From a virus: a DNA stretch of 32,699 nucleotides. A model generated the notes under the pieces. The model worked only from the letters and a program-made list of their open reading frames with translations. It made no database searches and was not told the DNA's origin. Of the stretch, positions 1 through 32,699 are shown piece by piece; position 1 is the stretch's first letter, and each line of letters starts with the position of its first letter. The translations under genes were made by a program, and so were the position numbers. The stretch is from the IMG/VR virus record IMGVR_UViG_3300032309_000130, positions 1 through 32,699 of that record. One strand, written 5' to 3'.

Positions 1-1455
1 AGCACCCCAAGACAATTGACTTGTACCGCTAGAATTACGCAAAGCCCCGCCAGCACTTGTTGCAGCCTCAAAAAATGGGCCAACAAACTTTGTTGTTGCG
101 GTGATGGTCGTGCCTCTAACCGTGTTGGCAGTTGTACCGCCAATCGCTGGCGGCGCAGACAAATCCAATGTGCCGCCCAATGTCAAGTTGCCTGAACTAG
201 TAACAGTGCCACTCAGGGAAATACCCGATACCGTACCTGTACCGCCAACCGATGTGACCGTGCCTGTAGTTGGGGTTGCCCATGATGGAACACCTGAAGC
301 CAAAGTTAAAACCTGACCATTTGCACCAGCCGCCAAAAATGTGGTGGTGCTAGGCGCTGATTGGTATGGAACAGACCCTGCCGCACCGCCAGCCAAATTT
401 GTGGCTGTAACGGCTGTTGTGGCGCTTCCTGCGGTGGTTGCTGTGGCTGCATTGCCGCCGATAGATAAACCGCTTGCAGTGCCTGTTAAGCCAGTTCCAG
501 CGCCGCTAAATTGCGTGTTTGCTGTGATAGTTGTGCCAGTGACTGCGCCAGCAGTAGAACCGCCAATGGTTACAGCGTCAATTGTCCCGCCTGTAATTGC
601 TACAGTATTGGCGTTTTGGGTTGACATTGTGCCAAGCCCCGACACTTGCGAATTACTGATAGCAATGTTGGTATCAGCCAAGGCGGTCAATTGACCTTGT
701 GCATTTACAGTGGCGGTCAAAGTCTTGGATGCAGAACCCACAGATGCCGCGGTCACCCCTGTGTTGGTGATGCTGAATGTGTTTGCGGATAAGGTTAAGC
801 CTGTGCCAGCAAAATAAACTGCATTTCCTGAGAATTGCACCCAAGGCATGGCGGTGACATTGATTGTTCCTGCGGATGCCGCAGTACAAACCCAGCCAGT
901 GTTAGCTTGACCGCCATTCAAAATGACCGTGTACGCCCCCGGCACTTCCGACCACACATCCATATCAGCGGATCGTGTCCAAGCACTTGCAGATGCAATA
1001 TAAATGCCGTTTTGTGAATTTGTACCTTGGTTTTTAACCAAAACACGGTCACCCGCCAAAGTAGTGTAGCCATCAATTACCTGCAATCCTGACAAAGTAA
1101 TGCTTGTCAGCGTTGCCACAGCACACGCGGCTTTAGGGCCAAGCCCTTGCGCTACGGTATCAACATAAAACTTATTGGCAATGTCAGTGTTTGCCGATGG
1201 GGTTGTGGTTACTTGCCCTGTAGTTGTGCTGATATTGGTGAAAACCCCAGTAGACGGTGTAGTAGCGCCAATTGTGGTGCTGTTTATCGTGCTACTGGTA
1301 ATGTTCAACCCTGATTGATTTGGGTTGACTGTGGCAAAAAACGGCGTTCCGGCAGGGCCAATGAAAGTCACCAAATCGAATGTCGGTTCAGGCTGAAATA
1401 TCCCCTGAACTGGGACAATGTTTATGGTTTGGGTTACGGCGGCTTCATTTGCCAT
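1..1455 (-). CDS. Tail fibre protein, N-terminal 485 residues (continues across the window ends)
   Basis: The frame starts at ATG 1455 and stays open to base 1, which is the third base of a codon. The next codon in a circular molecule is at 32699, where the open frame of the 31899-32699 feature begins in the same phase. The joined protein has 751 residues. The sequence is rich in Thr, Ser, Gly and Ala, with low-complexity beta-type repeats such as TIGGSTAGAV and SIGGNAATATTAGSA, as in trimeric phage fibres. Residues about 120-230 look more globular, with Trp and Tyr in YVDTVAQGL, GDRVLVKNQ and WSEVPGAYTVILNGG. I infer a host-recognition fibre. It lies between fibre/tail genes and small structural genes in the late minus-strand run. 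The receptor cannot be read from the sequence. Confidence 0.85.
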   Translation of the reverse strand, partial: MANEAAVTQTINIVPVQGIFQPEPTFDLVTFIGPAGTPFFATVNPNQSGLNITSSTINSTTIGATTPSTGVFTNISTTTGQVTTTPSANTDIANKFYVDTVAQGLGPKAACAVATLTSITLSGLQVIDGYTTLAGDRVLVKNQGTNSQNGIYIASASAWTRSADMDVWSEVPGAYTVILNGGQANTGWVCTAASAGTINVTAMPWVQFSGNAVYFAGTGLTLSANTFSITNTGVTAASVGSASKTLTATVNAQGQLTALADTNIAISNSQVSGLGTMSTQNANTVAITGGTIDAVTIGGSTAGAVTGTTITANTQFSGAGTGLTGTASGLSIGGNAATATTAGSATTAVTATNLAGGAAGSVPYQSAPSTTTFLAAGANGQVLTLASGVPSWATPTTGTVTSVGGTGTVSGISLSGTVTSSGNLTLGGTLDLSAPPAIGGTTANTVRGTTITATTKFVGPFFEAATSAGGALRNSSGTSQLSWGA

Positions 1456-1464
1456 ATCAAACCC

Positions 1465-1803
1465 TTAATCAGCTTGTGCAGCAGTGATATACAGCGTGTT
1501 TGTGCTTGAACTGATGGCTTTAATGTAAAAAGGCGCTTTGGGGGCGGCAATCATCAAAGGAAAAGTCATGGCTGCTGGCAACACAAATGAACCGCTGTTA
1601 CCTGTGGATGCCACAGTTGGATCAGTTACTGTGCTGGAATTAGATAATTCCACACCAGCAACACCTGAACCAGTGTTCAACAGTGAAACATAGTTGGTTT
1701 GGTCATTTGTGGTGGCCTCAATCAACAGCGCGGCGCTGGCTGATGTTGTCAAATTTAGGGCATATGTGCGACCACTTGGGCGCATTACAGAAGTGTTGAC
1801 CAT
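1465..1803 (-). CDS. Small beta-rich structural protein, unknown
   Basis: A 112-residue protein is read from ATG 1803, which has GAGGGA at a good distance upstream. An in-frame ATG at 1881 would add 26 residues encoded by a terminator hairpin, so I reject that start. The product is rich in Ser, Thr, Ala and Val (LLIEATTNDQ, FYIKAISSSTN), has no Cys and no membrane segment, and looks like a beta-sandwich. It lies between the coat-adjacent gene ending at 1896 and the fibre gene starting at 1455. A minor capsid or decoration role fits, but I recognise no family. Confidence 0.75.
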   Translation of the reverse strand: MVNTSVMRPSGRTYALNLTTSASAALLIEATTNDQTNYVSLLNTGSGVAGVELSNSSTVTDPTVASTGNSGSFVLPAAMTFPLMIAAPKAPFYIKAISSSTNTLYITAAQAD

Positions 1804-1846
1804 TTTTAGTCCCTCAGTAGTTTGATGAATTATAGGCTTACAAATG

Positions 1847-1878
1847 AAAAAAGCCACCCCTTTTGAGGATGGCCTTTT
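1847..1878 (-). terminator. Rho-independent terminator after the 1896-2318 gene
   Basis: On the minus strand a 7-bp stem (1867-1873 with 1853-1859, one G-T pair) has a 7-nt loop and is followed by six T residues (1847-1852). The other strand also has a four-T run (1875-1878), so it may act weakly in both directions. It falls between two late genes and could lower expression of the fibre genes relative to the coat. Confidence 0.75.
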
Positions 1879-1895
1879 CACTTATTCCATGCGGT

Positions 1896-2318
1896 TTAAG
1901 GCAGGAATGACAGGTCGTAACCGTAGATGAAAACATCAGCAGTAGCAGCCGCACCTTGTGCGGTGGTGTTGCGGATGTAAAGGGGTGTTCCTGTTACTGC
2001 ATCGGTAGATGTAGCGGCAGTCACAACCACTTTGGCTGCGGATGTGTTACCAGTTAAGGCGTAGGCGGTTTTAACCGCTGTGCCAGTAGCGCCAGCGCCT
2101 GTGTACACAGCTAATTGCGCTGTGGTCAGGTCAACAGATGCGTTGGTAACAATGATGCTTTGAACAGAAACGCGACCACTTGATAAAACAGTAGCAACAG
2201 TGTCTCCGACTGAGTTCAAATTTACGCCTTCAGCAGACGCAATCAAACGCAGGGCTTGGTTGGTTGCTAAGTTGGTTGGGTGGTTTGTGTTGGTTGTTGC
2301 TGGTCCGGGATTTGCCAT
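1896..2318 (-). CDS. Small virion protein next to coat, unknown family
   Basis: This 140-residue protein starts at ATG 2318 behind AAGGAAA. It is made mostly of Ala, Thr, Val and Gly with beta-strand character (VSVQSIIVTNASVDLT, LYIRNTTAQG, DVFIYGYDLSF) and no catalytic motif. The gene follows the coat gene by 57 bases that hold a hairpin, and a clear terminator comes after it. Its position directly downstream of coat suggests a head decoration or stabilising protein. That role is inference from position and composition. Confidence 0.75.
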   Translation of the reverse strand: MANPGPATTNTNHPTNLATNQALRLIASAEGVNLNSVGDTVATVLSSGRVSVQSIIVTNASVDLTTAQLAVYTGAGATGTAVKTAYALTGNTSAAKVVVTAATSTDAVTGTPLYIRNTTAQGAAATADVFIYGYDLSFLP

Positions 2319-2347
2319 GATATGTTTTCCTTAAATTTGTTTAATGA

Positions 2348-2370
2348 AATGGGGGTGATTAGCCCCCATT
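2348..2370 (-). terminator. Hairpin after coat gene, weak terminator or mRNA end
   Basis: A perfect 8-bp stem (2348-2355 with 2363-2370) closes a 7-nt loop just past the coat stop codon. The following minus-strand sequence is TTTCATT rather than a clean T run. Partial termination or protection of the coat mRNA 3' end are both possible. Confidence 0.5.
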
Positions 2371-2375
2371 AACCT

Positions 2376-3623
2376 TTAGGCTGCAACGCGGCAGGCAAGT
2401 TCAGGGTAAAGCGGGGCCCAGCCATACAGCACATCAACGCGAGTAGGTATCGAATCGTTGTTGATAGTGTATTGACGAACCACACGCATTGACAGACCCA
2501 ATTCCTTATCGCTTGCGCGACCAGCAAAGTGAACGCCATCAGGCAATTCCAAGTCAGCACAGGCCAAAGTGAAAGCATTTTTGTGCATCACGATATTCTG
2601 TGGAGACACAGTGCCAGTGTTGTTGAATGGAGTCACAACAGCGGTTGCGCTGGTAGAAGCCAAGCTAACGTTCTGGAACTGACCACCAGTAATCACGGCA
2701 GGGCTAACGGTCACAGAAGTTGTGCCAGAAGTTCCCACGGTTACAGGTGCGGTCACCACAAAGTTACGCAAACGGTTGCTGCCGTAGGCTTGACGATTCT
2801 GTGGGTTGACAGCGAAAACGCCAGCAATCGTGATCACATCACCTTGTTTCAAGCCAGCGGTTGCTGTGGTAGCGGTCAAAGCAATGGTGGAAGTTGATGC
2901 CCAGCCAGTTGAAATGAAGCCAGTACCAGTGGTAGTGTTGCAAGCCAAGGTAGCGGTTGCATAAGAACCAAAAGTTTGTGCCACAACGTTCTGATCCATC
3001 TTCCAGTTCATGCCTGCTGAGTCACGACCCATCATGCCTTTGGTGTATTGAGCAGAAATCTTGTCTGAGGGAACAAACAAGCCTTTCAAGCTGTCAACAA
3101 TGGTTGCGCCTGTGAAAGGTTCAACGATACATGAACGGCGACCATCGCGGGGTGCGCCCTCGCTGTCAAGATAAGCACCAGCGGTCAAGTAGGTGATCAA
3201 ACCTGTGGGAGGTGTGCCAGCAGTACCAACAATGTTGGCGGTGTTGTTTTTAGCCATTGTCAGACCGTCAAAGTCGATCTTGTTGGCAATAGCTGCAACA
3301 GCAGGCTTCAACACGCGATCACTGAACATATCCAAGGACAAAGCCAAGTCTTGGCTGGTGAACTGGGTATCAACGTGGAACTGTGTGGACAGGGTGACAG
3401 GCACTGATGTTTCGTTGAAATCTTCAACGTTCAGGGCTGGGCCAGTTGTGCCGATGAAACGACCGGGTTTACGGACGTTCAAAGTAGCACCGATCTTTGC
3501 GCCAGTTACGGCAAATTGATCGTCATAGTTTCTTTCGACTTCGCTTGAGAAAGTCAACTCGTTTTCCAAGACCATCAACGCTTCGTTGGTGATCATGCTG
3601 ATGGTAAGCAGATTGTTGCTCAT
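2376..3623 (-). CDS. Major capsid protein, P22 coat (gp5) family
   Basis: The protein has 415 residues against about 430 for P22 coat. The N-terminal half has the family features: ITNEALMVLENELTFSSEVERNYDD near residues 12-36, then GATLNVRKPGRF, and VPVTLSTQFHVDTQFTSQDLALSLDMFSDR around 75-104. The middle (about 225-350) is Thr/Ala/Val rich and would hold the insertion-type domain. The C-terminus ends with RVDVLYGWAPLYPELACRVAA, typical of this family. Start ATG 3623 follows AAGGAAAT. It is preceded by scaffold and portal, the usual order in P22-like head modules. The product forms the icosahedral shell. Confidence 0.93.
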   Translation of the reverse strand: MSNNLLTISMITNEALMVLENELTFSSEVERNYDDQFAVTGAKIGATLNVRKPGRFIGTTGPALNVEDFNETSVPVTLSTQFHVDTQFTSQDLALSLDMFSDRVLKPAVAAIANKIDFDGLTMAKNNTANIVGTAGTPPTGLITYLTAGAYLDSEGAPRDGRRSCIVEPFTGATIVDSLKGLFVPSDKISAQYTKGMMGRDSAGMNWKMDQNVVAQTFGSYATATLACNTTTGTGFISTGWASTSTIALTATTATAGLKQGDVITIAGVFAVNPQNRQAYGSNRLRNFVVTAPVTVGTSGTTSVTVSPAVITGGQFQNVSLASTSATAVVTPFNNTGTVSPQNIVMHKNAFTLACADLELPDGVHFAGRASDKELGLSMRVVRQYTINNDSIPTRVDVLYGWAPLYPELACRVAA

Positions 3624-3646
3624 TTTATTTCCTTAAAAGAATGGGT

Positions 3647-4546
3647 TTAGCGAATCTTTCCAGCCAATCTTGCTGCTCTCCAAGCCTGATATGAACCATG
3701 AAATTGACCATCACTGGTCAGGTTTACATCACGCCCGTTAGCTGCTGATCGAATTGGATTGATCGGCGCGGGTGCTTTACTTTTCCCAACAACAGGCTTT
3801 GCATCAGTCTTTTCGTACTGTGCTTCCAATCTCCCAATTGCTCGTAAGGCGGCGGTCAAGGTCATGCCTTGCAGTTTGACAGCAAAATCAGGGTTTTCAG
3901 CAAGGTGGTACAGGATGCGTGGGCCAACATCTGATTCAAAGATTGCATCCCTCACTTCGTTACTAACTGTAACGTCTGTGGAATTAACCATGTCATCAAA
4001 ATCAGGCATTTCAGCTTTAGCTGCCTTTACCCGTTGACCCCATGCGTCTATCAGCTTGGCGTGTTCGGCGGCGGCTTTAGCCTGCACTTCCTTTTGCTTC
4101 TCTTCCTGCAATCGCTGTTCTACACGATAGTCTGTTAACGCCTTGGCGTATTCATACATATCGCTAAACTGTTCGGGCATCGGTTCTGATTCGGCTAATG
4201 GTTCAGCTTTTGGCTGAATCTTGGCCTCTAAGTCCCTTACCTTTGCTTCCAAAGTTTCCCTTTGCTCACGTTCCTTTCGGGCTTCTTCCCTAGCGGCTTC
4301 GCGTTGCTTAGTTATCTCTGAAAACCGTCTTTCCAGCTTGGGATTTTGCTTTCGATCCTCTGTTGCTGTCGCTTCATTCTCTACCTCTGTCGGCTCACTC
4401 TGTCCTTGCTCAACCTCTTGCGGCTCTGTCACTTGGACAGCCTCGCTTGGGAGTGGATCAGCTAAACCCATTCGTTTGGCATTAAATTCAGCTAAATTTT
4501 CACTTGTCACCACATTGGCGGCAAGTCTTTCTGCTACTTCTGACAT
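3647..4546 (-). CDS. Capsid scaffolding protein
   Basis: This 299-residue charged protein lies between portal and coat, where P22-like phages encode their scaffold (P22 gp8 is about 303 residues). Residues about 65-115 are a dense Glu/Arg/Lys helix (KQREAAREEARKEREQRE), residues 135-175 are another coiled segment, and the C-terminus is basic (AWRAARLAGKIR), as expected for the coat-binding end of a scaffold. There is no catalytic motif. GAGGAAAC precedes ATG 4546. The assignment rests mainly on position, length and composition. Confidence 0.85.
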   Translation of the reverse strand: MSEVAERLAANVVTSENLAEFNAKRMGLADPLPSEAVQVTEPQEVEQGQSEPTEVENEATATEDRKQNPKLERRFSEITKQREAAREEARKEREQRETLEAKVRDLEAKIQPKAEPLAESEPMPEQFSDMYEYAKALTDYRVEQRLQEEKQKEVQAKAAAEHAKLIDAWGQRVKAAKAEMPDFDDMVNSTDVTVSNEVRDAIFESDVGPRILYHLAENPDFAVKLQGMTLTAALRAIGRLEAQYEKTDAKPVVGKSKAPAPINPIRSAANGRDVNLTSDGQFHGSYQAWRAARLAGKIR

Positions 4547-4568
4547 TGAGTTTCCTCAAAGAATTCAC

Positions 4569-4608
4569 CCAGTTGACCCAACTGGTAAGGTTTTGTGGTT
4601 TTTACCAC
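4569..4608 (-). other. Two intergenic hairpins between portal and scaffold genes
   Basis: On the minus strand a 5-bp hairpin with a TTTT/AAAA loop (4595-4608) is followed by a perfect 7-bp hairpin with a 3-nt loop (4569-4585). Both sit in the 81-base gap before the scaffold start. Neither has a T run, so they look like mRNA processing or stability elements rather than terminators. Confidence 0.45.
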
Positions 4609-4627
4609 GAAATTATTGCACTGTCAA

Positions 4628-6832
4628 TCACTGCATTGGTTGTTCAAATGTTTGTTGCATTGGCGGTTGCATTTGTTCCTGCATTGGCTGCTGTTGCATA
4701 GGTGGTTGCATTTGCTGTTGATTGATAAATGGATTTGCTTCGTGCGAAATGTCCTGCGCCCCAATCATTGCTAATTGGCGCTGTTCTTCATTCAATCGTT
4801 CAATTTCCATCATCAACTGATCGGCTGGCATTCTTGCAATAAGCATTTTGACCAACGCATCAATTTCAGTCTTGTTTTGGCTAGTAATCGCGTTAAGGTT
4901 AGTTTGATTAACCTTGGCTTCATTGATGGTTTCTGTGTTGTGCGCCCTTGCGGTTACGTCCATAAGTTTGCGTCTTGTCGCGCCCTCTTCGCGGATTTGG
5001 GCAACCTGACCACGGTTGTTAATTTCCAACATAGCGGCCTGCAATTGCTGTTGCATCTGTTGCACTTGTTGCTGTGCTTGCGCCAAACGCATCTGAACTT
5101 CAGGCGGTATATCTGATTTCTCATCAATATTAGCCATTGGGTTCATGGAGGCAAGGCGGTCTGCAATTACATCAGCGCCGGGAAAGTCCATGTTTCTAAA
5201 CACCAAATCACCAGCAATGTTGAACAATTCTGCGTTGCCTGTAAGCAAGGGCATCATGGCTTCAACTGCCTGCTGGCGCTTGCTTTGGAAGCCCGGGCCT
5301 GTGTCCATCACCACATCATATTCGCCAACGGTCACATCATTCAGAACCTCATTAACTTCATTCTTTTCATTGATCACGGTCATGTCAGGTTGACCATCAG
5401 AACCAATGATTCGCATTACCCTTTGCGTGTCATAGATTTTAGGAATCAAATCCAACAGGATTTTTCCTGTATGCCGAATGGATCGGGTCATGTTGTCGTA
5501 AAAGTGGAAATTGCTTAAATCCACTTGGTTTTGCTGGCCTTGTAAGGCTTTGCCTGAAATGTTGCCGCTTGGTAATTGGCTAGGGTCAAGGATGCCCAAC
5601 ACCATTTGCAAGTCAGCAGAAATAGCGGCGGCGGCTTCCATGATGCCAGCGGGTGGCGGCTCGGGTTGCAGGCGAGTAGGCACTGGGGCAGGAACGCCCT
5701 CAATGTCTTTTTGCTTGTAGCGCAGGACAGGGCTTGACTTAATGTTAGCCAGCGCCCATTCGTTTTCATGTCCCTCGTCTTGACCCTCTGCCAGCAGCCA
5801 TTTGGCCTTTGGTGCAAGCGCCACAGATTCGGTCATGCTGGTGCGCCAAAAGTTATACATACGCTGTGGGTCTTTAGCAAACCGCACTAAGCCATATTTC
5901 TTGCGCTTATCGTCCACAATAACCTGTGCGCCATAGCAAGGCACAACAGGAATATATTTACCCGCCCAAGTCTTTTCTTCCAAGATTTCTATGGCGGTCA
6001 TCTTGACCCACTTCACCGCCTTGCGAAATGATTCACGTTCATCGACTACGGTCAAGCCAGCAGCCTCAACACGTTCAAAGAATCTTTCTGAATCAGCAAA
6101 TTGGCGTGTGCCATCACTCAACAGGTACAGCTTTGCACGTTCACGTTCAATATAGAAGAATTCAGCAATCCGAATATCCTCTTTGGTTATCCAGCTTGCA
6201 GTGTCATCCCCTGTTGACCGCTGGGTAAAGTTAGCACCGTCATCAGCGTCAGGGTAGTAATCTTTGAACACCTTTTTATCCAGCACCGTGGTGATCAGGC
6301 AGCGTTCAGCGTCTGACCCATCAGGCAGGATTGAATTGGGGTCAAAGTACACGGTAAATGGGTTATCAATCGTGTCAATGTAGATTTCTTGATCAAACGA
6401 ATCCTCGCTTGTGTAACGGGTATTGATGCGCCAGTAACCCCAACCCATCCGCACAGCGTAATCAAACGCTGTGTCGTAAGCGGTATCAGCATTGGAGTTA
6501 ACCTCAATGTGGCGGGTCATGCCCTCAATCACTTGGGCAATCTTGTAATCAGCCAAGTTATTCACAGGATGTACCTTGATGCGTGGGCGCTGCATCCGCT
6601 GCTGGTTGGTCACCTGTCGGATATAGGAATCAATCTTATTAATGGTCAGGCAAGGTCTAGCCTCAACGTTCCTGCTGTTCTGTATCTCAACAGGCCATTG
6701 ATCGCCAGCGGCAAACTTAATGTCTTGTAGCGCCTCTGCGCGGTTTGTGGAATCTGCATCATTGACCAACCGCCAAAATTGAATGGCTTTGTTGATTCTG
6801 TCATCTTTGCCTGCTGCGTCTTGGTAAGCCAT
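4628..6832 (-). CDS. Portal protein, P22 gp1 type
   Basis: From ATG 6832 the product has 734 residues, close to P22 portal (725). That start has GGGG seven bases upstream. The in-frame ATG at 6865 lies inside the terminase gene and has no ribosome site, so the shorter form is preferred. Near the N-terminus ARPCLTINKIDSYIRQVTNQQ and RPRIKVHPV are characteristic of P22-type portals, followed by GWGYWRINTRYT and DPNSILPDGSDA. The last ~150 residues are a long helical, Gln-rich region ending in a Met/Gln/Pro tail (MQPPMQQQPMQEQMQPPMQQ), which would be the barrel and its end. It forms the dodecameric DNA channel and docks terminase. Confidence 0.93.
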   Translation of the reverse strand: MAYQDAAGKDDRINKAIQFWRLVNDADSTNRAEALQDIKFAAGDQWPVEIQNSRNVEARPCLTINKIDSYIRQVTNQQRMQRPRIKVHPVNNLADYKIAQVIEGMTRHIEVNSNADTAYDTAFDYAVRMGWGYWRINTRYTSEDSFDQEIYIDTIDNPFTVYFDPNSILPDGSDAERCLITTVLDKKVFKDYYPDADDGANFTQRSTGDDTASWITKEDIRIAEFFYIERERAKLYLLSDGTRQFADSERFFERVEAAGLTVVDERESFRKAVKWVKMTAIEILEEKTWAGKYIPVVPCYGAQVIVDDKRKKYGLVRFAKDPQRMYNFWRTSMTESVALAPKAKWLLAEGQDEGHENEWALANIKSSPVLRYKQKDIEGVPAPVPTRLQPEPPPAGIMEAAAAISADLQMVLGILDPSQLPSGNISGKALQGQQNQVDLSNFHFYDNMTRSIRHTGKILLDLIPKIYDTQRVMRIIGSDGQPDMTVINEKNEVNEVLNDVTVGEYDVVMDTGPGFQSKRQQAVEAMMPLLTGNAELFNIAGDLVFRNMDFPGADVIADRLASMNPMANIDEKSDIPPEVQMRLAQAQQQVQQMQQQLQAAMLEINNRGQVAQIREEGATRRKLMDVTARAHNTETINEAKVNQTNLNAITSQNKTEIDALVKMLIARMPADQLMMEIERLNEEQRQLAMIGAQDISHEANPFINQQQMQPPMQQQPMQEQMQPPMQQTFEQPMQ

Positions 6833-6852
6833 ATTTGCCCCTTTTGTGGGAA

Positions 6853-8127
6853 TTATCCCATCCAACCGCCAGCCATTGCAACCTGTGCCTTTGGCTTGCG
6901 TCTTGGTGTGTCTTTAATCATTAAGGCAATATAGCGGAATGCGTCTGCCCCATGTGAATAGTGATCATGTAGCGGGTTACGGCTGAACTGCCCTGTGGCT
7001 GGGTCAACCTCATACCGATAATGCCGCAGGCAGTTAATACCGTCTGCGGCGTGTTCCCTGTCAAACCAGCAGCTTGGGAATATTGTCCTAGCCGCATTAA
7101 TTGAATCAAGGATTGGCACTCTAGGCAGAATCTGCGTCTTGTAGCCTGCCGCCCTCACAATGTCGTTGATTGACCGCCCAGCCGCCGCCAGTGTTTGGTT
7201 TTCAGCATCATGCGGTAGCCACACGGTTTCATACACATAGCCAAACGTTTGCATGGTTGCCAAATAGTGGGTCATGGTCTTTTGGCTATCTTCGATGTAC
7301 CGAATCAAGCGGGTTTCCATGCCCACAAACTGTAAGAACCAAATAGATGTGCTATCAGCCCAACCCAAGTCAAATACAGCGTGGACAGGCTTTGTAGCGT
7401 CATAGGCAACGCGGGTAATGCGCCCATCTAACTCGGCTTCCTGTAGTTCTTTGGCAAAGATAGCGCCATCCACCGTTTGGCGGCATAAGCCCTCCCACAC
7501 TTGGTTATAGGCTTCAAGGTCACGGTTCTTAAGTGCATCCTTTTCCAGCTTCAGGGTTTCAGGAAACCAAGGATTGTCTGACCAGTTAATCTTGATCTGT
7601 ATGCAATCATCAGGCGGGTTAACCACAAACCGTTGGTAGGTTTCATCTGTTTCCAACTCAGGATTGAACGAAATCCATATCTCGCTACCCTGCTTGCGAA
7701 TGGTAGGTATCAACACATTCCAGCTTAATCGGCTGGTGGTCTGTGCTTCCTCTACCCAGCAAATGTCTACGCCCTCATAAGATTTGATGTTGGCAATGTT
7801 GTTCTTTAAGCCAGCAAACGCAAACTCAGTGCCGTTCTTGCCCCTGATGCTGTTTTGAGTTATCTCATAAAAGCCAAGCAATCCAAGGGTTTCGATTTGG
7901 TCACACAGTAGCTTGTGGACAGAATCTTTGATGCTGGTCTGAAACTCTCGCGCACACAATATGCGTAATGGGTCTTTAGCGCCCTTGATCAGTAACGCCC
8001 TAGCAATACCCCAAGACTTAGCCCCACCCCTGCCGCCGTAGGCTACCTTGTAGCGTGATGGCTTGAACAAGCCTTGCAACTTGATCGGAAACTCAGCATT
8101 GGCAATGGCACTTGATACATCACTCAT
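6853..8127 (-). CDS. terL: Terminase large subunit (ATPase and nuclease)
   Basis: This 424-residue protein belongs to the PBSX/Terminase_3-like group. Walker A is GGRGGAKS at 31-38, the Walker B region is VDICWVEEA at 120-128, and the coupling motif SFNPE is at 153-157. The C-terminal RNase H-like nuclease has acidic residues at D253 (FDLGWADS), D307 (WLPHDAEN) and D395 (HGADAFRY). It packages DNA into the prohead through the portal. It overlaps the small subunit by 8 bases, and the portal start follows closely. It is shorter than P22 gp2 (about 499 residues) but keeps all the key motifs. Confidence 0.95.
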   Translation of the reverse strand: MSDVSSAIANAEFPIKLQGLFKPSRYKVAYGGRGGAKSWGIARALLIKGAKDPLRILCAREFQTSIKDSVHKLLCDQIETLGLLGFYEITQNSIRGKNGTEFAFAGLKNNIANIKSYEGVDICWVEEAQTTSRLSWNVLIPTIRKQGSEIWISFNPELETDETYQRFVVNPPDDCIQIKINWSDNPWFPETLKLEKDALKNRDLEAYNQVWEGLCRQTVDGAIFAKELQEAELDGRITRVAYDATKPVHAVFDLGWADSTSIWFLQFVGMETRLIRYIEDSQKTMTHYLATMQTFGYVYETVWLPHDAENQTLAAAGRSINDIVRAAGYKTQILPRVPILDSINAARTIFPSCWFDREHAADGINCLRHYRYEVDPATGQFSRNPLHDHYSHGADAFRYIALMIKDTPRRKPKAQVAMAGGWMG

Positions 8128-8539
8128 TGGGCTTCACAAATGTCACCTGAATACCTGTAAGCAATGGCGCACCGTCCGCGCCTGTAATTTCTTGCTTTGT
8201 GCTTTCCCTGTACTTCTTTGGAAACCTTGCAGCCATTGACCTTGACCACAGCGTGGCGTTCAGTCGGTCACTTTCTTTATTCTCCACCATGTAAGCGGCG
8301 GCTTGCTCTTCCCACCATGCCTGTTCAAATGTCTTAGCATCTTCCAAGGCTTGCATAAATTCTTCATGCGTATCTTTCCATAAGTAAATTGTTCTAATAC
8401 TTATGTTCAAGTTATAGCAGATTTGCTCAATGGATTTGCCAATCCGACCTAGTTCCCTGACTGTCTCGCAATAAGCAGGGTCATATAGGGTTGGGCGACC
8501 TACTGGGCGCTTTTCTAAGACGGGTACTGTATCTGTCAT
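8120..8539 (-). CDS. terS: Terminase small subunit, Sf6-like
   Basis: The protein has 139 residues. The N-terminal helix-turn-helix region reads GRPTLYDPAYCETVRELG followed by SIEQICYNLNISIRTIYLW, the DNA-recognition domain of Sf6-type small terminases. Next come an oligomerising helical part (KTFEQAWWEEQAAAYM) and the segment WSRSMAARFPKKYRE. It recognises the packaging site and feeds DNA to the large subunit. The start ATG 8539 overlaps the upstream ART gene stop as ATGA, so translation is probably coupled. A terminase pair of this type agrees with headful packaging and a circularly permuted genome. Confidence 0.9.
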   Translation of the reverse strand: MTDTVPVLEKRPVGRPTLYDPAYCETVRELGRIGKSIEQICYNLNISIRTIYLWKDTHEEFMQALEDAKTFEQAWWEEQAAAYMVENKESDRLNATLWSRSMAARFPKKYRESTKQEITGADGAPLLTGIQVTFVKPNE

Positions 8540-9549
8540 TTAATGGGCATTCCATTTCGTTCAAGAATATTAACATGGGTTGGGTCAAACACAACAAAAT
8601 TTGATGTGCCGCCTTTGCGCCTACTGCCAGCATCTAAGTAACGAACACCGGGAATGCCATGTTCTTGCAAAAAATTGGATGCCTCCATTGCTGGGTTTTT
8701 ACTTCCTGCCCATTCATAATTCTTTTGAATTTCTTTGTATAACTTTTCTCCACTTGTACCTGTTGCACCTGAGCCAAACTTTTCAAGCATAGATTTGCTT
8801 AACTTTTCACGCATTGCGTCAGGCACTGGGTTATCCCAGTCCAACATGGAAGCAATCTTTTCATCAGGCAAGTCAACTTTGTACAAAGCGCCTTGTGTGG
8901 CCTTGATGTCTTTTTTCTTGATTTGTGATGCAGTATCAAACATTTGGCGAAAGTAATCTAAGCCTTTTTCAAGCGCCCAAGGTTCACCAGCCTTAACACC
9001 CTCAATTCCTTGCTTGGCAATATCTCGCGCCACTTTAGGCGATTGATGATATGCAAGACCCAGCACATGAGCAACAGGATCACCACCAACACCCCCCTCA
9101 TATTGTTTGCCTTGCCAGTTATATGTATATGGGTCAGCACCGCCTGCCAATCGTTTTTGATAACCCTCTGCTACCGCAGGGGCTTCAGCAAAGTACAAAC
9201 CATGCCCATAAACCTGATTTCCCTCACCCGATCCAATTTTGTTTGCATCAAACTTTGTGAATCTGTATGGCGACCCATGAAACACTGTCATTCCGATAGG
9301 GTTGTAGGCTTCAGCAAATGTGTCCATTGTGCTTTGTTGCGCCGCCAATTGTTTAGGTGTAGCCTGCTGACCCCTAGCTGGTGCGCCGAACCCTTGGGCG
9401 GCTTGAACCATTTCTTGGTTGTAAACCCTTGCGCGGTCATTTGCATTGCCAACCATCTGTTGCAAGCTGGTAACAGGGTTTTGAACAAAATCAGCCCCCT
9501 TCCGCTTTGCAGAATTTATTGCACTGTAAATGTCTGCAAGGGTTGGCAT
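8536..9549 (-). CDS. ADP-ribosyltransferase-like protein (ART-PolyVal type)
   Basis: The 337-residue protein has an N-terminal linker of about 85 residues, then VFHGSPYRFTKFDANKIGSG (89-108) and YGHGLYFAE (114-122). Near the end are HGIPGVRYLDAGSRR and NFVVFDPTHVNILERNG (317-333). This His-Gly-Ser / GxGLYFAE / FVVFD...ILERNG pattern is the mark of ADP-ribosyltransferase domains in phage polyvalent proteins (ART-PolyVal). These are inferred to use NAD+ to modify host or phage targets. H91, the Tyr in GLYFAE and a late acidic residue would be catalytic. The gene is stand-alone and coupled by ATGA to the small terminase. It may be co-injected or act on host machinery; the target is unknown. It abuts the 9550-9702 gene. 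Confidence 0.82.
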   Translation of the reverse strand: MPTLADIYSAINSAKRKGADFVQNPVTSLQQMVGNANDRARVYNQEMVQAAQGFGAPARGQQATPKQLAAQQSTMDTFAEAYNPIGMTVFHGSPYRFTKFDANKIGSGEGNQVYGHGLYFAEAPAVAEGYQKRLAGGADPYTYNWQGKQYEGGVGGDPVAHVLGLAYHQSPKVARDIAKQGIEGVKAGEPWALEKGLDYFRQMFDTASQIKKKDIKATQGALYKVDLPDEKIASMLDWDNPVPDAMREKLSKSMLEKFGSGATGTSGEKLYKEIQKNYEWAGSKNPAMEASNFLQEHGIPGVRYLDAGSRRKGGTSNFVVFDPTHVNILERNGMPIK

Positions 9550-9702
9550 TTACTTCTTCTTTGGGGCTTTTTTAGCCTTTTCCGCTTCACGTTTGACCGA
9601 ATAGCCTATGGCAACTGCCTGCTTAACAGGCTTGCCAGCTTCTATTTCAGCCTTGATGTTCGCTTTCAGCGCCTTGGGGGTCATTGACTTGATTAGTGGC
9701 AT
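9550..9702 (-). CDS. Small basic protein, DUF6496-like
   Basis: A 50-residue Lys-rich protein starts MPLIKSMTPKALKANIKAEI, with a centre of EAGKPVKQAVAIGYSVKREA and a poly-Lys/Ala tail. The KQAVAI.YSVKREAE pattern matches the small family I know as DUF6496, found in many phages. Its stop TAA is followed directly by the ART start ATG. The start lies 56 bases inside the end of the 9647-9835 gene, in another frame. Function is unknown; the charge suggests nucleic-acid binding. Confidence 0.72.
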   Translation of the reverse strand: MPLIKSMTPKALKANIKAEIEAGKPVKQAVAIGYSVKREAEKAKKAPKKK

Positions 9703-9835
9703 TGTTGTTCTCCAATTCGTTTAACCAATATTGGCAATCTTGCAACGCACCGTTAATCATATGAAGATTGCTCTCCATCTGCTTGCCTTGCGCCATCAAA
9801 GTTTCAATCCTCGCTTTGATTTGATCTGTTGTCAT
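9647..9835 (-). CDS. Small helical protein, unknown
   Basis: This 62-residue protein is a predicted coiled helix (MTTDQIKARIETLMAQGKQM, then NLHMINGALQDCQYWLNELE). Similar short proteins with an ALQDCQYWL-type core are common in phages. It overlaps both neighbours in different frames: 32 bases with the gene upstream and 56 bases with the one downstream. The ribosome site is weak (AGAAG), which fits coupling to the preceding gene. No function can be given. Confidence 0.65.
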   Translation of the reverse strand: MTTDQIKARIETLMAQGKQMESNLHMINGALQDCQYWLNELENNNATNQVNDPQGAESEHQG

Positions 9836-9965
9836 ATTCTTCTAACTTTTGCTTTAACTCGGTGTTTTCCCTAAAAAGGGCAGCGGCTTGCACCATTGCA
9901 TTATCACGCTGCCCCTCTAGCATCTCGACTAAGGCTTGCACATCAATGTCGGGATGTTTCAGCAT
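9804..9965 (-). CDS. Small helical protein, unknown
   Basis: A 53-residue protein, MLKHPDIDVQALVEMLEGQR followed by a coiled segment (FRENTELKQKLEEYD). Its ATG directly follows the TAG stop of the 198-residue gene, and its end overlaps the next gene by 32 bases. The tight packing and regular heptads support a real gene, although it is short. No family is recognised. Confidence 0.6.
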   Translation of the reverse strand: MLKHPDIDVQALVEMLEGQRDNAMVQAAALFRENTELKQKLEEYDNRSNQSED

Positions 9966-10562
9966 CTAGGCAACCGTGCTAACCATGACGTAGTAGGTTG
10001 TGCCGCCGCTGGTCACGGGAATGGTATGGGTAACCACTGGTGAACCGACTTTGGCTCTAAACACGCCTGTTGCGCTAACCGCAGGCATTGCCGCAAAGTT
10101 ACCCACTTCACCTGTACCTGAGTTAGTTACACGCAAAAATGATGTGTTTGACCATGTGCCGCCAGTTGCAAAATCAGAATCCAATTGCAACGCCGCCAAC
10201 GTACCGCCAGGGTTTGTTGACGAACCGCCAATGGTTGCCCTAATCGCATTTGCAGCGCCAGCAATAGTGCCTGATCCATTAATAGATGTGCTGATGTGTG
10301 ATCCATTGATTGTGCCGCCAGCCGCAGCGCCAGCACCTGTAACCACGGAGAATGCCCGAATCGTTTCACCGCTACCTGTGCTGCTAAAAGTCAGCTTTTG
10401 GTAGGTTAAACGGGTGTCGCCACTAGTGGCGCTGGTTGTGGCATAAGCGCCGTTGATGATGCCGCTTGATGTAACAGCTACTGGAACGGCTGAATTGCCA
10501 ACCTGTACTGATACAAATTCGGGGTCTGCGTAAGCTACGCCTGTTGCAATTGAATTTGACAT
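9966..10562 (-). CDS. Beta-rich probable virion protein, unknown
   Basis: The 198-residue protein is rich in Gly, Ser, Thr and Val (VSVQVGNSAVPVAVTSSG, GGTINGSHISTSI, GTLAALQLDSDF) and ends VTSGGTTYYVMVSTVA. It has no signal peptide, Cys or catalytic motif. AAGGAAAT precedes ATG 10562. The composition resembles head decoration or fibre-like phage proteins. It sits upstream of the terminase genes among small accessory genes, so the structural role is an inference from composition. Confidence 0.75.
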   Translation of the reverse strand: MSNSIATGVAYADPEFVSVQVGNSAVPVAVTSSGIINGAYATTSATSGDTRLTYQKLTFSSTGSGETIRAFSVVTGAGAAAGGTINGSHISTSINGSGTIAGAANAIRATIGGSSTNPGGTLAALQLDSDFATGGTWSNTSFLRVTNSGTGEVGNFAAMPAVSATGVFRAKVGSPVVTHTIPVTSGGTTYYVMVSTVA

Positions 10563-10592
10563 GATATTTCCTTTATTTTTTCCAAAAGGGAT

Positions 10593-10865
10593 TTAACAAT
10601 TCCAGTTTTTTAAACTGGCCTTTGCCCGTTCCGCTGGGCCTTTCGAGTGTTTTACCACCCCCTCCATCCTAGCGCAAAAGCTGGCTTTTCGTCCAGCATC
10701 AGCCTTAGTCTTGGGGTTGGGGGCAGGCGGCTTGAGATTTGCATTGTTCTTTGCGTTGTATTCAGCACGACCTTTAGCGGTCATTCCAGCACCTTTTTCC
10801 GTTGGGTTGTAGGTCTTACCCTTACCCGTAGTGGTGTGCGGAATAGGCTTGTCGTGCTTCTTCAT
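10593..10865 (-). CDS. DUF6321-like small basic protein
   Basis: This 90-residue protein has the pattern GAGMTAKGRAEYNAKNNANL, then KPPAPNPKTKADAGRKASFC and ARMEGV, ending in RAKASLKNWNC. That matches a conserved family of phage and cellular proteins I know as DUF6321 (GLTAKGRAxYN...NLKPPVPNP...R.SFCARM...RWNC). Function is not known. It is basic and overlaps the next upstream gene by 4 bases (ATGA). Confidence 0.78.
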   Translation of the reverse strand: MKKHDKPIPHTTTGKGKTYNPTEKGAGMTAKGRAEYNAKNNANLKPPAPNPKTKADAGRKASFCARMEGVVKHSKGPAERAKASLKNWNC

Positions 10866-11023
10866 TTTTTGGCAGTCTTGGCAGCTTGCTTGAATGCCGC
10901 CGCAGTGGGTGCGCCTTTAGAACCCGGCGTTCTCATGCGTTCAGGCTTTTTACCAGCCGCCTTTTGTGCTTCGATGCGTTCTTGCTTTGCATGAATATTT
11001 GCATAAAGTCCAGTTTTTGCCAT
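10862..11023 (-). CDS. Small basic GLYANI-type protein
   Basis: From ATG 11023 the product has 53 residues: MAKTGLYANIHAKQERI, then KKPERMRTPGSKGAPTAAAF and a Lys/Ala tail. The start overlaps the GroES-like stop by one base (TAATG), with GGAGG just upstream inside that gene. A longer in-frame start at 11101 would run through the co-chaperonin gene and has no support. Proteins with GLYANI...RM..PGSKGAPT are frequent in phages next to DUF6321 genes. Nucleic-acid binding is possible; no function is known. Confidence 0.75.
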   Translation of the reverse strand: MAKTGLYANIHAKQERIEAQKAAGKKPERMRTPGSKGAPTAAAFKQAAKTAKK

Positions 11024-11280
11024 TACGCCTCCACTACCGCACAAATGTCGGCTTCTTGAATGATTTGATAATCCTGCCCAGCAATGTTGTGAACAGGCCA
11101 CTTTAAATAATCCCCATTGCCATACTTGATGAAGTCGCCAACTTGAGTTTGTTCAGCCTTTGGGCCAACCGCCACAACCGTTCCCTCGTTAAATGATTCC
11201 TTGTTGTTGACATAAATAATGTCAGACAACTTACGAACATTTGGGCGAACAACTACACGGTCATGCAGGGGCTTGATCAT
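11023..11280 (-). CDS. GroES-like co-chaperonin (Cpn10 family)
   Basis: The 85-residue protein opens IKPLHDRVVVRPN, the signature start of GroES, followed by EGTVVAVGPKAEQTQVGDFIKYGNG and closes with IIQEADICAVVEA, the family's last strand. It is about 12 residues shorter than bacterial GroES; the shortening lies in the mobile loop and roof region (KLSDIIYVNNKESFNEG). Like T4 gp31 it could replace host GroES as the GroEL lid to fold a phage protein, perhaps the coat. It lies in the small-gene cluster after the replication block. The fold assignment is strong; the client is inference. Confidence 0.87.
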   Translation of the reverse strand: MIKPLHDRVVVRPNVRKLSDIIYVNNKESFNEGTVVAVGPKAEQTQVGDFIKYGNGDYLKWPVHNIAGQDYQIIQEADICAVVEA

Positions 11281-11485
11281 TCTTTGGCTTTCTTCCGCGC
11301 TTTTTAGGTTCAGAAATGGTGTCGGTCATAATGTCATACACAGGCAAATCAACCATCACTCGTTCAATTAATGCGTGTTCTCCGCACCAATCGTTCATGT
11401 GCCTGTTAATTGTCTGTGGATAACGGCGGCAACTGCCCATGATTTGGGCATTCAAAAAAAACTTACAGTCGGCGCAGCTTGCCAT
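11261..11485 (-). CDS. Small Cys-rich, AT-hook-like protein
   Basis: A 74-residue protein with C4, C7, C19 and C34 (CADCKFF, GSCRRYP, NDWCGEH) that could bind one zinc, and a basic tail KKRGRKPKND resembling an AT hook. The N-terminal pattern CxxCxFF...GxCRRxP is common in small phage proteins. It overlaps the GroES-like gene by 20 bases in another frame, and its start overlaps the upstream stop (TAATG). DNA binding is plausible but not shown. Confidence 0.75.
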   Translation of the reverse strand: MASCADCKFFLNAQIMGSCRRYPQTINRHMNDWCGEHALIERVMVDLPVYDIMTDTISEPKKRGRKPKNDQAPA

Positions 11486-11697
11486 TACTGGCTACATTTC
11501 CGATCGTGGGTGTAGCAAACGCCGCTAGAACGTCCACCATCAAATTTTTTATCAGCGCCAGTCATGTTGGTTTTGGCGGCAGGAATGCCCATTTTGGCGC
11601 TACCTTTTTCACCTGTCATATCAGACGCGGCTGGGTTGCGTTTCATTGTGGCTGTTGTGCCGTAGCCCTTGGGTTCGTTCTTCATCATATTTGCCAT
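11485..11697 (-). CDS. Small hydrophilic protein, unknown
   Basis: The 70-residue, Lys- and Gly-rich protein (MANMMKNEPKGYGTTATMKR, GEKGSAKMG, KKFDGGRSSGVCY) has no membrane segment and no recognised domain. AAGGAAAA precedes ATG 11697, and the stop is coupled to the next gene as TAATG. It belongs to the run of short basic proteins between 9550 and 11697. Confidence 0.65.
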   Translation of the reverse strand: MANMMKNEPKGYGTTATMKRNPAASDMTGEKGSAKMGIPAAKTNMTGADKKFDGGRSSGVCYTHDRKCSQ

Positions 11698-11706
11698 GAT
11701 TTTTCC

Positions 11707-12066
11707 TTAGTTAAGAAAGCGCAGTTTATACAAGGTTGAATTGATCAAGTCGGCGATTTCGTCCACCAAATTTTGCAATTCTGTGTCTTGTGGCAGTTCC
11801 TTGCGGGATTCTTCCACAAATTCTTTCATGTTTTCCAAATATTTTACAGGGTCTTTTTCTGTATGAAATTCTTCAGGAAACTTTTTAAACTGTTCATATT
11901 TGCCCATATACGATTCGGCAAAGCGGTCAACCAAGTCAACAATTTGCTCATAATATTTACCTAACGCCTTATGTTTTGCATAGCTGGATGTTGACCAGTG
12001 CATGAAATGCGTCACCGTGCTGCTATGCAACAAGTGCGCTACGAATTCGGCTACTTCATGATTCAT
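11707..12066 (-). CDS. Ferritin/Dps-like helical protein (DUF5856-like)
   Basis: This 119-residue protein is almost wholly helical. The segment THFMHWSTSSYAKHKALGKY (19-38) followed by IVDLVDRFAE resembles the first helices of Dps-type ferritin-like proteins, where His and acidic residues bind metal. Phage proteins of this kind are known to me as DUF5856. It could bind iron or protect DNA, but neither is shown. It is the first gene after the strong terminator at 12081-12108, so a promoter should lie close by; I see no convincing one. Confidence 0.7.
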   Translation of the reverse strand: MNHEVAEFVAHLLHSSTVTHFMHWSTSSYAKHKALGKYYEQIVDLVDRFAESYMGKYEQFKKFPEEFHTEKDPVKYLENMKEFVEESRKELPQDTELQNLVDEIADLINSTLYKLRFLN

Positions 12067-12080
12067 ATTGCCACTATATC

Positions 12081-12108
12081 AAAAAAAAGGGGGGCGCAAC
12101 ACCCCCCT
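12081..12108 (-). terminator. Strong rho-independent terminator after the replication block
   Basis: On the minus strand six G (12107-12102) pair with six C (12094-12089) around a 7-nt loop, followed by eight T (12088-12081). It lies two bases past the stop of the 12110 gene and separates the replication block from the accessory and late genes. The late genes then need their own promoter or antitermination. Confidence 0.88.
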
Positions 12109-12109
12109 G

Positions 12110-12442
12110 TTAAGACAACTGCGCTTCCATTGTAGGCAAAGGAACGTCAGCAGGCCATAGCCCAGCGCCAGTTAACGCATGAACCGTTCCCATGTGCGCC
12201 GCCAACCACATTTGTTGACGTTCATCTTTGGTCAAGTCTTTACCTTGGTCAATTTCAAAATGGCATTTAAGGCACAGCGCCGCGACCAAATTGTCATCAG
12301 CCTTGATTCCTCTGCCTTTACCACCACCCCAGTTTGTGTGCGCCGCCTGCACCATGTTGCCCGACCCGCAGGCTTGGCAATCAAGCCCCGCCACTAGTTT
12401 CAGCAGTTTTTTTGATCTGACGTATTCGTGTTTTTGAAACAA
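12110..12442 (-). CDS. HNH-type nuclease (YbcO/DUF1364-like)
   Basis: The 110-residue protein has C22-x2-C25 (DCQACG), H35 (VQAAHTNWGGGKGRG), and C57-x2-C60-H61 with D65 (LCLKCHFEID). Two zinc-binding Cys pairs around a His form the beta-beta-metal pattern of small phage HNH nucleases such as YbcO. It probably cuts recombination or replication intermediates. The start is TTG 12442, with GGAG eight bases upstream; the gene overlaps the zinc-ribbon gene by 61 bases in another frame. It is the last gene before a terminator. Confidence 0.78.
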   Translation of the reverse strand: MFQKHEYVRSKKLLKLVAGLDCQACGSGNMVQAAHTNWGGGKGRGIKADDNLVAALCLKCHFEIDQGKDLTKDERQQMWLAAHMGTVHALTGAGLWPADVPLPTMEAQLS

Positions 12443-12566
12443 TTATTGTCTCCAAGGTTGTGAATCGGTGTTCGTTGGCGCATTCAAGTCTGCGGCGGCG
12501 GCTGTTGCCTGTGCTTATTCGGGTTTCTTTAACGATTGTCCAAGTCCCACATTCGGGACATTTCAT
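12381..12566 (-). CDS. Zinc-ribbon protein, NrdR N-terminus-like
   Basis: This 61-residue protein begins MKCPECGTWTIVKETRIS and has C29 and H33 further on (RRRRLECANEHRFTTLE). The arrangement matches the zinc ribbon of NrdR-type regulators without the ATP-cone domain. Small versions occur in many phages and may act as DNA-binding regulators. Its ATG overlaps the upstream gene stop (ATGA), and its last 62 bases overlap the HNH gene. Confidence 0.75.
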   Translation of the reverse strand: MKCPECGTWTIVKETRISTGNSRRRRLECANEHRFTTLETIIVSKTRIRQIKKTAETSGGA

Positions 12567-12892
12567 TGATGCGCCCTGTCTTGCATACGGTTAGTGGCTT
12601 CGCGTGTGCGCCAAATCTCAATGTCAAGCCTTGCCGCCTCAATTTCCCATTTTAGGGTTTCTTCTTGCTCAATTGCCACAGCAAGCCCACTTAACAGTTT
12701 TTGATAAACAGGGCTTGCGTAGGCTTCCCGTTCTTGGGCATTGGCAGCTTCAAACCCCATTTCCAAGGCATCTTTCATCAGCAGCGCCTTTTGGCTTTTG
12801 CGGAATTCTTCAAGGTAAACCCGCTGGGCTTTGGCTTCACCAAAAGCTGCAGCTTTATTGCGTATTTCTTGGGCGGCTTGTTCAGGTTTCAC
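12563..12892 (-). CDS. Helical protein of the replication block, unknown
   Basis: The 109-residue, Glu/Ala/Arg-rich, fully helical protein (EAKAQRVYLEEFRKSQKALL, then KWEIEAARLDIEIWRTREAT) recurs in phage replication and recombination clusters, but I do not know its function. Translation starts at GTG 12892 in a GTGA overlap with the nuclease gene stop, with GGA upstream. The predicted amphipathic helices suggest protein-protein contact. Confidence 0.7.
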   Translation of the reverse strand: MKPEQAAQEIRNKAAAFGEAKAQRVYLEEFRKSQKALLMKDALEMGFEAANAQEREAYASPVYQKLLSGLAVAIEQEETLKWEIEAARLDIEIWRTREATNRMQDRAHQ

Positions 12893-13155
12893 TGCAGTAT
12901 TCCAATCATGCGTAGGGCGGCTTCAGGGCTATCAACCCGCGCCAAGGTACTACCAGACCAGTTCTCAAAAAAATCGGCTTGCAAGCCTGTTAAACGCTTT
13001 TTTGAGTCTGTTTTAATCTCCACCAAGAATGTGTGATCCTTGTAGCCAACCAGCAAGTCAACTGGCAGGCTAATAATCCACACATAAGCGCCAGCATCCC
13101 GCAAAGCCTTGACAATAGCTTCTTGGTTTGCGTCAGTTCTTTTTGCGTGTCTCAT
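12889..13155 (-). CDS. Small PD-(D/E)XK nuclease, VRR-NUC-like
   Basis: In 88 residues it keeps the core of a PD-(D/E)XK fold: E12 in the first helix, PVDLLVGYKD with D33, and HTFLVEIKTD with E46 and K48, then LTGLQADFFENW. This matches short VRR-NUC or Holliday-junction-type phage nucleases. It probably processes branched DNA during replication. It sits between the small helical gene at 13133 and the GTG-started gene, with overlaps at both ends. Confidence 0.8.
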   Translation of the reverse strand: MRHAKRTDANQEAIVKALRDAGAYVWIISLPVDLLVGYKDHTFLVEIKTDSKKRLTGLQADFFENWSGSTLARVDSPEAALRMIGILQ

Positions 13156-13336
13156 AATTCATGTCTTGGCGTAATTGGTTAGCGGCGGCTCGTCCACGTT
13201 TTTTTGCTATGTCGGATAAGGTCATCTGCCACCACCCAGCGGCTTCCTGCTTCCCCTCCTCCACCACTTTCTTGCGATAACGTTTGATCCACTCCCGCGC
13301 TTCGGTTATCCGCATCCATTCCTTTGATGTGTCCAT
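13133..13336 (-). CDS. Small helical protein of the replication block
   Basis: From ATG 13336 the product has 67 residues: DTSKEWMRITEAREWIKRYR, then GKQEAAGWWQMTLSDIAKKRG and AAANQLRQDMN. Proteins with this Trp-rich helical pattern are common between replication genes of phages. A TTG one codon earlier is also possible. The gene overlaps the 13179-13439 frame by 158 bases and the nuclease gene by 23. No function is known. Confidence 0.68.
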   Translation of the reverse strand: MDTSKEWMRITEAREWIKRYRKKVVEEGKQEAAGWWQMTLSDIAKKRGRAAANQLRQDMNYETRKKN

Positions 13337-13439
13337 CAATGTCCCCTGTCATTTCAAGCGCCTTGGCAATTGTGTGGCGTGGGTAGGCAACGCCATCGCG
13401 CACCCGGTCAAGAATAGCTATTGCGTGTTCAAGATTCAT
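13179..13439 (-). CDS. Small protein, unknown, largely overlapping its neighbour
   Basis: An 86-residue frame starts at ATG 13439 behind AAGGAAAA. The first 35 residues (MNLEHAIAILDRVRDG, RHTIAKALEMTGDI) match a recurrent small phage protein that normally ends soon after this point. The rest (from about residue 36) is read out of frame through the 13133-13336 gene and is Gly- and Arg-rich (SGGGGEAGSRWVVAD). That tail may be a chance extension. I am confident in the start and not in the functional value of the tail. Confidence 0.6.
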   Translation of the reverse strand: MNLEHAIAILDRVRDGVAYPRHTIAKALEMTGDIDGHIKGMDADNRSAGVDQTLSQESGGGGEAGSRWVVADDLIRHSKKTWTSRR

Positions 13440-13803
13440 AGCTTTTCCTTAATTCCGCAAGTTTGCGTTTAGCTTCTGCAACCACTTCAGGGTCAACAGG
13501 CTTGGGATTGTAGGTAATCTGCTGTTCATCACGCGGGATAGCTGGCCCTGCATTGCAAAATTCCCTAAACCTGATGGCGCTTGGCGGGAAATCCCCATTT
13601 AATCGGGTAAATGCATAATCAAGGCTTGGCTTGTATGTCAAGAATCTACCAATTTGGTCTTTCCATATCTGCCGCACAACCTCCAAATCCATGCCCTCCC
13701 AGTTGCGATTAAATGCCTGACCATATATGCCGCCTAGCATCACAAAAACGTAATCAAGACCTTGATCAACATCAACAAAATCAGCTTTTGAGTAATTTGA
13801 CAT
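13429..13803 (-). CDS. Helicase loader-like replication protein (lambda P type)
   Basis: A 124-residue protein is read from ATG 13803, preceded by GGAGGAGG; the in-frame ATG at 13818 would place this site inside the gene. The core DYVFVMLGGIYGQAFNRNW, VRQIWKDQIGRFL, YAFTRLNGDFPPSAIRFREF and the C-terminal helix match short phage proteins annotated as replication protein P. These bring the host helicase DnaB to the origin. It follows the initiator gene with a 23-base overlap, as in O-P pairs. The assignment is by pattern and position. Confidence 0.72.
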   Translation of the reverse strand: MSNYSKADFVDVDQGLDYVFVMLGGIYGQAFNRNWEGMDLEVVRQIWKDQIGRFLTYKPSLDYAFTRLNGDFPPSAIRFREFCNAGPAIPRDEQQITYNPKPVDPEVVAEAKRKLAELRKSYES

Positions 13804-14440
13804 TGCTGCCTCCTCCAATAAGTCCGCGAGTTAAGCCTGACATGACCGCTTGATTCATTTGCCCAGTTTTGGTTAAGTTTTGTTTTTCAGCAACCCATTC
13901 AGCCTTAAAGCCGCGCCATCCCCTTGCTGAACATTCAGCCAATGCTTGTTCAAGTGTCCAGCCTGCTTTATTGGCTTCACGCTGAATTGACTTAACCACG
14001 GTTTCGGTAATCACTGCTCTGCTGGCTTTTCGTTGGGCAACAAAAGAATCCCAAACTTCGGCTGATACGCCGTTAGGCGCTTGCATCCTCTTTGTCTCTT
14101 TCTCTTTATATGTCTCTGTCTCTGTCTCTGTCTCTAGACCATCATCTTGATATCGTTCTGATATCGCGTTGATATCATCTTGTTCCAGCCAGTGAGACAG
14201 CTTGTTTAAGCAATCAATAGTTTGCTTTTCTGACATTCTTAAACGAAATGCAAGTGTTTTAGTTGTTGGGATATGCCCATCTTCTTCACTGGCTATAAGC
14301 CAACACATAACAAGCACTTTGCTGGCTTGGGCATCCAATTCATGCCAATCAATATCGTCAAGCAAATCCCTGTACAGCTTAACCCAAGGTGGTTTCCTAT
14401 CCTTGAAGTGCTGAAATTTATTCCAGTTCTTTATCTTCAT
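13781..14440 (-). CDS. Replication initiator with DnaT-like C-terminal domain
   Basis: The 219-residue protein has an N-terminal winged-helix-like part (WVKLYRDLLDDIDWHELDAQ, HIPTTKTLAFRLRMSEKQTI). A charged linker encoded by DNA repeats follows (about 96-115, ETETETETYKEKE). The C-terminal domain, VWDSFVAQRKASRAVITETV with GWTLEQALAECSARGWRGFKA, matches the DnaT-type DNA-binding domain of phage initiators. It likely binds the origin and starts DnaB loading with the next gene. The repeats within the gene may be that origin, as in the lambda O gene. The start ATG 14440 lies ten bases after the U run of the structured RNA. Confidence 0.82.
   Translation of the reverse strand: MKIKNWNKFQHFKDRKPPWVKLYRDLLDDIDWHELDAQASKVLVMCWLIASEEDGHIPTTKTLAFRLRMSEKQTIDCLNKLSHWLEQDDINAISERYQDDGLETETETETYKEKETKRMQAPNGVSAEVWDSFVAQRKASRAVITETVVKSIQREANKAGWTLEQALAECSARGWRGFKAEWVAEKQNLTKTGQMNQAVMSGLTRGLIGGGSNVKLLKS
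14111..14134. repeat. Four tandem copies of TGTCTC inside the initiator gene
   Basis: TGTCTC is repeated four times without change, within a pyrimidine-rich stretch on the plus strand (about 14093-14135). It encodes the (Glu-Thr) repeat of the initiator linker. Copy number could vary by slippage in steps of two codons without loss of frame. It lies 14 bases from the GATATC repeats and may be part of an origin. Confidence 0.85.
14149..14176. repeat. Three GATATC palindromes at 11-bp spacing, candidate origin iterons
   Basis: GATATC begins at 14149, 14160 and 14171, so copies are one helical turn apart; two of the three are preceded by TT and two are followed by G. They lie in the linker-coding part of the initiator gene. 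Origins made of short repeats inside the initiator gene are known from lambdoid phages. Use as an origin is inference. Confidence 0.55.
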
Positions 14441-14448
14441 TTTTTGCC

Positions 14449-14532
14449 CAAAAAAAAGGGCTACACCTGCTGTCTCACCCTTGCGGATGTTGGCGGACTG
14501 GCGTAGTACCAGCAGACAGCATGTGTAACCCT
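14449..14532 (-). ncRNA. C4-like antisense RNA with intrinsic terminator
   Basis: Read on the minus strand, a 19-position stem (14532-14514 with 14475-14457) has 18 pairs including one G-U and a single A-G mismatch. It encloses a 4-bp hairpin with a 7-nt loop UACUACG (14512-14498), a linker containing CCGCCAA (14496-14490), and a 5-bp hairpin with a GCAA tetraloop (14489-14476). Eight U follow (14457-14450). The G-U pairs exist only in minus-strand RNA, so that is the transcribed strand. Loop and linker are complementary to two boxes just upstream (14532-14538 and 14546-14552). This matches the architecture of phage C4 RNAs (P1, P7), which silence genes on their own transcript. It lies between the cro-like and initiator genes, where lambda has tR1. 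Confidence 0.75.
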
Positions 14533-14552
14533 ACTACGATTAACGCCGCCAA
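14532..14552 (-). promoter_or_regulatory. Putative C4 target boxes a and b
   Basis: In the minus-strand transcript this stretch reads UUGGCGG (14552-14546), a 7-nt spacer, then CGUAGUA (14538-14532). These are exact complements, in antiparallel order, of the CCGCCAA linker and UACUACG loop of the structured RNA just downstream. Pairing would form an alternative fold across the end of the cro-like transcript. Confidence 0.65.
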
Positions 14553-14565
14553 GCGTTTCAAAAAA

Positions 14566-14724
14566 TTATACAACAAACCACTCAGGGCGCAAGTCTTTAA
14601 GCTGGCGCAACCTTAATTCGGGGATTTTTTCTTTCCATTGGCACACCGCTGGCTTGGAAACACCTAATATTTTGGCAAGCTCACTCTGTGATCCTGCAAG
14701 TTTGGTAAGTTCTTGTTTAGTCAT
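14566..14724 (-). CDS. cro: Cro-like repressor (P22 Cro family)
   Basis: A 52-residue protein with a compact helix-turn-helix: TKLAGSQSELAKILGVSKPA followed by VCQWKEKIPELRLRQL and DLRPEW. The QSELAKILGVSKPAVCQWK core and KIPELR after it are diagnostic of the P22-Cro family. It diverges from the plus-strand operon across a 148-base control region with two palindromes, which it probably binds to regulate itself and the early genes. The best -10 box ends six bases before ATG 14724, so the mRNA may be nearly leaderless. No partner CI-like gene was found. Confidence 0.88.
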   Translation of the reverse strand: MTKQELTKLAGSQSELAKILGVSKPAVCQWKEKIPELRLRQLKDLRPEWFVV

Positions 14725-14730
14725 TGCTTA

Positions 14731-14758
14731 ATTGTAAGGTAGATTAACAAAATAGCAA
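14731..14758 (-). promoter_or_regulatory. Promoter for the cro-like/replication operon
   Basis: On the minus strand TTGCTA (14758-14753) and TACAAT (14736-14731) are separated by 16 bases, close to sigma-70 consensus. Transcription would begin about at the cro-like ATG. The palindrome at 14761-14777 lies just upstream of the -35 box, where a bound protein could activate or repress. Confidence 0.6.
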
Positions 14759-14760
14759 CA

Positions 14761-14777
14761 CTAGGGTTTGTCCCTAG
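14761..14777. promoter_or_regulatory. 17-bp perfect palindrome, candidate operator
   Basis: CTAGGG and CCCTAG flank a 5-base spacer, the usual size of a phage repressor operator. It lies between the two divergent promoters and touches the -35 side of the minus promoter. Confidence 0.65.
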
Positions 14778-14797
14778 AAAATAATTGCAAATAGTTG

Positions 14798-14826
14798 TTG
14801 ACCTGTGGTTAAGTTTGCTTAACAAT
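14798..14826 (+). promoter_or_regulatory. Promoter of the plus-strand operon with overlapping palindrome
   Basis: TTGACC (14798-14803) and AACAAT (14821-14826) are separated by 17 bases. A perfect palindrome GTTAAG-TTTG-CTTAAC (14808-14823) covers the spacer and part of the -10 box, so a bound repressor would exclude RNA polymerase. The first gene starts 47 bases downstream. Confidence 0.65.
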
Positions 14827-14872
14827 ACATTCATTCCCCAGCGCAACGCATAGGGTCTTTTAGGAAAACAAA

Positions 14873-15109
14873 ATGGATACTCAAGAAATTACAGCAATTT
14901 ATGACCTTGCTGACAAAGCTGATGCAATTGTTAAAGATTTGGGAGATTTTTTGTTTACTGCAAAACATCTCAACATTACTTTGGCTGATGATGCACAAGA
15001 CTTGTATATGCGCTTGCGTGTTGTGTTGGGCGCTGTCAGCGATTACGCCAACGGCCTTGACAACGAATATGACGAGGTATACCACCCTTACGGCGATCCC
15101 CAAGATTAA
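14873..15109 (+). CDS. Small acidic early protein, unknown
   Basis: The 78-residue acidic protein (MDTQEITAIYDLADKADAIV, DEYDEVYHPYGDPQ near the end) has AGGA before ATG 14873 and is the first gene of the plus operon. It is helical in the first half with no Cys, signal or known motif. As the first-expressed gene it could act on a host function, but nothing in the sequence says which. Confidence 0.75.
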   Translation: MDTQEITAIYDLADKADAIVKDLGDFLFTAKHLNITLADDAQDLYMRLRVVLGAVSDYANGLDNEYDEVYHPYGDPQD

Positions 15110-15126
15110 CTATTAAAGGAAACAAA

Positions 15127-15354
15127 ATGATGAACTGCAACTGGATGGTTACTTTAGCAATTGCCCAACGCAAGGCTTTGCTTAACCTTGGCTACACAAG
15201 CCAACAAGTTAATGCCATGAGTTTGGCTGACACAACTGATGCGTTAAAAACACTTGGCTATAACTTTAAAGCCAATTCCCCATTTAAAAACAAAGCACCT
15301 TACAACGCGGAGTTTTTAGGCGCACAACCCGCACGTGCTGGTCAAGACTATTAA
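15127..15354 (+). CDS. Small early protein, unknown
   Basis: This 75-residue protein follows AAGGAAAC. It contains WMVTLAIAQRKALLNLGYTS and ALKTLGYNFKANSPF and is weakly basic, with no membrane segment long enough to be sure of. No family is recognised. It is the second gene of the plus operon, 17 bases after the first. Confidence 0.72.
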   Translation: MMNCNWMVTLAIAQRKALLNLGYTSQQVNAMSLADTTDALKTLGYNFKANSPFKNKAPYNAEFLGAQPARAGQDY

Positions 15355-15364
15355 AGGAACAACC

Positions 15365-15487
15365 ATGTTTGAAATAGAAAAATACACCACACCAACCGAT
15401 TGGGCGCAAGTGTGCCTGTGGATTGTCTCCATTGCAGCGATTGTAGTGGTTGCCCTTGATCTTTTTGTTTGGAGAACATCATGCTAA
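15365..15487 (+). CDS. Single-span membrane microprotein
   Basis: The 40-residue product has a hydrophilic N-terminus (MFEIEKYTTPTDW) and one membrane helix, VCLWIVSIAAIVVVALDLFV, then WRTSC. AAGGAAC precedes ATG 15365. Its end overlaps the next start by seven bases (ATGCTAA), so translation is probably coupled. Small membrane proteins of early operons often affect the host envelope or superinfection; no specific role can be read. Confidence 0.68.
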   Translation: MFEIEKYTTPTDWAQVCLWIVSIAAIVVVALDLFVWRTSC

Positions 15488-15753
15488 CTGACGGTGATGA
15501 GGGTGAATTCATCACCTATTTGATTTGGGATGAGGTCACCGTGCAATGGTCTTGGTCTGAGGGTGAAGACCATGAAACAGATGGCTACTTTGACATTTTT
15601 GTTTACAAAGATGGCTTAGACATTACCTACGACATTCCCAAATTGCACTTTCAATGGATTGAACAAGAAGTCAAGGAATACGCAGGCTATGAACCACCAA
15701 GCCGCCAGCGTGTTGCAAGTGCCATTAATGGTTATTTCAACAAAACTTTTTAA
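15481..15753 (+). CDS. Acidic small protein, unknown
   Basis: From ATG 15481, with GGAGAA eight bases before it, the product has 90 residues; a TTG at 15469 lies upstream of that ribosome site and is rejected. The protein is very acidic and rich in Trp and Tyr (FITYLIWDEVTVQWSWSEGE, HETDGYFDIFVYKDG), with a helical end (YEPPSRQRVASAINGYF). Strongly acidic early proteins may mimic DNA, but that is speculation. Confidence 0.72.
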   Translation: MLTDGDEGEFITYLIWDEVTVQWSWSEGEDHETDGYFDIFVYKDGLDITYDIPKLHFQWIEQEVKEYAGYEPPSRQRVASAINGYFNKTF

Positions 15754-15761
15754 GGATCAAA

Positions 15762-16046
15762 ATGAAATACGCACTCTTACTTTTGGTGTTGGTTGGATGC
15801 GCCAGCCAGCAACCAGCCCCTGTGTACACGCCACGCCCTGAACCAATCATCATTCCCAACACTACCCAAGAACTGGTGATGGATAAACAAATTCAACCTA
15901 TGGGCAGGAATGAAGTGATTGATGGGGTTAAGCAATGCGAATCATCAGGGCTTCGCGCTATCCCAATCTACGCCAAACGCAAGATCAATGGCTACACAGT
16001 CGAAACCATTGTGGAAGTTACCTGTGGCCCACGTTACACATACTAA
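15762..16046 (+). CDS. Small lipoprotein
   Basis: A 94-residue protein starts MKYALLLLVLVGCASQ: a short charged start, a hydrophobic stretch and lipobox LVGC with C13 as the lipid-modified residue. A Pro-rich linker follows (PAPVYTPRPEPIIIP), then a small folded part with C58 and C87 that may form a disulfide. It should be anchored in the envelope facing the periplasm. Its place in the early operon rather than the lysis cassette suggests a superinfection-exclusion or envelope role rather than an outer spanin. The function is inference. Confidence 0.8.
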   Translation: MKYALLLLVLVGCASQQPAPVYTPRPEPIIIPNTTQELVMDKQIQPMGRNEVIDGVKQCESSGLRAIPIYAKRKINGYTVETIVEVTCGPRYTY

Positions 16047-16055
16047 GGAAACAAC

Positions 16056-16622
16056 ATGAAACAAATTGCAACCGCATTGGTCAAAGCACAAAAGTCTTTT
16101 GGGCCAGCTTTGAAGTCATCTACTAACCCGCATTTCAAGTCGCGCTATGCCGACCTTGCTGCCTGCGTAGAAGCTGTTATTTCAGGCTTAAACGATAACG
16201 GTATAGCCTTGATTCAGAAATGCCATAACTGCGACAACGGCGTGATGGTAGAAACAGTGCTTATTCACGAATCAGGCGAAATGCTTGAATGTGGCACTCT
16301 CCATGTGCCTGCAAGCAAACAAGACCCACAGGGTTATGGTTCGGCATTGACCTACGCTAGACGTTATTCCTTGATGGCTGCTTGCGGTATTGCCCCTGAA
16401 GATGATGATGGCAACAGCGCTAGCCGCCGCACCGAAATCAAATCTACGGTCAACGAAAACCAAATAGCTGACTTGATGGCGGCAATGGATGAAACCAACA
16501 CGCTAGAAGAATTGCAAAAGACTTACAAAACAGCTTACGCCGCAGCCAATGGCGACCCGGCTTGGCAAAAGAAAGTCATTAAAAGCAAGGATGACAAAAA
16601 AGCACAATTGGAGGGCAAATGA
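16056..16622 (+). CDS. erf: ERF-family ssDNA-annealing recombinase
   Basis: The 188-residue protein has the ERF core in its first 130 residues: IATALVKAQKSFGPALKSST, NPHFKSRYADLAACVEAV, and DPQGYGSALTYARRYSLMAA with CGIAPEDDDGN. The FKSRYADLA and GSALTYARRYSL motifs are diagnostic. A charged helical tail follows. It anneals complementary single strands during phage recombination and can circularise or concatenate DNA, which P22-type headful packaging needs. It pairs with the exonuclease gene downstream and overlaps the next gene by ATGA. Confidence 0.94.
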   Translation: MKQIATALVKAQKSFGPALKSSTNPHFKSRYADLAACVEAVISGLNDNGIALIQKCHNCDNGVMVETVLIHESGEMLECGTLHVPASKQDPQGYGSALTYARRYSLMAACGIAPEDDDGNSASRRTEIKSTVNENQIADLMAAMDETNTLEELQKTYKTAYAAANGDPAWQKKVIKSKDDKKAQLEGK

Positions 16623-16840
16623 AACACGAAATATCTTTAGAAACTCTGCTTATGGCAAAACAAGCCATAGAAGAATTACTGCAGTTTCAATTGAGTACAG
16701 CCGCAAAAGATGAATCTGTGTTTAGGTTAACTTCTGATATGCGTAAACGTGCCTACAAAGCCGCCAGCCAAATTGACGTAGCAACATTTATTCTTTTAAA
16801 ACACAAACTGGAGATTACAGATGGAACAGGGAACAAGTGA
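16619..16840 (+). CDS. Small helical protein in the recombination cassette
   Basis: The 73-residue protein (MKHEISLETLLMAKQAIEEL, RKRAYKAASQIDVATFILLK) is mostly helical and has no known motif. It is coupled to the ERF gene by an ATGA overlap and overlaps the exonuclease gene by 20 bases. Position suggests a helper of recombination. Confidence 0.7.
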   Translation: MKHEISLETLLMAKQAIEELLQFQLSTAAKDESVFRLTSDMRKRAYKAASQIDVATFILLKHKLEITDGTGNK

Positions 16841-17432
16841 ATGGTTTGCCGCTAGATGCGGCAAGGTGACCGCCAGCAGGGTGGCAGACATTATTGCCAA
16901 GACCAAGACAGGGCCAAGCGCCAGCAGGGAAAACTACCTTGCCCAAATTGTGTGTGAACGCATGACAGGCAAACCCGCAGAGTCTTACAGCAACGCAGCG
17001 ATGGCTTGGGGGACTGAACAAGAACCTTTTGCCCGTGCCGCCTATGAGTCCGCTAAAGACGTTTTAGTTGAAGAGGTAGGGTTTGTGTCGCACCCCAACA
17101 TTTCAGAGGCTGGTGCGTCCCCTGATGGGCTTGTGGGGCTGTTTGGATTGGTGGAGATTAAATGCCCCAACACCGCCACACACATTCAGACTTTGCTAGA
17201 TCAAAAAGTGCCTGAAAAGTACAACACGCAAATGCAATGGCAAATGGCTTGCACTCAGCGCCAATGGTGTGACTTTGTAAGTTTTGACCCACGCATGGCA
17301 GAGGGCTTACAACTGTTTATCAAACGGGTTGAACTTGACCCTGTTTATATTGCCAACCTTGAAAAAGAAATCTTGAATTTCTTATTTGATGTTGAACACA
17401 AAATCACCCAACTTAACAAACTGAAAGACTGA
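16821..17432 (+). CDS. YqaJ-type exonuclease (lambda Exo fold)
   Basis: The 203-residue protein begins with the YqaJ pattern EWFAARCGKVTASRVADI (7-24), has WGTEQEP with E66, ASPDGLVG with D102, LVEIKCPN with E112 and K114, and QMQWQMACTQ (137-146). These are the catalytic acidic residues, Lys and Gln of lambda-type 5'-3' exonucleases. It should resect double-stranded ends to give 3' single strands for the ERF protein. The length is typical and all core residues are present. Confidence 0.94.
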   Translation: MEQGTSEWFAARCGKVTASRVADIIAKTKTGPSASRENYLAQIVCERMTGKPAESYSNAAMAWGTEQEPFARAAYESAKDVLVEEVGFVSHPNISEAGASPDGLVGLFGLVEIKCPNTATHIQTLLDQKVPEKYNTQMQWQMACTQRQWCDFVSFDPRMAEGLQLFIKRVELDPVYIANLEKEILNFLFDVEHKITQLNKLKD

Positions 17433-17433
17433 A

Positions 17434-17682
17434 ATGAAAAAGATTAAAAACATTGTTGTGATTACTGGCACATACACCAACAAAGAGGGTCAAGAAAAGA
17501 AACGTTATCAAACCATTGGCAGTTTGTTTGAAGATGGTGAAAACCTAAAGATCAAGCTAGACACCATTCCCTTGGTGGACGGTGGTTGGACGGGCTGGGC
17601 AAACTGCTATGAATTGGAAGATCGAGCAGAAAAGTCACGCAAGTCGGGCTTTGACGATATGCCTAGCGACATTCCTTTTTGA
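17434..17682 (+). CDS. SSB-like protein with an acidic C-terminal tip
   Basis: This 82-residue protein has a beta-rich N-terminal part (IKNIVVITGTYTNKEGQEKK, YQTIGSLFEDGENLKIKLD, GWTGWANCYEL) and ends FDDMPSDIPF. The Asp-rich tip ending in Ile-Pro-Phe is the hallmark by which bacterial SSB recruits DNA-repair partners. It is shorter than SSB but fits a small OB-type single-strand binding protein beside the exonuclease and annealing protein. The tip is plain to see; the fold is inferred. Confidence 0.75.
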   Translation: MKKIKNIVVITGTYTNKEGQEKKRYQTIGSLFEDGENLKIKLDTIPLVDGGWTGWANCYELEDRAEKSRKSGFDDMPSDIPF

Positions 17683-17690
17683 GGTGAACC

Positions 17691-17990
17691 ATGCTGCATC
17701 CAAGAGTCAGAAACACCGACCCTTTGACCAGTTGGCAGGCAGCAGGGTCTGCAAAAGATCTTGCTAGCCGCCACGCCCAAATCATTGTGGATTGCTTGAC
17801 CAAACATGGCGCATTGGGTAAAGATGGCATTGCCGCCCACACAGGCTTGGAATCCATGCAAGTCGCTAGACGGTTGCACGAACTAGAACGCGATGGCGAA
17901 ATCAGTTTGACAGGTCAGGTTGTCAAATCTAAGTCAGGGCGCATGGAACGCGAATGGAAAATCACACCGATGCAAAGGGAATTAATATGA
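17691..17990 (+). CDS. Winged-helix DNA-binding protein
   Basis: The 99-residue protein begins RNTDPLTSWQAAGSAKDLAS, a frequent start of a phage winged-helix family, then IIVDCLTKHGALGKDGIAAH with TGLESMQVARRLHELERDGE as recognition helix and SLTGQVVKSKSGRMEREWKI as wing. It probably regulates transcription or assists recombination. GAGG precedes ATG 17691, and the stop overlaps the next start (ATGA). Confidence 0.8.
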   Translation: MLHPRVRNTDPLTSWQAAGSAKDLASRHAQIIVDCLTKHGALGKDGIAAHTGLESMQVARRLHELERDGEISLTGQVVKSKSGRMEREWKITPMQRELI

Positions 17991-18160
17991 TCCGCAAACG
18001 TCAAATCCAAGACCTTGAACTAAAGACAGATCAACAGTTTTATGATGAATTGCGAAATGGCGTGATTGAAGAAGTGGCGGCAGAGATAGAGAAGATGACT
18101 GGCTTTGGTGCTGACACCATTGACAGCTTGACTATATATGTAAGGGCAATGAAGAAATGA
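17987..18160 (+). CDS. Small early protein, unknown
   Basis: From ATG 17987 (AAGGGA upstream, ATGA overlap with the previous stop) the product has 57 residues, MIRKRQIQDLELKTDQQFYD and VIEEVAAEIEKMTGFG. A longer start at 17954 would lie deep in the winged-helix gene and is rejected. It has a basic start and a helical acidic middle. No family known. Confidence 0.7.
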   Translation: MIRKRQIQDLELKTDQQFYDELRNGVIEEVAAEIEKMTGFGADTIDSLTIYVRAMKK

Positions 18161-18432
18161 CAGAAGATGAAATCATTGAGATGGCTAGAGAGGCTGGATG
18201 GAAAGATTTGCGAGATTTTGATTTGGAAATGAATGAAGACATATTCATGGGTCGATCTGCTGATCTTGTAGCCTTTGCCAAACTGGTAGCCGCCAAAGAG
18301 CGTGAAGCCTGTGCGCAGGTGTGCGAGGATTTGCCAGCACCCGACATATACAGCAACACAGACATGTCAATGTGGGATGTAACCTGCATGGATTGTGCTG
18401 AAGCCATCAGAGCAAGGGGAGAACAAGCATGA
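18157..18432 (+). CDS. Conserved small phage protein, unknown
   Basis: The 91-residue protein starts MTEDEIIEMAREAGW and has LVAFAKLVAAKEREACAQVC, a segment found in a large group of small phage proteins of unknown role, then CMDCAEAIRARGEQ. Cys residues (CAQVCED, CMDC) might bind metal. ATGA overlaps link it to both neighbours. This family is often found in several copies or as fusions in early regions. Confidence 0.75.
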   Translation: MTEDEIIEMAREAGWKDLRDFDLEMNEDIFMGRSADLVAFAKLVAAKEREACAQVCEDLPAPDIYSNTDMSMWDVTCMDCAEAIRARGEQA

Positions 18433-18791
18433 TTGAAGTATTTAAGAAGATGGTAGAGGCGTTGGAATGTGCGTTGAGTGAAGACAAACCATACATTGAC
18501 GAATGTAGACAAGCCATCCAAGCAGGCAAGCAAGCCATTGCAGAGTTGGAAAGCCAAGAGCAGGGTGAGCCTGTGGCGGAGGCAAGATTCGATGGAACTT
18601 TGCACTGGCTTGAACCATACGGCATTGGACTGCACCGATTCCAAGGGCTTCTTTACACCCACCCACCACAGCGCACATGGGTAGGGCTGACGGATGAGGA
18701 AATATCTATGTTTAGTATGTGGCTAGACAGTAAACCAGATGCTACTGTTTTTACAGCCATTGAAGCTAGATTAAAGGAAATCAACACATGA
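18429..18791 (+). CDS. Conserved small phage protein, unknown
   Basis: The 120-residue protein has a helical first third (MVEALECALSEDKPYIDECR, AIQAGKQAIAELESQEQ), a linker, then LHWLEPYGIGLHRFQGLLYT and PPQRTWVGLTDEEISMFSMW. The GLTDEEI end is shared by many early phage proteins of unknown function. It is coupled by ATGA to the genes on both sides. Confidence 0.75.
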   Translation: MIEVFKKMVEALECALSEDKPYIDECRQAIQAGKQAIAELESQEQGEPVAEARFDGTLHWLEPYGIGLHRFQGLLYTHPPQRTWVGLTDEEISMFSMWLDSKPDATVFTAIEARLKEINT

Positions 18792-18937
18792 CCAAAGCAC
18801 AACAAGTCTTTGAGGCAATGATGCGATCAAAGGGACACGCAGATTTCAGCAAAACAAAAGACAGATACAACCTACCCACATTGCAAACTCGTTGGAACTA
18901 CTTTTTAATGGGTTGGGAAATGAGGAGTGTGCTGTGA
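18788..18937 (+). CDS. Small conserved early protein
   Basis: A 49-residue protein, MTKAQQVFEAMMRSKGHADF, then RYNLPTLQTRWNYFLMGWEM. The pattern with Asn-Tyr-Phe-x-x-Gly-Trp near the end is familiar from short phage ORFs. It begins in an ATGA overlap with the preceding stop and ends in a GTGA overlap with the next start, which supports it as part of the coupled chain. Confidence 0.7.
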   Translation: MTKAQQVFEAMMRSKGHADFSKTKDRYNLPTLQTRWNYFLMGWEMRSVL

Positions 18938-19131
18938 TAGCCACGGTCTTGGCATTGGTGATTGGCGCAGTGATTGGGGTTGGAACGCTGGTTCTTTTTG
19001 CTATTTTGCTGGCACACGTTCAAAGTGTGGACAATCCACAAGATTGGAGAAATTCCCTCCCCAACGATTCTTTGGATGAAGAGATTCCCAATAAGCCCCA
19101 AGAGGGGCAAGAATTTCCTTACTCCAAATAA
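18934..19131 (+). CDS. Small membrane protein, last gene of the plus operon
   Basis: From GTG 18934, with GAGGAG before it, the product has 65 residues: one long hydrophobic helix (VLALVIGAVIGVGTLVLFAI, LLAHV) and a hydrophilic acidic tail ending QEFPYSK. A TTG at 18892 in frame lies upstream of the ribosome site. The tail is encoded by DNA that also codes, on the other strand, for the end of the endolysin (19001-19131). The gene start is well supported; the tail may be constrained by the other strand. Confidence 0.65.
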   Translation: MIATVLALVIGAVIGVGTLVLFAILLAHVQSVDNPQDWRNSLPNDSLDEEIPNKPQEGQEFPYSK

Positions 19132-19345
19132 TCTTGCCATCTTTGAAAAAATTTAAATCAATGGCGCAGCGTTTGAGGTGAATGCTGTTCATGGTCTTGG
19201 ATCGACCAGTTTTAAAGTAAATGGCTTGTTGTTCAGGAGTCCGCGCCAATTCGCCACCAGTGACCACAAAACCTTGCTCTGTGGCGTACTGGATCAGTTT
19301 GCAGGCATCCAGCAGGAAAGCCGCTTGTTCGGTGCTTAAACTCAT
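19001..19345 (-). CDS. Endolysin, M15-type L,D-peptidase
   Basis: The 114-residue protein has the M15 (VanY-like) pattern. GGELARTPEQQAIYF (30-44) is the substrate-binding start. SIHLKRCAIDLNFF has zinc ligands H56 and D63. GAYWESL and NRWGGNF follow. VDCPHFER has the catalytic D104 and the third ligand H107. It should cleave peptide cross-links in peptidoglycan, like other short phage L-alanyl-D-glutamate peptidases. There is no signal peptide, so export depends on the holin encoded just upstream (ATGA overlap). Confidence 0.92.
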   Translation of the reverse strand: MSLSTEQAAFLLDACKLIQYATEQGFVVTGGELARTPEQQAIYFKTGRSKTMNSIHLKRCAIDLNFFKDGKIIWSKEILAPLGAYWESLHPKNRWGGNFSNLVDCPHFERVPAK

Positions 19346-19854
19346 TTTTTGCCTTTCATATCTGCCAGCTTTTCAATAGTCCTGCCACCAAAATAAGCGC
19401 CCATGATTAACATCCCCCAGTTTCCCAAAAGGGTCACATAGGATTCATTGGCGTTGTACCCGTAGGCACTCATCATGGCAAACAGGAAATAGCCCAAGAA
19501 GATGGCTATAAGGGACATAGGGCGTATGTTTTTGGATAGCCAAGAGTCTGATCCCATATCTGCTTTCCAGCGGTCAGAAACGTTGTTATCCTCATTCTTA
19601 GCGGCATCAGCAAACAATTGCAATTCAGCTAGTTCCATCTTGGCTTTTTCAATGCCCAATTCCAACAGGCGTTCTTCATGTTCAAACTGAAGCTGGCGCA
19701 ACTTGGATACATCTTCAGGGGTTGGTGCGTCAGGGATTTTCACGCCCAAAGTGTTTTCAACTACTTCCTTGCCTTTGGCTTGGATGGCGCTAGACAGTAG
19801 TGTTAACCCATTTTGGGCAAGACTACCAAGTAGGGATGCAACTATTGGAATCAT
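19342..19854 (-). CDS. Holin, GTA/3TM-like family
   Basis: The 170-residue protein has a hydrophobic N-terminal segment (1-25), a charged helical middle (50-90), the motif SWLSKNIRPMSLIAIFLGYF leading into a membrane helix at about 112-132, and a second helix at 141-157 ending in MGAYFGGRTIEKL. The WxxKxxRP and GGRTIEK elements match holins of the GTA_holin_3TM group. It would form membrane holes that release the endolysin, whose start it overlaps by four bases. Confidence 0.85.
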   Translation of the reverse strand: MIPIVASLLGSLAQNGLTLLSSAIQAKGKEVVENTLGVKIPDAPTPEDVSKLRQLQFEHEERLLELGIEKAKMELAELQLFADAAKNEDNNVSDRWKADMGSDSWLSKNIRPMSLIAIFLGYFLFAMMSAYGYNANESYVTLLGNWGMLIMGAYFGGRTIEKLADMKGKK

Positions 19855-20198
19855 TTATCTTCCTTTTTGAATGTGGTTTTCATTCCTGCTCTATCTTCCA
19901 AAATGGCAATGTGCAGGCGGTTGACCTGAATATCATCCCTGTTCTTTTGGATTTCTTTTTCCAAGTCTTGGCGCAATTTCTCCCTAGCCAATTCTGCGCC
20001 TGTATTGCTGGCTTGTTTGTTGTCTGAAGTCACAACCAAGCTGATTTTGCTATTTAAGATGGTCACCTCATGGGACAAGTTAGACAGCGCCGACATAAGG
20101 TAAACAACGCAAGAAAACAATAAAGGCAACAAAGCAAACGTGATTTTTTCAACCAAAGCACTTTTGGTTTCCATTGCTTGAATTTTTTCCTCACTCAT
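19851..20198 (-). CDS. Membrane-anchored coiled-coil protein of the lysis cassette
   Basis: The 115-residue protein has one membrane helix at about 20-40 (ITFALLPLLFSCVVYLMSAL) and then a long coiled coil (LNSKISLVV, ELAREKLRQDLEKEIQKNRD). AAAAAGGAAA precedes ATG 20198, and the stop overlaps the holin start by four bases. Anchor plus periplasmic-type coil is the shape of an inner-membrane spanin, but orientation and partner are unknown. Confidence 0.68.
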   Translation of the reverse strand: MSEEKIQAMETKSALVEKITFALLPLLFSCVVYLMSALSNLSHEVTILNSKISLVVTSDNKQASNTGAELAREKLRQDLEKEIQKNRDDIQVNRLHIAILEDRAGMKTTFKKEDK

Positions 20199-20484
20199 TT
20201 TCTTTTTCCTTTTTAACTTGATTTATCATGCGCTGCACTTGTTCCTGTTGCCGTTTAGTTTCTTTTTTTGCTTCAAGAATGTCAAGATACATTGACCCAA
20301 TCAAGGGCAACAACAATGCAAACACTATGACCATACTAAGAAAAGCTATTAAGAATCCCATTTCGTTATTGTCATTTGTCGGATTGCTTGGAACAATAGG
20401 TGGAGGTATATAGTAACTATCATTACTGCCCCGATTATTAGCGCCTTGTCTTGCAGATTGTTTAGCATTTGCTTTCGTTGCCAT
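20191..20484 (-). CDS. Small membrane protein overlapping its upstream gene
   Basis: The 97-residue protein has a polar Asn/Gly/Pro-rich N-terminus (NRGSNDSYYIPPPIVPSN), a membrane helix at about 43-67 (GFLIAFLSMVIVFALLLPLI) and a coiled Lys/Glu/Gln C-terminus (KKETKRQQEQVQRMINQ). Its first 136 bases lie inside the 20349-20888 gene in another frame. Both frames encode a membrane helix in this area, which argues that both are used. Its role in lysis is only suggested by position. Confidence 0.65.
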   Translation of the reverse strand: MATKANAKQSARQGANNRGSNDSYYIPPPIVPSNPTNDNNEMGFLIAFLSMVIVFALLLPLIGSMYLDILEAKKETKRQQEQVQRMINQVKKEKENE

Positions 20485-20888
20485 AATGCGACCCTATCCT
20501 TTGCTTCTTGCGCTAATCTTTCCTTTTCTTGTTCAGCTTGCAATCTTTCAAACTCTTCTTGAAACCTTGTCCAAACCGCACCCAAAGCTGGGTCAACGCC
20601 GTAGATTAACAATTCTCTTAACTCAATGGCTTGGCGTTCCAATTCCATTTCTTGAAAAATATTATCAAGGGCTTGGGCTTTTAGTGATTTACCCTTTGGT
20701 GGATTCTTTTTTTGCTCTGCGGCGGCGGTTTTGACTTGTTCGTGGGCATCAAAAAATTTGCCGATGTAACTCGAAATCTCCATTGTGATGTTGGTAACAT
20801 CTTTGGAAGCCGCCTTGCAATCCTTATAAAAAGATACGGCCTGTTTAATAGCAGCAATCGCGGCAAGGGCAGCGGTGAATGGATCAAT
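20349..20888 (-). CDS. Coiled-coil protein with C-terminal membrane helix, probable ATT start
   Basis: The reading frame upstream of ATG 20783 stays open for 35 more codons and encodes IDPFTAALAAIAAIKQAVSF and YKDCKAASKDVTNIT, which looks like a natural N-terminus of this phage family. ATG 20783 has no ribosome site, whereas ATT 20888 has GGATGG six bases before it and overlaps the previous stop by one base. From ATT the product has 179 residues: helical, charged middle (ERLQAEQEKERLAQEAKDR) and a membrane helix at about 149-169. Function unknown. The alternative is the 144-residue form starting at 20783. Confidence 0.6.
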   Translation of the reverse strand: MDPFTAALAAIAAIKQAVSFYKDCKAASKDVTNITMEISSYIGKFFDAHEQVKTAAAEQKKNPPKGKSLKAQALDNIFQEMELERQAIELRELLIYGVDPALGAVWTRFQEEFERLQAEQEKERLAQEAKDRVALWQRKQMLNNLQDKALIIGAVMIVTIYLHLLFQAIRQMTITKWDS

Positions 20889-21108
20889 TTTTGCCCATCC
20901 AATGGCTTAGATAGCCCACAGCAGACGATAAAGCAGAGACTAGCGCCATACCCACCCAAAGGCCGCCGCGCCCTTGATTTGCCAGTGCTACTAGCTTTTC
21001 AATAGACGCTTCCAACTTGTCAATTTTGGTTTCCATTTGGTCAAATCGGCGTTCATAGTCTTGAACCTTTTGCCAAAGAACGCCGTATTTAACAGGATCA
21101 ATTTCCAT
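20884..21108 (-). CDS. Small coiled-coil membrane protein (XhlA-like)
   Basis: From ATG 21108 the product has 74 residues; a TTG at 21114 overlapping the upstream stop is an alternative. A coiled first half (YERRFDQMETKIDKLEASIE) is followed by one membrane helix (LWVGMALVSALSSAVGYLSH). The layout resembles haemolysin XhlA and small holin-associated proteins. It opens the lysis cassette directly after the collar-protein gene. Confidence 0.68.
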   Translation of the reverse strand: MEIDPVKYGVLWQKVQDYERRFDQMETKIDKLEASIEKLVALANQGRGGLWVGMALVSALSSAVGYLSHWMGKN

Positions 21109-21110
21109 GA

Positions 21111-21857
21111 TCAAGATTTCATGATGTACGCAAGCGCGTAATAAGGGTTCAGAATGCTAAATGCTGTTCCTGATCCAGTTGCCGCATTAGTTGTGGCTAC
21201 AGTGATGCCTGTTGTTGCTGAATTAGTAGATGCGCCAAAAGTTGCAACTGCGGGAGGACTTGCAGACCCTGTATTTTGTGCGCCCGCAACATAACCTCCA
21301 ACGTGAGAATGCCCGGGGTCAGTAACAACAGAAGTAGCCACATGAGTGTGACTAGGCATTTCGTTTGTGGTCAGGGTGCGTGTTGTTGAACCGCCAGTTC
21401 CACCAACAGAATATGTTGATCCTGCGCCAACAACAAAACGATCTCTTAAATCAGGCGTACCATTAGAACCATCGCATAGATACCATCCTGTTGGGACGCT
21501 GCCAATTGATCCATACCAAATTGAAATTAATCCTGCGGGTATGGTAGTGCCACTTGATGCTTGAACACCAATAATTCCATAAATATTGTCGTAAGTGCCA
21601 ATTACGCTTCCTACGGAATTTTGTAACACAAACTTATAGTTAAAGCCATAAGTTAGCCAAACCTCATTAGACAAACGCCCTGATGCGTCCATAACAATAG
21701 GATTGCTATTAGGAATTGCACCATTTATGTCTGTGTAAGTTGTTAATGCGGTGGTTGATCCCGCTTGATAGGTATACAACAAACCACCATTTAAAGGAAT
21801 GCCGTTGTTGTCAAAGAATTGCTGGGCATTGCCAATAGGTGAAAGATTAACTGCCAT
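21111..21857 (-). CDS. Tail fibre tip protein with phage tail-collar domain
   Basis: The 248-residue protein has an N-terminal domain (MAVNLSPIGNAQQFFDNNGI, VMDASGRLSNEVWLTYG) typical of phage fibre adaptors. The collar domain follows from about residue 108: IWYGSIGSVPTGWYLCDGSN, TPDLRDRFVVGAG, EMPSHTH and the final NPYYALAYIMKS. All canonical blocks are present. Such proteins form receptor-contacting tips. It is encoded after the ejection proteins, far from the other fibre genes, so this phage probably has more than one kind of adsorption appendage. Confidence 0.88.
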   Translation of the reverse strand: MAVNLSPIGNAQQFFDNNGIPLNGGLLYTYQAGSTTALTTYTDINGAIPNSNPIVMDASGRLSNEVWLTYGFNYKFVLQNSVGSVIGTYDNIYGIIGVQASSGTTIPAGLISIWYGSIGSVPTGWYLCDGSNGTPDLRDRFVVGAGSTYSVGGTGGSTTRTLTTNEMPSHTHVATSVVTDPGHSHVGGYVAGAQNTGSASPPAVATFGASTNSATTGITVATTNAATGSGTAFSILNPYYALAYIMKS

Positions 21858-21866
21858 GATGCGTCC

Positions 21867-24485
21867 TTATTTGTTCAAATCGTTAAGTTTATTTTGACCT
21901 GATTGTTTACCTAATGCGGTAGATTTTTCAATTTCTTTTTTGGCTTTTTGGGCAGCTTTGGTTAATGCTGTTTGTTCCATTTTGGCGGCATACTTTGCGC
22001 CAGCTTGTTGACCTAAAAATGTTCCAGCGGCAGCGCCCGGCACATCGCCAACAAATCCACCAACCGCCGCACCAGCGCCAGCACCGATTTTTGGCAAATT
22101 GCCCTCAATGATTCCAACACGCCTAGCTTGCAAAGCCGCGCCCTCATAGCCGTGGATGCCGGGGACTATTTGCCCAACCGTGTTCAACAAATGAAATCTA
22201 CGCACTTCATCAGGTGGAAATGTTTCTAAAATCTTTTCGCCAACTAAAGAATTCATGGTTTTGTTGGCTGAGTTTTGATTCCAAACACCCATTTTGTCTG
22301 AACCAGCCTTTAAGACTTCACGAGCTAATGCGCCATCAATTTCAGCCCTTGCAGCGGCGGCGGCTTGTCGTAATTCTTGTGGAACTGGCGGTAAACCCTC
22401 GGGCGCACCTTTGATTCGACCATTTGCCAAATCGTCCAAAGTATCACGAATATGCCGCCATTGATCTTTTGGCAAATTGTTTAGCTTGGATGGAATTTTT
22501 TCTAATGGTGTAGATGATGTGATAACGCCATTTGGGTCAACTTCACCAAATAATTTATCTATACCTTTAGAACCCAAAAGATTTTTTTCAGCCTGATGAA
22601 CTTTGTCGCCAAGTTTGTATAAAGCTGGATCAGCCACCGCCGCAATGTCTTTATCAATTGCTTGGTTTATTTCCCTGATAGAACTTGCCTTGTCACGCGA
22701 CCAAATTTTTGGACTGTTCAATGTTTTACGAACATGATCAAATGCCGCCACAGAACCAGCAGGCGCAATTGTTCCATCAGGTAATTTAAATCCAGTGGAC
22801 TTGGCTAAAGCAATTAATTCTTTTGCGCCTTGTAAAACATTTGTTGTTCCAGCGGCCTTGAAAGTTGACTTTACTTGTGGATCAGCAAATAAGGCATCAG
22901 CGTTAGATGTGTTGATCTTATTGTTTCCAACTTTAGTAAACGCATCATTGTAAATTTCTTTTTTAACTTGGTTCAAATATCCTGTAATGCTGGCGCTAGA
23001 TGGTTCGCTAGGGTCAACGCCATGAAACACATCATTGATACGCCCACCACGTTGTTCATCATTGATTAGAGTTTGGGAAGCACCAGTAGCATTTACGCGA
23101 TCTTCAGCATATTTGGATAAAGCAATTTGTTCATTTGCAATTTGTTCTTTAAATAACTGTCCTTCAGGCGTGTCTAATTTTGCCTTTGTGTGTTCATTAC
23201 GCAATAAATTTTCATTGCCAGTAACCACGCCGGGCCTTACACCAACGCCGGGCATAACCTCCTGAACAGCTTGTGACCTTAATATTTGTTCATTAACAGG
23301 CACATCTGTTGGCGTTTTGGAAAGCTTGATTTGTGGAAATTGACCGCGAACAGTTTCTTCGCCAGTAATCTTTCCAGCAAAAGGATTGGTTTGTGCGGCG
23401 GCTGCGCCTGCGCTGCCTGCTGGTGCTTGACGGGCTTCAAACTGTGCTTGCGCTTCTGCTTTGCTCAATGTGCCGGGGCGCACAATTTCCAATTCACCAG
23501 CCATTTGGCGCAAAGGTTGTGTGGCGCTTTTAACAACAGGCGCAACTTCTTTGATTGCTTGCGGCAAAGCAGTAGAACCAATGACCACCATGTTTCTAAT
23601 ATCTTCAGGCGGTACAGTCAGATTGAATTTAGTTTTTAAGTTTTCAGATATTTGTTCAGGGGTCATCCCCATCACGTTAAACATCTTATTGATTTGTTCA
23701 ACAACAGGTTGAGTAACGCCGCCTAATGGTTGCTGATATGTTTCTTTTCCTGTAATACCTAAAGCCTTGCCAACTGGCTTATCAATAGCGCCAGCCACTT
23801 GCTGACCAATTGCCTCTGCTCTTTTTGCGCCTTGTTGCAATTCAGAGGGTGTTTTTGCTGAAAATATTGGGCCTTCAGTTACAAAGGGCTTAACAATCGC
23901 TTGCGTAGCCGCACCCACAGTAGCAGGCACAACGCCATAAAGAGTATCAATACCACCAGCTACACGTTCACCCAAATCTTGCCCAAGTGCTTGTTTTGCT
24001 TCAAAACCTTTTTGCAACACATCGCCAATAATTTGGCGAACTTTGTTAACAGGTTGCCGCCTTGGAACATAAGCACCCATTGTTCCCTCTTGGGTGCTTG
24101 CCGTGCTTTCAACTTGTCGTTGGCTTGGTTGTTTAGCAGTTACAGGCTTACCAGCCAAAAACGTTTCTAATGGATCACCTGATGCTTGGGGGGAAACTTG
24201 ATCAGGTTGCAAATCAGGGCGAACACCTGACATTGAACTTTTTTGAGGCGCAATTGCATTCTTTGACGTTTGAGCAATCTCACGCAACAAAGCAGCCGCA
24301 TCAGCTTGCGCCATTTTGTCGCCCTTTGCCGCCAATGCTTGTTTTTTCTTTAACTCATCTTCAAGAATTGCAATACGTTGTTGTTCACGCTGATTTTGTG
24401 TTTCAGATGAAACGCGGGCCGCATTAGGCTTTGGCGGGGTTGCTACCGCCGCACCACCGCCTAAAAATTTTTCAAGTTCATCCAT
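21867..24485 (-). CDS. Large virion-internal protein, probable DNA-ejection protein
   Basis: The 872-residue protein follows the 523-residue gene with no gap (TAA then ATG). It is hydrophilic with repeated helical segments. Near the C-terminus it has a Gly/Ala-rich hydrophobic stretch (KIGAGAGAAVGGFVGDVPGA, AAGTFLGQQAGAKYAAKME) that could insert in a membrane, and a Lys-rich end. I see no lysozyme or protease motif. Size, order (third of three after the gp7-like protein) and the membrane-like tail resemble P22 gp16/gp20 roles in DNA ejection. That is inference. Confidence 0.72.
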   Translation of the reverse strand: MDELEKFLGGGAAVATPPKPNAARVSSETQNQREQQRIAILEDELKKKQALAAKGDKMAQADAAALLREIAQTSKNAIAPQKSSMSGVRPDLQPDQVSPQASGDPLETFLAGKPVTAKQPSQRQVESTASTQEGTMGAYVPRRQPVNKVRQIIGDVLQKGFEAKQALGQDLGERVAGGIDTLYGVVPATVGAATQAIVKPFVTEGPIFSAKTPSELQQGAKRAEAIGQQVAGAIDKPVGKALGITGKETYQQPLGGVTQPVVEQINKMFNVMGMTPEQISENLKTKFNLTVPPEDIRNMVVIGSTALPQAIKEVAPVVKSATQPLRQMAGELEIVRPGTLSKAEAQAQFEARQAPAGSAGAAAAQTNPFAGKITGEETVRGQFPQIKLSKTPTDVPVNEQILRSQAVQEVMPGVGVRPGVVTGNENLLRNEHTKAKLDTPEGQLFKEQIANEQIALSKYAEDRVNATGASQTLINDEQRGGRINDVFHGVDPSEPSSASITGYLNQVKKEIYNDAFTKVGNNKINTSNADALFADPQVKSTFKAAGTTNVLQGAKELIALAKSTGFKLPDGTIAPAGSVAAFDHVRKTLNSPKIWSRDKASSIREINQAIDKDIAAVADPALYKLGDKVHQAEKNLLGSKGIDKLFGEVDPNGVITSSTPLEKIPSKLNNLPKDQWRHIRDTLDDLANGRIKGAPEGLPPVPQELRQAAAAARAEIDGALAREVLKAGSDKMGVWNQNSANKTMNSLVGEKILETFPPDEVRRFHLLNTVGQIVPGIHGYEGAALQARRVGIIEGNLPKIGAGAGAAVGGFVGDVPGAAAGTFLGQQAGAKYAAKMEQTALTKAAQKAKKEIEKSTALGKQSGQNKLNDLNK

Positions 24486-26057
24486 TTAGAAATCCTCGGC
24501 GGTAAGCGGTTCAACTGGCAAGCCTGTAGCTGCCATGCTTTTTAAATTTTTGTATTGCTTGAGAATGGTTTTGCGTTTCTTTTCTGATGGAAAAAGTTCT
24601 TTAAACTTGTTTTGCAATTTAGCAGGATCAGTTTCGGTTTCCAAAATGTTCATGGCTTCAAAGATTTTTGTATCTCTAGCGTTTGCATTCCACGCTTGCT
24701 GATATGCTTTCATGTTGTTGTCGCCATACTTTTGACCAAATTGCTGTGCGCCACTGGCTTGCATATCAAGGTTTCTTTGATCTGCTTGCACTCGATTAGC
24801 AATTTTTACCAACACATCAGGCGGGACTTTAATTGTTCCATTTGCAACTGCCGCCATGTCTAAGCCAGCCACAGTCCCACCAACAGAACCCATTGCTTTG
24901 GAGTTAGTAATAGCCATATTCGCCAAGTCTTTAGCAAGCAAATCATATTGATCGCTTCCAATTGCCATGCGAATTTTTTGTTCTACTTTGCCTGCCACGC
25001 CGCCTTTTTCAAAAAATAACTGATCGCCAATTTTCTTGGCTTGCTGAATCACTTCATCAACATTGCGGCGACCTTGGGCTAAATTAACTTGAGCATTAAC
25101 CAAGTTATTTCTGTAATCAAAACCAGCAGTTTGGTCTTTTTCTTCAGTAGGCATAACCGTGTAAGGTTGGTCTGACCGCCTTACTGGGAATGGCAAACGC
25201 ACACCCGGCGCAACCTCAGAACCCGCAGCGCCAGTTGTAACGCCGCCTTGTGGCGTTTGACCTTGCAAGCCTTGTGGAATGGTTATTTCAACGGTTGGTT
25301 TTTCGCCAGCAATGCTTTTGGTTGTTGTTACTACTCGACCTTGTGCATCTAATGAGGTTTGAGGCGCAAATGCAGCTTGTTGTTGTTCTACTGATAATAA
25401 AGTTTGTGCGCCAGCAATAGCTTGTTTTGGCAAGTTAGGGCCGGACTGCATTTGGGTTTCCCAAATTGTTTTGTATGAATCAAGAAGCCTATGCAAATCA
25501 GGATTGTCAGGATTTTCTGCTTTCATCAAATCCATTTCGGCAATGTAAGCATTTTTATCTTGAACACCCACTCTGCCTAAAATGTTAAATCGTTGACCAA
25601 CCATTGCCCTCATATCTTGAGTTAACTTTTGTTTAGCGCTGATGGCTGTTGATTGCGCTTGTCCTAATGTGCTGTATTTACTGATGGCATCAGCACCAGT
25701 TAAAGGCGCAATTTTTGGCACAGACGCATTAATTTTGTCTAAATCAATCCGACCATTGGTTTGGAAATTATTTGGGTCAGCAAAAAATGTTTGCAAATTT
25801 TTGCGTTCAACGTCTTTTTGTTCTTCAACGCTTAAAGCAATTTGACCTGTGCGTGACGTTTGTTGTGCTTGTTGCAACAACAAAGGGTTTATTTCCTTTG
25901 CTTGCTGAACAGTTTGTTGCGATGCCTGAACTTGCAAAGGATTTAATTGTTGGGCTTGTTGGTATGCCTGTATGCCGCCAGCAAGGTTAACCATTTCAGC
26001 CAAAGACATTGGCGTTGGTGGTCTTGATTGTGATGCAACTGGTGTGTAATCTGCCAT
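24486..26057 (-). CDS. Gln-rich virion-internal protein, probable ejection protein
   Basis: The 523-residue protein has a Gln-rich helical N-terminus (QAYQQAQQLNPLQVQASQQT, EINPLLLQQAQQTSRTGQ), a central Gly/Pro linker, and a helical C-terminal half (VAGKVEQKIRMAIGSDQYDL, IANRVQADQRNLDMQ). It has no membrane segment. It lies between the ejection-protein-like gene at 26067 and the 872-residue gene. Gln-rich helical internal proteins in this position are typical of podovirus ejection sets; a direct match is not claimed. Confidence 0.7.
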   Translation of the reverse strand: MADYTPVASQSRPPTPMSLAEMVNLAGGIQAYQQAQQLNPLQVQASQQTVQQAKEINPLLLQQAQQTSRTGQIALSVEEQKDVERKNLQTFFADPNNFQTNGRIDLDKINASVPKIAPLTGADAISKYSTLGQAQSTAISAKQKLTQDMRAMVGQRFNILGRVGVQDKNAYIAEMDLMKAENPDNPDLHRLLDSYKTIWETQMQSGPNLPKQAIAGAQTLLSVEQQQAAFAPQTSLDAQGRVVTTTKSIAGEKPTVEITIPQGLQGQTPQGGVTTGAAGSEVAPGVRLPFPVRRSDQPYTVMPTEEKDQTAGFDYRNNLVNAQVNLAQGRRNVDEVIQQAKKIGDQLFFEKGGVAGKVEQKIRMAIGSDQYDLLAKDLANMAITNSKAMGSVGGTVAGLDMAAVANGTIKVPPDVLVKIANRVQADQRNLDMQASGAQQFGQKYGDNNMKAYQQAWNANARDTKIFEAMNILETETDPAKLQNKFKELFPSEKKRKTILKQYKNLKSMAATGLPVEPLTAEDF

Positions 26058-26066
26058 TTTTTGTCC

Positions 26067-26777
26067 TTATGCCGCACTTACATTTAATTGTGGCGCTGGT
26101 GTTCCATACCCTGCTGGCGCTTGCGTTTGAGGCCGCAACAAGTTAGACAACATATATGCGTTGCCTGCGCCTTGAATACCTGAACCATAAGCATTGGCTG
26201 CGGCTACTTGACCAGCACCAATTGCTGATCCTGCGCCCGAAATAGCACCTCCAACGCCTTGTGAAGTTGTGCCTGCTAATTGTCCTGTTTGACCCAGTGA
26301 CGTTTGACCTAACCCTGCAATAGATGCTAAGTTGTTGTAAATGTTTGATCGTTGGGTTTGGAAACGGTTAAACACATTACCAAATTCTGTGCTTGCTAAA
26401 TTCTGACCATAGTCTGTCAAACCTTGCAAAGCATTGCCACCAATCAAACCGCCTGCTCTGTTAGCCAAATTGGTAGTCGCCAAGTTTCCTTGTTGCAATC
26501 TGAAGTTGTAGCTAGGGTCAATTCCTGCTTGAAAGTCCTCTGCCCCAAATTGACGGGTCAGATATGGTTTCATGCCAGCAATGTCGCTTAATGCGCTGTA
26601 GCCAGCTTCACGATATGGCTTTTGCTGTTCGTTTTGTACATCGAACATTTGCTTTTGTATAGCGGCTGATTCCCGCATTGCATCAGCTTGTGTTTGTGCG
26701 CCTTGTTGTGCGCCTTTGCCGGATAAATAACCACCAGCTAAACTTCCACCAACAATTGCTACTGCGACCCAACTCAT
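26067..26777 (-). CDS. DNA transfer (ejection) protein, gp7-like
   Basis: The 236-residue protein begins with a Gly-rich hydrophobic segment (WVAVAIVGGSLAGGYLSGKG), then a helical stretch (ESAAIQKQMFDVQNEQQKPY) and the family block PSYNFRLQQGNLATTNLANR, LTDYGQNLASTEFGNVFNRF. The Asp-Pro-Ser-Tyr-x-Phe-x-x-Gln-Gly and YGQNLAS.EF...NR motifs match phage DNA-transfer proteins carried in the head and injected with the genome. The C-terminus is Gly/Ala rich. The gene lies first in the ejection set. Confidence 0.82.
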   Translation of the reverse strand: MSWVAVAIVGGSLAGGYLSGKGAQQGAQTQADAMRESAAIQKQMFDVQNEQQKPYREAGYSALSDIAGMKPYLTRQFGAEDFQAGIDPSYNFRLQQGNLATTNLANRAGGLIGGNALQGLTDYGQNLASTEFGNVFNRFQTQRSNIYNNLASIAGLGQTSLGQTGQLAGTTSQGVGGAISGAGSAIGAGQVAAANAYGSGIQGAGNAYMLSNLLRPQTQAPAGYGTPAPQLNVSAA

Positions 26778-26778
26778 A

Positions 26779-27243
26779 TTATTCCCCTTTAATTTCTAAC
26801 GTTTTCAATTTATTTGAATAATCAAATAACGCAAGATCATCAGATTCGATCATTTCTTTTTCAATTTCATCCAAGTCGGTTTTTTCGGTCTTGTGAAACG
26901 TGATCCCAATTGCGTCAGTTACAGCCAAGGTTACCCGCTTTGTGCCGGGTCTGCTCTCAATAATGTCACCCGCATTCAGATGCACCATGCCCTTTTCAGA
27001 CCATGCAATTATTTCACCTTTGGCGCATAAAAAATAGTGGTCTTGCTTATGAACCTTACCAACAATCAAAGTTCCTGCTGGGCGGGTTAACTTTCTTGCA
27101 TACATCCCGCCATGAAAATAATGCTCTGTCTGCATGGCATCAGCCGCCAACTGCAATTCAGATTGGGGCATGGCAGCCATTTCCATTTGCAATCTTTCGA
27201 TCTGCTCACGGGTTGGCACACCAGTTGGGATCAAATCGTTCAT
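26779..27243 (-). CDS. Cupin-like phage protein
   Basis: The 154-residue protein has a helical N-terminus and then HYFHGGMYARKLTRPAGTLI, VGKVHKQDHYFLCAKGEIIA and AGDIIESRPGTKRVTLAVTD. The two His-containing strands and the turn AGD..E..PG are the pattern of a cupin barrel. Phages often carry such a protein among tail genes; a structural or metal-binding role is possible. Its start overlaps the upstream gene by ATGA. Confidence 0.75.
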   Translation of the reverse strand: MNDLIPTGVPTREQIERLQMEMAAMPQSELQLAADAMQTEHYFHGGMYARKLTRPAGTLIVGKVHKQDHYFLCAKGEIIAWSEKGMVHLNAGDIIESRPGTKRVTLAVTDAIGITFHKTEKTDLDEIEKEMIESDDLALFDYSNKLKTLEIKGE

Positions 27244-27470
27244 TGGTTGTAATAGGGAACTTTGTAAGCCACCCCATTTACGGTGACGTTTATGAACCCA
27301 ACAGGGTTAGCTGGCAAAGTTGCCGAACCAGCAGTTGCAGTTGTTGCGCTGGTGAAGTTAAGCAAATTAATGAAAAACTGTTGCCATGCCCTTGTAGGGC
27401 GCTTAGTCTGCCCGTCCAAAAACTCAGATTGTGGGTAGGGCTGTGATTGTGGATTAGGTAACAATGCCAT
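27240..27470 (-). CDS. Small tail-region protein, unknown
   Basis: From ATG 27470 (AAGGGGAG upstream, TGATG overlap with the previous stop) the product has 76 residues. It starts with Pro/Gln-rich sequence, then RAWQQFFINLLNF and the ending GFINVTVNGVAYKVPYYNQ. Proteins with this final beta hairpin are common beside podovirus tail genes. Function unknown; it may cap or stabilise a tail part. Confidence 0.72.
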   Translation of the reverse strand: MALLPNPQSQPYPQSEFLDGQTKRPTRAWQQFFINLLNFTSATTATAGSATLPANPVGFINVTVNGVAYKVPYYNQ

Positions 27471-29455
27471 CAATTCTCCCCTTGTGTTGCTTTAAGGTTG
27501 GCAGACACTATGACGCATTTCACAGGCGCAGAAACAGAAACTTCAAAAACTCTATCCCTTGCTGTACCCAAACGCCGCCAAATTGCACGGTTTGTATATT
27601 TTCCCTTTGCACCAATGTTTGTCCAATATTCATTTGACCAAGTAGAACCACCATCATTTGACCACCTTAACATCGCCTGCGGAAAAGTGGTAGCTGTTTC
27701 AGGTGTAATAGCTTCAGCTATGCCCAAAACATAGGATTCATAAGGCCCAATGGTCAATGTTCCATCAGGCGCAATAATGTAAACATTACCTAAATAATTA
27801 TTGTTTGTAGTCGTTGAAACACCAGTTGTACCAACACCGGGCTGGAACTGTATCTGTAATTCATCAAAATATTGGCGCTGAAAGTCAGCTACCAAATGTG
27901 GGGCGCGGCGTAACCGCTTAACAAACTGACCATCATCTGTATAGATGTTCTTATCCAAGTGGTAAATCTTGCCGTTGGAATAGTCACCAACTAAAACATA
28001 GCCTTGAAAGACTGCTGAACAATTTCCTCGGCATCTTTCGTATTGACCTAAATTGTTTGTATACAACCACTTATGCCACATTCCTGATGCTATGTCATAG
28101 CACCAAGTTAACTGAATTGATGGAAAGCTAATTACATAAACTTCGTGACCCTCTAATTGGTAAGTCCAAGCCACTGCATCAGTGATGTTTTGCCCTGTCA
28201 AGCTGTTTTCTACCGCATGGGTTGAAATACGTTGCGGGACATAACCATTCATTTGCACAATTTGTGCAGTGCCGCGATTATTTTGCGATAGATAAGCAAA
28301 TGAATTACCAAGACGCGAAACGCTAAATGCCGCAGCAATGCCGTGCTGGGTTGATGTGCCGGGGATGCGCTGAAATGGAAACGGGCTTGTTCCCTGATCC
28401 ACCCAAACCTCACTTGATGTTTCGCCAAGCAAATAAATTTCACGGTGATCAACAATCAAAGTCACCAAATCATCAGGTGCGCCATCTTTGCTGGCAAAAC
28501 TTAATGCTGGCGAAATAGGTGACAAAACCGCAGAAGCGCCAAATTGCTGAGTATCAGGGCGGTTGTAAACAAAATAGTTGTCCACAATATCCACGTTTGT
28601 GCCACCAGTAAATGCCCCATCAGTGCTAGGCAACACCGACCAATTCAAGCCATACATGGTTATTGAACTAATCGTTTGAGAAAAGTTAACCGTGTAAGTT
28701 CCCACCCCACCAGTGCCAGTTCCAAGTGCTGTGATGATGGTGTTTGCTGTAATTCCAGCGCCTTGGATGGTCATGCCAGCCGCCAACGTGCCGCTGCTAA
28801 CCGCTGAAACCGTCAATGTTGTGCCTGAAATTGCACCTGTAATTACAGCGCCAGCAGTTGCTGAATTCATCTGCCTACTAGTAAGGGATTGGGAAATATT
28901 AATTGTGTAAGTCCCAATGCCGCCAGTTCCAGTGCCTAAAGCAGTGATAACGGTTTCTTGTGTAACACCTACACCAAACAACACCTGACCCACCGCTATC
29001 GTGCCATTTGTTATAGCTGACACAGTAAGGGTTGTGCCGCTAGTTGATCCTGTGAAAACCGCGCTAGATGGGCTGGAAATACGCCATGTGTAACGGTAAA
29101 TACCGTCAACAATGTAAACATTAACACCATTATCAGTAATGCCTACTCTGCCTGTTGATGAATTTAGTTGCCCAACCATTGTTGTAACAAAACTGCTTGT
29201 TAGTGCATAAACATATTCGCCACAAACGACAACCATTACATCACCACCTGATAAGGTGACCATGCCGCGCACTTCTTCTTGGTTTTGAAACAACACCAAA
29301 GAAGATAAACCCGGCGTGGGATATAACGCCACTACGCCACGTTCACCAGCCTGTTTTAGAGGGTCAACTTCAGGAAACCAGTTGATGCACTCTTGGGCAT
29401 CTTGGTAAATGCTTGGCGCTTCGTAGGATGGGCCGACAAAGCCAAAATCTGCCAT
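27470..29455 (-). CDS. Tail hub / packaged-DNA stabilisation protein, P22 gp10-like, with two inserted modules
   Basis: The 661-residue protein has the gp10-like start [20 protein letters not shown] followed by INWFPEVD and YPTPGL. A beta-propeller-like body contains [55 protein letters not shown] and [11 protein letters not shown], all typical of the family. P22 gp10 has about 472 residues. Much of the excess is two related ~65-residue modules (about 131-197 and 203-268) set between blades. It seals the packaged DNA and joins tail machine parts. Start ATG overlaps the gp4-like stop (TAATG). Confidence 0.87.
28652..28849 (-). repeat. GTTLTVS beta module, copy 2 (in gp10-like gene)
   Basis: Residues about 203-268 of the gp10-like protein: [53 protein letters not shown]. 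It is clearly related to the copy at 28865-29065 and to the one in the neighbouring gp4-like gene. The nucleotide copies have diverged, so they are not recent duplicates. Confidence 0.85.
28865..29065 (-). repeat. GTTLTVS beta module, copy 1 (in gp10-like gene)
   Basis: Residues about 131-197: [52 protein letters not shown]. Shared features with the other copies are GTTLTVS, a Gly-x-Gly turn, [17 protein letters not shown] and a final SQ. Confidence 0.85.
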
Positions 29456-30429
29456 TATCTAAAGCCCCCATCCATGATAAAGCCAGCATCTTTTGCGCGA
29501 CCAACCATCAACGCATCAGGATACCGCGACACTTGTGCAGGCTTCATATTGGTTCGCTTGATGATTGCTTTTGCATTTCCAGCAAATGTATTAATCATTT
29601 GAATTTGCGTTGTTGAAGCCTTACCATACATTGGCATCAACCGTTCAGCCAAGCACCATCGCAGCGCCATGTTGTAACCTTGTGGCAACGTGATTGTGTC
29701 GTACAAGGTATTAAATGTGCGGAATATGGTATTTGTAAACAAGTGCAGTTCACCCGATGATGGGTTAGGGTAAACATACAAAGTACCCAAGGTTTCGCTT
29801 GGTTGGTAATAAATCATTTTTGCCCAAGGGCCATTAAGCTGTTTAATACCTAAAGATTCATATTCTTCAAGGCTTAAAACCGCCACAGGGTAATCAAGAT
29901 AACCACCAGCCACACTTGAACCGCCTTGCTGTGTTGCCACGCGAACAAAAGCAGATTCAATTGTTAATGGGCGTTCATAGTAGGCTGTGATGGCAGTGCT
30001 TGCCACGGCCTGAGAAACGCTAACGGTATATGTGCCGCCCTCATTAACGTTACCGCCAGCACCAGTACCAAACCCAACAATGGTTGTTCCTGCCGTGATG
30101 CCTGTGCCGCTAATGGTCATGCCCATTGTGATTGCGCCTGAAATTACGCCATCAACAGGAACTGTCAAGGTTGTGCCTGAAATCGAACCAGTAAAAGATG
30201 CACCCACCGAACCTGATGGGCCAAGGGTATATTGAACAGTATTTTGAACGGTTTGAAAAATGATTTCAGTCTTATAAAAGACCATCATGTTTTCATTAGA
30301 CCATTGGGCGCACATATCATTCAACATATCGAATGCGTCTTGTGCGGCATCTGATGATGGGACTTCCCCAGCTTCCAATGCACCAATATCTTTAAGCGCC
30401 CTAGAAATTATGTCTATTGGCTGGGTCAT
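29455..30429 (-). CDS. Tail accessory factor, P22 gp4-like head-tail adaptor, with inserted module
   Basis: The N-terminal part [40 protein letters not shown] and FYKTEIIF is characteristic of P22 gp4-type factors. So are the later [33 protein letters not shown] and [15 protein letters not shown]. The product has 324 residues against about 166 in P22 gp4. A ~72-residue beta module (78-149) accounts for part of the excess. It completes the channel below the portal so that gp10 can bind. AAGGGAA precedes ATG 30429. Confidence 0.85.
29983..30198 (-). repeat. GTTLTVP beta module, copy 3 (in gp4-like gene)
   Basis: Residues about 78-149 of the gp4-like protein: [55 protein letters not shown]. Same module as the two in the gp10-like protein, with a slightly longer GTG...GTYT loop ([10 protein letters not shown]). 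Confidence 0.85.
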
Positions 30430-30438
30430 ATTCTTCCC

Positions 30439-30714
30439 TTAAATATTTGGGGTAAATGTTTGCGGTAACCAAGGGGCTACCACAGGCATTTCGGTCTGCA
30501 ACTGCTCATCTAACCTAGCTTTAATGGTTGCGCCAATTTCAGCATCAACCCACGCAATGATCATTTCCTCGGTTACATCAGCAAACGGCGTGTTTAACTT
30601 AGGGTCTAGAAATGTCCAATAACCCTCAGTTTCTACAGTTTGCTCAACACAATGGTATTTAGTTTTTGTGATTAAGCCATCAGTTGCGTAGACTTCTAGA
30701 ATAGACCATTTCAT
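30439..30714 (-). CDS. Small tail-region protein (DUF7936-like)
   Basis: This 91-residue protein begins MKWSILEVYATDGLITKTKY and has TPFADVTEEMIIAWVDAEIG near the middle. The pattern of a short beta sheet followed by (D/E)xVxxWV matches a small phage family I know as DUF7936. It is coupled to the upstream gene by an ATGA overlap. It probably belongs to the fibre or tail assembly; the role is unknown. Confidence 0.72.
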   Translation of the reverse strand: MKWSILEVYATDGLITKTKYHCVEQTVETEGYWTFLDPKLNTPFADVTEEMIIAWVDAEIGATIKARLDEQLQTEMPVVAPWLPQTFTPNI

Positions 30715-30992
30715 GTTAAGCCAACAGATTTATTTGCTTCTAATTTGGCGTCATATTCTGCTTCTCGTTCTGCCGCAGATTTAATTGGCGCTGCATTAAC
30801 AATATCTTCTTTTGTTCCTGATATTGTTCCACCCGTTGCAGTTATGCGTTCTACTTCTAATGCAACAATGTCCTCAATAGCAATACGACAACGATTGTGT
30901 ACAGCGTTTTGAATCCAGTCATTTTGAGATAGCGCAACAAAGCCAAGTGCTTTGTCTTCTGCGTCTGAAAGAGTGATTGTGTAAGTTGCCAT
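30711..30992 (-). CDS. Small tail-region protein, unknown
   Basis: The 93-residue protein has ITLSDAEDKALGFVALSQND and WIQNAVHNRCRIAIEDIVAL, then an acidic helical tail. The LSxAxxKAL......WIxNAVxxRCRxAxxEI pattern is common in small proteins next to phage tail-fibre genes. A chaperone or fibre-related role would fit its position between the C1q-like fibre and the DUF7936-like gene; not shown. Confidence 0.72.
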   Translation of the reverse strand: MATYTITLSDAEDKALGFVALSQNDWIQNAVHNRCRIAIEDIVALEVERITATGGTISGTKEDIVNAAPIKSAAEREAEYDAKLEANKSVGLT

Positions 30993-31007
30993 TTTTTGCC
31001 TTTCTGA

Positions 31008-31889
31008 TTAACCCAACAAATATCCGCTAAAAAAACAAGTTCCTTGATAAATTCTCAAAGCAGTACCTCTTGCAGCTACACCCACAGTATCATTGGCAGC
31101 AAGATTCAAAATAACACTTGTTGATACTGAGATAGTTCCACCAGTTGAGTTTGGAATGGCATTTACAGCACCATAAACATCACCGCTTGTAAAAGATATA
31201 AAAGAACCATTGATTCGAATACCGGGCAACATTGATTGAGTGTTGCCTCCGCTATTACTCAAGTAAAGCGTAAATGAAAATCTATAACGACCAGCAATAG
31301 GGGCAGTAAACAGTGATGTGCTAGTGCTGAAATTTGTTCCTGTGTTAAAAGCACCTGTTCCAGTAACAGTATTGAATGGAACAAGAGCATTTATAGCTAT
31401 GGTGGCATCTGATGTTGATGCAATTCCAGCCATAAAGCCCGGTTGATAAGGCATTGTTACACGACCACTGGTATCAATACGCATACGTTCTGTATCATTG
31501 GTTGTTAACAGCAATGGATGGTTGCTTCTTGACCCCATGTAAACCAAGGAGGTGGTATTACTTGCAATTGTTTGAGCAATAACACCTGTGCCTGTAACCA
31601 AACTAATTGCATTGCCACTAGAATTTGCCAACTCTAGAGTTTTAAATCCGCTAAATGTTGTAGGCGAACTTGTACCAATCCCCAAATTAGTGCCATCAAA
31701 CACAAACGTTGATAATGTGGTGGGTTGTCCACTTGAGTTAACGTAAGTCACACCATTATTGTTTACAGATGCCAAAGATGCCATAGTTCCAGCAAATGCA
31801 GGGACGTTGATATTTAGCGTAGACGCAGTGTTAGGGCCAACCAAGTTGACTTGACCCCCTAAAGCTGCTTGAAAAACTAGTTGACCCAT
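31008..31889 (-). CDS. Tail fibre protein with C1q/TNF-like C-terminal domain
   Basis: The 293-residue protein has a fibre N-terminus (LNINVPAFAGTMASLASVNN), a shaft with GTNLGIGTSSPTTF and TERMRIDTSGRV, and a C-terminal domain from about residue 150. There IAINALVPFNTVTGTGAFNT, FTAPIAGRYRFSFTLYLSN, and the end LRIYQGTCFFSGYLLG give the C1q jelly-roll pattern (FTAP..G.Y.F). Such heads trimerise and bind surface ligands. It is encoded right after the 751-residue fibre. Confidence 0.85.
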   Translation of the reverse strand: MGQLVFQAALGGQVNLVGPNTASTLNINVPAFAGTMASLASVNNNGVTYVNSSGQPTTLSTFVFDGTNLGIGTSSPTTFSGFKTLELANSSGNAISLVTGTGVIAQTIASNTTSLVYMGSRSNHPLLLTTNDTERMRIDTSGRVTMPYQPGFMAGIASTSDATIAINALVPFNTVTGTGAFNTGTNFSTSTSLFTAPIAGRYRFSFTLYLSNSGGNTQSMLPGIRINGSFISFTSGDVYGAVNAIPNSTGGTISVSTSVILNLAANDTVGVAARGTALRIYQGTCFFSGYLLG

Positions 31890-31898
31890 GATGTTTCC

Positions 31899-32699
31899 TT
31901 AAGGTGCAATGATAAGCTGGGATGCCGTTAAAGCACCTGTGCTTGGGGTAAATTTGAGTTTAGTGGATGAAACGGTTATTGGCAAATTTCCTGTAGTCGT
32001 GCTAACAATTGCAGGATACCAAGTTGCCGATGAACTTGTATTGTCAGTAACCGCCACATTAGTTGCATTTGTCGCCGTTGTTGCGGTTGTTGCCGACCCA
32101 GCAGACCCATCAATGTTTGTGCCTGTTAAGCTGATTGACGCTGATGCCCTGTTAAGCGCGACCGCAGTTGTTCCAATGTAAACCGTTGAATTACCTAATA
32201 CCGCGCTAGGGATAGTCCCTGACAAATTACCCGCTGTCAGGCTTGTCAAACTTGCGCCCGACCCACTGAACCCTGTAGCCGTTAAAACGCCTGTAGATGG
32301 TACAAATTGCAACTTGGTTGAACTGACAAATTCAGTTGTTAAATTACCCGCTGTAACGTCTGCAAATAAGGGATACCGTGTGCTTGCAGTGGTTGTATCG
32401 TCAGTTACTGTGGCATAAGCCACTGGTGTCACCCAAGTGGGTGCGCTTGCACCGTTTGACTGTAAAACCTGTCCTGTTGAACCTGTTGACGAATTAACCG
32501 ATAAAGTGCCTGTCAACGATAAGGTTGTGAAATATCCAGCGGCAGCAGTTGTTGCGCCGATAGACATATTGTTAATTGTGCCAATAGAAGTTGGGGCAAT
32601 TTCAACTGAATTAACGCCTGTGGGCTTTATATGGACATGACCCGTACCCGTTGGGCTAATGTCAATCTGTGCATTTGTTCCATTGATATTCGTGGAAAC
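31899..32699 (-). CDS. Tail fibre protein, C-terminal 266 residues (continues from base 1)
   Basis: The frame is open at 32699 and ends at 31899. It begins VSTNINGTNAQIDISPTGTG, which follows naturally from the SSGTSQLSWGA end of the base-1 part. ATG 32567 in frame is internal. The C-terminal region has two related ~48-residue repeats (32268-32411 and 31911-32054). Ser/Thr/Gly-rich beta-helical shaft composition continues to the end (TASQLIIAP). Together with the 1-1455 part this makes a 751-residue fibre, encoded just before the C1q-type fibre gene. Confidence 0.85.
   Translation of the reverse strand, partial: VSTNINGTNAQIDISPTGTGHVHIKPTGVNSVEIAPTSIGTINNMSIGATTAAAGYFTTLSLTGTLSVNSSTGSTGQVLQSNGASAPTWVTPVAYATVTDDTTTASTRYPLFADVTAGNLTTEFVSSTKLQFVPSTGVLTATGFSGSGASLTSLTAGNLSGTIPSAVLGNSTVYIGTTAVALNRASASISLTGTNIDGSAGSATTATTATNATNVAVTDNTSSSATWYPAIVSTTTGNLPITVSSTKLKFTPSTGALTASQLIIAP
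31911..32054 (-). repeat. Fibre repeat unit 2
   Basis: Encodes AVTDNTSSSATWYPAIVS then VSSTKLKFTPSTGALTAS, matching unit 1 at most positions: VTDxT, YP, GNL, SSTKLxFxPSTGxLTA. It is the last structured part before the stop. Confidence 0.8.
32268..32411 (-). repeat. Fibre repeat unit 1
   Basis: Encodes TVTDDTTTASTRYPLFAD then VSSTKLQFVPSTGVLTATGF. It is the partner of the unit at 31911-32054; spacing between the two start points is 357 bases. Confidence 0.8.

Follow-up and report, generated by a model that had tools for sequence, protein, structure and literature searches.

C4-type antisense RNAs have been known so far from temperate phages and satellites, in which they serve as an immunity device. 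Members of the Rfam C4 family are expected to be processed RNAs of roughly 77 nt with action in trans. In P1, C4 is an antisense RNA that acts on the ant mRNA (PMC12197685). The annotated c4 region of P1 holds two target boxes upstream of C4, a1 (TTGACAG) and, after 7 nt, b1 (GTTAGTG), with a2 and b2 downstream, and the C4 RNA itself has a loop, UCACUAAC, and a linker, CUGUCAA. The Rfam consensus places the parts of the C4 junction in the order stem, tetraloop hairpin, box hairpin, linker, stem. The CI RNA of P4, the C4-family match in X51522, controls the P4 replication genes through premature termination (PMC4825925), and IsrK of Gifsy-1, a leader that ends at a terminator, switches on its own readthrough mRNA in trans (PMC4825925). 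In open-access full texts, we found no description of the element reported here, a rearranged form that is missed by the Rfam models and stands before replication genes in about 200 environmental phage sequences in which lysogeny genes are almost undetectable.

The window, by which we mean the whole stretch of DNA that was analysed, is a 32,699-base IMG/VR virus record containing portal, terminase, major head, holin, and tail genes. Its minus strand encodes a C4-like RNA element at 14557-14450, a predicted three-way-junction RNA, sited between a P22 Cro-like gene and an O-like replication gene on the same strand. The features of this region are listed below in the direction of transcription.

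14566-14724, minus strand: upstream P22 Cro-like gene, 52 aa (Pfam P22_Cro, 42.4 bits, above the cut-off)
14587-14592, minus strand: possible -35, TTGCGC, a weak sequence match (3/6) with a spacer of 16 nt
14565-14570, minus strand: -10, TATAAT, of the element's putative own promoter, at the 3' end of the cro-like gene (6/6 match)
14542-14557, minus strand: target hairpin AACGC-UUGGCG-GCGUU, whose loop presents the linker-complementary box (double changes in 4 of 5 pairs; 99.2% of cells paired)
14546-14552, minus strand: target box TTGGCGG (P1 'a' type), exact complement of the linker at 14496-14490 (five compensatory versions in 202 copies)
14532-14538, minus strand: target box CGTAGTA (P1 'b' type), complement of the loop at 14508-14502 (double changes in 6 of 7 pairs; 39 distinct sequences)
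14514-14532, minus strand: 5' strand of the closing (terminator) stem (fold; double changes in 12 of 17 scored pairs)
14497-14513, minus strand: box hairpin GCUGG-UACUACG-CCAGU (fold and alignment; frame identical in P1 C4 and invariant in 74 aligned copies, in part by selection, since the frame was in the pattern-scan queries, a bias from which the protein-found set is free)
14490-14496, minus strand: linker antisense box CCGCCAA (covariation, box versions)
14476-14489, minus strand: GCAA tetraloop hairpin CATCC-GCAA-GGGTG, 3' of the linker (double changes in 4 of 5 pairs)
14457-14475, minus strand: 3' strand of the closing stem (fold and covariation)
14450-14457, minus strand: U8 tract of the predicted intrinsic terminator (sequence; in most copies, 8-14 nt lie between its end and the start codon)
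13781-14440, minus strand: O-like replication initiation gene, first after the terminator, with its start codon at 14440 (phrog_678, E = 4.4e-19; phrog_26426, E = 1.4e-15)

The protein matches at either side bear out the original prediction, made from the letters of the window, that the RNA lies between a Cro-like and a replication gene. A short tandem repeat of the TCTCTG type within the minus-strand replication gene (window 14104-14138) encodes TETETET between the N- and C-terminal parts of the protein. Upstream of the element, a -10 match of at least 5/6 was found in 159 of 195 upstream regions compared to 54 of 195 shuffled ones, mostly 10-13 nt before the target box, and in the window 12 nt separate the end of the perfect TATAAT from TTGGCGG. 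The -35 signal across all copies is just modestly above that of shuffled sequence, and the TTGCGC of the window was not listed by a generic promoter scan.

The minimum free energy (MFE) fold of the minus strand is a three-way junction of -42.1 kcal/mol with a z-score of -5.5, and none of 200 shuffles was as stable; the plus-strand fold is weaker (z = -3.2). All of the parts described in the original prediction are present on the minus strand, as read base by base, and its 18-pair closing stem agrees exactly with the MFE fold, in which 10 and 8 pairs flank one mismatch. The hairpin loop has the predicted 7 nt when the U-G closing pair is left uncounted, but 5 nt in the MFE fold. Because of the covarying hairpin at 14557-14542, the element starts about 5 nt earlier than had been proposed. 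The closing stem together with the U8 tract is, according to the folding model, an intrinsic terminator, and its position and form fit the tR1-like terminator that had been suggested, with the U tract fused to the RNA. The short stretch separating the U tract from the start codon (window 14449-14440) often complements the end of the terminator 3' strand, a possible ribosome-site switch; many copies have such complements (GCCC-U8-GGGC, GCUUUU..AAAAGC, GGUUU..AAACC) and many do not.

The element was found as 203 distinct sequences in IMG/VR. For the first set, relatives of the replication protein were searched, giving 80 phage loci obtained without using the RNA, about 50 of which have the same element directly before the gene. 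Pattern scans widened this protein-found set to the 203 distinct elements; E-values and counts throughout take related sequences as separate. In 74 aligned copies, 98.1% of the pair cells are standard pairs, double changes occur at 26 of 45 pairs, and 341 cells are changed on both sides compared to 70.8 ± 9.4 in shuffles. The covariation score for the same copies is 0.344, against 0.142 ± 0.004 when shuffled and at most 0.077 when partners are slid by 1-3 columns.

Both box pairs covary. Double changes are present at 6 of the 7 positions of the loop-box pair in the aligned copies. The linker box was fixed in the first pattern and was later left free or requested in other versions; once it was free or varied, the upstream box was seen to change together with it. 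The target/linker versions are TTGGCGG/CCGCCAA (117 copies), TTGACGG/CCGTCAA (37), TTGGCAG/CTGCCAA (34), TTGGAGG/CCTCCAA (13), and TTGGTGG/CCACCAA (1). A chimera, L456, joins target box TTGGCAG to linker CCGTCAA, which are of different types and pair imperfectly, and may have arisen by recombination between specificities. In 183 of 202 copies, the loop box finds a complement of 6 nt or more in its own leader, but this holds for only 12 of 202 when the loop is taken from another copy, and 49 distinct box combinations occur among the copies. Pattern matches that lack a U tract behind them are mostly chance matches in coding DNA, and the target box is almost never present in them. Since 203 copies keep both boxes complementary through compensatory change, the element is not a product of chance. 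The covariation check on homologues that had been set beforehand is thus passed by both box pairs (six of seven loop pairs, five linker versions), and with both 7-nt pairs exact in the window, the proposal of a C4-like anatomy with two target boxes is upheld.

The loop-box pair is also the fastest-changing paired region among near-identical copies, with 5.1 changes per column compared to 0.5-3.0 elsewhere and 21 double changes (the sequence pairs are not independent), and the loop box differs in 8 of 38 pairs of first-gene proteins that are at least 95% identical (related pairs, again not independent). The loop of the target hairpin keeps UUGR, a sequence of the YUNR U-turn type, across all box variants. 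A UUGGCG loop motif is found in the Inc RNA control of ColIb-P9. YUNR-type loop sequences speed the contact between antisense and target RNAs (PMC8464778).

The new element and P1 C4 are both three-way junctions with a hairpin-loop box followed by a linker box, and in both, the targets precede these boxes within one transcript, the linker-complement coming first and the loop-complement 7 nt after it; the spacer between TTGGCGG and CGTAGTA in the window is likewise 7 nt. The core CTGCTGG-N-CCAGTC-NNN-CAAC is exact in the two RNAs, and the P1 stretch CTGCTGG-N11-CCAGTCTGTCAAC, which fits the invariant frame, is found at C4 and nowhere else in 49.8 kb of P1, and in none of 100 shuffles. At the level of sequence, this shared core argues for a common origin or strong functional convergence. 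However, in all aligned copies, the junction runs stem, box hairpin, linker, tetraloop hairpin, stem, so the claim that P1/P7 C4 RNAs are built in this way fails in the strict sense, the order of the hairpins being permuted. The box labels given with that claim were also inverted, since P1 usage calls the loop box 'b' and the linker box 'a'. Further unlike P1 C4, the closing stem of the new element doubles as a predicted intrinsic terminator, there is no icd/ant operon, and a second target (a2/b2) over the ribosome site is missing; its one target is its own leader, which is the sole two-box site in the window.

A search with the Rfam C4 model (RF01695), the check originally proposed, gave no match in the window at the gathering threshold (45 bits) or at E ≤ 10 and none in any of eight further loci whose copies are divergent, while the positive controls P1 and P4 scored 68.8 and 74.9 bits. 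Membership of Rfam C4 was, therefore, rejected. The c4-a1b1 family (RF03163) was rejected as well, with no match in the window at E ≤ 10 compared to 51 bits for the P1 control; the window has target boxes equivalent to those of c4-a1b1, but within a different hairpin. A covariance model built from the new element, R1, did not find canonical C4 in P1 or P4, which is consistent with a permutation. A DicF-like alignment in the window (13.4 bits, cut-off 48) was rejected, as it consists of the TTGGCGG/CCGCCAA pair. Judged from its sequence, the new element is a rearranged relative of C4 and is not filed as a C4 member.

The likeness to P4 CI RNA lies in a leader-encoded RNA, putatively antisense in the new element, an upstream target (seqA), and phage replication genes (PMC4825925), and the new element has both a leader before phage replication genes and a predicted terminator. 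P4 differs in its second target downstream (seqC) and in that a longer leader is processed to give CI RNA; its linker sequence is unrelated to that of the new element, and its core also differs. P4 is an integrating satellite, whereas the carriers of the new element are almost without integrase. The contrast originally drawn, of a replication initiator in place of an antirepressor, thus stands as to placement but not as to novelty, since P4 CI RNA already controls replication genes (PMC4825925) and made this logic known; what sets the element apart is its architecture, the fusion of a terminator to it, and the phages that carry it. IsrK (RF01394) is similar in being a terminated phage leader RNA that is also the leader of a readthrough mRNA, and is unlike the proposed element in activating translation of an antirepressor operon; isrK membership was rejected in the absence of any sequence or model match in the window. 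The pT181 repC attenuator shares the opposition of antiterminator and terminator, the leader position before a replication gene, and a loop-initiated RNA-RNA contact (PMC3753616; the comparison draws mainly on general knowledge). Its antisense RNA comes from the opposite strand, whereas here the terminated sense leader would itself be the antisense agent, and no homology is claimed.

The first gene after the element belongs to one replication superfamily cluster in 137 cases. Other first genes encode a 249-aa replication initiator, a 752-aa primase (L401), and a few HNH/GIY-YIG-type nucleases and ParB-like proteins. In 31 copies, the first gene encodes a member of a 70-84-aa protein family (MLKFQ..EGCEAFI..GCLVIKQ) that has no PHROG match (e.g., L124, L095, L194, and L507). 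All 39 long records (39/39) have one element each. A tyrosine integrase was detected in 1 of 73 element-bearing records, the contig of L521, although many of these records may be incomplete; P1 and P4 were positive as controls. Serine recombinase, S24 repressor, rve transposase, and ParA were found in none of 39 records, and the record of one carrier, a circular genome of 34.7 kb submitted as complete, has no annotated integrase. A scan of 84,980 species genomes gave 85 pattern matches, and the whole element was present only in L234, a betaproteobacterial MAG contig, which hints at a betaproteobacterial host for the carriers. Among named phages and plasmids, the element was found only in two records from one spring metagenome; it was not found in plasmids, and two other variants used as query gave no named-phage or plasmid match. 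By their gene content, the carrier phages look virulent, so lysogen immunity is not a likely use, and the prophage side of the immunity role once suggested for this RNA is unlikely in phages without lysogeny genes. Because the element is widespread in environmental phages with no sign of prophage ability, its role is probably to restrain replication or competing phages, not to serve the upkeep of lysogeny.

We consider it probable, with moderate confidence, that a permuted C4/CI-type antisense leader attenuates transcription of the replication operon and that the terminated leader acts in trans. Structure and covariation are computed results; transcription, processing, action in trans, the sign of the effect, and a role in copy number or superinfection are inferred. 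A short transcript would have its start at the target hairpin, and while the leader is being made, the two upstream boxes would pair with the loop and linker boxes in one nested helix, which is possible in the same RNA because the upstream and antisense boxes are in mirrored order. By trapping the 5' strand of the terminator stem, this helix would act as an antiterminator, and RNA polymerase would reach the replication gene. With the boxes unpaired, the three-way junction would close, transcription would stop at U8, and an RNA of about 105 nt showing the loop and linker boxes would be released. The released RNA would bind in trans to the boxes of the next leader being made, so that the antiterminator could not form and transcription would have to terminate. 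More genome copies would then give more terminated leaders and a lower output of the replication gene. An incoming phage with the same boxes would also be shut off, with the box sequence setting specificity and the 49 box combinations amounting to specificity groups.

Co-transcriptional MFE folding of the window gives the nested box helix at about 70-88 nt and the terminator thereafter. Of 150 copies, 142 are predicted to switch in this way (mean span 19.8 nt), compared to 36 of 150 with grafted boxes of another type, while the full-length terminator fold is obtained in 149 of 150 native copies and 148 of 150 with grafted boxes. For the complete transcript, the terminator is favoured over the antiterminator fold by about 18 kcal/mol, so readthrough would need kinetics, a pause, or a factor. 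The first genes of replication type, including several families and the L401 primase, count for an attenuator of the replication operon; the operons that open with small uncharacterised or HNH/GIY-YIG-type genes count against it, as does the single target, the element's own leader, which is unlike P1.

The chief rival to action in trans is attenuation purely in cis, in which the box pairs would be the antiterminator helix of one RNA and speed, a protein (e.g., the Cro-like one), or translation would decide termination. We regard this as unlikely but by no means negligible, given that nested box helices and terminator are predicted to be mutually exclusive and to switch during elongation, that boxes and antisense boxes are always on the same RNA, and that there is one element per genome, with one target in the window. 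Covariation at the box pairs fits pairing in cis or in trans alike. The trans step is favoured by the covarying UUGR hairpin loop around the target box, which a purely cis helix would not need; holding the 5' box in a conserved hairpin would hinder cis pairing and suit intermolecular contact. By analogy, it is also favoured by the likeness of the boxes, in order and spacing, to those of P1 C4, whose action on the ant mRNA is established. The behaviour of the loop box points the same way, as it diversifies faster than the other paired regions yet stays complementary, and near-identical first-gene proteins occur with different boxes.

A classical prophage immunity RNA of the P4/P1 kind, by which a lysogen would silence lytic functions, its own and those of incoming relatives, appears improbable. 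P4 CI RNA does this to replication genes (PMC4825925), the box specificity resembles immunity groups, and the L521 contig has an integrase, but this is the only tyrosine integrase in 73 records (many may be incomplete) for which P1 and P4 served as positive controls, none of the four other lysogeny or partition markers sought appears in the 39 records, and 84,980 species genomes hold one true element. We give still less weight to activation of the IsrK kind, in which the short terminated RNA would pair with the readthrough mRNA and turn translation on. Gifsy-1 IsrK provides a precedent (PMC4825925), and the start codon is close behind the U tract, with the intervening bases often complementary to the 3' stem strand; however, this complement is missing in many copies, no consistent helix hides the ribosome site, and no IsrK match was obtained. 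A plain tR1-like terminator with fortuitous box matches would account for the strong stem and U tract in the cro-O interval, but deserves almost no credence, having already been refuted by the compensatory changes that both box pairs show across about 200 copies.

Returning to the attenuator acting in trans, we suggest tentatively, with somewhat less than even confidence, that these permuted C4-like RNAs, carried by phages that appear virulent, make up a large class not described before, combining copy-number-dependent control of replication with RNA-level exclusion between co-infecting phages and having diversifying lock-and-key boxes with dozens of non-interfering specificities. If so, phages that cannot lysogenise would time their replication or block rivals much as plasmids control their copy number, through an RNA attenuator, and the box sequence would predict which phages interfere with each other. 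The roughly 50 box combinations present in nature also lend themselves to tests of orthogonal RNA regulators.

Other leaders precede the same replication gene. A different structured leader of about 100 nt is present in L042 (2900-3003), L045, L047, L055, L058, L062, L078, L021, L022, and L034, with the pattern GAAACxCGGCTAGGTTGG...CCAACCGAAAAG...CCACCCC...GCCGxxGTTTC...GGGGTGG and no Rfam match. Compensatory changes occur in two of its helices, and a third, crossing helix seen by eye (CCACCCC/GGGGTGG, ACTCCCC/GGGAGT, CCCACCC/GGTGGG) suggests a pseudoknot. In L041 and L044, the leader is of yet another kind, with a hairpin resembling a terminator at most 150 nt before the gene.
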